This document shows positions 1-64,000 of a DNA stretch of 64,000 nucleotides, piece by piece (the first letter of the stretch is position 1; each line of letters opens with the position of its first letter). Origin of the DNA: Cladocopium goreaui (taxonomy: Eukaryota; Sar; Dinophyceae; Suessiales; Symbiodiniaceae); contig CAMXCT020006748.1 of the NCBI GenBank assembly GCA_947184155.2, positions 248,001-312,000 on the forward strand, in the 5' to 3' direction. The notes beneath the pieces were generated by a model, which had not been told where the DNA came from, made no database searches, and saw only the letters and a list, made by a program, of their open reading frames with translations. Made by a program: the position numbers and the translations under genes.

Positions 1-7
1 GGTCGTG

Positions 8-28
8 ATTATATATATATATATATAC
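8..28. repeat. AT dinucleotide microsatellite
   Basis: A short run of alternating T and A. It is the first of many AT dinucleotide tracts in the window; longer ones are listed separately. Confidence 0.8.
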
Positions 29-113
29 ATATTTTTCTCTGTATCTGTCATTTGCTGGGTATTCAAGCTTAAAGACGATGAGGGTCAACATTGATCAGGA
101 TCATTGCGACCTC

Positions 114-272
114 ATGGCTGAGCAGTCCCCTTTGGGACCGCTCCCCGGAGGCCGTTCAGATGACCCTAGCCCTGCCACGGAGAACGCATACCGCAGCTAC
201 TGGGCGGCCTCCAGTCATGGGAAGATCTTGACACGCCCCAGAGGGCTTCCTCGACCCCTTACCCTTTGCTAA
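114..272 (+). CDS. Exon-like open frame, unidentified
   Basis: An open + frame from ATG 114 to a stop at 270-272. It is richer in GC than its surroundings and codes for a Pro/Gly/Ser-rich peptide that includes ATENAYRSYWAASSHGKIL. It lies about 1 kb upstream of the first recognised exon of the family 2 glycosidase and could belong to it. I cannot see the acid/base Asn-Glu motif of that family here, so the link is only positional. A chance open frame is possible. Confidence 0.25.
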   Translation: MAEQSPLGPLPGGRSDDPSPATENAYRSYWAASSHGKILTRPRGLPRPLTLC

Positions 273-660
273 TTGGATATAGCTATGGAAAGTACCCATT
301 ATTGGTTAATCAATGAACCAAATGGGTCATGTTCCACAGCAATGTTAACTTGCCGGATGAAATCTGGGATTTCATGGGAATTCAGAGGTTCGGGTGGGTA
401 GCGGAGGGAAATTCCAAGAGTCCAGAAACAAAACACCAGTAGTTACTGGCATGGAACACAAAAAACTAATAAATCTAATAACGAGCCTGCACTTTCGGAG
501 GATTTATGATCATTTAATATCATTTATGCAGCAATTCATTTCTGGTGTCAGGGATTGTGCGTCAATTATGTCCTTGAGTAAATGGCATAGATATGGAAAA
601 CCCATGAAAACCCCAGTTTGTAGATTTGTTTCCCATGGAAACCCGTAGATTTCAATAGAA

Positions 661-804
661 GGCCTCTCGGTCGAGGTATGGCGAATCGGCTTCGTGAGAG
701 GTCGAAAGGTAGCAGGCTCATCAGTTGGGGCTCCTCCGCCACCGTTAGCGACAGGCGGGAATGCCCGCATCGGATGTGAAGATATGTTGATGTTACATGG
801 CTAA
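661..804 (+). CDS. Exon-like open frame, unidentified
   Basis: A + frame with no ATG, open to the TAA at 802-804. It reads EVWRIGFVRGRKVAGSSVG and then a four-proline run. Composition and lack of stops suggest an exon, but I do not recognise the family. An antisense frame over 510-770 is also open, so strand is not settled by the sequence alone. The + strand is preferred because every well-supported exon in the window is on +. Confidence 0.25.
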   Translation, partial: GLSVEVWRIGFVRGRKVAGSSVGAPPPPLATGGNARIGCEDMLMLHG

Positions 805-1260
805 TGGTCTCAAACTGCTTCGAAATAGAAAAATGTCTTGTTTCTAACTATTCTAAATTGTGTCCATCATTTTGCTGGTGTCAAACTGCTTCCGATTGCC
901 TCTCTTCTTTGTAACTTTGTTCAGAGTTTCACTTGCAGAGACCTGTCGACGTGTTAGCCTGGCGGGTCCTCAGTGACTTTATTGTCTTTACATAGCGCAA
1001 GAATGCGCAAAATTTTCAGGAAGCGTGTCTTTTCCATGCCCAAAGTTACAAAGACTGCAGATGGTTGCAAGGGAAATGTTTTAGGGCTGAGGCCCAATGG
1101 AGTATCAAGCACCAAGGCCAATGAATTCAACATGATTCAAACATATTTTCATCAGCCAATGCAGTGACATTTGATCACATCTCACTGTAGAATCCCACCA
1201 AAGACATCTCAGGAACAGGTCCCAGGTGCACATCCCGAGAGTTTTTTCACTTCGGCGCAG

Positions 1261-4095
1261 GTATTTGCACTATGCTGACGTGTGCTCCTTTCATCACTAC
1301 CCTGCATGGTATCCCACTAGCTCACCTGGGAACATGGAGGAGGTGAAGCAAATTCCCTTGATTTGGGAGGCCCAAACGACCGGAAATGGTGGTGATGTCA
1401 TGCACCGAAGTCAAGAGATTATGTGTTCAATCAGAAAACAATCTGATGCGGTTTTGCGGCCAGTTTGGGCGTCGTTTTGAAGTCAATGTTTGGATGTGGT
1501 TTTGCGGCCAGTCTTTTGCGAAGATCATGGGGATTCACTTTGTGAGGATTTAGATCCGCAATATTCCGAAATAGCGGAGATGTTATTTGATCAGTAGGAG
1601 GTTTTTAGGAGCCAGAAATGTGCACATTTGGAAATCAGAATTGGATGGAGTTTCATCAGTTTGGGACTAATTTAAGGTAAACCCAATCATAAACCGATTG
1701 ATTGAACCCATTCCCGGTGACGGGAATTGTATTCCCAGTAGGATCCCCCCGAGGCCTACGGCCGATATGTGGAGGAAGCCTTTCCCGAGAAGCCGTTGCT
1801 GATCACCGAGGCAAGACCCCTGCAGCACAGCCTATGGGGGGTGGACCATATGATTAAATGATACTAAATGTAAATATAGCAAATTTGGGGGAACATCTTT
1901 AGGCTTATGGGAAACTACATGGGAATGTGATATGTGTATATATTGTCCTATTGCCTAGGGGTATGTGACATAGTGTGACATAGTGTGACCATATTGGGAT
2001 ATGAAATATCGCTCAAGTTGGGAGACATTGGATCAGCAACATAGTTATTGTTTGTGTTTCACAAGTGCGGGCTCCATAAAAGATCCTTCAATCCTAATGA
2101 TCAGAAATAGCTCTTGCGTATAAAAGTGGCCCATGTTCTTTCATGCGTCTTGACCCATCCTCATTCCAGAAAATGAGATGGTACATCTCCCTGTTTGTTG
2201 ACCCATCTTGCAGCGACCCGAAACAGATTGATAGAACAAAGAAGCCATCACTACTTTAGATTCAGTTTGTGTTTCTCAATTGGTTCTCTATCTTTTTGGC
2301 TTTTTGGTGGTTGCTATGCATTATATATAATTAATTAATTTAATCCGTATATGGATGAATTTTAGAATTCACTATGAAGTGAAGTGACTGGAATGATGGT
2401 TGACATACGGGGAATCATCCCCAAATGGCCGCAAGTTTCAGCTATTTTGAGGTTACTGTAATAAGGTTTATTATCATTCAGCTGGGCAAGTTTAATGGAC
2501 TATGAATCTATCGCAAAAAATCGACCAAAGAGAATCCCATATGTTGGTTCATATTCCCATCATCTTCCCCATAGATTCCCCATATCTTCAGCATCTCGTC
2601 AGGCCGGTGCTGGTGGCCTTTACGCCTTGCACGGCCCCAGCGAGGAGAAGTGGACGGAGGAGTATCAAAGTGCCGTTGCAAGGGGCGGGTCATTTTTGGT
2701 GGCTGTAGCCTCCGGAAAAATGAACGAAATATGACGAAATGATATGTAAAACATATCACTAGAACCTTACAGATATACAATGATATATAATTAATTCAGT
2801 TCCTTAGGAAAGCAGAAGCTTTCCTATATCTATCTGAATTTGCTGGAAGATATAGCGGCCATAGCAGTGGAGAAAAGATTTCAAGCAAAAACATAGATAA
2901 AAAATGATATAAAAGGGATGACAACCAATGATAACTGTTCGACTTGAATCTTGGTGGGTTGGAGTACAACGCAATAGACAACCAATCAATACAGGAAAGA
3001 ACAAGAGAAGATCATCACCCTTGACGAAGCGGCAGAGGTTGATCACTTCCTTAGTACCTTGCAGCCCGATGATAAAGCTTTGGCCCTCCCAAGCATTCCA
3101 GATCATTTAGATTTAGTAAAGCCATTTTTCCCCACCTCCCAGGTGAGGGTCTCTAGATTTTATCAGAGGTGCATCCCGCCCTCCTTCTCCTTCTCCTTCT
3201 CCTTCTCCTCGTCCTCCTCCTCCAGGTCAACCGTGATTTCCAGATCTCAGTGGGCACTGCCGGACCTCAACCGCGAGCGCCAGAGCTCAGTGGGCACGAA
3301 TGTCAGATAGAATGTCAGAATATATGTCGGATAGAATTGATAGAATACCGGATAGATGTCAGAATAGATCAGATAGAATTTCAGGTGGCGGGGATCACTC
3401 GAAGAAAGTATTTTTTGAGAAAAAATGATTCCAGTTATGAAATCATAATTTCTCCGGGCAAAATGGTTTATCAGCTGTCAACTTAGTTATCAAATGAACT
3501 ATGATTTCTCCATAAGATTCCAAAACTGGAGGTCTTCTGATGCAGATGCACTACTTGTCCATTTTCACCAACTCGAAGATCGCCGGCCTGGCTCTCTGGC
3601 AGTTTGCCGACATCCCCATTGATCGGGCCGTCTCCAACGATGAGCATCGGCCCAGGGGTCTGAACAACAAAGGCGGCACCGGATTTCAATCCCATCCTTA
3701 CACTGTCAATTTCCCTTTCAATAGGTATCAATAAGTGTCCCTCTTTTTTGTCAATCTGAAAGACTTAGGCATCAAAGGGAAAACATACCAAATGCCTCTT
3801 TTTGGGAGTTTGCCCCAAAAGTTTTGGGGGTTTGCCCCAAAAGTGTGGCACACACAACAGAGTTGCTCTTGGTGAAATAAACATAATTAATATATATAAA
3901 TCAAATGATTCGACTTCTCATGTGTCTCCTTTCACTTTTTACAGGGTCCAGAGACACACGGGCACCTGCTAGGTGTTTTGAAATGTTTTGAGCCTCACAC
4001 ACGGGCACCTGGTAGGTGTTTTGAGCCTCACACGGTTGCCGAAAGTGGCCTTCCAAGCGCTACGTTTGCTGCGATCCTCAGTTGGTGCGACAGCC
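1261..4095 (+). CDS. Glycoside hydrolase family 2 (beta-glucuronidase-like), 3' exons
   Basis: Multi-exon gene for the C-terminal half of a family 2 TIM-barrel glycosidase, which removes a terminal glucuronosyl or galactosyl unit from glycans. Exons: 1261-1342 (ADVCSFHHYPAWYP, like the ADVICxNxYYxWY segment), 1742-1810 (EKPLLITE, the strand ending in the catalytic nucleophile; Glu codon 1808-1810), 2603-2677 (AGAGGLYALHGPSEEKWTEE, like the AGLHxxxxxxWSEEYQ segment), 3546 to about 3690 (SKIAGLALWQFADI then RPRGLNNKG, like WNFADF...NKKG), and a probable last exon from about 4026 (RLPKVAFQALRLL, like RxPKxAA). Exons 1-3 join in phase. Intron 2 starts GC (1811) and intron 3 starts GC (2678), and both end AG. 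The acid/base Asn-Glu exon was not found and should lie upstream. The join between exon 4 and the last exon is not resolved. A beta-galactosidase or beta-mannosidase relative is the main alternative. Confidence 0.72.
2995..3141 (+). CDS. Exon-like frame inside glycosidase intron 3
   Basis: A + frame that follows CAG at 2992-2994 and ends in CAG|GTGAGG at 3141. It codes for an acidic, helical-looking segment including TLDEAAEVDHFLSTLQPDDK. It has acceptor- and donor-like ends but matches nothing in family 2 glycosidases, and it lies inside the intron joining exons 2603-2677 and 3546. Its last bases are shared with the composite repeat that follows, so it may be a captured gene fragment carried with that repeat, or an alternative exon. 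Confidence 0.35.
3117..3390 (+). repeat. Composite minisatellite element, short copy
   Basis: This segment starts at TTTTTCCCCACCTCCCAGGT. It continues through a CTT/CTC pyrimidine run (3181-3224) and two copies of a unit containing GGACCTCAACC / CAGTGGGCAC, then ends in AGAATGTCAGATAG-type 12-bp repeats (about 3298-3390). The same order of parts recurs at 33928-34960 in a much expanded form. Confidence 0.7.
3955..4024 (+). repeat. Two direct repeats, 43-bp spacing
   Basis: A 27-bp word beginning CACACGGGCACCTG and ending TTTTGA occurs at 3955-3981 and 3998-4024 with one mismatch. It sits just before the probable last glycosidase exon and supplies two identical TTTTGAG acceptor-like ends. 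Confidence 0.75.
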
Positions 4096-4146
4096 TCGAA
4101 GATTTGGTATTTTACAGGTGTCTATATAGAGATCAGTATTATGTCA

Positions 4147-4420
4147 TATGTATATATATATAGTAATAATAATGATAATGATGACGATGATAATGATAAT
4201 GAACATAATATATTTATAATTTATGTAATTACATATGTATGTGTGTGTAACATCACATCGTTAAGTACATATATATATATTTATTTATTTAATTAATTAT
4301 TTAATTATTTTATTTATTTATTTATATGTGCGCATTTAAGTATATTTATGTATATATACATAGTATGCGTGTGTGTGTGTGTGTCGCGTATAGCTCAATA
4401 TTATGTTATTTATATACGCG
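4147..4420. repeat. AT/TTTA/GT simple-sequence region
   Basis: A patchwork of AT runs, AATGATGATG-type repeats, ATTT runs (4280-4325) and a GT run (4369-4384). I see no gene. Open frames here come from the low complexity. Confidence 0.7.
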
Positions 4421-4951
4421 TCATATTGCACTATATGCATGTATGTCTACAGCATACTATGTCGATGCTCTTTATTGGTGGTTTGCATTAAGATCAGTCC
4501 ATCCCCGAAAATGTGTTTCATGTATTTTGTACATGTCGTAATCTGTTTATGGAAACTGCCTAATGTAGTGCAAACATATGTGGTTTCCTTAATCCGTCCT
4601 GACTAACATCTTGTTTTGCTACGTTGGCTTCGGGCAATGATAGGTCAACGGATTGATTGCTTGTTGGTGTCCAAGTTTCCGTCCCAATAACTGGAATGGG
4701 CGGCTTAGCCACAAACCAGAGACAGAGGGAGAGAAAGAGAGAGGTTAGGATTATTTAGCTAGGCTAGGGCATACAAGGAGAATGACAGACAATAACAATA
4801 ACGATAGAAAATGATGATGAACCCTTTGCCACTAGGATAGGAACGGGAAAGACTTAAGGGCAGTAATCAATTCCCTCCAGTGGCCTTCGGTTCTATATCA
4901 ACATGCATTGTACTTCAAGGCACCATGATCTCAGCCTTATGGCCTTAGCAG

Positions 4952-5179
4952 TTTGTTGGCCCCCTCAAAGGTGACCCAGATGAATCATCAGTCCGTGAGG
5001 ACAGCGCAAAGCTGGAGAATACTTTGGATTGATCCTCCCGCCTGAGGACGAGTGCTGAATACCCGGGGTTGGTAGCCGGCAAACCCAGTGGTTTTAAGCT
5101 TCGCCGGTTACCCGAAGTTGAAGAACTGCCCCCAGATCCGGTTATCACCAGTTATATAATAGGTGGTGAACATCCCTAA
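4952..5179 (+). CDS. Exon-like frame interrupted by one TGA
   Basis: Following TTAGCAG, a + frame reads GPLKGDPDESSVREDSAKLE, meets TGA at 5030-5032, then continues in the same frame as AEYPGLVAGKPSGFKLRRLP and beyond to TAA 5177-5179. Both halves look like real hydrophilic protein. An antisense frame from 5148 to 4945 is also fully open, so strand is uncertain. It could be a decayed exon, two exons around a very short intron, or an antisense exon. Confidence 0.3.
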
Positions 5180-6365
5180 TAACCAAATAGGCCTTCTACC
5201 ATCCCAGGTGGTGCAGGATTTCGCAACCATCCGCAGTAGTATGCGATATTCACTTCCATGAAAGAGTTATGTTTGATGATTTCTGGGGTACGTGACATGT
5301 AAGCAAATGTAAACAATGCGACCATGCGGGTCGATGGTCATCAAGGGGCTCATTCTAGCTGAGAAACGTCATCCGTGGTGTGGCTGGCCCCCGTCCAAAG
5401 AGGCCAATTCTCCCACGACATCCGCCACCAAAGATGCTCAGGTCTAGGAACACAGCTTACATCAACCAGATTTCGCTGGCCCATCCACAGTCTCATCATC
5501 GCTAATCCGCTGATAGCTGCAACCACCCCAATCCCGGTGGAGGACTCAGCACGTTTGACTGGTCTCTTTCGGGTGTGACGGGCGCGACTGGTGACCGCGA
5601 TTGGTTGAAAATAGCTGGCCGAGGTGGGGAGATGACAGTGCTAACGTGTGTTTGAAAATGCTGTATACCATGGTATACCGGTATATCCATGAAATTAGCC
5701 ATAAAAAATGGGAAATCGATGGAAATCGGACATAGTTGGGTCAAACAATGTCAAACATCAAATTTGTGTGTGCCCTATTTTCAGACCAACTAGTTTGAAT
5801 TAAGTTTGATGCCGTGTTTGCGGATGATTAGCGTTGAGGCATCACCCTTTGATGGCCATATCATGTTGGAATGCGATGTTGTGCACAGGAAAAATAGTCT
5901 ATTCATGTCTATTGTAAATTGTGATCACCGTAGGCTGACCATGCCACCAACATGCTCGACTGTGTCATGGTTCCTTTTTTCATGCTTCTACCCAACGCTG
6001 CCCTTTGACAGTCGTATCGTGGCAAGTTACTTGCGATAGGCCTTCATGAGCGATTGAGGAACACTGCCAAGCACCTCACAGAAACCAAAAAACGACGGGA
6101 TGCAGCATCATTCGCCAGCAGATGATGGTGATTGGTGGTGTTGAGTTTTGAGTGAAGCATGCAAAGTTGGTGAGGAATGTTAATGATTCGAATATATCCG
6201 AATAATGATTCATAATCCATTTGATGCAGAACATCTGAAATTCAATCTCAGCGGGTGATTGCCCAGAATCCGTTGATCTGTGCCGCCAATCTGCTGAAAA
6301 TTGTCTACTGCAGGGGTCCCTGTTTGCTGAATCTTGTGCCCGTGCCCGTTTTAGTTGAAAAGCAC
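5180..6365. other. No supported gene
   Basis: Intergenic or intron-like sequence. Short open frames occur on both strands (for example around 5375-5578), but none has a recognisable motif or paired splice signals. Nothing here is supported. Confidence 0.5.
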
Positions 6366-6370
6366 GACAG

Positions 6371-6420
6371 TTCACCCTCCCCCAGACGCGTACAATCATC
6401 AAGAGCGCTCTTCTCGGCTG

Positions 6421-6451
<31 letters not shown>

Positions 6452-6682
6452 GATGACGATGACGATGAGGAGGAGGAGGAAGAGATCAGAATCAGGATCA
6501 TAGATGATCATAGATGCGAAGAAGACGATGACAGGAGAACGGCATTGCTCCTGAGCTGCTCCTGCGTGTCTCTGAGGTGTGTTTTGTTCGAGGCGGTGAG
6601 ATGCTGGAGAAATGCGAATCCTTCTTTTCCAGCAAATTGGCATCGTCCCTTGGGCATCCTTAACGACTGGATCGCTGGGTGA
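6371..6682 (+). CDS. Acidic low-complexity exon candidate
   Basis: A 103-codon + frame without ATG, open from CAG|TTC at 6371 to TGA 6680-6682. It runs through the GAT/GAC/GAG microsatellite in the frame that gives an unbroken Asp/Glu tract (about residues 18-37), flanked by IIKSALLGC and by EEIRIRIIDDHRCEEDDDRR. The length without stops and the choice of the acidic frame favour coding. However, trinucleotide repeats keep frames open by themselves, and antisense frames with Ser/Ile runs are also open. No family recognised. Confidence 0.3.
6421..6483. repeat. GAT/GAC/GAG trinucleotide microsatellite
   Basis: Imperfect trinucleotide run going from GAT through GAC to GAG. It is contained in the acidic open frame described over it. 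Confidence 0.85.
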
Positions 6683-6800
6683 CAGCCGTTTGGTGCCATC
6701 AAATCCATCAAGTTCATCATTGGCGGCAATCTGGTATATAAATGTATATAAAGCACTCATGAAAGTCATATGCCCATGAAAATCTGCGGGAAAAAACACA

Positions 6801-7019
6801 TTGGCATGGTTTTTGTTGACGATCCAAAAATCCTTAGAGGGTCCCTTTACAGAGATTCCGCAATTTCCTGGCTGGGCGACCACCCAGACATGTGCCAGGT
6901 TCCTGAGTGAACCCAAGAGCGAGAAAGAGGCCGGTCCCAGGGACGCACTGTGCAACGAGCATCCCGGGAATCGAACGACTTGCAACCGGTCCGGAACGTA
7001 TGATGCGCGATTTCATTAA
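6801..7019 (+). CDS. Exon-like open frame, unidentified
   Basis: An open + frame with a Pro/Glu/Lys-rich middle (ARFLSEPKSEKEAGPRDALC). A fully open antisense frame covers the same DNA, and no splice signal decides between them. No family recognised. Confidence 0.2.
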   Translation: MAWFLLTIQKSLEGPFTEIPQFPGWATTQTCARFLSEPKSEKEAGPRDALCNEHPGNRTTCNRSGTYDARFH

Positions 7020-7496
7020 TGGGTTAATAATGGTTGATAATCATGGAATATCATGGATACTGGTTAATAAATGTCAATAATATTTAATAATGGGATATTT
7101 ATTGGGATATCCTTTGGTAATCAAGCGTCGCGTTTTGGAACATTTCCAGTCCATTTGGATTGTTTTCCCAGCTAGAAACCTCCATGTATATACTTATGAC
7201 ACCGGAGAGTAATATTTGATAATTCCCTCGGGGTAAACATCCTAACATCCGATCAGCTAGTGAATCACTAAACTCTGTGTAGTTGGATGAGGGAGTGGAT
7301 TGGAATCAGCCAGCCAAATTTGCAGTTTGTTCAAACCAGTGGCTGGATTCAACTAGAGACTATATAAGATACGTTTTAAACTTTATACGACGATATGTTC
7401 CGAAGAAATCCGAAGACGTGTTTTTACAGTTTTTTCTTTACATGTTTTTTTTTAGCACTTGGGATTTGTTTCCAGGTTTGGACCTGGGAAACTTGA

Positions 7497-7682
7497 TACC
7501 TCCGATTCGGCTTGGGCAAAGATACCCGGATCCTCATCCCAAATCTGCAGGATGACATGCGTGCCATTGCCCGGGCAAACGTCATGGAAAGTCAGGGGCT
7601 TGGAAACGGCTCCCATGTATGGTGCGAATCCTATAGTCCCAAGATGTCCCAAATTTTGGGCATGTACCCTCCAGTAAATTGA
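7497..7682 (+). CDS. Exon-like open frame, unidentified
   Basis: A 61-codon + frame after the in-frame TGA at 7494-7496, running to TGA 7680-7682, with no ATG. The core LGKDTRILIPNLQDDMRAIA and ARANVMESQGLGNGSHVWCE reads like a folded protein with an amphipathic helix. An AG|G at 7551-7554 could open an exon. I do not recognise the family. Confidence 0.35.
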   Translation, partial: YLRFGLGKDTRILIPNLQDDMRAIARANVMESQGLGNGSHVWCESYSPKMSQILGMYPPVN

Positions 7683-8190
7683 CTAAGATATGGAAAAAAA
7701 CTCTGTTTCTAGATCATGATTTTTGCAGGAACATGCATGGATGTCCATATTGGTGTTGTTATTTGACCGGAGGCTGCTCCCAATTTGCTATATTTGAGCG
7801 CGCCTCTGAAGCGAAAACTCAATTCTGCAATTATCGAGGAATGGGTTTGGAAGACCATATTTCTGGGCACGATGCCAGTTGCTTTAGATACTCAGATACT
7901 AGGGAACCAATGGGGGTGCTGGCAAAAACAGAACCAACCAGGAACAGCTTTGCACACAGGTTGCCATGAAGAGTCATAAACGTTTGGGGAATGCCTGTTT
8001 GTCAGGGAAGAATTTACGAGATGTGGGTGAGATGATTAGAGGTTCTTTGTCGCGGACAGTTTGCCTGTGGATTCTTGATCCTACCTTCTGCGGCTTGAAT
8101 CAACATGAGGTCAATCCATCATTTACAAGGAGAAGAGCTTCGGAGGCCGACTTTGGATGTTCAGGATTGGTCCTGAATGTCAATGATATA

Positions 8191-8227
8191 TATATATATA
8201 CAACTATATATGTATAATTATATAAAT
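8191..8227. repeat. AT microsatellite used as the copia target
   Basis: TATATA-rich tract directly left of the copia element. A closely similar AT tract with the shared words CAATTATATAAAT and ATATG continues on the other side of the element (15313-15395), so the element is inserted inside an AT microsatellite. Confidence 0.75.
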
Positions 8228-8367
8228 GTGAAATCATTCCTGCTGTCAGCATTTGCATGTGGTGCACGTCTATCAGTCGCAGGGACTTCTAGAGCTCGAG
8301 GTGCGAGTGGAAAACAGTTAGAAAGCCCGATGTGTGTGCGGCCCCCGGTGGGGCAATCGCTTCCTCA
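8227..8367 (+). repeat. 5' LTR (141 bp, TG...CA)
   Basis: Begins TGTGAAATCATTCCTGCTGT and ends TTCCTCA. It is identical over its full length to 15172-15312. At 141 bp it is short for copia. As the 5' copy it should contain the promoter and transcription start. I see no TATA box inside it, though AT-rich DNA flanks it. Confidence 0.95.
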
Positions 8368-8368
8368 T

Positions 8369-8380
8369 TGGTAGCGGAGC
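8369..8380 (+). promoter_or_regulatory. Primer-binding site for initiator tRNA-Met
   Basis: TGGTAGCGGAGC starts two bases after the 5' LTR. It matches, with one mismatch, the TGGTAGCAGAG complement of the 3' end of eukaryotic initiator tRNA-Met, the usual copia primer. This fixes the right edge of the 5' LTR. Confidence 0.8.
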
Positions 8381-8401
8381 CCACCGGGGGCCCGCAAAGG
8401 A

Positions 8402-11400
8402 ATGTCCGAGGTGGACAGATCGCTGCGCCGTTTCAATGGCGATGATGAAGATCCTGGCAAAGCATTGAAGAGATGGAAGTTGTGGGCGAAGGCAAAGCTC
8501 ATGACGGTGAAAGACATAAAACCCGAACAAAGGGGTCCTTGGCTGTTCACCCTCTTGGAGGGAAAGGCTTGGGATGCTTGCGAGCATCTCTCACTGGATG
8601 AGTTGGCGAAGGACACCGGAGAAGATCAACTGTGGAAACTCTTAGAGTCGCGTTTCCCCGAGAAGGAGCCATTTGATCAGATGGGTGAAGCCTTGGGCGC
8701 AGTTTTTGCGCTAGCTGCAAAGGAGAACGAAGATCTGAAAACATGGACTGGAAGGGTCAGAGACACCTTCGACCAATGTCAGAGGAAAGGGCAGGTGACC
8801 TTTCCTTCCCAGGCGGAGGGTTGGATTCTTCTACACTGTGCTGGACTGACGGAAGAACAGCGAGCCATCGTCAAAGCAAAGTCTCAAGGGAAGCTGGAAT
8901 TCAGTGCGGTTTCCCAGGCACTCAGGTCGTGTTTTCCGGAGTTTAAGGCTCCATCTGGCAGGAAGAAGGCTCTTGGAGTCTTTCAAGTTGATGAGGTTCC
9001 CGACAGGCATCTGCAGAGTCACCGCGGAGACGAAGATGATCTTCGCTTCGATGATGTCGAAGCGTTTCTCTCTGAACACCAATTCACCTCAACGTCAGAG
9101 GAGCAGCCATTCTCTGAGTCTGAGACCGCGGAGGCTTTGGCCGTGAGCTGGGGTGAGCGACGAAAGGAGATTGCCAAGCTCCGACAGTCGCGCCAATTTG
9201 GTGTGGTCAACAAGGAGAAAAGAAGCTTCCGAGTGGAAGTAGAAGAACTCAAAAAGAGAACTAAATGCAGACGATGTGGCAAGGCGGGTCACTGGCAGAG
9301 GGAGTGCAAGGTAGTGCTTCCTGACAAAGGAACGTCTTCTGGAAGCGCTGGTGCTACAACTGGCGCGGGGTACGTTCAACATGAAGATGATCTACCCGCT
9401 CCCACCTTTGTGGGGGCAACAGAGATACTCTCTGGCGAAAGCTCAGAAGACCCACACTCAGTGCTAGCATCTGGACTTGTGTCTTCTCCCGGCTTTGGTG
9501 TGGTGGATAGCGGATGTGGGAAAACGTTGATCGGTATGGACACGTTGTCCAAACTGCAACAACTGGTTGAGAGCAAAGGTTTTGGCCCTCTCCGTTTCCG
9601 AGATGAAGCAAATGTGTTTCGGTTTGGGAACGGCATGACTGAGAGATCCACAAGAGTTGTTACGCTGCCTGTGGGGATTGCCAAGACCTACGGCACTATT
9701 GATGCTGCTGTCATTGAGGGTCAAGCCCCATTGTTGCTCGGGCGTCCGACCTTGGTGAAAATGGGAGTCAATCTGGACTTCAAGAACAATCAAATGGCAT
9801 TCATGGATCACTGCACCACCATGAAGGTGAATAATGCCGGACAGCTCCTCGTAGACATCCTCGACTATCCGCATCTGCCTGGGCTAAAGCAGTCACGTGC
9901 CAAGGCCAGCCAGAAAAGTCAGGGGGATAACCAGGTGAATAATAATGGGGATAGTGGGGTAGGACATCATAAGAGTAAGACGAAAATCACACTGAAAAAG
10001 AAAGAGTGTAGATGCCTGCTCGCTCAGATGTCCAGTGTCCGACCCAAAACCATGTCCAAAGACACCTGTGCAGTAGCCGAGCTGTTCTCTCCTCCAAGGT
10101 TTTCGGTTGAAGCTGAGAAACGTGGTTATAGTGGGGTAGCCTATGACATTAAGCAGGGTTGGGATTTAGATGATCCAAAAGTTCAAGATCGGGTTGATAA
10201 GGAGTTAGATGCCCTCAATCCCAAGCTTCTTGTCGCCTGTCCACCGTGCACTCACAGGGGTGGATGGGAGCACCTGAACCGCTGCTTTCGATCACCGCTA
10301 GAGACTGCCCGCCTCATTCGGAGGTCCAAGTCACAGGTGAAATTCTGTGTGAGGCAGATCCGCAAGCAAGAAGCCCGAGGGGGTGAATTCATGTTTGAAC
10401 ATCCATGGGGAGCCGAGACATGGGATGATGATGAAATGATTCCTCTCAAACGAAAGTATGGTGTTCGAAGGGTTGATATGTGTGCCTACGGGCTGAAGTG
10501 TCCTGACTCCAACATGCCTATCCGGAAAGCTACGGGTCTCATGCTGTCACGTCGTCCTGAAGACAGAGCCATGTGCCTCTTGACATGCCCCGGGTGTCCC
10601 AAACATAGACCAGTTGAGGGTAAGCTGTCTGATGGTAGGAATGTAAGCGAGTTTGTAGCCCAGTACACTGACGCGTTTGTGAAGCATATCATGGACCTGT
10701 GTTTGGGGGATTACCCATCTCATGATGCCAATTGGGTACATCTCGAAGCATGTGAAGACTTTGAATGTCTTGCCAGCGAAGAAGCCGATCAGCCAGAGCC
10801 CAATGAGCCCGCCAGTGACAGAGTCCAGCCAGCCGGATCCGATGATGCCAAGTTGCATGCAGCTGTTCGCAAACTGCACTCTAATTTGGGTCATCCTAGC
10901 AATAGGGATTTGGTCCGAATTCTGCAGAACAGCAAAGCTGCTCCTCAAGCCATCAAGATAGCCAAAGACTTCCAGTGTTCTGTTTGTGCTAACCAACAGG
11001 GTCCTGCGACGTCACTTCCCGCCAAGACCTCAAGGGTATGGGAGTTCAACGAGCGAATTGGGATGGATATTAAGTATCTTCCAGGGTGGAAACCAAACCA
11101 GAATATACCATGTGTCAGTCTGGTAGACTATGCCTCATCCCTTCATGTCATGACACCCATATTCCAGAAAGAGAATGCTGAATTGCTGAAAGGAGTTCTG
11201 CGTGACTCATGGATCAGCTGGGCGGGCCCTCCGAAAGTTCTGGAGATGGATCCATCTCGACCCAATCTCAGTGATGCACTTGGCGAGTTTTGTCAAAGTT
11301 TAGGCATTGATGTGGTGTTCACAGCGGCAGAGAGTCACTGGCAACTTGGAAAAGTCGAGCGCCATGGCCACTGGTTTGAAAAGATTTTGCTGCGAGTGCA

Positions 11401-14341
11401 TGATGAACATCCACCCGAATGTGTAGAACATTTTGTTGACAACGTTATCCAAACTCAAGTTGCGAAGAACTCACTGATTTCCGAAGCCGGAGCAAGTCCT
11501 TACCAGATTGTTCTAGGTAGAAATCCCAGAGTTCCTCAGGACTTGTTACAGGAAGACGTTCATCTGCCGTCAGTAGATGCCTCGCAATTTGAACCTGCGT
11601 TCCAGCGTGCCAATGCAGTCAGACACACCGCCAGACTGGCCGTTCTTCAATGTCAAGACGACCGTGCCTTGAAAGCGGCCCTAAGAGCCAGACCTAGACC
11701 AAAGAAAGAGTTCTCCTCAGGTGATTGGGTGTTTTACTGGAGATGTCAAAAATGGGTTCAAGGTCAGCTCCAACGAGGTGGTCGTTGGCATGGAGCGGGA
11801 GTACTGCTTGGCAAGATTGGAATCAACTGGATCGTTGCTCACCGCAGGAGCATTTTTAGATGTTCTCCTGAACAACTGCGACACGCAACTCCTGATGAAG
11901 TGTCAGTTGCAACCTTTGATGAAAATGAACTGATAGGCATCCGGATGTTGCTTGAAAAGGGTCAATTTCCCAAAGGTCAGTTTCTCGATCTGGTCAATCA
12001 GGAGCCTCCACCAGCCCCTGAAGCTGTTGTGAATCACATGCATGAGCCACTCACCGGTGCCCGAACTGCAGCTGAGTTATTCCAGCAGCAGGAGTCCCAG
12101 CCGAGCGTAGAAAAACCGCCCGAGCCTGGGTCGAATCCCGAAGCTCCTGCATGTCAAATGCCTATGGATTCGAGTTCTGTCATCCACACTGAAGAATATG
12201 GTCCTATTAGGCGAGTCCGACATTCACACAAGAGCCCACCAGTGTTTTTGCAAAGGCCTGAAGGTATGGCAGATGAGGATTTGATGGAAATTCTCCAAGA
12301 GACCCTACCAGAAATGATTGATGCTCAAATGTCCATGCAATCCTCACAGTTAGCACAGCCCAGTAGTCCAAGACAGCCCAGTGTAAAGAGAGATGCCAGC
12401 CATGAACCGGATGACCGAACTCATGCACGCCCTCGGACCGAAGAGCCCGAGCATGACAGCCTGTCCTGCGAAACAGCCATGTGTTCCGAGGTACTGTCCA
12501 TCGAAACTCTGACAGCCGCCTTTCTGCAAAAGAAACTGCAGAAAGAAATCGCTCCAGTGAACAATCCTCATGAGTTGCAACAAAAAGTGGACGCCTCCAA
12601 GAGTCTGGAATGGGAAACTCTGCTAGGGAAGAATGCCATTCGTATATGGACAGGTGCCAAAGCCAGAGCCATTCGACAAAATCACAGTGATAGATTCATT
12701 GGAAGTAGGTTTGTGATTGTCAAGAAGAGCGACGATGAAGGCGAGCGTGTGAAGAGCCGATGGTGTTTACAAGGACACCTTGATCCGGATTTTCATGAGA
12801 AGATCATTTCTGGTGCGTGTCACTCACCAACACTGCACCCTATGTCACGATCGTTGGTCCTCCAAATCTTAGCCAGCAAACGATGGACACTGCAGCTAGG
12901 AGATATCAAGGGTGCATTCTTAGAGGCCGGACCCCTGGAAAAGAAATTCACTCCTCTGTATGCTCACCAACCACGGGGCGGGGTTCCCGGTTTGGATCCT
13001 GATGATGTCATTGAGGTTGTTGGAAATGTTTATGGATCCAACGATGCACCTATGAACTGGTTTTCGACTTTCAATGATGAAGTCAAAAGTAATCGCTGGC
13101 AGCAGAGCCAGTTTGATCCATGTTTGTACTATCTCCGCGATGCTGATGGCAATTTGTGTGGTGTTCTTGGAGCCCATGTTGACGACACAATCACAGGTGG
13201 TCATGGAGAGTGCTACGAACGTGCCATTGCAGCGTTGAAGGCTCGGTTTCCGTATCGGAAGTGGAGAGTGGGTAGCGGCGATTTTTGTGGTGTTCAGTAC
13301 CGTCAAGACCCAGTGACGTATGCCATCACCTTTGGTCAGAAGGAATATGCACAACACTTGAGGCCAATCAATCTGTCTAAAGATCGCCTGAGGAACAAAG
13401 GGTCGCTAGCCACTGACCGAGAGGTTGCCACTCTTCGAGCCATTAATGGAGCATGTAATTGGCTGAGTAGTCAGAGCCGTCCTGACCTAGCAACACAGAC
13501 GTCCTTCAGCCAGCAGTGCTTTCCTAATCCAAAAGTCAGCGATTTGGTGTTTGCAAACCAGCTCATTCACCGGGCGAAACAATACAGTGATGTTGAGGTG
13601 ACTGTGAAACCAATTCCTTGGAACCAACTTGGGGTCTGTTTCCATTCCGATGCTTCTTTTGGGAATGCCAAGGCACTAAGAACACAGGCAGGATACATTG
13701 CAGCATTTGTAGATGGAAACCTTCCAAAGAATCAGCCAAGCTGTTGGTCACCATTTGCATGGAAGTCCTTTAAACTTCCCAGGGTAGTTGCCTCCACACT
13801 TGCCGGAGAAGCTCAGTGTTTCTCACTGGCCAGCGCTGCAGCTGAATGGATGATGCTGTTGCTTAGTGAAGCAAAGCATGGTCAATTTGACCTGCGGACA
13901 CAAGAGCAGATCAAATCTCTAGGTTTGCCGAAGCCCACTAGGCCCTGCCGTGATGAGCTTGAGATGGGAACTGTCACTGGAGTTACTGATTGCAAGAGTC
14001 TGTATGACCACCTCACGTCACCTTCATCAGTGTCAAAATGTGATGATAAACGTGTAGCAATAGACCTGGCAATCCTAAGACAGTGCATGAGCAGCTGTAA
14101 GCTTCAGGTGAGATGGTGCCCGTCACAACTTATGTTGGCAGATGCGTTGACCAAGGATCAATGGGATCCAAGCGAGCTCCTCCGAGCCGCTCTCCAGTTG
14201 GGAGAGTATCAGCTGAATCACGAAGCGAGCGTGTTGGAAAAGAAGAAAGTTCAGCGTACGCAGAAGCCGTCCAAAACCTATGAGCCAGTCCCACCAGGGG
14301 ATCAGAAAAAATCAACCATAACCAGAAAAATAGGATACTGA
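8402..14341 (+). CDS. Copia Gag-Pol polyprotein with C5-methyltransferase-like insert
   Basis: One 1979-residue ORF. ATG 8402 is the first start after the primer site, 21 bases downstream. Gag: residues 1-200, then a CCHC zinc knuckle (CRRCGKAGHWQREC, 289-302). Aspartic protease: active site Asp369-Ser-Gly with LLGRP near 445-449. Insert, about 555-760: ELFSPPR (560-566), CPPCT (613-617) and FEHP (665-668), in the order of cytosine-5 methyltransferase motifs I, IV and VI. Integrase: zinc site His826/His831/Cys859/Cys862, catalytic Asp889, Asp950 and Glu986 (35 residues between the last two). Reverse transcriptase: Asp1501 and the His-Val-Asp-Asp box at 1592-1595. RNase H: Asp1750, Glu1803, Asp1863 and Asp1914. 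All catalytic positions I can check are intact. The product would be cut by its own protease and assemble into particles that reverse-transcribe and integrate the element. The Gag:Pol ratio control is not evident, since there is no internal frameshift or stop. Confidence 0.97.
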   Translation: MSEVDRSLRRFNGDDEDPGKALKRWKLWAKAKLMTVKDIKPEQRGPWLFTLLEGKAWDACEHLSLDELAKDTGEDQLWKLLESRFPEKEPFDQMGEALGAVFALAAKENEDLKTWTGRVRDTFDQCQRKGQVTFPSQAEGWILLHCAGLTEEQRAIVKAKSQGKLEFSAVSQALRSCFPEFKAPSGRKKALGVFQVDEVPDRHLQSHRGDEDDLRFDDVEAFLSEHQFTSTSEEQPFSESETAEALAVSWGERRKEIAKLRQSRQFGVVNKEKRSFRVEVEELKKRTKCRRCGKAGHWQRECKVVLPDKGTSSGSAGATTGAGYVQHEDDLPAPTFVGATEILSGESSEDPHSVLASGLVSSPGFGVVDSGCGKTLIGMDTLSKLQQLVESKGFGPLRFRDEANVFRFGNGMTERSTRVVTLPVGIAKTYGTIDAAVIEGQAPLLLGRPTLVKMGVNLDFKNNQMAFMDHCTTMKVNNAGQLLVDILDYPHLPGLKQSRAKASQKSQGDNQVNNNGDSGVGHHKSKTKITLKKKECRCLLAQMSSVRPKTMSKDTCAVAELFSPPRFSVEAEKRGYSGVAYDIKQGWDLDDPKVQDRVDKELDALNPKLLVACPPCTHRGGWEHLNRCFRSPLETARLIRRSKSQVKFCVRQIRKQEARGGEFMFEHPWGAETWDDDEMIPLKRKYGVRRVDMCAYGLKCPDSNMPIRKATGLMLSRRPEDRAMCLLTCPGCPKHRPVEGKLSDGRNVSEFVAQYTDAFVKHIMDLCLGDYPSHDANWVHLEACEDFECLASEEADQPEPNEPASDRVQPAGSDDAKLHAAVRKLHSNLGHPSNRDLVRILQNSKAAPQAIKIAKDFQCSVCANQQGPATSLPAKTSRVWEFNERIGMDIKYLPGWKPNQNIPCVSLVDYASSLHVMTPIFQKENAELLKGVLRDSWISWAGPPKVLEMDPSRPNLSDALGEFCQSLGIDVVFTAAESHWQLGKVERHGHWFEKILLRVHDEHPPECVEHFVDNVIQTQVAKNSLISEAGASPYQIVLGRNPRVPQDLLQEDVHLPSVDASQFEPAFQRANAVRHTARLAVLQCQDDRALKAALRARPRPKKEFSSGDWVFYWRCQKWVQGQLQRGGRWHGAGVLLGKIGINWIVAHRRSIFRCSPEQLRHATPDEVSVATFDENELIGIRMLLEKGQFPKGQFLDLVNQEPPPAPEAVVNHMHEPLTGARTAAELFQQQESQPSVEKPPEPGSNPEAPACQMPMDSSSVIHTEEYGPIRRVRHSHKSPPVFLQRPEGMADEDLMEILQETLPEMIDAQMSMQSSQLAQPSSPRQPSVKRDASHEPDDRTHARPRTEEPEHDSLSCETAMCSEVLSIETLTAAFLQKKLQKEIAPVNNPHELQQKVDASKSLEWETLLGKNAIRIWTGAKARAIRQNHSDRFIGSRFVIVKKSDDEGERVKSRWCLQGHLDPDFHEKIISGACHSPTLHPMSRSLVLQILASKRWTLQLGDIKGAFLEAGPLEKKFTPLYAHQPRGGVPGLDPDDVIEVVGNVYGSNDAPMNWFSTFNDEVKSNRWQQSQFDPCLYYLRDADGNLCGVLGAHVDDTITGGHGECYERAIAALKARFPYRKWRVGSGDFCGVQYRQDPVTYAITFGQKEYAQHLRPINLSKDRLRNKGSLATDREVATLRAINGACNWLSSQSRPDLATQTSFSQQCFPNPKVSDLVFANQLIHRAKQYSDVEVTVKPIPWNQLGVCFHSDASFGNAKALRTQAGYIAAFVDGNLPKNQPSCWSPFAWKSFKLPRVVASTLAGEAQCFSLASAAAEWMMLLLSEAKHGQFDLRTQEQIKSLGLPKPTRPCRDELEMGTVTGVTDCKSLYDHLTSPSSVSKCDDKRVAIDLAILRQCMSSCKLQVRWCPSQLMLADALTKDQWDPSELLRAALQLGEYQLNHEASVLEKKKVQRTQKPSKTYEPVPPGDQKKSTITRKIGY

Positions 14342-14371
14342 AATAAATAAAAAGGGGTAGATTGTGATGGG

Positions 14372-14525
14372 GTAAGTTCACATTGTAAATCCAAGGGGTA
14401 CACAAGTACAAATTTTTGCAGCTTGTGGACATCGGTGATTCGATGCAGCAACGGTGCTCAACCGAGCAGAAGCTTGAACTGGTAGCTCGATCGTTTTTCA
14501 TCCTGTGCGACACCTTTTTCCTTAG
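14372..14525 (+). promoter_or_regulatory. Possible intron or trans-splice acceptor before accessory ORFs
   Basis: A perfect GTAAGT donor at 14372 lies just after the polyprotein stop. A pyrimidine run CACCTTTTTCCTTAG|G ends at 14525, 35 bases before the first accessory ATG (another TTTTTGCAG ends at 14422). Either an intron is removed here or the acceptor is used to make a separate spliced (possibly spliced-leader) mRNA for the 3' ORFs. This is inference from signals only. Confidence 0.4.
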
Positions 14526-14560
14526 GTTTCATCAGTTCCGTGTACAGTTCGAGCGGTGCC

Positions 14561-14722
14561 ATGTCCACGCCATCCCATGTGTCCATCCAAGATCTCCGAC
14601 AAGCCCTGATTTCCCTTCGTGAAGTAGGTCAGCTGGAAGTGTTCTCCAAGAGACTTTTCAGAACGATGTCTCGAAACCCGGAGCCATGTCTGATAGTAGC
14701 AAACGCAGAGCCGAGGCCATAG
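14561..14722 (+). CDS. Copia accessory ORF a (53 aa)
   Basis: ATG 14561 to TAG 14720-14722. The peptide reads like structured protein (VSIQDLRQALISLREVGQLE then VFSKRLFRTMSRNPEP), an amphipathic helix followed by a basic tail. It overlaps the next ORF by 37 bases in a different frame, so the two could be bicistronic or joined by a -1 frameshift. It lies between the polyprotein and the 3' LTR, a place where most copia elements have no gene. Function unknown. Confidence 0.5.
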   Translation: MSTPSHVSIQDLRQALISLREVGQLEVFSKRLFRTMSRNPEPCLIVANAEPRP

Positions 14723-15120
14723 AGTCTGACAATGGGTTCGATTTGATTTCCAGCGTCTCGTGCAAGCAGGCTCCAGTGCTTCCCTGTTCTTCGGCAGCCA
14801 TGTCCATGGGAACAGAGAACGTGAACAATGGCTATCCAGAGGGTATTGTCTCTTTGGAACAGTGGGGACACACAGTCTGCGAGTTGCCGAAGGTGGCTAA
14901 TCGAGATATCAACTACATGAGCATGATCGAGGAGTCAAAGACCAAGAAGGAGATGGGTGAGTACCTCTCGTGGGTGTACAATGCAAAGATTCAGGGCAAG
15001 AAGGCTGACGATTTGCGAGCTTATCTGAAGGCCATGCACTGGAATCCTAAGACCCACCGGGTTGAAACTGGAGAGACCATGATGTATCCGGGATCGACGA
15101 TGGCCCGTCGCTTGAAGTAA
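14686..15120 (+). CDS. Copia accessory ORF b (144 aa)
   Basis: ATG 14686 to TAA 15118-15120. Residues 1-45 are Ser-rich and low in order. The rest looks folded: EGIVSLEQWGHTVCELPKV, an acidic/basic helix, MGEYLSWVYNAKIQGKKADD, then LRAYLKAMHW and a basic end. The layout of a short Trp-containing start, a helix and a 'YLxWVY' segment vaguely recalls small nucleic-acid-associated domains, but I do not recognise a family and see no signal peptide or membrane segment, so it is not envelope-like. It ends about 50 bases before the 3' LTR. Likely an element-encoded accessory protein. Confidence 0.7.
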   Translation: MSDSSKRRAEAIESDNGFDLISSVSCKQAPVLPCSSAAMSMGTENVNNGYPEGIVSLEQWGHTVCELPKVANRDINYMSMIEESKTKKEMGEYLSWVYNAKIQGKKADDLRAYLKAMHWNPKTHRVETGETMMYPGSTMARRLK

Positions 15121-15123
15121 TTC

Positions 15124-15140
15124 AAAGAGGAGAAGAAGGA
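15124..15140 (+). promoter_or_regulatory. Candidate polypurine tract
   Basis: Seventeen consecutive purines (AAAGAGGAGAAGAAGGA) 31 bases upstream of the 3' LTR. Plus-strand primers normally abut the LTR, and here the adjoining bases are TTTTATAGGAG, so either the displaced tract is used or a weaker AGGAG does the job. Confidence 0.45.
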
Positions 15141-15171
15141 ATTAGAATTTTATTTGATGGTTTTATAGGAG

Positions 15172-15312
15172 TGTGAAATCATTCCTGCTGTCAGCATTTG
15201 CATGTGGTGCACGTCTATCAGTCGCAGGGACTTCTAGAGCTCGAGGTGCGAGTGGAAAACAGTTAGAAAGCCCGATGTGTGTGCGGCCCCCGGTGGGGCA
15301 ATCGCTTCCTCA
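15172..15312 (+). repeat. 3' LTR (141 bp)
   Basis: Identical to 8227-8367. The right edge is fixed by comparison with the 5' copy, whose next bases are the primer site. As the 3' copy it should carry the polyadenylation signal; no AATAAA is visible inside. Confidence 0.95.
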
Positions 15313-15395
15313 TAAATATATGTATATATATATATATATACAATTATATAAATATATGCATATGTATATAATTATATATGTATATATTATTATAT
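15313..15395. repeat. AT microsatellite right of copia
   Basis: Long TATA/ATATG tract continuing the target microsatellite. It starts with TAAAT, the candidate target duplication. Confidence 0.8.
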
Positions 15396-15684
15396 ATGTA
15401 TGTCAAACATATAATTATCTAGGCTTGTTTTTTTGGTGAAAGGAGAAGTTTGCTCGATGATCCCTGGAGTTGGTGCTTTCAAACCTGCGAAACCTGCTCC
15501 CAGCTATGTATGCACATGTAACTATATGTAATACAGATTTATAATAATATCATTATATAACTATATACTTGTATACTTACATAATTATACATGTATTTAA
15601 ATTTAGGTAGATAAGATAGACATCTTTGTGTGTGAGACTTCTTTGAACACACAGAATCTCATAAATACCACACACGTTGGGTCT

Positions 15685-15762
15685 TCCTTGGCTCCACGGC
15701 CGCGAAATCCATCAGACTTTGTGGAGAATACCTTGCGGAAGAGCGAAGGACTGGCTGCATAG
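15685..15762 (+). CDS. Possible terminal exon, unidentified
   Basis: A + frame reading LAPRPRNPSDFVENTLRKSE and ending at TAG 15760-15762. It is compact, hydrophilic and more GC-rich than its surroundings. No partner exon or family recognised. Another + frame is also open here. Confidence 0.25.
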   Translation, partial: SLAPRPRNPSDFVENTLRKSEGLAA

Positions 15763-16591
15763 TGGGGCAGGAGAATCAGTTGCTCTCAACGGCAATAGCC
15801 AAGCTGGTTCAAACAACTACTAGTAGGTAAATTCTATGGTTTATGGGAATTAGATATATCTGTCTTTGTTGGGTTTTGTTGGGTTTAATTGTATGGCTTA
15901 TGGTAGACATATTGAGTTTATAAGCTGGCTTTGAGTTGGAGGGCGACACCTTGTGGAGTCCTTATAGTTCGCCATTTGGCAGGATCAAACATCACTTGAG
16001 ATGGTAGACAACTGATGCTCACCTGGCTCACCCCGCAAACTGACTTGCAGGAAACAAGAAGAGACCCATTGATGTTAAGTCAGTTAGATTTACCTCCATT
16101 GTTTCTTCCTTCAACATAGTTTTTGTCGAATTCGCCATGAAGGGGCTGTCCGATCACCGGCGTGATCAACCAGTAGGAATTGGGCCACACGTCCACACGT
16201 ATGCCACCTATGAATCCGAACTGGGTTAAACGGTCAAACTACCCATACCCCAATATATAGATTGTTACTTTGGTACTTCCCACCAGTGGTAGGTGGCATT
16301 CTGCATCCCAACTTGATTTGATAACAGTTGTTAGCTCATATCATCTAATTGTTTCTTGGAAGTTGAAATCGCACAGAAGTCTTTAATTTATAGCTCCACA
16401 AAGACAAACTCGCAACCCCAAAAAACGGAAGCCATCTTCATGAAGCGAGGGATCAGCATTCTACAGTATGGGGTGGATTATGGCTAGTGCAGCGACTAGA
16501 TGCGGGCCATGCCTTTCAGAATGAAAAAAAAGTAGTCCCCAATGGCTTATGGGTTAATCTATGCAGAAAATGATGATAAAGCATTGCAAAA

Positions 16592-16792
16592 ATGATGGAA
16601 TATTTTTCAGACCAACCCTTCTACATCTTCCGTTGGTTTGATTTTGCCAGGCAGATTTCACTGGCGATGCAATGCGATGTCAATTTGTCACATGTTCTGA
16701 GTCCCAAGGCTAGTGGTTTCCTGCCGGGATGCTTCATATCCAATCCAATGATAGCAAATGAATCTAAATCAGTGGGAATTTCAGGATCCTAA
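16592..16792 (+). CDS. Exon-like open frame, unidentified
   Basis: A + frame reading PFYIFRWFDFARQISLAMQC followed by a Ser/Pro-rich stretch. It ends at a stop just inside a partial copy of the first fold-back family, so its 3' end is of mixed origin. No family recognised. Confidence 0.25.
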   Translation: MMEYFSDQPFYIFRWFDFARQISLAMQCDVNLSHVLSPKASGFLPGCFISNPMIANESKSVGISGS

Positions 16793-16831
16793 AATGGAGG
16801 TACTGTATCATATAAGGCCTTATTCCCATTG
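16770..16831 (+). mobile_element. Fold-back family 1, internally deleted copy
   Basis: Starts CAGTGGGAATTTCAGGATCC, continues AAAATGGAGGTACTGTATCA and TATAAGG, then jumps to the terminal CCCATTG. These are the outer parts of the roughly 150-bp palindromic element seen whole at 25567-25719 and 61170-61317. Confidence 0.65.
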
Positions 16832-16953
16832 ACTAAACTGACAAACTAAAGAACCCATTTGCCTTCAAAATCGTTGGATCTCCAAGTCGGCCAGGACTGA
16901 TTCAATCCACCCCAACTCCGCCCACGAGGTCCTCGGATCTGGTTGAATGGTTT

Positions 16954-17058
16954 TACCCTCTGGTAAGCTAACATAGCTATGGAAAATCATTTTTTTTTAA
17001 TGAGTAAATCCACTATAAATGGTCATTTTCAATAGCTATGTTAAATTACCAGAGGGTA
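16954..17058. mobile_element. Fold-back family 2, full copy
   Basis: 105-bp inverted-repeat element. The left end TACCCTCTGGTAAGCTAACA pairs with the right end TTAAATTACCAGAGGGTA, and an inner TAGCTATGG pairs with AATAGCTATG. No coding capacity. Related full copies are at 32839-32951 and 51523-51629. Confidence 0.8.
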
Positions 17059-17535
17059 TATGTCCGAAAGATTCACGGACTCCGTCCATTTCCATTGCAG
17101 GTTGTTGGTCGGCTCGGCCCTTGTTCCAGCGGCTGGAGGTGGGATGACTTGTGGAGTGAAAGGGGGGATCCGCCGTAAAAGAAGGCCTCTTCCCCCATGT
17201 TTGCAAGTGTCCAAATGAACTTACATGAACTTAAATGGAGTTGAATGATATTAAACTATATTAACTATTGGAGTATAATGGAGTTAAATGATATTAAATT
17301 ATTTTAACTGATGTTAAATGTCAACTGTTAGTTGGCCTATTTGTCCAAGTCGTTCCAATTCGAATCAGTTTCTATGTGGAAAGTCCCACTGTCAGCGCAG
17401 TTTTTCTCGGCCGGAGGCCAAATGAAAAATGGCGCGCTGCCCCAGCGTCCAGCTGAACGCCTTTGGTCGGGCCCTGCAAGTTGGTTAAACCCTGTCAACT
17501 TTGCAAATATATAGAAAAATATTGATTATATTTAA

Positions 17536-17606
17536 TTCTATATATATATATACAGAAATATCATATATCATAGAATTCACCTAGATATATATATATATAT
17601 ATATAC
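17536..17606. repeat. AT dinucleotide microsatellites
   Basis: Two TATATATA runs separated by CAGAAATATCATATATCATA-like sequence. Confidence 0.8.
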
Positions 17607-17767
17607 AATGATTTCAATCAACGAAGCTATAGTTTGGGCGCACCTTCTAGGACCCTGAGGTTGAATTCCTGGGTGGTGCCGACAGCAGTTGACAACAGCA
17701 TCGGCTGCTACCAAGCTCTGTCAACTTGTGGAATTCCCCATGTTCAGAGACAACCACATGACGATAG

Positions 17768-18327
17768 ATATAATCCTTTCCCCCTATTACTAAACCCCCC
17801 CCAAATACTAAAACTAGGGTCTATCTCTAATTTTGGAAAATTTATGAAAATTTCAGATTGGCCAATTTGACTTTATTGATCCCCTTTAGAAAACAAATTA
17901 AACATAAATCTACCATTTGTGGGCTTCGCCCCCTAATAATAAAAACTAGTCAACCCCGAGGTGTTTATTATTAGGGTCCGTCCGATTTTTTCAAGTTTTT
18001 TATATTAGGGCGTTTAATTTAATTTATGTTGGGCGTTTAATTTATATAAGGAAAGTTAATTGATTTTGACATCGGAAAATAGTTTTTATTATTAAGGTTT
18101 TTGATTTATTAATAGGGGCCGCTTCAAAATCCAATTTTTGGCAATAGTTTAATTGAGTTATAAAAGAAAAAATAATTGATGTTGAACTCGGAAAAAATAG
18201 TTGTTATTATTAAGGTTTTTAATTTATCTATAGGGTTCCCTAATAATAAATACCCCCCTAATAATAAAAACTACCTGAGGTGTTTATTATTTAAAGGGGG
18301 GGTTGTATTAGGGGGAAGGGATTATAT
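17768..18327. mobile_element. 560-bp terminal-inverted-repeat element
   Basis: The left end ATATAATCCTTTCCCCCTAT plus a C run (17768-17802) is the inverse of the right end (18293-18327: a G run, TGTATTAGGGGGAAGGGATT, ATAT). Inside are two further short palindromes built on CCTAATAATAAAAACT / GTTTATTATTAGG (17931-17975 and 18239-18292) and AT-rich filler with no credible ORF. It resembles a non-autonomous DNA transposon or MITE. A 3-4 bp target duplication cannot be fixed in this AT-rich context. Confidence 0.6.
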
Positions 18328-18630
18328 TGATATTGATATCCGTTGCTCAATGAACAACCGGACAACGCAATCAAAGATCAAAATGATTCATTTAGATATC
18401 TAATCATATCTAGTCCTTACCCTTACACACACCTCGAGGTGTAAAATTCACGCCGGTTAGTATCTAGAGATATCGTTTTCCAATGCAAAGAATGGATCTC
18501 CCACCTCTGCGTTCGTTCCCCCAACAACTAAGTAGCAGAAATCGCAGTTCCCCCCTAGCATATTACATATAATTATACATATATATATATATGTGTGTGT
18601 GTGTGCGTGTGTTTTGGGTATTTTCTTCAG

Positions 18631-18741
18631 GACATATGGAGAAATGCACGTTTTAGAGGTGCAGCTATCCGGATGGATTTGTATAGCCAAGGCCAACTGG
18701 CCGGCACCTTTAGCGCTCCTGTGGGCAGAGGCCGCAAATAA
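18631..18741 (+). CDS. Exon-like frame, Arg/Gly-rich end
   Basis: Follows TTTTCTTCAG|G, a good acceptor. 36 codons to TAA 18739-18741. The peptide starts DIWRNARFRGAAIRMDLYSQ and ends APVGRGRK. It may be a terminal exon. It reads like a beta-rich domain edge followed by a small basic Gly/Arg tail, but I cannot name the family. Confidence 0.4.
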   Translation, partial: DIWRNARFRGAAIRMDLYSQGQLAGTFSAPVGRGRK

Positions 18742-19333
18742 AACGTGCCTGAGAAGGATAATTCATGGTTTCAACTCCCCAAAAAACGCTTCGACATCTT
18801 GGAAGATCATGAAGATTCGGAGGAAAAAAACTTGGAAAGTCTTGGAGGATCTGTTGGAAGAATATGTTCCTGTCGTACCGCGTCACTTTTTGAAGGCTTC
18901 TGATACATGTTGAAGCATTTCATCAGCACCCATGGCCAGGTGGAAGCTTCCAAGGGCCCTTCACAGGTCAGGGGGTCCGATATTTCTTGGCCAAAGTTGG
19001 TTCAATAATTAATTTACCTTTTGCTAATCATCTAACTTAGCCATGGAAGATCACCCTTTTTTTGGTAAATCATCTGCAAATCGGCAATGTTCCAAAGGCG
19101 TGTTAGTTGACAGGACAGTAGGGTGTTGTGTTGGCAAAAAAAATGGTTTTTCTTAGTTGGGGGAAGTGATTGTGGCCCAGCTAAAAGATCGCTAAAGATC
19201 AAGAATATAGTGATTTCTGTGCCATTTTTTGATATTTTTTGGTTGGGGTCCATATAGTTCCATACCATATTCAAGATATTCAAGAAATATATCAGCTTCC
19301 CCTTGTGCAAATTTCCAAAGCCTGCTGCAGGTG

Positions 19334-19426
19334 CTTTGCACGGCAGCTTGCGGGTCCCATCTCATCCATCTCGCGCGCCTGGCTGGGGGTCAAGGGCATG
19401 TGGCCATGGTCATTGAAGCATATTGA
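19334..19426 (+). CDS. Exon-like frame, unidentified
   Basis: Follows CTGCTGCAG|G. Reads VLCTAACGSHLIHLARLAGG then QGHVAMVIEAY and stops. Helical and hydrophobic, compatible with a terminal exon. The two other + frames are also open for a while, so the choice is by protein-likeness only. Confidence 0.3.
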   Translation, partial: LCTAACGSHLIHLARLAGGQGHVAMVIEAY

Positions 19427-20001
19427 AACACAAAAATGGAACCGGTTATCGCTGGATTGGTTTAAGGGAAAATGTATTGGATACTATTTGTTGACCCTTT
19501 AAATGATTAAATGTAAGGGGTTCCCGCGAATGTTCCATATCAATCCATATCATCCAATTCTGTTCTGAAAGTTTGAGGTTTGAACCCCGAACACTGGCTG
19601 GAAAGTCATGTTGCAAAACCTGCAGGCGTTTTCGGTTGTCCCATGTTCTTGTTCACCATGAGTATAGAAAAGTCTCAGTTTGGGCATACGATTTATGCTG
19701 GGAACTTCCGAGGCCTTTTGGCTTGTAGCTGCGAACATATCTCCAAATGATGTGGAACTCGACTCCCTGGAGGAAGGGAAGTTTATTTGTTGGGCCCAAA
19801 CCTGGGGCCACCAAATTGAACACAGAACCAGCATTTGAGTCATTCTTCGGTATAAAGACGGCAGGTCCCTCAAACAAGCCACCATAAACCACCAGAAAAA
19901 ACGAACACCATGCAAATATTGTATTCAAGAACAGTTAAACCATCTGAACTTCCCCAAAAAAAAAGTTGAACACATTAAATCATATTAAATCACCTCACCA
20001 G

Positions 20002-20232
20002 GTCTCCAAGTGGGTCTCTGTAGCCATGGAGCTCGTTGCCAACTACGTGGACTACAACTCCCAGCAGTCCCTCTCCGCCGTGCTTCGCTGGTGCGACACG
20101 GCGGGCACCGTCCCGCTGCGCGACGTCGCCGACGTGGCCAAGCGCCAAAAGCTGCTGGAGCAGTGGACGCGCTACGCGGTGATGCGGTCCATCAAGCTGG
20201 AGATGCATTTGAGGGGAAAGGAATGGGAAACT
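20002..20232 (+). CDS. GC-rich exon, unidentified gene
   Basis: Strong exon: acceptor CACCTCACCAG|G at 20001/20002, a sharp GC rise (C or G at most third codon positions), open through about 20232 where TTG|GTCCCA could be the donor. It codes for VSKWVSVAMELVANYVDYNS, QQSLSAVLRWCDTAGTVPLR and a helical, basic second half with KRQKLLEQWTRYAVMRSIKL. ATG 20026 follows TCTCTGTAGCC, so it could instead be a first exon with its own trans-splice acceptor. The exons at 21691 and 22398 probably belong to the same gene. No family recognised. Confidence 0.6.
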
Positions 20233-21690
20233 TGGTCCCATCATGTCCCATCAATGTCCCATTTATATCCATTTATAGTGGTGAAAAATTGGATGATGAC
20301 ATCGTTTTTGTGTCCTTATGTTTTTTTTGTATCATATAATGATCATCATAGATCATGAAGTATTTAACAGCTATTTCGGATGGAGGAATCTAATACGTAT
20401 TACTAGTCATTACTAGTCATTTAACGTGTTTGAGGACTGTCAAAGGATAGAAATTGGGCAATTCGTTTTGAGATCAAGTTCCAATTGACCTGTTCCTTTT
20501 GAATCCACCTTTTGACCCACTACCCTGAAATTGTTGGAGAAAAACATGAGGACATGAGGCAAATGGCTCCAGGAAAAGTGAGGTTCGAATCGAAATGTTG
20601 ACCTTCTATAGCACTACTCTATATAACGATGACGATTACCATCTATGTTATATATATATATACATTATAGTACATTGCAACATAAACATGTATGCTATAT
20701 ATACCTGCATCCTCGAAAAAGCCCTATATATATAAATGCTCATTTGAAAGATTTATGCTGATTGAACAGTTTTTCTCCAAATGAGTGGGGTTGCACCACC
20801 CTTGGCATGTTTCCACTTTGTGCGTTTTGAAGCCATAATTCTGAGCGTAAATACCCGGGAAATGAGCATAAATACCCGTCCGTTAGGACACAAATGCGCG
20901 TTTTAGTTCAAGTGAGCATAAACATAACAAAGAGTCAGGATGAGCAATGAGCAGAAAGTGCTAGTTGAAGATCCAGGCAATGTAATCGTTACATATTGCT
21001 CTTTGTGTGCAGGTCTCCAACCTTTGTTCAGCATTGCTAGGAAGGGCTCTTCGCGGATTCCATCAGCGGCACAGCTGTGACAATTCATCCCAGCCTCACC
21101 CGGGTTGGACGGACGAGCTATACCATACAAAACAAGGCCTGGGTTTGCTCCAAATGATTTTTCAGTTTCGAATGGGAAATCCACTTTTTTGGGAATCTAT
21201 GGGAATCTACAAAATGTGGTATTACTGTATATGGTACTTTTTTTGGTTGAGGGCCCTTATGCAAATCCAAGAAGGCCATTGATGCCCAAAGTCATTGAAT
21301 TTAGCTGGTAGAAACTGTGCCCGCCAAGCTTGACAATTGCAAAGAATAGCTCTTCCAAAATCTTCCAAAAATGGAAGTTGGATCTATGTTTTGCAAGTAT
21401 TAGATGTGTTGATCAAATTTGTTCCAAGTCCGGTCAAAGGGGTCCTCCCATCATAGATTTGATTCGCGGGGCATTACACGAAACCTTTGGTTTGGATGAT
21501 AAGACGTTTTGTTTTTCCCCTGCATTTGTTCCCTTTACAGGCCCATATTGTTCAGGGGTTCAATTTCATGAACATCCTGGTTCTTAGGTAAAATATGCTA
21601 AAAAAATGTAAAATAACGGTGTGTGTTTTTTTTCCGCCGCGAAATCCCCATGGGATTTTCCGAAGCAAACCGTTGCCATCACATCCCCAG

Positions 21691-21810
21691 GTGACCAAGT
21701 CCGACAGCCAGCAACCGCTGGCGACCGTCGAGACGGTCATGGTGCAACTGGACGCGTCGCTGTCCAAGGCGGTCCCTCTGACCTGCAGTGACTGGGCGGC
21801 TGAGTCCAGC
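21691..21810 (+). CDS. GC-rich exon, unidentified gene
   Basis: Acceptor CATCCCCAG|G at 21690/21691. The frame reads VTKSDSQQPLATVETVMVQL then DASLSKAVPLTCSDWAAESS. C/G-rich third positions, like the exon at 20002. The 3' end is not fixed; a GC or GA donor near 21795-21806 is possible. No family recognised. Confidence 0.5.
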
Positions 21811-22397
21811 TGGGATACAAATACCACCAAAATAGGAATGCAATGTATCATTGGGATCTTACTTTATATATTGTTTCCCGCTTGCTATAGTTTTTTTTCC
21901 TCAACATGACGTATTTCTGTTTCTTTCAGATTTTTGGGAATGGAAATTGTCCCAGATAAAGCCTGAACTTCATCCGTAGGCGATGCTTAGGGAGAAAAGG
22001 CAACCGTCCCACTATGATCCAACATGGACCTATTCTAAGTTCGGTTGGTTTAGCTGGTGAACATGATTGGTGTGCATCCTTGAGATGAATTGACACCAAC
22101 TAGTTGCTGATACTTGGTTGCTGAATTGAAACACCAGGTATATCAAAGACTTATGATTTATGATTCTATCGTACTCCGCTTGAAATGACATATTAGAGAC
22201 ATTTCCCAAGGCAACAATTATTTACAAACCCCACGAATCACCCTAGTGGAGAGCGTTCGCAAAACAGAACTGTCCAATCTCAGTTACAAACTGCTGGGGT
22301 ACCAAACTAGAGGAGGCTGATGGAGGTTTGAAAGTTGAACTACACAGATCGCCAAAATTCAACTTGAAAAAAATGCACTGGGCACACTGGGCCTCAG

Positions 22398-22521
22398 GCG
22401 ATGAGCTGAGAAATCTCTGCCGTGATGTGCCCAGCTTGGCTGAACGGCTTCCGGAGACTTTTGCAAAGAGACCTGCGACCGAAGAGTGCTATCTCTGGGC
22501 CTGTCAGCTCCATTTGCTAAG
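22398..22521 (+). CDS. Exon, unidentified gene
   Basis: Acceptor CTGGGCCTCAG|G at 22397/22398. The frame reads DELRNLCRDVPSLAERLPET then FAKRPATEECYLWACQLHLL. Helical and hydrophilic with evenly spaced Leu and Cys. Probably continues the gene of the exons at 20002 and 21691. No family recognised. Confidence 0.5.
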
Positions 22522-23171
22522 GGATTTTTGTGTGGCATATCTGGGGGTTGGGATTCGTACTGGGGCCTTCTATTCAGCAGTGCTGACAGGAAGGCAATAA
22601 TGAGTTGCAATCAAAGTTTCCACGGTTTGCATCTCTGATAGGTATATTGCACTGCCTGCTTGTTGGTTTCTGTTTCATTCGTTGATTTATCCAGGAAATT
22701 AGCAGAGTAATGTGGCAAACCCAATAATTAAACCATCTCCAAAATCACCACAAATGGGTTGTATAAACCATCCCCAAAAGATTACAGTAAATGAATTTGA
22801 ATTATAGTTTATTTTTTGGTTCCCCACAATAGTTTTAAGTGTCCTTGTCTTTCGGACAAAAGTATGCAAAGGATGTCCAAATTTGTTGCCCAGAAAATTC
22901 ATACACTTCACTGAAAAATTGAACGTAGAACCCAAAATATGGGTTGGAAAGATGATTTCATTGCGGAAATTGCCTCGTGTCGATGTCCACGCCATATTTG
23001 TAAATGCCTTGATTTGAGGACCAAGTTTTAAGAAAACCAAGGGAGACACTTAGTTACTCAGGTTTCCTGCAGATGTTCTCTACCACTTCTAGTGATTCCA
23101 GTGATTCTATGCGGTTTTCTGACAAACCATGGCATTTTGTGTGGTAAACCCTCTTCATCTGCTGAGGTGAG

Positions 23172-25838
23172 GTGAGGCCCTCCGATTGCGACCTCTTGGG
23201 GCACATGAACAACGCCAACTACGCCACGCTCTTCGACGATGCGCGCCATGCAGCGGGCTATGGTGTGGATGTGAAGCTGGCACACATTGATGCTGGAATG
23301 CAGAGAGGTTAAACATAGCCTGGTTGATTGGTCAATAGGGACTTATACTACCCAATTTAGTGGGGATGATGATCATCCACAGTAGGAGTATTTACTAAGC
23401 AACCAGTACAATGAGATGGGATAGGGAAATTTTCAATGGCTCAGATGGGACCCACTTCTATCAGTGGATTGGCTTAAGGGGAAAAAAAATGGATAGGACA
23501 TCAATGTGGTTTTTCCCTTGTTAATGTAGGTTTTCCCTGCAACCAATTCTGTCGGATTCGAGACGCGATCTATCCAAGTGGCAGGGGGAATATGTTTGAA
23601 CATATTGGGGGATGAATCAGCGATGATTAATGATTAATAATGATTAATACTGTATATTATGCATGTGTCTGCATATAAGGGGGTGACCTTATATATATAT
23701 ATTATAATATTATATATATATATATCCCCCCCGCCTACCTTGAGGTTTTTTTTTTCGTGGTATTTGCAGCAGAAAACATTAATTTTATTGTCCCGCTTTT
23801 TGTGTGATTTACACAACATGTCAAGCAAACAATGCTTTGAAGGAATGAGATTTGTAAAAGTGTATATAGTCTTTATTGCAAATATGCTGCATCCCCTTCA
23901 ACCAAAAAAAGGTGTTGTCATTTATAAGCTGGTGGTTGCCTTTGAGCTAGCACAGTTTTCTTTCAGGAAGAAATCTCCTTATGAAGGTTGGAATCCTTTT
24001 CTTGAAAAAAAGATAGTCCTCTACAAGGTGTATTGTGTTTTAAATAGTTTTAAATTTTAAAGTGCGGCATTCCCGTTTTCTTTCTTTATCATGGTAACAT
24101 TCCCTCCAACAGATGCTGTTTTCTTCACAGATTGAATACTTAACCTAAAGCTGCAATCTTGTTAAACAACAGAAACAATATTGTTTCAGAATAAGCAGTG
24201 TATCCTTTAAAGATGTAGCACTCCTCTCAAAGAAGCTCAGCTGCCTTCTATGTTCGAAGGTAACACCATTTCTTTGAACATATGCACCGCTCCTTTCAAA
24301 GAAACCCAGCTGCCCTCTATTTGGACAGGGACACCATTTATTTGAAGGAAAGGCTTCACTCACCACAAGGAGAATTGTACATTCCCTTTTAGGCCTCACA
24401 CCTAAAAGGAAAATTGCACATCCCCAAGGGATAGCTGCGCATGTTTAGCATATACTACTTTTTTGTGATGCCTTTGAGGCCACATGAATCAGAGGCTTGG
24501 ATTAATTTGGATGAATGTGGATTAATTCTAGGGATCAAATCCTTGAACAAATCAAAAAACATAGTTTTGGGTGACCTACTTTGGGATGGGGGGAGGGCAG
24601 AAGGCTCTCCATTGCATTGTGTTTTCTTTCTTTTGGTGTTTGTGTTTTTTTGGCAGATAGCAGATACCCTGATAGATAGTTGACCTTGCAATGAAACAGT
24701 TGAAATAGAAAAAAAAGGTAGATCCTGGTGGGGGGGGTGAGCATATATATATACATAATATCTATATATATACATAATATATATATATATGTATATATAT
24801 ATATTATATTATATTCTAGTTTATTATATTAATTTATATTTTATTATATTATATTATATCATAATTTAATTTATTATATTAATATATATATTGTATTATG
24901 TTATATTACATGGCGGTACCAGAAAAGAAATCCAACGATCAATGAATCACTTTCATGATTTATTGATTTGTAGGGACGGACTTTTCTATTTTTCCAGGGG
25001 TCCTACGTGTGTGTGTGTGTGTGCGCATATATATATACATCTATTATGCATCTGTATACATACATTACATATACATACAGAATGCTCAGGGAGGTAGTGT
25101 TTTCTACTGATATCAGAACGTGAAGCAAAGACTTGGATGGGATTGGATGAAAAAGGGGAAGGCTATGTGACACGCCTAGCAACTGAGCTTGGGCGTTGAA
25201 CTGCCAAGCTGTCCTTGGCTCGCCTTCAGCAAGATGCTGAACTCCCGGAGAGGGCGATGGAGAGAGAGATATGATTCACATTCCAATGGCCATACAGATA
25301 CCATGACCACCCAGAAATTGCTAGTCACTGCTAGTCACTACTAACTACAGTACCAAACCTGGAGAGCTCATCGACGGCTTTGCACAGAAAACCGTGTTTA
25401 CACTGTTACACTGGACTCTAGTCATTTGGCAATGGCAATGGTATGTTTTGAATGAATACCGGCCCATTTCACATCAAAAGTACTAAGAAAACATAAGGTT
25501 CCCAGCCAGCAATGTTTTTTAAAATGCCAAAAAGGGCAATCCATAGTCAATTGGGAAGCATTGGAAGAATTCATCAATGGGAATTCCAGGATCCTAAAAT
25601 GGAGGTACTGTACCATATAAGTCCATATTTTGTGGGGATATTCACTTACATAGGCCTTATATAGGCCTTATATATGGTAGGTACCTCCAATCTAGGATCC
25701 TGGAATGGCCATTGAATTCACTCCTGGATCCCCGAAAAGGACTACGTTTTGCAAGCGCAAGCCTTCGAAAAACTGACCATCGCAGTGTGGCGCGGAATGA
25801 CCGAGCTGCACCTCAACCTGGAGATGATCAACGCGGCA
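23172..25838 (+). CDS. Hotdog-fold thioesterase-like gene, two exons
   Basis: Exon 1 (23172 to about 23290, after GCTGAG|GTGAG) reads VRPSDCDLLGHMNNANYATL followed by FDDARHAAGYG. The pattern Asp-x-Asp-x-x-Gly-His-Met-Asn-Asn-x-x-Tyr...Phe-x-x-Ala-Arg is the signature of the 4-hydroxybenzoyl-CoA / acyl-CoA thioesterase hotdog family, which hydrolyses acyl thioesters. Exon 2 (25740-25838, acceptor CGAAAAG|G, donor GCAG|GTGTGG) reads DYVLQAQAFEKLTIAVWRGM then TELHLNLEMINAA. This fits the later 'gD-x-L-x-V-x-x-W' strands of the fold, but membership in the same gene is inferred. Donor of exon 1 is unresolved (GC at 23275 or 23293). Exons upstream (20002-22521) could belong to the same gene. Confidence 0.55.
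23691..23727. repeat. AT microsatellite
   Basis: TATA-rich tract followed by CCCCCCC. No gene seen in the 2.4 kb around it apart from the neighbouring thioesterase-like exons. Open frames at 23659-24060 are AT-rich intron-like sequence. Confidence 0.6.
24744..24910. repeat. Long AT-rich simple-sequence tract
   Basis: TATATA runs grading into TTATATTA-type sequence for about 165 bp. No coding signal. Confidence 0.8.
25567..25719 (+). mobile_element. Fold-back family 1, full copy
   Basis: 153-bp palindromic element from GAATTCATCAATGG to CCATTGAATTC. Inner arms: CCAGGATCCTAAAATGGAGG with GTACTGTACCATATAAG on the left, and the inverse CTTATATATGGTAGGTACC with TCCAATCTAGGATCCTGG on the right. 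The centre contains TTTTGTGGGGATATTC and AGGCCTTATATAGGCCTTA. Non-coding. It ends 20 bp before the exon at 25740, so it sits at the 3' end of an intron. Confidence 0.85.
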
Positions 25839-28078
25839 GGTGTGGTTCACCACACCGTGTTTTTCCACGGAAGGGGCTTGCAGATGGTGGAAAAACATGG
25901 AACAACTGGAACCAGTAAAGGGGTTATATAACATATTAGTCAAGATGCTGAAGTTGAAAGAGAAAGTAGCCAAAGCAATCGGGGGATGTGACTGCCAGAT
26001 CCACCCACCCTTCATTTTGCAAGCCTCCCGGATGCAGGCCATGGTTGATCAAATTGAGTTTTCTTTTAACTCAGCATGGCCGCAAAGCCCATTACCTAAC
26101 TGTTTAGCAACATGTTCCAAATCAAAACCATGAATGATCAACTTGACCAGTCCCACAAGCCAATAGTATCCAATATTGTTCAACCCCACCGAACTGAACA
26201 TATGTAGATCCCCATACCCTTCCGGCAGCGCCTAAAGGTGCCACGGTTGCGCGAGCTTTCATGGTGACCTTCGATCCCCTGAGTCGCCTTTGAGTTCATC
26301 AAAGCATAGGGCGGGATGTTTGGTGAAATGTCCCTGAAATGGATCAGATCAAACATGATCAAACCATCAGATTCTGAAATAAAGATAAATTTAAAGCTAT
26401 CTTTGGAAACAAATTGATCTGAAAACCGCTGAACACCTATTTCTGGAAACTTCTGGAAACCATATTTGTCAAACTTTTGCGGCCTGTCACTTGCAGCTCT
26501 TGGGGCGGTGAATGCAACCGATGGCTCCGATCCGCGTGGAAACCAACAAAAAAGGGACGTGCAGCCGGGATCACGAGATCTAAAGTTGGATTAAACCATC
26601 ACTGGTGGTGACGACTGGAAAACTGTGGAAAGATGTGGAAAGTATATGAAAGTATGGAAGCCTTCGAGTAGCTACGGGGATCCCATGCCATAGCGGGCAT
26701 GGCTCAACAGCAAAATGGCAAGACGAAGGGTTGGAACCAGGGTCATCAACCACTTGTGATTCCTGGGATGCATATCCTTCTTCTCTCAGAAGTAGTTCCC
26801 CTATGGTTTCTTGGTGGTTATTGTAGCCCATAATGGCGGGTGCTTCTAACTTAGTCAATGGGTTATACCCCCATGTATCTTATATATGGAATTATATGGG
26901 TCATATATGGATTAATTGACCCACTGGGATGCACCCCGAGATCCCCCAAGTATCGCGAGATAGCCTATCTACCAATCAGTATCATGGGATGCTCGCGTCG
27001 CTTCAGATGGAAGCTTCGTCGCCAGCCCAACTCAAGCTGGCTGCTGGGTTGCAGGGATGCTGCTATGGTGAAAGTGGGGATTCAAGCAACGATACCCACG
27101 GAACAATAGGTCACTAACTCATACTAATTCATAGGGATTACATGGATGTTAAATGCTTGGGATATCTTCGGATATCCTATTGGCTCTTGCTATTTTTCTT
27201 CAACAACAACCAATGACATCAATGAAATTCACTGAACAATAGTGGGCTAACAGGAATTAAGCTGCCGAAGTTTAGAAAAATGGATATGATTTTTTGAGCA
27301 GAAATGGTGCTACAAAATTGCCATGTACACATGGAAAGTGAGCACGCCGTTTTTGGGCCAACTCATATGTACTCATAGATGTGCTACTAGCAAAATGTTT
27401 TGGTCTTATAGGGGAGTTTCTTTGAAACTGCAAATGGGTAATGGGTGGTCTGCGAGTCATTTTTTGCCAGGGAATGTTTCAGAATGTTCCTATGACTTAC
27501 ATCAAGATAATTAGTTCTTCATGAGGATTCTTCGGGAAATTGATGAAACTCATCAATCGTAGAGGTGAAATCGGGAGCAAAATGAGCTCGGGTTGCTGTG
27601 GCCAAGGTTCCATCCCATGATTGAAAGTTGAAAATTTTGACGTTCGGGTGACGTTCGAAGTTCTATATGGCTAGTTGGGAGTACTTCAATTTGGGGGTTT
27701 CCATGGGTTTCCTAAAATGGTGGTACCCCCAAAGAATCCATTTTATGTAAAAGGAATTTTCCATAAGCCATATTTGGTGGTTTCCTAAGCCATGGGGGTA
27801 CGTACCCCCATATCATCCATTTTATAGATGGATTTTCCATAAGTTTCCCAGTAATAATCCCACAATAATCCCATAATTATAGGATTATTTTATTATGAAA
27901 TAAACCATGCTACAAGGGGCCCATTGAAATGGAAACCCCTTGCCGTGCTGCCGCTGAGTTCGCGAACTGGACGATGCTCAGAAGGTGGGCCCGCAGGGAG
28001 CAAAAGCACAATGTTTGGGTCCAAGATTTGTTTCCAGAAGACTCACCAACAAGTACTACAATATACTACAACTATGAG

Positions 28079-28232
28079 TATATATATATACATGTGTGTA
28101 TATAGATATATATATATATACATATGGTGTATATTTATATATATATATATTCTGTATAATATATATATATACATGTGTGTGTGTGTGCATTTGTGTATAT
28201 ATATATGTATATGTATATGTATATGTTTGATA
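28079..28232. repeat. AT/GT microsatellite region
   Basis: Several TATATA runs with GTGTGTGTGT at 28175-28188. Open frames here are low-complexity Ile/Tyr runs and are not genes. Confidence 0.8.
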
Positions 28233-28292
28233 TCTGACTATGTTTTTGGGACAGATATCAAATGCATGATATAAACCAACATTGCTTTCCAG

Positions 28293-28400
28293 GGGAGAAA
28301 CTCTGGGAATCCACACCTGCTTCGAAAGCACCGCAACAGGAGGACATGCGCAAGCAATTCTCGGACTCCGTCGCTGGGCTCAGTGTGTTCCAGTCTTGGG
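28293..28400 (+). CDS. Exon-like frame, unidentified
   Basis: Follows ATTGCTTTCCAG|G, a good acceptor. Reads GEKLWESTPASKAPQQEDMR then KQFSDSVAGLSVFQSW. Hydrophilic, helix-like. The end is not fixed. The open + frame extends to 28603 but loses protein character after about 28410. Confidence 0.4.
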
Positions 28401-29500
28401 ATGATCCCAAACGACTCAGTTCCAGGTTGAAACATGGAACGACACCACGAAGTAGACATGTTCGGATGGAACACACAAAATGTTGTTTGAAGTTGTTGAA
28501 TTCTTGGATGTGGTTCGATCAATGGCTTCAAGGTGTTCAACGGTTATTGAACGGGACATTCAAGAAAGTGCTCTCCGTTTCCATGTGGAAAGCTACCCTG
28601 TGACCGCATAAGAGTTTTGGGATGGGTTGAATTATTGATCGTGTTTGTATGATTTTTGTAAGTTCAGGAGAGCATTTCACCCTGGATGTGGTTGTTACGT
28701 TTCTGAAGAGTTACCCAAAGCATATCAAATGGCAATACTTATCAATACTTGCATAGTTGGCAGCTGACGTTCTGAACCCAATAACCTTCAGCTGGAAAGT
28801 AGTGGAGTGCTGCAAAGATGTTGCTGATAGCCTGATAGGCCTACATTGATCCCATCATGTGGGGGCCATGCTGGTGCTGTGGACCATGCCCCAAGTAAAA
28901 TCCACTATGATGCTGTGGGTGGTTTGGCCTTACCCAAGGCTAATCTGAGAAGCCTAAGCAAAATGCTTACTGCATCTTACTGCACATCCATTATATTCCC
29001 ATTACTGCCTGGTGGTTTCAATGTGTTTCCTCATATTTTCGACCCCCAAAAAAACCCGTTTCACTCATAGGCAATGTCCAAGAAACTTCATGGGGATCCG
29101 GCAGCCCCCAGACACCCCCCAGTAAGTCAGTGATATTATAATATATAAATATGTTCCCCCCAATTAGCCAGTGATATATATATAATAAAATACACACACT
29201 TGCTCAGAAATAGCTTATCGAATTATTGATGTGGAATGCATCGTACGTGCAAAAACACCTCAGTTAAACCTGACAGGAAAGGATTGATGACACGATCTGA
29301 GAAAGATCGAAAAGTAATCCCTGTTTGGTTTCAGCTAGAAGCAACTGTTCCATCTGACATAGTCGGCAGTAATTCAGATTGCGAAAGCCGTGCAAACGAT
29401 GAAAATAAAACCAAATTGTCTGAAAACGGCATGGTGGTTCTTGGGTTGGCCACGTCCCATTGCTGAAAGTTGAAATGATAAAGCAGGTACACCAGGGTGA

Positions 29501-29608
29501 TCAGCCCCGGCTTCCACCATCATGCATAGCTTCGTTGGCATGCGTTTGCATGATGGCCGCATGCCCCCTGCTGGAAATGCAGCGAACTCCTATTTGAAAG
29601 GCAAGTGA
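29501..29608 (+). CDS. Possible terminal exon, unidentified
   Basis: A + frame reading SAPASTIMHSFVGMRLHDGR then MPPAGNAANSYLKGK, ending at TGA 29606-29608. No family recognised and no clear acceptor; AG|GGTGATCAG at 29494 is in another phase. Confidence 0.25.
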   Translation, partial: SAPASTIMHSFVGMRLHDGRMPPAGNAANSYLKGK

Positions 29609-29827
29609 AAAACCAAAAAGTTACCGGCGTCAACGATGAAAAACGATCATTACAAACTCAGCAAGTAAGTTAGAAGTTTTACATCTTTTCAGATGTTCCA
29701 CACACACATATATATATACACTATATATTATATGTATATATATATATGATATATACATACATATATGATATATGTCTATTGGCGGCCTAATCACTAAGAA
29801 CCGCTGAGAAGGGCGAATCTGAAGCGT

Positions 29828-30010
29828 CTATTCACCACCTGCCATGATTGTGGCCTTGAGGTGAAACAGCTGATGAACGGGCAGGCCATCAGCAACTTTG
29901 CTGTTCATTTTCCGATAGAAGTTTTTCTTGTGGTCATTTTCCAAGGGCAAAGTTTTCGGATGTTCAGTTTCCAGAAAACTTCCAGGATACGTGGGTTGAT
30001 TGGGAATCAT
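29828..30010 (-). CDS. Open frame on both strands, strand undecided
   Basis: The antisense frame (start 30010) reads ETEHPKTLPLENDHKKNFYR and KMNSKVADGLPVHQLFHLKA, very protein-like. The + strand over the same bases is also open (VKQLMNGQAISNFAVHF and then a hydrophobic run). This is the only place where an antisense reading looks better than +. No family recognised. Confidence 0.25.
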   Translation of the reverse strand: MIPNQPTYPGSFLETEHPKTLPLENDHKKNFYRKMNSKVADGLPVHQLFHLKATIMAGGE

Positions 30011-30420
30011 GGTGCCTGTTGACTTATGTTTCTTACATTCTTATGTCTCTATGTTGCGATCCAGCTTGAATGATGAACTTAGGTAAGCAACTCATGGAGG
30101 GTTGGGTTGATGGTTTGATGTAACAACCAAGCGCGTCAGGGCCAAGCACAGGTCAACTTTGTGTTGTGAACCCAGCCTGGCCGGGAGCTGTTTGGTGCTT
30201 GATGCTATGATTGGTGGAACATGTGGCTGCTCAATGCTGTTTCACCATCCAACATGGGTTTCTGTACAGGACTTCCCCTTCGTCCATTTAAGGGCCGCTA
30301 TATGACACTATGAAACACATACAGGATTGATAATGCATCCTTATCCATATTTATCCATCAATGCGTCCGGTTATTCAATTGTGTGTTTGCCCATGCATAT
30401 ATTCCTCCATATACTGAATA

Positions 30421-30712
30421 TTATATATATACACTTTAATTATCAATAATATTTATATATATATATATATATATATGCTCCATTTGCACATACATATATA
30501 TATATATTTATATATATATATATATATGTATATACATATTTAGATGGAATTTGTGAATTCTAAGGTGGATGTATTCAACTGCTAAAATCCCTTATGTGTT
30601 GACAAGTTGACTAACCACTCTCGATTTGGCTGCGGCATGGAGAGACTCCGGGCAAGACATGTAACACATATATATATATATATAAACATATATATATATA
30701 TATATGTATTAT
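30421..30712. repeat. AT microsatellite cluster
   Basis: Three TATATA tracts (about 30421-30475, 30493-30540, 30667-30712) with unique sequence between. No gene supported. Confidence 0.8.
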
Positions 30713-31070
30713 GTAATGACAACCTTCTCGTTTACATGTGCATATGGAGTCAACATCCATCCCATGGATTTCCAGCACAGGAATCCCAACCACACCTTGC
30801 TGCATACCTTGCCACGCTTTGCCTCTCAAGAGCTTGGATAGCACAGTTTGAACTCCATCCACCCTACAGGCGGATTTGATCATGAAATTGAACACAGCCC
30901 CAAAATCAACCATGGATCCAAACAAAATTACAACAATCAAAACCTCCCCTCTCCAAAAATCACCAAGACCGCAGTGAGCCCACCCCCACATCCAACAATC
31001 ATCCAAAAAAATTGTCCAACACTTTGAAATCCCCTGCTTCGTTACTACATTTTTGGAGATCCTCCCCGCA

Positions 31071-32640
31071 ATGCCGCGCTTCGATCCATCGCGCTCGCGC
31101 AGCCGCCGGCGCTCAGATAGTCGCTCTCGACGGCGACGGACGCCGGAGCGGCGGCGATCCCCGGAGCGGCGGTCGGAGCGGTGCCTGGCGAAGTGATGAA
31201 ATGCTGTGTTGGTCAGTGTTGTACATTGGGGATCATTGGGGATCTATGCGGCATACCACTAGTCTACAAACTATGCATATTTTAATTAACCATTTTTAAC
31301 CACTGAAATTGTGGTGAATGGATGTGAATGGTGGGTTCGACGGGGTGCTTGGAGTCAAATGGATGATGTTCGCTGACTGGACCATGAAGATGTTCAGTGG
31401 AGGGTTCACCCACCTCCGCTTCAATACCTACATCTCTCCACTGGAACCCAAAATCACCATCAAAATCTAAGATTTGAATCTTTTATTTTAAACATCGACG
31501 CATGAGAATTGACGTTTAAAAACTCAGGATACCAGAGGATGATGCCTTCCGGTAATCAAAGCTGGCAGGGAATCCATTTGTTTCGAGGAAGGTCATCTGC
31601 AAATTTGGGGCATTTCCATGGCTAGGCAGGTCAGATGGGCAGAGGTTTCCCAAGTTTTCCGAGAATCCCCGAATAGGAACCATTTTGACTCTAGAGGTTG
31701 GCCAAGAATCACATGATGACAAGCCAAATTTCTTGGTTTTTCCACACGAACGTGGACCTAACCATGAATTGATGAGGGTTTAGAGGAATCACCCCCAAAA
31801 AAGTCACTGACAAAGCAGCACGGAAAGAATTTCTCGGGGTTTTTGTCATCATTTTCCCATGAGAATGGCCAGTTTTGACGTATACCCCAGTTTTGACATG
31901 CCTAAATATCAGATTGCAATTGTTGGTGAGAGAGAGAGAGAGATTAAATTATATATATATATAATATTATAATATATGATTAAAAGAGATGAAAGTTCTG
32001 GTGGTCACTGACAACATGTGGGTTGTTTACTGTGTCCAAGTTATATTGCATTTCACCTAGAGAATTCATGTGTAAATCCGAAATAGATCCAAAACATGTA
32101 TGTATTTTGTTGGCTAAGTCATGCTAAATCCCTGCTTTCGATGGCCTCCCATGAAATCCCCATCAAATTCCAACCATGGGAAGATCAGCAGCCCCAATCG
32201 CTCAAACCGCTTTCAGGCGCTCGGCTTCGCCACCAAAGCGATTGGAGGGCAGGGAGAAGTCGCCAGCCTCTCGACGTAAGATCCATCAACACCAGAAATG
32301 GGTTGCAAAAAGGTGGACCTCCCACTTAATCCCCCCAGGAACCATGGTTTGGTAGGGGGTTCCACGTAATTGGGACCATTTAGGAGGTGTTTAATATTCG
32401 GTTTAAAGGATTACAGATTAATTCATAAACGCAATTAAAATCCATTAACTATAGATATATCTACCACACCTAATCGTTATTGGATTTATAAGCCAAAATA
32501 TGAACATGAAAACATCAAGGGCGTAGTGTCAATGCAATTTGATATCTCTCGAGGAATGGCAGTGATAAAACTTCAACCATTTGGTGACGGTCAATCCCCT
32601 CGGAGGACACCCTCAAGATCCCCTGTGTCCTCCCATGGCA
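31071..32640 (+). CDS. Arg/Ser-rich (SR-like) nuclear protein, 5' exons
   Basis: Exon 1, 31071-31180, starts at ATG in a CCCCGCAATG context and reads MPRFDPSRSRSRRRSDSRSR, then RRRTPERRRSPERRSER, ending |GTGCCT. Exon 2, 32217-32275, follows CCGCTTTCAG|G and keeps phase: RRSASPPKRLEGREKSPASR, ending CGAC|GTAAGA. Exon 3 probably starts at 32563 (phase agrees, but the acceptor is AG|T) and includes GQSPRRTPSRSPVSSHG; its end is not fixed. RS repeats and 'SPPKR/TPERRR' words are typical of SR splicing factors and related nuclear proteins. No RNA-recognition motif is visible in these exons, so the exact family stays open. The second fold-back family has a copy 200 bp downstream. Confidence 0.65.
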
Positions 32641-32838
32641 CAATTTATGAAGGCAGCCGGTTGTGTCACCAGTGAGGTGAATGATGCTGAAGGAGAAACT
32701 GAGGAGGCACTGGCAGAGGGGGACAATTTGGTTGGTACTGTAAGAGCATGTAAGAGCCATAGCATCCTTATTTACACAGCTTGATTTGTGTCAAGTTTTG
32801 TCCCCTATCATACAAGATCATCACCAATCATTGTAATA

Positions 32839-32951
32839 TACCCTCTGGTTATTTAACATAGCCATGGAAAATTGCCCATAGAAATAGATGATTTACCTAT
32901 TAATAGCATGGTGGATCTTTCCATAGTTATGTAAACGTTTACCAGAGGGTA
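32839..32951. mobile_element. Fold-back family 2, full copy
   Basis: 113 bp from TACCCTCTGGTTATTTAACA (then TAGCCATGG) to the inverse TTTACCAGAGGGTA, with an inner CCATAGTTATG. Non-coding. Same family as 16954-17058. Confidence 0.8.
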
Positions 32952-33760
32952 GATCAAAGAATCCATTGGATGTTTTTGTTCATGGTTTTCAGGACTCCGG
33001 ACTGAACGTGGTTCGGTTGACTCAGCTTTTGAGTCAAAGCCTGAGCTCGCTGGACATACTTTATGACAGAAGAGTAACATCTTATTGCAGTAGTAGTAAA
33101 CAATTTGGTCGATCTTTGCAAACGTTTTTTTTTAAAGACGGTCCCTGAATTGCTGGCCTGATCAGCTGTAGCAGCTTGCAGCACCTGTTTGACCCTTCAG
33201 TACCTCCCCGTCGGGCAATCATTTTTGCACTTAAGTAGCAGCCTCCCAGCAACCAGCCAGCGCTGTCAGGCGAAGTGCATCGTGGTAGAAAGCAAGGCGC
33301 GACAGAGCACAGGAGCGACCTGGCTGATGAATGATGCTACATTGGTCATCAAGGCAATTCAAAAGTAAGAGAGTAATGTTGGTAAAGCAATAGTAAACCA
33401 TGCCCAATTTGATAATTATACTTGGGTGCTGTAAGCTAGAATTTTGTTCGTGTTGGTTGAGTGATTGCTCCGCAAGTCACCCCAACGATTTAGGCTCCTG
33501 ATTTGTTGTTGATTTTTTAAAACCCCACAACCCCTATGAATGACGTGAATTGAACCCGTATTGTCTTTCCTGGGTACGGCACCTATATGGACAGAAGGTT
33601 GTTGGGCCGCTGGGCGGGTGCCCCTCCGGAAAAGAACCTGATATTGTCCATGCATGGGGCACCAGGACCCAACAGGGAGATGGAATAAGCAGGGTATTTG
33701 AGTGGGGCCGGGTGGATGAAGATGTGGTTGGAATTTTGTAGGTCTATTGGGTTCAACAAA
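32952..33760. other. No firmly supported gene
   Basis: After GGTTTTCAG|G at 32994 a short + frame (LRTERGSVDSAFESKPELAG) could be a later exon of the SR-like gene, but another frame (VVRLTQLLSQSLSSLDILYD) is equally open. The rest shows nothing I can support. Confidence 0.3.
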
Positions 33761-33762
33761 TA

Positions 33763-33854
33763 TGTATATATATAAATATTTATTTATTTATTTATTTATT
33801 TAAAACATATATATATATATATTTAAACATATACCATATATATATATATATATG
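33763..33854. repeat. AT and TTTA microsatellites
   Basis: TATTTATTTATTTATT run followed by several TATATA tracts. Confidence 0.8.
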
Positions 33855-33927
33855 TGGCGATTGATATGCCTTGCCCACTGCCCACTTCAGCCTCTCGTGG
33901 TTTTGAGTCACAGCTACATACATGGAC

Positions 33928-34960
33928 AGCATTGTTCCCCACCTGCCAGGTGAGGGTTGTTAGATTTTATGTCAGTTGCCTGCTCCTCTCCTCCTCTCCT
34001 CTCCTCCTCCTCCGGCTCAACCCCGACCCTCGACGCACAGTGTTCTCTGTCGGACCTCAACCACGACCATCCACGCCCAGTGTTCCCTGCCGGACCTCAA
34101 CCACGACCATCCCCGCCCAGTGTTCCCTGCCGGACCTCAACCACGACCATCCACGCCCAGTGTTCCCTGCCGGACCTCAACCGCGAGTATCCCCGCCAAG
34201 TGTTCCCTGCCGGACCTCAACGGGAAGAATGTCAGAAAAGATGTCAGATAGAATGTCAGAAGATTTGCCAGATAGAATGCCAGAAAGAATGTCAGAAAGA
34301 ATGTCAGAAGATATGCCAGACAGAATGTCAGAAGATATGCCAGAAAGAATGTCAGAAGATATGCCAGATAGAATGTCAGAAGATATGCCAGATAAAATGC
34401 CATGAGATATGCCAGATAGAATGCCAGAAGATATGCCAGATAGAATGCCAGAAGATATACCAGATAGAATGCCAGAAGATATGCCAGATAGAATGCCAGA
34501 TAGAATGCCAGAAGATTTGCTAGATAGAATGCCAGAAAATATGCCAGAAGATATGCCAGACAGATATGCCAGATAGAATGCCAGATAGAATGCCAGAAGA
34601 TTTGCCAGAAGATATGCCAGAATATATGCCAATAGCATGCCAGATGGAATGTCAGAAGATATGTCAGAATATTTGCCAAAAGATATGCCAGAATATATGC
34701 CAATAGCATGCCAGATGGAATGTCAGAAGATATGTCAGAATATTTGCCAAAAGATATGCCAGATAGAATGCCAGAAGATATGTCAGATAGAATGCCAGAA
34801 GATGTGCCAGATAGAATGCCAGAAGATTTGCCAGATAGAATGCCAGAAGATATGCCAGAAGATATGTCAGAACATATGCCAGAAGATATGCCAGATAGAA
34901 TGCCAAATAGAATGTCAGATAGAATGTCAGATAGAATGCCAGAAGATTTGCCAGTAAGAA
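33928..34960 (+). repeat. Composite minisatellite element, expanded copy
   Basis: Parts in order: TTCCCCACCTGCCAGGTGAG and TAGATTTTATGTCAG; a CTC/CCT pyrimidine run (33980-34014); five tandem 40-bp units whose starts TGTTCYCTGY fall at 34041, 34081, 34121, 34161 and 34201; then about 730 bp of a 12-bp unit alternating as GATATGCCAGAT and AGAATGCCAGAA (24-bp higher order) to about 34955. Same architecture as 3117-3390. Because 12 and 24 are multiples of 3, several frames stay open on both strands (Met-Pro-Glu-Asp / Ser-Gly-Ile-Leu repeats). These are best read as repeat artefacts. Confidence 0.9.
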
Positions 34961-35884
34961 AATGTATAAATGTCATGGTGGGGACCACACGAAGTAAAGT
35001 AATTTTTTTGAAGCACACTTTCTTGGGGCAAGTGTGTTTTTCTCCGGTGCCTATCTTCATTGAACCAGCTTGTTTGTCAAGAAAGTAACAGCGGACTCAC
35101 AGGGAATAGCATAAATGTTCATTAATGCATGTTAAGACATATATTAATACTGTAGTCGGGAAAGATACCGGTTACCATGTAACCATGATTCACACGACTC
35201 CACCAAAGTCACTTCTCTCCTGCCCGCTAGATCATGGGAATTTTCCGTAGAATTTCAGCTTCAAAATCTCTAAGGAGCGCACTTGGAGGGCTGAGATCTC
35301 AGTGCCAAAAGCCAATGATTATCAGTTTGGTGGTGCTTTGGCTGAGTTGACATGTTCTTCAGTCTGGCAGCAGTTTGGGGGCTTGCAACTGGTATGTTTG
35401 AAAGGTTGCCAATTGGCCAAACTAAAGCGCTTCTGTGGCATGTAGCTTTGCGCTAGGAGAACTGCTGGGTTTGAGTTTGGTCCGATGTTTGGGATACGCC
35501 CACGCCAAGTTTCAAAAGGTGTCACAACAAACTGTTTGGAAAGCTTTCCACGATGAAATTGATCAGTTGGAGGGCAGGGCCCACACAGCACCCAGACAGC
35601 TCTTCTGACTCCACTTTTTTCTTTCTGCTGAGTAACATTTGGTTTTGTTGAATCAGTTCATTTTTTAGCTATACATGGGGGCAATGATACCCGATTTCTT
35701 TTCAAGGCATGTAAGAAAAGAAGACCGGTGCGGGTAAGGACAATCTCCCATGAGGAATGACTCCCAGCCCCTCCTTCACAGTGGCCATTTGAGTGCGGCT
35801 TAACATTGCTAACTAACTCACAATTTGAGTATGGCGAACATACACAAGGCACATGACAAATTCTGTCCATTGGTGCCTTTTTTC

Positions 35885-35957
35885 CCTCACCGCTCAGGAA
35901 AAAGCCGTACCATGTGCATCCGCGGCCCCCTGCGAGTGGACAAGGACGACCGTGGAT
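35885..35957 (+). CDS. Exon-like GC-rich segment, frame undecided
   Basis: Follows CCCTCACCGCTCAG|G. GC-rich with all three + frames open. The most protein-like reads SRTMCIRGPLRVDKDDRG. A short exon is likely but the frame is not certain. Confidence 0.3.
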
Positions 35958-36160
35958 GATCCCCTGAAGGATGGATGGTGGGTTATATAATTGTCACCCC
36001 AAAGATAGATAGAAAATGATAATGTGTGTGTGATTTGTTTACATGACCCGAAATATCAAAATTTGGCATCGATTCCTCACCGACGTTTGCACACTCTAGG
36101 ATCATATTGATGTTTACATGTTTTTGTTTTGTTGAACACTGTGCTAAGGCCATTCTCCAG

Positions 36161-36292
36161 GACCAGGTCCTGATCACCAGGAGCAAGCGTACAAGGACAA
36201 GGACCGCTTGGAGCAATGCGCCAAGGAACATCCTGGAGACATCTCCAAGGTCAAGGGCATGGCTCGGGAGATGCTGAACAGAAACTCGGCTG
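36161..36292 (+). CDS. Exon, unidentified gene
   Basis: Clean exon: acceptor GGCCATTCTCCAG|G and donor GGCTG|GTGAGC. Codes for PDHQEQAYKDKDRLEQCAKE then HPGDISKVKGMAREMLNRNS, a charged helical segment with no stop, C/G-rich third positions and an Ala at the donor. No family recognised. It could be a later exon of the SR-like gene upstream or of a separate gene whose other exons fall in the satellite-rich DNA. Confidence 0.55.
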
Positions 36293-36317
36293 GTGAGCAT
36301 CTGGCCACTTACACATC

Positions 36318-36440
36318 GTATATATATATATATATTATAAATATATATATATATAGGTATAATATTATATATATATGTGTGTAGTACTGCTTATATGGTG
36401 TGTATATATACTATACACACATATATATATATATTTAGAT
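36318..36440. repeat. AT microsatellite cluster
   Basis: Repeated TATATA tracts just after the donor of the exon at 36161-36292, so intronic if that exon is real. Confidence 0.8.
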
Positions 36441-37945
36441 ATTTATACACAAATTATGACTTCGACCGCGAGGTTGTTTTTGTTTACCTTCAAGACTTTT
36501 TAAATGAAAAGAAATGGTGGTGCTTCTGTTTGCTGCTTTGGGGTTTGCAAAGGCTTCACCGGGGCCAGCACGATGGGCTTTAGATATGGTGTCTATGGCT
36601 GAGAAAATTGGCTAATTATGTGAGCATCCCAAAGTAGCACGGATTTCTGGATGTGCGTCTGCCTCGATTTCCCCCCTTGCAGAGCCGGAAGTCTGACCGC
36701 CAAGCTCCAAGCTCAACCAACGCTCTATTGTCGCCCATTGCGTGAAGAGAACCCGAATTCTCCAGAGATCACTTATTGTCGCAATTGCAAAGCAAATTTT
36801 TGATGAAGTTGGCATGTTTTGTTTGTTGCGAGACCTTGGCTCTACATCTTGAGTTTCCTTGGTACTATCGAATGTTCGTTGATATTGATTCGATCCCAAG
36901 GAGGTCCCTTTGGAAGGTGACTGCTTCAACGGCAGTCAAAAACTATGCAATCCCTCCCAATAATCATCCCAACCAGAAATGGTGACCCAAAAGGAACGGG
37001 TTCAGTGAAATCGATTATTCTCACGGTGCCATGTTTTGAAGGTGAAAAAATATCCCTAAAATGTGTGCGAAAGTTCACCCAGAACCACCTTCAAGACTCA
37101 GCATGTTGTTGTGCCTTCACCGAGGTAAAACTCACTGAGAGTGGCAGGGGTTGGGTGGGCTTAGAGGACTGGACTTCGCTTGTGGCATGATTTACAGGTA
37201 TACCCCAGATATCTTTTTAGCAGCAACAATCAAAATTGACACGTCCAACAAATCTTCACCAAGTTGTTGGATTTAATCCATCTCGACCAGCACAGATGTA
37301 ACTAAAGTTTGCAGATACCCAGCAATTTTAGGGGACTCTCACCTAGTGCACCAAGTCTCAAGCTGGACTAACGCTTCAGCAGTTGCGTGTCCACAGTTTC
37401 AATCCGAGGTTCATTTGGCAGAGCTATTTCTGACGGGGGAAAAGGAGGGGATTAGCTGGATGTTGACCCCGCCATAGATGATGAGTAGGGTAGATCACAG
37501 CTTAAATTGCCGAAGTTTAAGGCTAGTGATTCTTTAATGAATTTATCCAGATCGCACTTTTAGAGGGTCACATGGCGAAGAGCCCCTTTTGGATGGCTTA
37601 TGAAAATCCTTGGGTCTTGGAGTGCCTGGGCATCAGTTTTTGGCGCTCAAGGTGAACTCATGTGGGATACCCTTTGGAAACCAAACATGGCATTGGAAAA
37701 TCCTCAATTTACATCAATTGACCTGGAATAATCTGAAGCTTTTTTTCCAACGAATTTGACCATTGCTGGAGCTTCTTTCTTTTCAACTAATTCTAGTTGG
37801 TGGTTTGGACGATTTTTTTACTGTTCCACATATTGGGAATAATACTCCCATTTGACTAACATTTTTTTCCCGAATGCGTAGCGAAGGGTTCCCGTTTATA
37901 GTTGGGGGTCTGGGGGTTGGACCTTTGTTCGCCGCCAGTTGGTCG
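36441..37945. other. No supported gene
   Basis: Short exon-like words occur (for example 37075-37123 before GAG|GTAAAA) but none is convincing. Otherwise intron or intergenic sequence. Confidence 0.4.
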
Positions 37946-38024
37946 GCGCGTCGTTTTTCGCGTCGTTTTCGCGTCGTTTTCGCGTCGTTTTTCGCGTCGT
38001 TTTCGCGTCGTTTTTCGCGTCGTT
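37946..38024 (+). repeat. GCGTCGTTTT(T) tandem repeat
   Basis: Seven to eight copies of CGCGTCGTTTTC/T with a 12-14 bp period. A CpG-dense lead-in to the 54-bp satellite. Confidence 0.85.
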
Positions 38025-38030
38025 AATTCG

Positions 38031-39391
38031 GTGTCTATAGGGGAAGCTGCAAAACCTCGTGTCTTTTGCGACGTAGATGTCGCAGTGTCTATAGGGGAAG
38101 CTGCAAAACCTCGTGTTTTTTGCTACGTAGATGTCGCCGTGTCTATAGGGGAAGCTGCAAAATCTCGTGTCTTTTGCTACGTAGATGTCGCAGTGTCTTT
38201 AGGGGAAGCTGCAAAATCTCGTGTCTTTTGCTACGTAGATGTCGCAGTGTCTATAGGGGAAGTTGCAATATCTCGTGTCTTTTGCTACGTAGATGTCGCA
38301 GTGTCTATAAGGGAAGCTGCAAAATCTCGTGTCTTTTGCTACGTAGATGTCGCAGTGTCTATAGGGGAAGCTGCAAAACCTCGTGTCTTTTGCTGCGTCG
38401 ATGTCGCAGTGTCTATAGGGGAAGCTGCAAAACCTTGTGTTTTTTGCGACGTAGATGTTGCAGTGTCTATAGGGGAAGCTGCAAAACTTCGTGTCTTTTG
38501 CTACGTAGATGTCGCCGTGTCTATAGGGGAAGCTGCAAAATCTCGTGCCTTTTGCTACGTGGATGTCGCCGTGTCTATAGGGGAAGCCGCAAAATCTCGT
38601 GTCTTCTGCTACGTAGATGTCGCAGTGTCTATAGGGGAAGCTGCAAAACCTCGCGTTTTTTTTCTACGTAGATGTCGCAGTGTCTATAGGGGAAGCTGCA
38701 AAAACCTCGTGTTTTTTGTTACGTAGATGTCGCAGTGTCTATACGGGAAGCTGCAAAACCTCGTGTCTTTTGCTACGTAGATGTCGCAGTGTCTATAGGG
38801 GAAGCTGCAAAACCTCGTGTTTTTTGCTATGTCGATGTCGCCATGTCTATAGGGGAAGCTGCAAAATCTCGTGTCTTTTGCTACGTAGATGTCGCAGTGT
38901 CTATAGGGGAAGTTGCAAAACCTCGTGTTTTTTGCTACGTAGATGTCGCAGTGTCTATACGGGAAGCTGCAAAATCTCGTGTCTTTTGCTACGTAGATGT
39001 CGCAGTGTCTATATGGGAAGCTGCAAAACCTCGTGTTTTTTGGTACGTAGATGTCGCCATGTCTATAGGGGAAGCTGCAAAATCTCGTGTCTTTTGCTGC
39101 GTGGATGTCGCCGTGTCTATAAGGGAAGCTGCAAAACCTCGTGTTTTTGGCGACGTAGGTGTCGCAGTGTCTATAGGGGAAGCTGCAAAACCTCGTGTCT
39201 TTTGCTACGTAGATGACGCAGTGTCTATAGGGGAAGTTGCAAAATCTCGTGTTTTTTGCTAGGTGGATGTCGCCGTGTCTATAAGGGAAGCTGCAAAATC
39301 TCGTGTCTTTTGCTACGTAGATCTCGCAGTGTCTATAGGGGAAGCTGCAAAACCTCGTGTTTTTTGCTACGTAGATGTCCGAGTGTCTATA
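38031..39391 (+). repeat. 54-bp satellite, about 25 copies
   Basis: Each unit runs GTGTCTATAGGGGAAGCTGC, AAAACCTCGTGT, CTTTTGCTACGTAGATGTCG, CA. It has the CTACGTAG palindrome and a few recurrent variants (CCT/TCT, GCA/GCC). 54 is 18 codons, so two + frames (VSIGEAAKPRVFCYVDVA and SVYRGSCKTSCLLLRRCR) and one antisense frame (YRHCDIYVAKNTRFCSFP) stay open across many units. The longest + ORF is 37902-38726. I see no start context, splice signal or unequal codon constraint showing that any is translated. Treat as satellite DNA. Confidence 0.93.
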
Positions 39392-42377
39392 ACAAAGTGG
39401 TACTGGGAAGTGCTTCGTGCAAGCTTTTGTGCATGTGTAGTACACAGTAGTACTGGGAAGTGCTTTGTGCAAGCTTTGTAGTACACAGTAGTACTGGGAA
39501 CGGCTTTGTGCAAGCTTTGTAGTACACAGTAGTTCTGGGAAGTAGTTTGTGCGAGCTTTGTAGTACACAGTAGTACTGCGAACGACTTTGTGCAAGCTTT
39601 GTAGTACACAGTAGTACTGGGAACGTTTTGGGCACGTGCTTCTGCAAGCTTTGTAGTACACAGTAGTACTGGGAAGTAGTTTGTGCGAGCTTTGTAGTAC
39701 ACATTAGTACTGGAACGTGTTTGTGCGAGCTTTGTAGTACACAGTAGTACTGGGAAGTGCTTTGTGCAAGTTTTTTAGTACACAGTAGTACTGGGAAGTA
39801 GTTTGTGCGAGCTTTGTAGTACACAGTAGTACTGCGAACGACTTTGTGCAAGCTTTGTAGTACACAGTAGTACTGGGAACGTTTTTGTGCGAGCTTTGTA
39901 GTACACAGTATTACTTGGAAGTAGTTTGTGCGAGCTTTGTAGTACACAGTAGTACTGGTAACGACTTTGTGCAAGCTTTGTAGTACAAAGTAGTACTGGG
40001 AACGTGTTTGTGCGAGTTTTGTAGTACAAAGTAGTACTGGGAAGTAGTTGTTGCAAGCTTTGTAGTACACAGTAGTACTGGGAGTGCTTTGTGCGCTTTG
40101 TAGTACTTTAGTGGGAAGTGTGTGGGCGAGCTTTGTAGTACACAGTGTACTGCAACGACTTTGTGCAGCTTTGGAGTACCAGTAGTACTGGAACGTTTGG
40201 GCACTTGCTTCTGCAAGCTTTTTAGTACACAGTGAATACTGGGAAGTAGTTTGTGCGACTTTGTAGTACACATAGATACTGGAACGTGTTTGTGCGAGCT
40301 TGTAGTACACGTATTACTGGAAGTGCTTTGTAGCTTTGTAGTACACAGTAGTACTGGGAAGTAGTTTGTGCGAGCTTTGTAGTACACAGTAGTACTGCGA
40401 ACGACTTTGTGCAAGCTTTGTAGTACACAGTAGTACTGGGAACGTTTTTGTGCGAGCTTTGTAGTACACAGTATTACTTGGAAGTAGTTTGTGCGAGCTT
40501 TGTAGTACACAGTAGTACTGGGAACGTTTTGGGCACGTGCTTCTGCAAGCTTTGTAGTACAAAGTAGTACTGGGAAGTAGTTGTTGCAAGCTTTGTAGTA
40601 CACAGTAGTACTGGGAACGACTTTGCAAGCCTTGTAGTACAAAGTAGTACTGGGAAGTGCTTTGTGCAAGTTTTGTAGTACTCAGTAGTACTGGGAAGTG
40701 GTTTGTGCAAGCTTTGTAGTACAAAGTGGTACCTGGAAGTGCTTCGTGCAAGCTTTGTAGTACAAAGTGGTACTGGGAAGTAGTTTGTGCGAGCTTTGTA
40801 GTACACAGTAGTGCTGGAACGTGTTTGTGCGAGCTTTGTAGTACACAGTAGTAATGGAACGTGTTTGTGCAAGTTTTGAAGTACACAGTAGTACTGGAAC
40901 GTGTTTGTGCGAGCTTTGGAGTACACAGTAGTACTGGGAAGTGCTTTGTGCAAGTTTTGCAGTACACAGTAGTACTGGGAAGTAGTTTGTGCGAGCTTTG
41001 TAGTACACAGTAGTGCTGGAACGACTTTGTGCAAGCTTTGTAGTACAAAGTAGTACTGGGAAGTGCTTTGTGCAAGCTTTGTAGAAGACAGTAGTCACTG
41101 GNNNNNNNNNNNNNNNNNNNNNNNNNNNNNNNNNNNNNNNNNNNNNNNNNNNNNNNNNNNNNNNNNNNNNNNNNNNNNNNNNNNNNNNNNNNNNNNNNNN
41201 NCTGGAACGACTTTGTGCAAGCTTTGTAGTACACAGTAGTACTGGGAAGTAGTTTGTGCAAGCTTTGTAGTACACAGTAGTACTGGGAAGTGCTTTGTGC
41301 AAGCTTTGTAGTACACAGTAGTACTGGGAACGACTTTGTGCAAGCTTTGTAGTACAAAGTAGTACTGCGAACGACTTTGTGCAAGCTTTGTAGTACAAAG
41401 TAGTACTGCGAACGACTTTGTGCAATCTTTGTAGTACACAGTAGTACTGGGAACGACTTTGCAAGCCTTGTAGTACACAGTAGTACTGGGAAGTGCTTTG
41501 TGCAAGTTTTGTAGTACAAAGTAGTACTGGGAAGTGCTTCGTGCAAGCTTTGTAGTACAAAGTGGTACTGGGAAGTAGTTTGTGCAAGCTGGGAAGTAGT
41601 TTGTTCGAGCTTTGTAGTACACAGTAGTACTGGGAAGTGTGCAAGCTTTGTAGTGCAAAGTAGTACTGGGAACTTTGTGCGAGCTTTTAGTGCACATTGT
41701 ACTGGAAGTGTTTGTGCGAGCTTTGTAGTACACAGTAGTACTGGAAGTGTTTGTGCAAGTTTTGTAGTACACAGTAGTACTGGGAAGTAGTTTGTGCGAG
41801 CTTTGTAGTGCACATTGTACTGGAACGACTTTGTGCAAGCTTTGTAGTACACAGTAGTACTGGGAAGTGCTTTGTGCAAGCTTTGTAGTACACAGTAGTA
41901 CTGGGAACGACTTTGTGCAAGCTTTGTAGTACACATTAGTACTGGAACGACTTTGTGCAAGCTTTGTAGTACACAGTAGTACTGGGAAGTAGCTTTGTGC
42001 AAGCTTTGTAGTAGTACACAGTAGTACTGGGAAGTGTTTTGTGCAAGCTTTGTAGTACACAGTAGTACTTTGTGCAAGCACAGTAGTACTGGGAACGGCT
42101 TTGCAAGCCTTGTAGTACAAAATAGTACTGGGAAGTGCTTTGTGCAAGCTTTGTAGTACACAGTAGTACTGGGAACGGTTTCGTGCAAGCTTTGTAGTAC
42201 AAAGTGGTACTGGGAAGTAGTTTGTGCAAGCTGTGTAGTACACAGTAGTACTGGGAAGTGCTTTGTGCAAGCTGTGTAGTACACAGTAGTACTGGGAAGT
42301 GCTTTGTGCAAGCTGTGTAGTACAAAGTACTGGGAAGTAGTCTGTGCAAGCTTTGCAGTACAAAGTAGTACTGGGAA
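39392..42377 (+). repeat. 41-bp satellite, about 70 copies
   Basis: Each unit runs AGTACTGGGAAGTGCTTTGT, GCAAGCTTTGTAGTACACAG, T. Variants change AAGT to ACGT/ACGA, CAAG to CGAG, and CACAG to CAAAG. Since 41 is not a multiple of 3, a frame cycles through all phases every three units, yet the antisense strand has no stop in any phase. That gives overlapping antisense ORFs of 300-665 codons. Small deletions in 40080-40330 and 41640-41960 break register. The array is interrupted by the gap at 41102-41201. Confidence 0.93.
41102..41201. other. Assembly gap (100 N)
   Basis: Exactly 100 N inside the 41-bp satellite, the conventional length for a gap of unknown size. The true array is therefore probably longer than shown. 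Confidence 0.98.
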
Positions 42378-42387
42378 GTGCTTTGTA

Positions 42388-43069
42388 TAGTGTGGAGTGG
42401 GGAGTGTAGAGCGTGTAGAGTGTGGAATGTGTAGTGTAGATTGTAAAAAGTAAGAGTGTAAAGTGTAGAGTGTGGAGTGTATAGTGTAGTGTAGAGTGTG
42501 GAGTGCTAAGTGTGGAGTGTGGAGTGTAAAGTGTGGAGTGTAAAGTATGGCGTGTGGAGTGTAAAGTGTGGAGTATGGAGTGAGGAGTGTGGTGTGTGTA
42601 GAGTGTAGAATGTGGTGGAGTGTGGCGTGTGGAGTGTGGAGTATGGAGTGTAGTGTGTGGAGTGAGGATTGAGGAGTGTGGAGTGTAAAGTGTTGAGTGT
42701 GGAGTGAGGAGTGTAAAGTGTAAAGTGTGGAGTGTAAACTGTAGAGTGTGGAGTGTGGAGTGGAAAGTGGCGAGTGTGGAGTGTAAAGTGTGGCGTGTGG
42801 AATGTAAAGTGTGGAGTGTGAAGTGAGGAGTGTGGTGGGTGTAGAGTGTTGAGTGTGGTGGAGTGTGGAGTGTAGAGCGTAGAGCGTGGAGTGAGGAGTG
42901 TAAAGTGTAAAGTGTAAAGTGTGGAGCCTGGAGTATAAAGTGTAGAGTGTGGAGCGGAAAGTGTCGAGTGTGAAGTGTAGAGTGTCAAGTTAAGTGTAGA
43001 GTGTAAAGTGTGGAGTGTGGAGTGTAAAGTGTAGTGTGCGGAGTGTGGAGTGTAAAGTGTGGAGTGTGA
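42388..43069 (+). repeat. 7-bp AGTGTRR satellite
   Basis: About 680 bp of a degenerate heptamer, AGTGTGG / AGTGTAA / AGTGTAG, starting directly after the 41-bp array. Antisense translation gives a Thr/Leu/His/Ser/Pro-rich ORF (43255-42506) that is a repeat artefact. It is not the TTTAGGG telomere repeat. Confidence 0.88.
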
Positions 43070-43210
43070 CAGGTGGTGGTGATCTCGTTGTGCTGGTGAT
43101 GTTGCTGTGCTGGTGATGCTGTTGTGTTGGTGATATTGTTGTGATTTCATTGCGCTGGTGATATTGTTGTGCTGGTTGTGATTTCGTTGTGCTTGTGGTG
43201 ATGTTGTTGT
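43070..43210 (+). repeat. GTTGTGCTGGTGAT minisatellite
   Basis: About eight loosely kept copies with a 14-28 bp period (commonly 17), built on TTGTGCTGGTGATGTTG. Last member of the satellite block. Confidence 0.75.
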
Positions 43211-43485
43211 GCTGGTTAGTTGTCTCTTTGTGAACCGCACGATGCATGCAAACAAAGGTTCGTTTTCCTATTGCAGAGGTTTGCACTCGTAGTCCAAGAA
43301 CGTGAATACATTCGGGTTCGTGGCTTCCATCTTGTTTCAGAGGGGTAGGTCAACCACCAACCAGATATAACCCATATAATCCATGAGTGGGGATATTTCA
43401 TGTACAACTGGAGGTATAAATTACCATGGTTACCATGAACGAATTTCCCCATGGTAGATCTACCATGGCAGCCCAAGTTCCTGAG

Positions 43486-43594
43486 GCAAAGGGCGCACAG
43501 TGCAATGGCTCCCAGCGTGTGGATCCCCGACCTGGCCTTGGAGGAACTTAAAAATCCCAAGCCGGCCATGGTTGAGGGCATCCTGGGGGAATAG
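43486..43594 (+). CDS. Probable terminal exon, unidentified gene
   Basis: Acceptor CAAGTTCCTGAG|G at 43485/43486. The frame reads QRAHSAMAPSVWIPDLALEE then LKNPKPAMVEGILGE and stops at TAG 43592-43594. GC-rich against its AT-rich surroundings. ATG 43505 could alternatively start a 29-residue ORF. No family recognised. Confidence 0.45.
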
Positions 43595-44169
43595 ACATCT
43601 GTAGATTATGTAGGTTAATGATGGCGAATGGCGCAATTGATATTGTACTCGCTTGAATTTGATGATGAAAATTGATGAAATTCATTTAAATTCTTATAAT
43701 TTCAACTTGTATGGGTTCATTAAGCACTGCATTTCTTGAAGGCTCCAGCACAGGTTCAGAGCCAACAATAATCCACCGGTTCTCCACCTGGATGACCTTT
43801 GAGCTCTAACAAGTGGTTGCCACTGCGACCTATTTGTGGGGGATCTAATCTCTGGCAATTGTCACAGAGCTGTGGAAAATGGATTAACATGGCCTATTAT
43901 ATAATATATTGTATAATATATATATGTATATATGTATGTATGATTTACCATGATTTACCTATTGAACGTGGTGATTTTCGCTATGTGACAGAATCAGTAC
44001 TTCAATGGATCCCAGGGTTGGAGTACCTGAGGTGAACCGCTGCTCGGGATGGGCTTGTTTTGTCAACCGATTTGTAGATGCCATGGAGAGGAGGTGAGAA
44101 AGAGGTAGAGATTGAGAGAGAGGGAGAGGGAGTACTCGTACCATACCATACACATACATATCGACATGT

Positions 44170-44205
44170 GTATATATATATATATAATGTATATATATAT
44201 ACTTT
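44170..44205. repeat. AT microsatellite
   Basis: TATATA tract. A second cluster follows at 44668-44765. Frames open between them (for example 44254-44472) are not convincing as genes. Confidence 0.7.
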
Positions 44206-44667
44206 ATTTTCGCGCAAGAGACTGAGAGCAACCCCGCAAAATTATCAGAAACGTTGCCACACCCGACATTTTCGATCGGTTTTAGCCCCATTTGTGCATG
44301 CCTATACTGCTGCGGCAAACCTGAGGCCGATAAGCCAACCGCGCAGGGGATCTCAGTTGGGACAAAAAAAATATTGCACAATCTTTTTTGTTCCAGTGCG
44401 ATGTCGCTTTACCAGACGGTGATGTTGCCACTTCTTGGGATTCTTTACACGGCGATTCTATCACATATATAGATAGGAAAGTAAAATTGAACATCTATCT
44501 ATCCATCCATACATCTATCTATGTAAGCACTGTCATTATAAGTAAATAAATAACTGGTTGGTGGTTTCAAACATTTTTTATTTTCCATTTCATATGTGGG
44601 ATGTCATCCTTCCCATTGACGAACGCATATTTTTCAAGATGGTTAAAACCACCAACCAGATAAATTT

Positions 44668-44765
44668 ATATATATATACACACTATATACTATATATAAA
44701 TATGTGTGTATATATATATACTATAAATACATATATATATATATATGTATATATACTATATTGTG
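44668..44765. repeat. AT microsatellite cluster
   Basis: TATATA and ACACTATATACT-like repeats. No coding signal. Confidence 0.8.
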
Positions 44766-45541
44766 CATATTCGAAGGCATTGCCATGGTCTTAGCATGTC
44801 TAAAAGGCAATGTTTCTGGAAAACGCGGGCCGTGAGGTTGATGGAGTCTTCCAGGTTGAAAATGCATCTGGGTTGGGGGGTCCCAGCTGGGGACGCTGAA
44901 GGTGGCCATGTTGGTAACTTGAAACGAATGATCCCATATAGTAAAGAAAATAAAAGCCATGGTTGGAAAATAAAAGCCTTACTTAACTATTTGATCATTG
45001 TATTGATGTTTTATTCGGAATGGTAACTTTCTTACGGAAGAAGGCATCATTTTAGGCTGCCATGCTGGTAACATGAAGGCTGCATGAATGCAGTGGCAGA
45101 ACCAGTTAGACATCTGCAACATGGAATTACTGCAAGGCCATGGAAACCACCCTATTGACGATGATCTACTGTATACATTGAACATTGGCCTCAATTGTCA
45201 GGCTTTGTTGCCAGCTGCTTCCTGCTAATTTGGAATCTAGATTTTTGGGTGATAAGTCGTAAATGTCTAGCACTCGGAATGTAAATGACTGAGCTGTTTG
45301 CCGCCAAAAAAGAGTTTCCACACTTAACCTCTCGAAGAACAGTAGGGCATGTTTGCCAAGCGCCCGAATTCCTCCAGATGATGGATACCTTTTGGTAAAG
45401 CAAATTATCCAGAAAATGAGCCTGGTTTTTGTCCGGATCCGGAGGGTGAATCCTCCCTTCCAGGAAACAACAATTCCATGATGGTGCCGGTACAAGCCTC
45501 AGCCCTGCACCGCGGAGGTTGAGGCTACCCCACTTTACTGG

Positions 45542-45627
45542 TCACATGTCCCCCCTGAGATCCTTGGAGCGACAAGGACCTTCCTGGCCACCATGGTACC
45601 TTGTACCCCCCCTGAGATCCTGCTGGC
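45542..45627 (+). repeat. Direct repeat CCCCCCTGAGATCCT
   Basis: The word CCCCCCTGAGATCCTT/G occurs at about 45550 and 45608, each followed by GGAGC or GGCTC sequence, with ACCATGGTACC between. Too short to classify. Confidence 0.5.
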
Positions 45628-45765
45628 TCCAGGTGCTCCAAATGCAACAAGGTGGAATTGGGCGCAGCAGCTGATAATTAGGGAGTCAGTATCGATATCC
45701 AATGAAGAGAGTGAGGGCAAAACAAATTCGAAAAATACATGCCTATTTTCCCGGTGTCATCCCAG

Positions 45766-45855
45766 GTTTTCATGCAGGGCACCGGGGAAACCCAGTTTGG
45801 TGACAGCGCCCTCTGCAGGCTTTGGTGTGACGACTTCGCGCCAGCCGCTCGTTGA
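45766..45855 (+). CDS. Probable terminal exon, unidentified gene
   Basis: Acceptor GGTGTCATCCCAG|G at 45765/45766. 29 codons reading VFMQGTGETQFGDSALCRLW then CDDFAPAAR to TGA 45853-45855. GC-rich, protein-like. A longer open + frame over 45593-45916 is in a different phase and reads less like protein. No family recognised. Confidence 0.45.
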   Translation, partial: VFMQGTGETQFGDSALCRLWCDDFAPAAR

Positions 45856-46440
45856 TTCACCTAAATGGCTGCTGTTGGTGGTTTGCACAGAAGGTGGTTG
45901 GCTGGTCATTTCATGACCATGCAGGTTTGAGCATTTTTTGGTGGATTTATCTCATTTTATGGCCAGTCCTTGTTCTTCAGACAAACCCATGCTCCAGTCG
46001 AATTATATTCTATGAATGCATCCTATACAGATTATACAGTATGCATGAAAATATGCCGTGGGTTCTTTCAGATATATAGATCGGTCGCCAACTTTGATAT
46101 CACTTGAAAGCAACAAATCGCTGCTAGCAACAAATCTAGATTTGGCATGTTTTGTGGTACCTTTCAAGTCTCATCCGGTGCTAAGGACAACAGCAGGACG
46201 TCACAAGGGTTGGGACAAGGTCAAGTGCCACATGGTTTGCCATTTATTTTGTGTGGTTATTCTTCCAAGATCAGGATGGATCAATATATCCAAGCGTCAC
46301 ATAACATTACCATAGAATGTGCAATTATAATCATGTATATATATATATACATACACTTGAGGATGAGCATCCATAACTCTCAATATTGAATATAGACATA
46401 GACATATATTTAGACAAGACAATATAGCTATATAATGCTA

Positions 46441-46465
46441 TCTAATATATATATATATATATATT
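46441..46465. repeat. AT microsatellite
   Basis: TATATA tract followed by TTGTGTTTGTGTG. Confidence 0.8.
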
Positions 46466-46525
46466 TGTGTTTGTGTGTAACCACCATATTTCATCATATG
46501 AGTCCATGAAAACCAGCGACCAGCG

Positions 46526-46645
46526 ACGGAACCTTTCAGGAGATGCATCCCAAAGAGGACGAAGCCCCTTAGCGTTAGCGAACATTGCTGAAGGCCCCGA
46601 GGGCGGGACGGCTGGTCGAAACGGCTTTCGGCAGATCGGGAAAGT
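46526..46645 (+). CDS. Exon-like open frame, unidentified
   Basis: Follows AACCTTTCAG|G. The longest + frame reads SQRGRSPLALANIAEGPEGG then TAGRNGFRQIGK. GC-rich and Gly-rich. An antisense frame is also open. No family recognised. Confidence 0.3.
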
Positions 46646-47125
46646 GCATATTGATGAGATATGGATTAGCTGACTAGCTGATACAGTAGTAGCTGTAAGA
46701 AAAAGAAATGGGAAAGCCAAATCCTACTCAAATAGATTTGGGGGTTACTATATACATATATATATACACGCTGTAATACATGTAAATGCTTATCAACCAG
46801 TTACCACCCGAGTCCGATCCAATTCGAGGTGTTGGGAGTAGCACTTCACGCGTCCTCGTCAAGAATATCCTATGATTGTTCCATGGGTATACCAATATGT
46901 GAAGATTATCCCTATGATTTCCACATTAAACAACATTAAACACCATTTTAATCTCATCATGATGCGTATTATCATATTATTATCATTTAACCACAATTAT
47001 AAAACGATGATAAGTTGCCGATATAGGCGATGTTTATCAGAGGGTAGCTAGATTTTAGAAGAACCAATAGCTGGGGCTAGCTGAGGTTCAAAAAATCCCT
47101 ACAGCGCTTCACCTTTTTATTGGAG

Positions 47126-47204
47126 GTCGTGCGATGAGTTTGAGCAGCAAGATGCCCCTGATGACAAACAGAGGAGAATCAGGCGCCAGCGGTTTCACCC
47201 GCCG
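47126..47204 (+). CDS. Short charged exon, unidentified gene
   Basis: Good acceptor CTTCACCTTTTTATTGGAG|G and donor CACCCGCCG|GTACGG. Codes for SCDEFEQQDAPDDKQRRIRR then QRFHPP, 26 codons, acidic then basic. No family recognised. Confidence 0.45.
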
Positions 47205-49654
47205 GTACGGCACAAAGGGGCTGCGGCGTGGATGGTGGACTTAGCGCCCAAGAATGGTGGCATTGATGTAATCTACAGGATTTTACACTTCTATCAGTGA
47301 AACACGTTTTAGTTAGTATTCCAAAGCCGTAGATTCTACTATATATTTGTATATTTGTATCTATTTGTCTACATGTGTTTGAATAACAGACTCAGTTCCA
47401 AGACGCACATCCCTCAGGAGTCACTCGCCAATCGTCCAAACAGTTCGGAGGACTCAGCTCAGCTGAGCGGAGATGGCTTGGGAATGGGGGGAATGAGCCA
47501 TAACAACTATTAACAATCATTATGGGTTAATGGGTCATTCAATCATGGGAATGACCCTTAACTACCCCCTTACCCATAGGAATCATAGATTGATGTTGTT
47601 TATGTTCACGTTGTGAGTAAGGGGGTAGTAAGGGCAGCAATGGGTAGTATCATTACCGTGATAAGAATGGGCGCACCAGCAAATCATAGTGAGGGGACGG
47701 AAAAAAGTGATTGGTTTAGACTGCCAGAACTTACTCGGCCAAACGAGTTTCGAGGAGTGCCACGCCAGTTGAAGTTTGAGAGCGTTTGGCATATAGCCCT
47801 CTTCCAACAAGCAAATACAAGTAAATACAAGTCTATAGTCTACAATGTTGATTCATGTTGATTGAAATTTATTACTTTTCAGCGATATGTTAGATTACCA
47901 GAGGATATCTCTACCTTTACCTCAGCACTTAAGATATACCTGACTTGAGAGGCCCAGCACTGAGGTGAGAGTGACTGATGATCTGACAGAATTCGAACAG
48001 ATTCATCGGGCCCTCTACCCGCAATTCATCAAGGGCGTGAAAGGGTAACATGTTGATGTGTGGGAGAATCTCTAGGATGATCTTCTCAAATTGCATTTGA
48101 AATTTGAACATTTTGAACTTCTGAACCATGTTGAAGCCACAAATGTTATTCGAGGTGCCAACCCTTGATGCCTTTGAAAAGGAGATAGAATTTCCCTAAA
48201 ATGCACGCGGCGAAAGAGCTGACAAATCTTCCCTCGGAAGAACATTTGATTGAAGGTGTTGGTTTTGGTTTGTGAAAACATGCAGGCTAGTAATGTATCA
48301 CACGCACACATATATATATATATATTGCAGGCCAGTAAGTAATGTATCATATATATATATATGTGGGATTGGAAGATGTTAACATATTTTGTTCACCGGA
48401 AACTGCAGTTTTTCAGTGGGACATCCAGGAGGTAGGGAATTGCCATGTTGGAAAAGGCCAGAGGCTATCTGAATTTGTAATTATATCTTTGCAACATTTT
48501 GCAACTATGTTCAAATATCAGGGTGATATGTTTTCATGTTCTCATTTGAGATGATTTTCTCAATGGACCTTTTTGGGGATGGGTTCAAACCGCAAATCGC
48601 AATGTCATCAACTATCCACGGGCCCTTCAGGAAATATTTTCCCAATCAGGTGTATAGATATAGACATAGACGATATCTCAGATACACTAATTTTGCTTGT
48701 CACAACCTTATTTATGTTGAGGGTAGCGTAAGTGATGATAAGTTGCCATGTGCAAAATCCCGAGGTGGAATGTCATGTGACTACAATGTGGTCTACGTTT
48801 GCGAAAAGTGAAAGCGTAGTTTAGGGACCCTTGAAGGCAATGCCAGGGGCCCTTGGAACGGCCTAATGCCAACTGCGTCCATAGCCGTGGCATGCGACCC
48901 CATGCGTGAAGCAGCTTTGAAAAGGTTTCAGGATTGTTTACGATGAGGGCATGGCTCAAAAATTCTGGCGACCCCAGCAATCCTGACTAGTTTAGTGTTG
49001 GGGAGAAAGCTATTCCACTGATTCTGATGTGGCACAACTGGATTCATGTTCTGATAGGAATCCTCTGGGTGTTGAGATGTTTGCTCCTCATAGAGTTCCA
49101 CTTGCAGTTCCAGGTTTCTGATTTTGGTATCCCATGGTATCCCCAATGCATTCCAGACATTTCCAGACGATGAACCTGAAAACGTCCCCGAAAACGTCAC
49201 GCAAGGTAGGGAAGAAGCCTAAAGTTGGGAAATGGTGAGCAGACTGCGCATGTTTCATACCCTCATTCACGTTTTTTTTCCTTAATACATTATCATACAA
49301 TAGCATATAGTATATGTATTTAATTCCCTTATGCGTTTGTTGTTTTGGGTCTAGTCATTCATTCGCTCATTCATGTTTGTCCTCCCTTCCATAATTCGTA
49401 TGTTCACAAAAGTTTCCGCTCTGCAGAGCGCCTATTTCCAGCTACAAAAATTGGTCTGATTGGCCCAGATGTATGAGATGTAGTGTGTTAAGGCCAATAA
49501 TGAACCGTCCCCAAGTCATCATTGAGTCATCACCATTTTTATGGCTATAAATCATCCATGCTAAGTTTATGGCATTGGGGTTCCCAGATGGGAATTGACG
49601 AGCGGATTTCCGTACCTCGCAGTGTTCAAGGGGGCGGGCAGCTAACTTGCAACG

Positions 49655-49790
49655 ATGGCGTTGCAGCTGCAGATTTGCACCCTGAAGGGTCAAACCCTAA
49701 CGTTGCCCGGCAACATTTGGGCCTGGCCATTTTGTCTTTGGGGGAATATCCTCATTTTGGGTGATTTGGAGTGGTTGGACACATAACATT
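49655..49790 (+). CDS. Possible first exon with ubiquitin-like start
   Basis: ATG 49655 in an AACGATGG context opens MALQLQICTLKGQTLTLPGN. A strand-turn-strand start with 'xCTLKGQTLTL' resembles the first beta hairpin of ubiquitin-like domains. The frame stays open to TAA 49790, but the later part looks like intron. A second short frame after TTTGAG|G at 50739-50795 (VASDPASPLRIQEFMETVH) could be the next exon. Resemblance only; not a firm assignment. Confidence 0.3.
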
Positions 49791-49937
49791 TCAGTTGGGG
49801 CAACGGCAAGTCTACGATGCAGAGAATGAAGATAACATTCACGCCTATATTATTTTACTGGAACCATCCTTTTATGGTTGGAGAAGGTGCATTGTCCCAG
49901 GTCAACAAATTAATAGATACACGTATACGCGAAAAAA

Positions 49938-50260
49938 GGGGCTATTTTCCATTGGTTTCTGAACCTCTATGATTCATAAACTGTAGCTCTATCAGCTAAA
50001 AAACAGGATTTAACATCTTAACATGCCCAATGGAGAAGTACGTTTGACCGAAACTTTGCTTGGATGCGGAATATGTTTGACCAATTAAACCTCTTCCCCT
50101 CTCAAACATATTCCGCATCCAAGCAAAGTTTCGGTCAAACGTACTTCTCCATTGGGCATGTTAAGATGTTAAATCCTGTTTTTTGGCTGATAGAGCTACA
50201 GTTTATGAATCATAGAGGTTCAGAAAGTATATAGTGATAATCCCAATGGAAAATTGCCCC
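49938..50260. repeat. Large near-perfect inverted repeat
   Basis: Arms 49956-50080 and 50102-50226 (125 bp each) are reverse complements with a single mismatch, separated by a 21-bp loop. An outer 18-bp pair (GGGGCTATTTTCCATTGG at 49938 and its inverse ending 50260) extends it, with a 15-bp insertion GTATATAGTGATAAT at 50227-50241. Non-coding. Could extrude as a cruciform or be transcribed into a long hairpin RNA. Confidence 0.93.
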
Positions 50261-51357
50261 TTCTATAAAGGTGGCTGACCTGACAGCGATGGACAGATTG
50301 AGACAAGCTGTGGGCTGTGGGATCCCTAATCCCATTTTTGCTGCTTCAATCCCATTATATCCCATAAAAGGCCCTCTTACGATCAAAGAACGGTTGTTCT
50401 TTTATATGTTTACCACCATTTTTGTTGGTTAAATCACAATTTATAGGCCATTGATAGATGCTTGTCCGGGGTGCTTGAATCTCATTTTTCTAATATGGGG
50501 TAAAGCTGCCATTTCTATCCTTTCAGAGTGTGATATCTACTTTTTCTGGGCTGGTTGAATTCCAAACGATTCTTGGATTCAGTTGATTTCATAGCACTTG
50601 TCTTGGTGTTTTAGCCTTTTATAGCCATTGAGTTGGTGAAATGCGTATTATTAGTTGGCTGGTTCCCCATATAGCAATCATTATCAAGCTTGCTCCAACC
50701 ACTTTATTTGCCCATTTTAGCCTCCAAACGTATTTGAGGTGGCCAGCGACCCTGCTTCCCCTTTACGAATTCAAGAGTTTATGGAAACCGTCCATTGAGT
50801 CCGATAGCTACGCGACAAATTCGCAGAGGGTTGGTGATATCTGGGGTTGTTTGAAAACGTCAGGAGAAACCAGCAAAGTTCTATGGTTTGATCATCATTG
50901 TCCACATTAAACGGTTGGATACCCATGGTAGGGGATAGGATTCCCACATCATGGGATGGATGACCATAAACCATACAGTACACCATGTTTTTATTGCCAT
51001 TTCGGGTACCCTTTGGAAATTTCAAGGTGTGGCGAACTGGAAAATCACAATTTAAAACCTTTCTTACTATGTGAGTCATCTATAAATTCTATGAACATCG
51101 GCCACTTTCCGTGGCTACGTAACAAATTACCAGAGGGCACCCTTCGGCAATCAAACATACCAATTGCAAATCCACCATTTATAGAAGATTATCCCAGCTT
51201 TCTCCTGCATTTATAGAGGATTTTCCCATTAAACAACTTCAAAGATCCATTTGCATTAAAGAAAAACCATGAAAACCTCCATTTTTATCGGTGGTTTTCC
51301 AGCCATGTTTGATGACCAGTCAGAGGCTACACCCCCATTTTGGATGTCGTTCTCCAG

Positions 51358-51488
51358 GTTGGCCGCAAGCTCCACAGATACAGTGTCTGCTCTGGCGATG
51401 CGACTGCGACGTGCCTGTGGGGATGACGCTTGGGACGTGGAGGAGGAGCTGGGGATATCACCGTGGACCCTCAAAAGCAGCATACCAG
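51358..51488 (+). CDS. Exon, unidentified gene
   Basis: Acceptor CGTTCTCCAG|G and donor ATACCAG|GTGGATGG. 43 codons reading LAASSTDTVSALAMRLRRAC then GDDAWDVEEELGISPWTLKS. Helical with an acidic middle, C/G-rich third positions. A second + frame is open too but reads poorly (Cys/Trp/Arg-rich). No family recognised. Confidence 0.5.
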
Positions 51489-51522
51489 GTGGATGGTAAA
51501 TCCGAAAAAAACCCTTGGTAAC

Positions 51523-51629
51523 TACCATCTGGTTATTTAACATAGCCATGGTATACATGGCCCATTTATAGATGGTTTACCTATGAAAAAGGGTGATTTT
51601 CCATGGCTATGTTAAATAACCAAAGGGTA
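51523..51629. mobile_element. Fold-back family 2, full copy
   Basis: 107 bp from TACCATCTGGTTATTTAACA (TAGCCATGG) to CCATGGCTATGTTAAATAAC then CAAAGGGTA. It begins 35 bp after the donor of the exon at 51358-51488. Eroded relatives lie nearby at 51714-51793 and at about 51100-51138. Confidence 0.8.
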
Positions 51630-51713
51630 ATGGTAACGACAGAAAACATTGTAGACACTGGGACTAATTATGGGATAAACCATCTATCAACTGGTGATTT
51701 CTTCCATGCACAG

Positions 51714-51793
51714 TAGCTATGGAAAATCTCCCTTTTCAATAGGTAAATCAACTATAAATGACCATATTCCATATGTTAGTTTACCACAGGGTA
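51714..51793. mobile_element. Fold-back family 2, left-truncated copy
   Basis: Keeps the inner TAGCTATGGAAAATCTCCC and the right end GTTAGTTTACCACAGGGTA. The left terminus is eroded. Confidence 0.6.
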
Positions 51794-52663
51794 TGGGGTC
51801 TCCACCATAAATGTATACATTTATAAGCTGGGGATTTTGACATTTAACTTTGGTTAAAGTTAATGTGGTTATAAAATGTTACAAATCATTTTATCACCAG
51901 GGGGCCTCACCTTGCATATCATCAAACATGGATATCCAGGTGGCGCCAACAATAAGTGGGATTCACCAAGTACGAAATAACGGAGTTTGACATGAACACA
52001 TGTCTTATCGGGAAAATATCGGATTTAGCATTGTTTGCACTGTGCGCATGGTATCTCAGCACACAAAACAGTGGTTTAAGCAACAATCATGGTGATTTTA
52101 GCCAGCTTGAACAAACAAAAGACGGACCCGAATCATTAAAAATTATGGGATTCACAAAGAACAGGGTGTCATGCAGAAAAACACAAACAAATTAGACATT
52201 CTAAGCAACACAATACATGGAATTCCCTGAAAAAAACATGAATTTCATCACTTACTATAACACGTTGTAACCAGAGAAACATGAGAGTTACACCCTGCAA
52301 GAATGGTGTCAATAGAACTGGGTTTATGTTGACTAAATTGACCAACATGTTGTGTATGAGACAACGTTATCCAGACCCCCAATCCTAGTTGTTGGCCACG
52401 GTTCATGTTCATGTCCAGCCAGCAGGTTTAGTATAAGACTCTATGAGATTTTCTAGGATTCTTCACGGGACCCCCGGCAAATAGTAGGCAATAGCCCTAG
52501 TCATGGCATGTCTAGGGGGCTGTATTGTACCACCTGAAAATTATACCAGTTGGCATGATCATGTTAACTGATTCGTAATATGTTCTAATGTTCTTTCCAA
52601 TCAGGTTCGGAATGGTTCGGATTGAACTTTATCACGTAGCCTATTACCAACATCTCCTTCCTG

Positions 52664-52864
52664 TTGCCCAAAAAAATAACTCAACCTAAAGCATTAGTCC
52701 TTTCCAAACGTCCAGATTTGAGACGTTTGGACCGCGAGTCGCCAAGGTCACCAATACGGGTCCGGCCTTTTGCTTGTGCCACGCCAAAGGCGCAGCCGGA
52801 TCAGCGCTGGGATCAGCTGGGTGGTGATCCCGGAGGGCCGATTTCGGAGATCAGCTGGCGTTAA
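52664..52864 (+). CDS. Exon-like open frame, unidentified
   Basis: Open + frame to TAA 52862-52864. The GC-rich core reads LVLSKRPDLRRLDRESPRSP then IRVRPFACATPKAQPDQRWD and a Gly/Pro-rich end. Arg/Pro-rich and protein-like, but no clear acceptor and no family. Confidence 0.3.
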   Translation: MPKKITQPKALVLSKRPDLRRLDRESPRSPIRVRPFACATPKAQPDQRWDQLGGDPGGPISEISWR

Positions 52865-53712
52865 GTCACCCAGTCACCCAACCAGGTCACCCAAGTTATA
52901 TCATGTTATATCCAGATATATCCAGATATATCCAGGATAATTTGGAGATGTTTTTGACATTTTTTGACATGTGTTCATGGGAGATCAACTGCCCCATGAA
53001 AGTTTTTCGTGGTTGTTGGTCACCTTATTGAGGGGTAACTTACCACATGATGATTCCAGCACTATTGGCTGTATACCCCTGTTTGCCCGCAACAAACGTT
53101 GTTGTGTTACATCATACCTACCCTGCACGGATATCCCCATGATAAACTAGGAAAACCAAGTTGCCCATCCCATCTTGTTGGTAAACCTACTATAAATCTA
53201 TATCATTAGATATCTATACTTACATATTTACATTTCCATATTACGTACTTACATACCTATACATTTATTCTATATATTAAGATTTATATTTTTCACATAT
53301 ATATATTAATACATACATTTATTTATAAATTTATAGGTGTGCATCTATACATAAACCACCTCAGCTTGTCTTCTTCAGTTTACCAATAGGTTTGGCCCCA
53401 GATCTCGATCTCAGGTGACAGCTTTATGCCACTGGATGAGAGCATGTCCCTGGCGGCTTTAGGCCGTGGATGTCCGGGTTCCATGATGAAGCTTGGGGGT
53501 TGTTGACCACGGTGACCACCAAGGTTTTTTGGACTCTGAAGTTAGGATATCAGTACAGTACATATACTTGCTATAGTTGGAAGATGTATAGATACTTTAT
53601 GATAAGTTGATCCTTATAAATGTGATGTCGATAGATTCTTCTTAATCAAATCACTCATTAAACCCGGGTGAAACGGAACACCGGAAACAACGAGGTCTCG
53701 ATCACCTGGCAG

Positions 53713-53769
53713 GTGTCCGCGATGGTGCCAGACTCTTTGCGCGAAGCCGCTCGGATCTGTTTGAGCCAG
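53713..53769 (+). CDS. Short exon candidate
   Basis: After CGATCACCTGGCAG|G the frame reads VSAMVPDSLREAARICLSQ and could end at a GA donor (CAG|GAAGAA). The longer frame upstream has an in-frame TAA with no acceptor after it, so the exon, if real, is only these 19 codons. An antisense frame is also open. Confidence 0.3.
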
Positions 53770-54121
53770 GAAGAAGGAGTAGTAATCATCAATATCATAG
53801 TCATAATGTCCATTGTAATGGATAATTATTGAAACAACTAACATACATATAGCAATCATCCATTTCATAGAATATTGTTTTGGGGTTAATAAAAATAAGA
53901 TGGCAATTTGTATGTATGAAAATGGAAGATTGTGTTGCCCTCCTGGGAGAAAAGAACTTGGCAATGAAGAATCTTCCATTTTCATATGCACATTCACATT
54001 TCCAAGATTTTCCAAGTATAAAATGGTAACCTTGATATACCTTGATATTATCATATTTATTCAACAGTCTTGTTTTCAATGTGGTCCCACCTCCCTTGGG
54101 TAGGTGGGATTTCATGGCTAG

Positions 54122-54246
54122 GCGTTGATTCAATGATACCATCCGGGGATGCCTCAGGACCGCAGCATGCGGCAGGGGCCACCTTCGAAGCCACATACGA
54201 GACGACGGCGCCCGCGTTTCTGCAACAAGCGGTTCCAACCGCCTGA
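54122..54246 (+). CDS. GC-rich exon candidate, strand not certain
   Basis: After TTTCATGGCTAG|G the + frame reads VDSMIPSGDASGPQHAAGAT then FEATYETTAPAFLQQAVPTA and stops at TGA 54244-54246. C/G-rich third positions support it. Two antisense frames are open over the same bases (one reads AVVSYVASKVAPAACCGPEA), so strand is not settled. Confidence 0.35.
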
Positions 54247-55290
54247 AGACACGTGGCCAGGGACATGTGATGGGTGACATTTAGTTGTTGAGGTACCCAA
54301 TTTTCACCCATACCCTTGTTGTTGGATGACTTGGAATCTATGATCCAATATCCCAAGAATAAAGATGACACGGAGCCATCCCTCCACAAAATGTTTTGTG
54401 CATGCAGGGAACAGTTCCCGAATGTTCTCTGTTTTTGACATCAGCCATGCAACGAAGCTTACGGTCAATGATGTTCTTACCGTGCCTAAAAAATACCAAC
54501 ACTTTTCCCTGGTTGGTGGTAGCATGTGGTAGCATAGGATTAGAAATGATAAGAACATGTTAGATAGAAACCCATTGGTTTACTGCAAGGGCACCCCAAA
54601 GACGAAAACACATCAAACCCCCACTGAGGAGAGAAGGACGGCTGTTTTTCGTGCGGAAAACAATGCTGGCGATATTATTTCCCTGGGCTTCGCACATGGG
54701 TCTTGACACTTCGTGTTAGATGTGTATGATGCGTTTGCTGCTGTTGTTCACGCCCTCTTTATTGAGTACGGAGGTTGAGGAGTATGTAATGTTTTTCAAT
54801 GTGATTCTGAATGGGACCAATGAAATTCAACCAGAACTGAAGAATCATCAGGTCTGGGAACATCAGCAACATCAGTAACCAGAACTGGACCAGAACATCA
54901 TCAAAGGGCGAGCCTGTCGAATCTTGACGAAATTGTGAACCATATAATTAAGCTTGATATCAGATGAGTGTCCCAAGATAATTCATATAATTCGCTGTAT
55001 GAACATTGTTTTGATCATTAGTCATTAGTATTTCCCTGTTTGCTGTTTCAAATCATGCACACTCTTTCTGGGCAAACTCATGCTTGGTTGGAGAATCATC
55101 CCCATTCCCACGGACCATTCAAAAATTGACAGGAAAATACCATAGCCGGTGCCCTTTTTCTTGGATTTCTATGCAACTTGTTGAATGTACCTTTAAAATC
55201 CTTTAAACATAAACATCACCATTTTTTGCGACAAAATCCACGCGTTCCTGGCATTCTCGGCTTCACACCTCCAGACGGCCGCTGTTTTAG

Positions 55291-55380
55291 CTGCGCCATG
55301 GCAGCCATGGATGCCACGATTCTGCCGGCCCCGCCGGCAGAGGACAGCCATTTTTATCATTTTTGGGCGCCTGAGGTGGT
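55291..55380 (+). CDS. Possible short first exon
   Basis: Two in-frame ATG codons in good contexts (GCCATGG) at 55298 and 55307. The frame reads MAAMDATILPAPPAEDSHFY then HFWAPE and meets GAG|GTGGTTC, a good donor. Antisense is also open. No family recognised. Confidence 0.3.
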
Positions 55381-56030
55381 TCACCATCAAGATGAGTGTA
55401 GCTTCCAATAATCAAACGTGGCTGGTTGATGTTCCCAGCGAACCTCCATGCATAGTGGATTTCCAGTGGCCATGTTTGCTGGAGGGAATGGGATTTTCAT
55501 GGGATATTTATGGGATGTTTAAGTGGTTTTCCAATCAAACAGTGAGGATAGTATGATAAACCCAATAAACCTCCAATTCTGGAGGGTTTCTACAACCCAT
55601 TTCTGGTGAAATTGGTGATGATTGGTTTTTATATGCATGGTTTTACCACATTACGGTTTGATCAACAAGAATTACGTGTTTTAAAGATTTTAAAAGCTGA
55701 TTTAATTGTATGGGTTTCTATATATTGGTTGATGATTATTTTTTGACGATGATAATGGTACCATATATATATAATGTATAGTTAGTGGGAAATCTGCTCC
55801 ATTTTTTGTAGGGGTTACACTACCCAAAATATTCAGGAATATCGTAATCCATAATTGAATATTCATGATACTGTTTCATGATTGTTACATGCTTTTCGGG
55901 TATGATTGGGATACAATGGGGATGTCTTGACCATGGTTTGTGAATGATTTACTGTAAGGAGATTGGAACAATTCTTTGCATTGTGGTTTTAACATGTTCC
56001 GTCCAACTCGGACGCTGCTGCACACTTACA

Positions 56031-56090
56031 ATCATCACCATCATCATCATCATCATCATCATCGTCATCGTCATCATCATCATCATCAAC
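56031..56090. repeat. ATC trinucleotide microsatellite
   Basis: CATCATCATC run of about 60 bp. Confidence 0.9.
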
Positions 56091-56122
56091 ATGGGCAATA
56101 CCATTAACTTTTTTGTTTTATG

Positions 56123-56488
56123 TTCATAAGGGATCATAAATCCGCCACCCCGTATGACAAATATGTTGAAAGGTGTAATCACATCAGCTCATTTTCATAA
56201 GGGATCAAAAATCTATCACCACCCTACAACAAATATGTTAAATGGGGTAATCGCACCCACTTATCTTCATAAGAGATCAACATCCGCCACCCCCTCTGAC
56301 AAATATGTTGCATAAGGAATAGCATCAACTTGTTTTCATAAGGGGCCAAAAACCCACCACTCCTCCGACAAATATGCTAAATGTGGTAATCACATCAACT
56401 TATCTTCATAAGGGATCAACAAATCCACTACCCCCTGTGGCAAATATGCTGAAACTGATTAAAGCAACAACTTATCTTCGTAAAGGAT
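56123..56488 (+). repeat. 71-bp tandem repeat, five copies
   Basis: Units start TTCATAAGGGATCAA at 56123, 56194, 56266, 56335 and 56405, with a sixth start TTCGTAAAGGAT at 56477. Each contains CCRCCACCCC...GACAAATATGTT and AATCACATCAACTTATC. 15-25% divergence between units. No coding value seen. Confidence 0.88.
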
Positions 56489-56572
56489 GATGATGATGAT
56501 GATGATGATCATGATGTTCATCATGTTCATGATGTTCATGATGTTCATGATGTTCATGATGATCATGGATCA
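56489..56572. repeat. GAT and GTTCATGAT repeats
   Basis: GATGATGATG followed by five copies of ATGTTCATG. Continues directly from the 71-bp array. Confidence 0.85.
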
Positions 56573-57060
56573 CATACAAGTCTACATATATATATATTGA
56601 AACTCTACCGGCATGGCATTTCAAAAATACGCAACCCTTCCGCAATTCCGGCGCGGAGCAACGTCAGGGTTGCACCGAACATGTTTTTATCAGAAAATAT
56701 AGGGATACTCGTACAAGATGGTGAATGGAACTTGGGGACTTCGTGGGTCCACCCATTGTTCTATTGTCAACCCCGTATTTATCACTGTGGTTGGTTAATT
56801 AGGGCGTATCCCAAATAGTGAGGAATTTCTCTTGAAATTGGTACTGTAACCGCCTTATGAATAAACCATGAGTTTATCTGGGTTGACATCACTCCCATTC
56901 CCCTAGTACAATGTTTGGATGCAATACTCGCCCAGCATTTCATGACTCGCTTGCAAATGGGTTCAGTGTGTGGGGACTTGCTAACCAGCTAAGGTTACCT
57001 CACTCGTAGACCCCACTGGCTAAGGTCACCTCACCATACTGAGAAAAAAAACAGATACAT

Positions 57061-57150
57061 CTATGTCTATATATATATATATGTGTGTGTGTGTACATGC
57101 ATGTATACGTATGTATGATATATATATATATATATATGTGTCTATATAGA
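57061..57150. repeat. AT/GT microsatellite
   Basis: TATATATATATGTGTGTGTG followed by more AT runs, about 50 bp before the next exon. Confidence 0.75.
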
Positions 57151-57203
57151 TAAATAATGAGCCATTTAAGCCACAGCCATCCATCTCAGCACGTCCTCGG
57201 CAG

Positions 57204-57338
57204 GACCCGCCGGAGGCGGCCAAGGAGCAGCTAACACAAAAGGAGATCCGATGCCGACGGCTGGTGGCTGAAAACCAGAACCCCAGCGCACGCTACGACG
57301 CCCGGCAACCGCTTACGGCGCTGGAGGGGCAGTGGATC
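57204..57338 (+). CDS. Charged exon, possibly 5' part of the DRC7-like gene
   Basis: Acceptor GCACGTCCTCGGCAG|G. The frame has no ATG and reads DPPEAAKEQLTQKEIRCRRL then VAENQNPSARYDARQPLTAL. Strongly exon-like (GC-rich, charged, helical). The 3' end is not fixed; ACG|GCGCTGG (57319) or GG|GCAGTGG are possible GC donors. It lies 0.9 kb upstream of the first recognised DRC7 exon, on the same strand, and the N-terminal part of DRC7 proteins is charged and poorly conserved, so it may belong there. Not proven. Confidence 0.5.
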
Positions 57339-58192
57339 CCCCTTGGGTTTTTCGATGTGGGGCAACTGTTTGGGGATGTTTGGGGTAAATGTTCATGACG
57401 TTGTTTGTGTGATGTGATGTGATGTGACTATTTTTTTCTTGGTGGCTGTGGCTAATTGTTTGGGTTTAATGCTCGGATCAATAATATATGGTGTCAATTT
57501 GTCAGTAATTTTTGCTATCTAAGTGGTGGAGTATTGGCTAAGTGGGGAGTTGATGGATGATTTTGGTGGGCTGTATGCATGTTACATTAGTGAATTAATT
57601 GTGGTTTGCTGTAGGTGGAGGACTGTGTGCAAACCATCTTTTCACGGACCAATGGCTGATGTCGGGAGATTGGTAGGAACAACTTGCAATGCTTCAAGTT
57701 TTAAAGGGAAGGTAGATGTTTGGGATAAAAACTGCTATGATTCAGCATCTTTGCCAACCACCAGCACTAAGGGGGCGACCCACGACCATACCCTGTTGCA
57801 ATCAAACATAGACGACGAAACCAAAAAACAGTTGCAATTGCAATAGGCGAAACATCTACAATTATTCTGCAATATTCCTTGTCCAGATCACCATTTCTGA
57901 TTGGCTACCCTGTGGATACTTGTGAGAATTTAACATGTTGCTATGGAAAATATATCAATTTAGTAGGTAAATCATGGAACTCAACTGGCCAAGTTGACAT
58001 CGTAAGCTTGGTGAAATCGAAATCCCATTTTCTCAGCTGAAAAAACGCCAGTTATGGCCCGAAATACCAGTTATAGGTACTTATAACTTATAACCCCATT
58101 TATAGAATGTATAACCCCATGGAAATAACCAGCTATAGGCTATAGCTAATAATAGATAACCATAACTGCATGGTCCACCAAGTTCCGACCAG

Positions 58193-61100
58193 GTTGGTAA
58201 CACACCCAAGGAGGAACTGCTCCTGGAGCATGTCCCTTGGCCGTTGCCACCGAAGCTGGGAAATCTGTAGGATTTTAATGGAGAGTTTTCCCATTAAGTA
58301 TGGGGATTTCACACAAAATATGGAGGAATCAATCACCATAAAAATCTCAATTAATATGGAATAATATGGATTAATGCCGCAAAATGGTGACTTCATGTGA
58401 TTTGAATAGGTTTTTACTGTAATAGGTGTTTAATGTTGATTTAAATTGATTTAACATGTTTAACTATATTTAATTTTAAGCGATTCAACTTTGCTTAAGT
58501 GGGTATATTCCATTGGGGTTATTAGATATTTCATGGGATTGATTTAGCTTACCAAAATGATGGTGGTTATCTATAGGAGAAGTGCCACTAAATAATGATA
58601 AAAGGGAACACACATATACATATATATATATGTGTGTTTCTTGAATAGACTGTACCTGGGGATAAACATATATGTTGATTCATTCTATAGGAATTAAATG
58701 TAACTGGTGATATTCCATTCGGATGTGCTTAAAAGATGGAATTTGTTTAGCATATCAAGTATTATGCTCTTTTGGTGAAATATAACGACCTCGCGTCGCA
58801 ATTGGATTGGGGCAGATTAGTGAACTACTGTAATGTCATTTATGCAGCTCACTATGTTTACATCAAACTGCTAATTCCTGTGTATATATATATACACACC
58901 TATTTTTACCCATTTTCATGCGGAAGGAAGGTCAAGGCATGTCACGGCGGTCAAGGCATGTGGTGGATATGTTCATTTTGGGGGCTCCAAGTACCAGCTA
59001 GGGATGCTTGTTGCCAATTGACCGACAGCTGCAGCCGAAGCTGGATCGTCATCCCTCATACCTTGACCCTCAGTTGATCCAGAAAAAATAAGGTAAACAT
59101 CATCACCTTATGGTTCAGGGGCAAATTCTGACAATCTAATCTGAGGGTCTAGGATGGTCCAGGTATGCCATTCTGAGGTCAGAGAATTTGAGGATCAGTT
59201 TGTGAACGTCTACGGCAATCGCTTCCTTTTCCTTTGCCCACCCAACGAGCACCCTGGGGCCGCCTGGGATCGGTAACGGTCAGGAGTTCGGAGCTATGGC
59301 AGCTATGGGGGGTCGGAACCACAGGTAATCATAGAATCCATGTTTTTGTTTAATTACATATGGATTGGTAGAACCCCAATATGGTTGGGATTTACCCATA
59401 GTTCATATCATATCATCGTTAGAACTTATTGTGAAAAATGTTTGATAAATAATGGTTTGAACTACCATTTCATCAATCCATAACATATATGATATAGAAC
59501 GTTAATACGACATAGCTAACCATGAAGTTAATATCATGGTTAATATGGTATGGTTATAACATATCTCATGGTTTTCATGTGTCTAACCCCCGATAAGTTG
59601 GGATATACCGCAGGTACGGTGTGCCCAAGTTCTTGCCCTCCACCATCCGCCCGACGCGACTTGGATGAGATTTTTCTTCTGGGCCCGGAAAATGATCGAA
59701 AAGTCAATTGGGATTATACTATATGATGAATATGTAGTCTATTTAAGTGTACTAATGAGGGTATTATTCCAAGACTGGTTGAACCATGTTGAACCACTTT
59801 TTGTTGAAAAAAGGTGGCATATTGCTTGTTCTGTAATCTTTTTGGGGTGTTGTAAGATGGTGACTAGTGGAGAAAGCCGTGGGATTTAGCGGGAATGTAA
59901 TTGGGATAGTTCACCAACAACCTGATATTTGCGGATGAAATTGGAACAATTGGGAAGTAACTGATGCAACTGTGAAACTTGGGTATCTCACCAAGCAGAG
60001 TCATGGAGATGTTGTCACATGTAACCAGCATCGGAGGATCAACTTATGCTCAACTCACTCAGGCACTTGCCGTACCAAGAGCTGTACGAGTACAAGTCAT
60101 GTACCAAATTTCTGGCGGATTTCTTCAACTATGTGCCTTGGACTTGAAGTGATATGATGTGAGGGACTTAGATTCTGATCCAGAATTTCAGATGGTGAAA
60201 AATGGAGGAATTAGCTTAGCGATGATTTGGGTTGGTAATTTAGTACCAGCCACTATAATATCAAAGGGATTCTCAGGAGCATCCCCAGCATTTCAAACCA
60301 CTGCAATGCGACAAGCCCAGTAAAACACAATTTGAGCAACTAGAAAACCAGTTATATAAATGTCATTTTACATCATCCAACTAGGGGTATGCCAGTAAAC
60401 ACAACCAATTTGGGCTTGTCGCATTGACACTGGTTTTACTGGGCTTGTCGCATTTTGTTATAGGATGTTATAGGTCCTTACTTGAAGGATCATCATAAGT
60501 GGAATTATCCCATATCTAAGTAGCTTATACCCCGAGCTCCTACCCACTTGGCCGGGCCTCCGGTTTCCCCAAGCGGGGCCACGGCACGCGCGCGCGAACG
60601 TCGCTCAAGGACGAGTTGGCACCTCCCGACTGCTACCCCACCGTGATTCCAGCACCTGCATCAGTATTGACCTGGCAGGTGGGGCTGGGAGGTAGAGATC
60701 ATGCCGCAGGGTTGATGGGAGAAACGATAGGCTAGGCATTTATAACATATGATTTAACTTCAATTAACTGGCTTAGTAAAGAAATATAAAGAATCATTTA
60801 GAAACCTTAGGCTGAAAAACATATCTAACTGGGTAAGTGGATAATAACAGGTGTTCTGGGTAGATTATAACGACCTCAATGCGACCTCACCGGAACGATG
60901 GTTAGGAAGGGGTCACTATCCCAAAATAGCCGAGATTTCAGGTCAGTGAACAAATTGTCATGTACGCAGATATAGAAATTGTCCCGCTACTATTTTCGTT
61001 ATTATCCACTTACCCAGTGTGGCGGATATACTTTTGGATGATCTTAGATGTTCTGCAATGGCTGTGATTTGTGGGCCACGTGAATTCTACAAGGCTGATG

Positions 61101-63242
61101 CTATCCCACCAAGGTGATCTCATTGCGAATCGATTTGGCAAGGTTTCATCCCATCGTAGCAACTTTGATCAATGGTCATTTCAGGAACCTAAATTGGAGG
61201 TACCTACCATATATAAGGCCTATGTAAGGCCTATGTAAGGGAATATCCCCACAAAATATAGCCTTATATGCTTATATGGTACAGTACCTCCATTTTAGGA
61301 TCCTGAAATTACCATTGATTTGATGCCAAGTTATTTGCAGTTGTGGAAGTCACTTCACCATTTGTGCCATCCTTGCCCTGCCCATCCGCTCATAGGCAGG
61401 GGATTGCTTTGACCTGTCTATTGCTTTGGCCTCGCTGCTCATTGGGGTTGGTTTCTTGGCGGCGTCTGGAAAGGCAGGGGCAGTACCCATAGCAATCCCC
61501 AAATAGATAAAATAGTTGGAAACCTGGAAACAATGGGGGACCCCAAATTTTTATATTTTTTATTTTTTGGGGACCCCAAATTGCCAGCAGAGTTCCCGAA
61601 GCCTCTGGAACTCAACTTTCGTCACCAAAATGGTCGGGGATGAAGGGTTATGAGGAGGGAAGCTATGCTCCTGAGCGTGAAGTGTTCCGTTGCTTCGAGA
61701 TGTCGTGGACTGTCTCAGGCTATGATGCCTACTGCGTCAGCGGCTTTGCACCCAGATTTATCACTACCAGATACTCAGCGCAAGACTGGCTGTTGGCCTC
61801 ACTGCAAGATGCTGGTGATTCACTACAAGCCCTATGCCTCATTGTCAAAGAATGCTCTTTGGCAACCTCCACTGCCTATTTGCTATCTAAGACAAGTTGT
61901 TGATAACCCACAAGTCCTTCATTGTCGTCAATGTTTGGTTGGTGGTTTGTAACATGAATTTTAATTTTATTTTCCCATATATTGGGAATGTCACCATCCC
62001 AACTGACGAACTCCATCATTTTTCAGAGGGGTAGGTATACCACCAACCAGATGTTCTGCTTGTAGGCTTCCTAAGGCGGTTTTGATGTGCAGCTGACTGG
62101 CTCAGGAAATGAGGCGCGAAGTGCTTGTCCACAGCTGGACGTCGACATAGAAGAGACGAAGGAAGAAGACAAGCAGGACGAGCAAACAGTGATGCAAATT
62201 TAAGCACCAAGGGGTCTCCTTTGTAGGGGCATGCTTAGACATAGTTTTTTTTTACTTACCAGATTCTGGCACTTTTGGTTTCTTGCAGGATTCTGTTGGT
62301 TTTCCATTGTGATATGTAATGTTATCTACTACTCACTACTACTCATACTGCGTTGTGTCTTTGTAATTGGCTAAAACATGTTTCTGAGTTGGTCATGTAG
62401 CCATATATGATACTCTTATGGGTTCCTTGCTGTAATTTGGTAGCCAGTGCCAGTAGCTCAGAAAAATGGCAGGACTCCCTGGAAGAATTGGCAGTTCACC
62501 TTGTCAGCTGTTAAGATATGGCTAGTTTAAGTCAGTATCCTGTGAGTTATCTTCAGCATCCTGCAGAATACTGCAAAACAATGACAGCCCAAAACTAAAA
62601 ATTGCAAAAAAAAGTTTAAAATTGCTTGAATCTATATACTTGACACTTGAAGCCTGTGATTTTTTATGCTCTAATTGCAGGTGAACACTTTAGGCTGGGT
62701 ACGGCCAGATTCGCAACTTTGGGTCATTGAACCTTCTCAACCTTTAGAAGATGACAATCTCTTGGCTATCTCTCTATTGTGAATGGGCTCTCTAACCTTT
62801 TAAACGATGTGGTGGCCTGTAGGAAACTGGCAAGTTTTCAGCATTTTTCAGCTGACTAACAGCCAGGAAACCATTTTACTAAGCAGCCCCCTTCAAAGCA
62901 GCCCCCTTGGGGCTTTAATGACATAATGGGGGTTTAATGGGACTTGATCTACTGTACTTATCGGGCCTATCCATGGAGGTTTCCAACTGAAGTTGAAGCT
63001 GAACAGCGATGGCTTACTGCTTCGAACATCAGGAGGATGATGAGTTCGTGATTCCCAAGAAGCCACCGCTGAGGCTGACTTGAGGGATGTTCACCTGTGG
63101 GTTTTTATAGGGCCATAGGGCTAGCACAATCTTAAAGTATGCTTGCAATCTAAACAGATTCTGCAACATGACTTGTTGTTGAGGGAGGTGGGCTGGTTCA
63201 GGGGCAACTGGCCTAAATGCTTTGGACAAGTCTCACCAAGAA

Positions 63243-63273
<31 letters not shown>

Positions 63274-63733
63274 TTTTCATGGATGCTGTTCTTTGGAGGT
63301 TTGTTTGTATGGAGAGAGCCAGTTTAGTGAACACCATTGATGGACAATCCCATGTGTGCTTTCGTGGATGTGAGCCAAGACAAGGCAAACAAGAAATGGC
63401 AGAAAAGGCCAGCCAACATCCGACTTGGATACGCCATTGGACCATGCAATTAATTGGCTTTGATGGGCTACAACTCTTGAACGTCCATGAAGGATCCATC
63501 TATATTTGGGGGCTACTATCGGTAGTAACCGCTATGAATATGTTAATATGTATATTGGATTTTAGTCCTGCAATCCTACGGCATCCATCTATATACGTGC
63601 TCGCAAGAATATTTTTAAAGCATCCATAAGATCCATCTCACATGTTTTAAGGAATAAAGGGCCTTTCTCCCGTATTCTTTTGCGAGGTCAGAATATTTGG
63701 ATGCCAAAAAACGCGCAGAGGAAGCCGATTTGG
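58193..63733 (+). CDS. DRC7: Dynein regulatory complex subunit 7 (CCDC135/FAP50-like), partial
   Basis: DRC7 is part of the nexin-dynein regulatory complex that links doublet microtubules and tunes dynein in flagella. Ten exons join with consistent phase: 58193-58231 (NTPKEELLLEH), 59178-59272 (FVNVYGNRFLFLCPPNEHPG), 59614-59655 (GVPKFLPSTIRP), 60063-60132 (HLPYQELYEYKSCTKFLADF), 60610-60678 (CYPTVIPAPASVLTWQ), 61396-61450 (AGDCFDLSIALASLLIGV), 61719-61769 (YDAYCVSGFAPRFITT), 62106-62188 (CPQLDVDIEETKEEDKQDEQ), 63033-63073 (DEFVIPKKPP), 63687-~63733 (SEYLDAKKRAEEADLARC). In order they match the DRC7 core: NTPKEE, PNE..VPKF...RPT, LPYxELY, a transglutaminase-like GDCFD..LLIGxGYDAYCVSG, then a charged linker and coiled coil. 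Donors: GT six times, GC twice (59656, 63074), GA once (61770). All nine acceptors are AG|G. The N terminus and everything after the coiled-coil start are missing; the gene continues past the right edge. Confidence 0.88.
60305..60454. repeat. 22-bp inverted repeat in DRC7 intron
   Basis: AATGCGACAAGCCCAGTAAA and AC (60305-60326) is exactly inverted at 60433-60454. A third partial copy, GGGCTTGTCGCATT, lies at 60412-60425. Sits in the intron 60133-60609. Confidence 0.8.
61170..61317 (-). mobile_element. Fold-back family 1, full copy in DRC7 intron
   Basis: 148 bp from CAATGGTCATTTCAGG to CCTGAAATTACCATTG. In reverse orientation it aligns along its whole length with 25567-25719, including the central TTTTGTGGGGATATTC and the paired AGGCCTTACATAGGCCTTA words. 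It lies in the intron 60679-61395. Confidence 0.88.
63240..63273. repeat. GAT microsatellite in DRC7 intron
   Basis: Ten or so GAT triplets inside the intron 63074-63686. A 135-codon frame with a poly-Asp start (63222-63629) runs through it but is intronic on the exon structure deduced here. Confidence 0.85.
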
Positions 63734-64000
63734 CCCGTTGCTTGGGGCAGCACGAGCTCCGTTCTGTTTTTCGGGTGACCGTTTTACTATCTCGACATAT
63801 CTCCACAAAACTATTATAAGGGTTGCTAATGGTTCTTAATGGTAGTTTAGTTATTACAATTGTAGATTGATTCTATTGTTCTTCATAAGCTGATTTTCAA
63901 TGATTTTCATTGTATCAAATGATTGTTGGGAAAAGGAAGGACAAAACGTGCCTCAAAGCTAGTTTGGGATGTTCTGATTATATCTAACTATCAATTATAT

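Follow-up and report, generated by a model that had tools for sequence, protein, structure and literature searches.

A C5-methyltransferase-like domain between protease and integrase in a clade of copia retrotransposons of Cladocopium goreaui

Introduction

Canonical C5-methyltransferases such as DNMT3A/3B, M.HhaI and M.HaeIII possess a full-size target-recognition domain together with the GxG, ENV and QxRxR motifs. Small C5-methylase-like proteins of phages (phrog_2882/phrog_757), among them Lactococcus phage P087 gp15, the protein of Streptococcus phage SW23 and Mycoplasma phage MAV1 MarMP, are encoded by stand-alone genes and, at 212–270 aa as annotated, leave scant room for a target-recognition domain.

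C5-methyltransferases borne by retrotransposons have been described in LINE and DIRS elements of Symbiodinium and in charophyte gypsy elements, and the available parts of that report (de Mendoza et al. 2018; PMC5890265) name the elements SymbioLINE-Dnmt, SymbioDIRS-Dnmt3 and KnitGypsy-Dnmt3. According to the same parts, the scan for DNMTs used PF00145, copia is the most abundant superfamily in Symbiodinium and is stated to be without any DNMT domain, and the DIRS enzyme performs de novo CG methylation, for which the authors propose a role in marking cDNA (PMC5890265). Here, a copia element of Cladocopium goreaui is compared with these systems.

Results

Element architecture

The window, that is, the whole 64,000-nucleotide stretch of DNA analysed, contains an LTR retrotransposon. 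A first-pass annotation had described it as an intact copia element with a single polyprotein ORF, and this description holds: a 5.9-kb frame of 1,979 aa runs uninterrupted between two identical direct repeats and contains an RVT_2 domain above cut-off. Its features are as follows.

8227..8367, + strand: 5′ LTR, TG...CA, 141 nt, with 0 mismatches to the 3′ copy
8369..8381, + strand: primer-binding-site-like TGGTAGCGGAGCC, directly after the 5′ LTR, by sequence reading
8402..14341, + strand: copia polyprotein ORF, in the order GAG-CCHC, protease (PR), methyltransferase-like domain (MT), integrase (INT), reverse transcriptase (RT), RH
14342..15171, + strand: 3′ untranslated part, containing a purine-rich stretch (15124–15141), by sequence reading
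15172..15312, + strand: 3′ LTR, TG...CA, 141 nt, matching the 5′ copy

The identical stretch of the LTRs amounts to 142 nt with the next base counted. TAAA at 8223–8226 and 15313–15316 is a candidate 4-bp target-site duplication, a weak one because the insertion site is AT-rich; the surrounding DNA (window 8186–8226 and 15313–15400) is also microsatellite-like. The sequence TGGTAGCGGAGCC shows what we take to be a resemblance to copia initiator-tRNA primer-binding sites.

Two Pfam families match the polyprotein above their cut-offs, zf-CCHC (residues 288–303) and the copia-type RVT_2 (1428–1651), and two others, rve and gag_pre-integrs, match below theirs; PR (DSG), the His/Cys finger of INT (HSNLGHP...CSVC) and RH were placed by reading of the translation. 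The element shares with Ty1/copia LTR retrotransposons the GAG-CCHC, PR, INT before RT, an RVT_2-type RT and LTRs, where DSG and the INT finger are assigned by reading and rve is below its cut-off, and differs from them by an extra domain between PR and INT. The Pfam search gives no match between polyprotein residues 535 and 800. To our knowledge, copia pol is otherwise without any domain between PR and INT.

Elsewhere in the window, tandem arrays at 34016–34959 and 38031–43068 (54 nt x 25, 41 nt x 71, 7 nt x 96, 12 nt x 61 and 40 nt x 5) overlap long minus-strand ORFs and a GC-skew spike at 40–44 kb; these ORFs are probably repeat artefacts.

Fold and motifs of the MT domain

The first-pass annotation had recognized a C5-methyltransferase-like domain at 10050..10720. 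A domain is indeed present there, with its bounds adjusted as listed below, and the three motifs on which the proposal was based, ELFSPPR, CPPCT and FEHP (665–668), lie exactly at the residues then given, between the DSG protease and the integrase finger. Counts in the list refer to same-genome rows described under Conservation.

10058..10711, + strand: MT domain, residues about 553–770, from the AF2 model, structural matches and conservation
10079..10099, + strand: motif I position, ELFSPPR 560–566, with PPR where C5 enzymes have GxG; R566 in 48/48
10145..10147, + strand: motif II position, D582; 48/48 window-type and 24/24 second-type rows
10238..10252, + strand: motif IV, CPPCT 613–617, with the putative nucleophile C616 at 10247–10249; aligns with PPCE of small phage methylases
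10397..10423, + strand: motif VI, EHPWGAETW 666–674 (E-[HN]-P-x5-W); aligns with ENPKTSYCW of the phage P087 methylase
10526..10534, + strand: motif VIII position, K709-A-T711; K709 in 48/48, T711 in 47/48; aligns with KKPT of phage P087 when the alignment also contains second-type rows
10586..10606, + strand: C729...H735, reduced target-recognition region; C694, C729 and H735 in 48/48

The AF2 model of MT (pLDDT 88.4, pTM 0.85) shows a Rossmann methyltransferase fold of the C5-MTase type, and all 50 VIA rows among the structural re-alignments listed are C5-MTases. Comparison of a predicted structure with C5-MTase folds was one of the checks originally proposed, and its outcome supports the C5-MTase-like reading. 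The last core strand is separated from the next helix of the model by 32 residues, in agreement with the reduced target-recognition region suspected from the outset. The model of a second form of the domain, P0147, is less clear-cut and ambiguous as to class.

Among the hallmarks of C5-MTases, the Pro-Cys of motif IV is present, with a Cys at the catalytic position. Motif I reads LFSPPRF instead of FxGxG. The Glu of motif VI is found in 48/48 rows, but the canonical Glu-Asn-Val is replaced by Glu-His-Pro, as already recorded in the first-pass annotation, and K-x-T and the 32 residues stand in place of QxRxR of motif VIII and a full target-recognition domain. C694 and C729...H735 may together form a metal-binding knuckle.

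Relationship to phage and canonical enzymes

By the rules of class membership MT is C5-like and lies outside PF00145. The Pfam DNA_methylase profile, proposed at first as a check, matches none of 29 alignment members at E up to 10 and none of four second-type or stand-alone forms, and searches of Pfam, NCBIfam and PDB sequences with the domain gave no convincing match. The link runs instead through small phage methylase-like proteins. The family phrog_757 (‘DNA methyltransferase’) matches the window domain at E 0.0098 (hmmscan), 5/29 members and two of the four second-type or stand-alone forms, both of them stand-alone ORFs (L070, 0.0028; L071, 0.0046); a PHROGs search with six diverged window-type copies matched no methyltransferase family. 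The sole family to score better is phrog_12600, which is without assigned function (12/29 members, best 8.4e-5), and no family of other known function, envisaged earlier as evidence against the proposal, did so.

A phage profile was built from seven small methylase-like proteins of phages; three of its rows were cut at the locus end. It aligns by hhalign with the window-type alignment at 3.9e-5, with PPCT on PPCE and EHPWGAETW on ENPKTSYCW, and scores 2.8e-7 against five canonical C5 enzymes; the window-type alignment compared directly with the latter gives an off-register, non-significant 0.093. Likewise, DNMT3A/3B, M.HhaI and M.HaeIII show no significant direct match to MT, by sequence among PDB chains or by profile among the five canonical enzymes. 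A 76-row profile scores 2.1e-6 against the phage profile (0.2 in reversed form). The second-type profile (eight rows, one of them stand-alone) matches the window-type alignment at 9.3e-51, the phage family at 5.7e-7 across nearly the whole domain, and the canonical C5 enzymes at 0.0072, where motifs IV and VI align in register. Against single-sequence targets, three query profiles score 5e-6 to 1.5e-3 for small phage proteins, 0.0095–0.31 for canonical C5 enzymes, 0.013–0.16 for Dam, 0.0023–0.012 for RlmE and at least 0.044 for five other proteins. On these scores, therefore, MT is clearly tied to the small phage family, and its tie to canonical C5 enzymes is made stepwise and by fold.

MT and the phrog_757/2882 family thus display significant profile similarity with in-register motifs. 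Besides their small size, they share PPC[ET], E-[NH]-P-x5-W and K-x-[PT]-T in the same order; the phage proteins differ in having ENP rather than EHP and C-E-[ST]-[FW]-S after the Pro, and identity in the profile alignments is 12–20%. Profile scans of viral contigs with two domain alignments gave 23 and 1 pattern matches with no confirmed relative, and tblastn searches of phages with P0147 and with the window domain gave no match.

Conservation

A database search with residues 540–790 retrieved 60 polyproteins (43–76% identical), and one with the domain piece alone 25 shorter proteins; one relative, from EukProt, has a symbB.v1.2 label, which denotes Breviolum minutum. The resulting alignment has 86 rows (the window and 85 database relatives). 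Counting only columns represented by more than 30 rows, conservation reaches 90% or more in 55 of the 265 query columns, including E560, F562, R566, D582, P614, C616, E666, H667, P668 and W674.

Within the genome itself, 48 window-type rows represent 46 distinct places (L003/L010 and L005/L011 are the same), some near-identical and partly picked for long frames. C616, E666, H667, W674, C694, K709, C729, H735, G740 and Y755 occur in 48/48 of these rows and P668 in 44/48; residue 615 is P in 33, T in 9 and E in 6. C616 is found in 27 of 28 database rows, the remaining one having Arg. The second type is represented by 26 rows, including 10 stand-alone ORFs. Among the 24 distinct rows, P615, C616, S620, E666, P668, W674, C694, K709, T711, C729 and H735 are present in 24/24 and H667 in 23/24. 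This type has P-C-x-x-[FYW]-S as motif IV, typically in the form PPCTxFS known from canonical C5 enzymes, and the window type (residues 615–622) typically shows P[PTE]C[TKR]xxGGW with the Cys retained; the two sequences look as if the catalytic loop had been remodelled around a conserved Cys.

Prevalence in the genome

The genome searched comprises 1.166 Gb in 6,202 contigs. The window domain has at least 150 matches there, scored from 2,801 first-look candidates, of which 142/150 lack an internal stop; P0147 has at least 141, scored from 2,925 candidates, with 137/141 free of stops. The places found by the two queries differ, none being shared in a by-eye comparison. Some matches to P0147 fall within long frames, which reach about 3,450 aa, and others are stand-alone ORFs of 252–335 aa (L062–L071). 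L072, the one long second-type element fetched, reads in translation as another copia-like polyprotein in which the domain lies between protease and integrase; the other second-type elements were taken as domain pieces only.

The window reverse transcriptase gives at least 150 scored places from 4,034 candidates, and 130 of the 150 have, by coordinates, a domain match 1.5–4.5 kb upstream. Four of the remaining 20 were fetched, chosen from long frames, and all four contain the domain, one as its C-terminal half only. The domain, first taken for a peculiarity of one element, is a usual part of this copia clade and near-universal in the part sampled.

The stand-alone ORFs L062–L071 carry PPCT[LMF][YW]S and FEHP or LEHP, and one and the same protein is encoded by L064, L065 and L066 on three contigs; these ORFs are possibly element-derived host genes or a separate mobile unit. 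The open frames around matches G000:C3405 and G000:C2491, 3,595 and 3,015 aa, are longer than the usual long window-type copies (1,900–2,150 aa).

Selection and co-inheritance

NG86 dN/dS values of the domain in eight informative pairs (dS 0.16–0.56, representing about five independent groups and excluding a ninth pair, whose dS is 0.02) are 0.06, 0.06, 0.04, 0.02, 0.08, 0.03, 0.04 and 0.06. In the same pairs integrase gives 0.01–0.05, the linker before the domain 0.02–0.23 and the linker after it 0.08–0.20; reverse transcriptase, covered in three pairs, gives 0.01–0.03. The trio L008/L009/L012 has a first-linker value as low as that of the domain, and in L009/L012 the second linker equals the domain. 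The domain is kept by strong selection, close to the integrase level. A chance match of the motifs was ruled out, because conservation, selection and fold agree.

Pairwise distances of the domain and of reverse transcriptase correlate at 0.93 (21 long copies, 210 pairs; 0/2000 permutations as high), which suggests that the domain has mostly been inherited together with the element and not swapped in. CpG o/e is 0.64 in the element and 0.58–0.69 in its flanks, values that neither support nor exclude self-methylation.

Discussion

Like SymbioLINE-Dnmt, SymbioDIRS-Dnmt3 and KnitGypsy-Dnmt3, the first two from Symbiodinium, the window element has a C5-type domain inside a retrotransposon; as far as the available parts of their report go, these are LINE, DIRS and gypsy elements with PF00145-detectable domains (PMC5890265), whereas the window element is a copia and has no PF00145 match. 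The first-pass annotation had pointed to the Symbiodinium enzymes: their existence is borne out by the same parts of that report (PMC5890265), but no tie of MT to them was found, and the window element carries no PF00145 DNMT of the LINE/DIRS kind. MT apparently comes from another branch. The titles and abstract starts listed, drawn largely from openly accessible literature, yielded no description of such a domain in dinoflagellate copia elements, and a 2018 paper on heat-activated S. microadriaticum Ty1-copia may describe one; the available parts of a 2024 dinoflagellate genomics review, a 2023 microeukaryote DNMT survey, a retrotransposon accessory-domain paper and a Breviolum 5hmU paper do not mention it. 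What appears new here is a C5-MTase-like retrotransposon domain in another superfamily, copia, and of minimal size. Since such domains are known in LINE, DIRS and gypsy elements, it is a further variant of a known phenomenon.

Position, predicted fold, conservation, selection and prevalence are described above; catalysis, substrate, timing and benefit are given here as they would be for an active enzyme. The best reading of MT, because its nucleophile Cys and motif VI Glu are fixed and selection is close to that on integrase, and one that we consider rather probable, is that of a miniature active enzyme with the C5-cytosine-methyltransferase fold, long fixed in this copia clade and methylating the element's own nucleic acid. 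MT would be made within the Gag-Pol polyprotein and presumably either freed by the element protease or retained as a fusion with integrase in the particle, where element RNA, primer tRNA and cDNA would be its substrates. It most likely binds SAM; Cys616 would attack cytosine C6 and Glu666 protonate N3, leading to methylation of cytosine C5, and the reduced target-recognition domain would leave it little sequence specificity. By analogy, cDNA is favoured as the substrate, because de novo CG methylation is reported for the published DIRS enzyme and the authors, in the available parts of their report, propose cDNA marking (PMC5890265); genomic RNA or primer tRNA would be possible as well. New cDNA marked in this way would resemble the CG-methylated host genome.

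It is less probable, and on balance unlikely, that MT is a non-catalytic module of C5-MTase fold, purely structural, binding nucleic acid or SAM and, for example, holding the cDNA end or primer for integrase. The loss of the glycines of the SAM loop, of ENV and QxRxR, and of the greater part of the target-recognition domain would fit such a role, as would the variable Pro before the Cys and the change of FS to GGW in motif IV of the window type, and the single database row of 28 without the Cys. A dead module, an option that the first-pass annotation had left in play, would be expected to lose its nucleophile in more lineages; Cys616 and Glu666 are invariant (48/48 and 24/24) in copies down to 36–37% identity to the window copy, and this together with low dN/dS weakens the option. 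An RNA cytosine methyltransferase with a DNMT2-like role, acting on genomic RNA or primer tRNA in the particle rather than on DNA, appears distinctly improbable: it is compatible with the reduced target-recognition region and with packaging alongside RNA, and RNA was raised as a possible substrate of the LINE DNMT in the available parts of its report (PMC5890265), but no sequence feature points specifically to RNA and the closest phage relatives are, by annotation only and among 40 records listed, mostly DNA methylases. Another class I methyltransferase or Rossmann protein merely convergent with C5 enzymes, to which the missing PF00145 match, the RlmE scores comparable to those of canonical C5 enzymes and the ambiguous second model could be ascribed, is very improbable given the C5-MTases in all listed VIA rows of the better model and the register of motifs IV and VI with small phage methylases.

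The miniature active enzyme thus remains the preferred reading, and because most sampled related elements carry the domain under strong selection, the elements may be marking their own genetic material chemically. A bolder proposal, which we advance tentatively and regard as possible but doubtful, is that what sets apart an entire copia clade, which ranks with the most abundant elements in these genomes, is a family of enzymes that has gone unrecognised: related to phage proteins and located in Pol, they would modify C5 of cytosine (or another pyrimidine), be nearly devoid of a target-recognition domain and mark each element's own cDNA. The host genome would then contain hundreds or more hidden methyltransferase genes, a possible source of unusual genome-wide methylation. 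Standard searches miss the domain. If it is active, the largest element class in such genomes carries its own methyltransferase, which would bear on the reason for methylation at most CG sites there, on the distinction between cDNA and foreign DNA, and on the minimum size of a C5-MTase.
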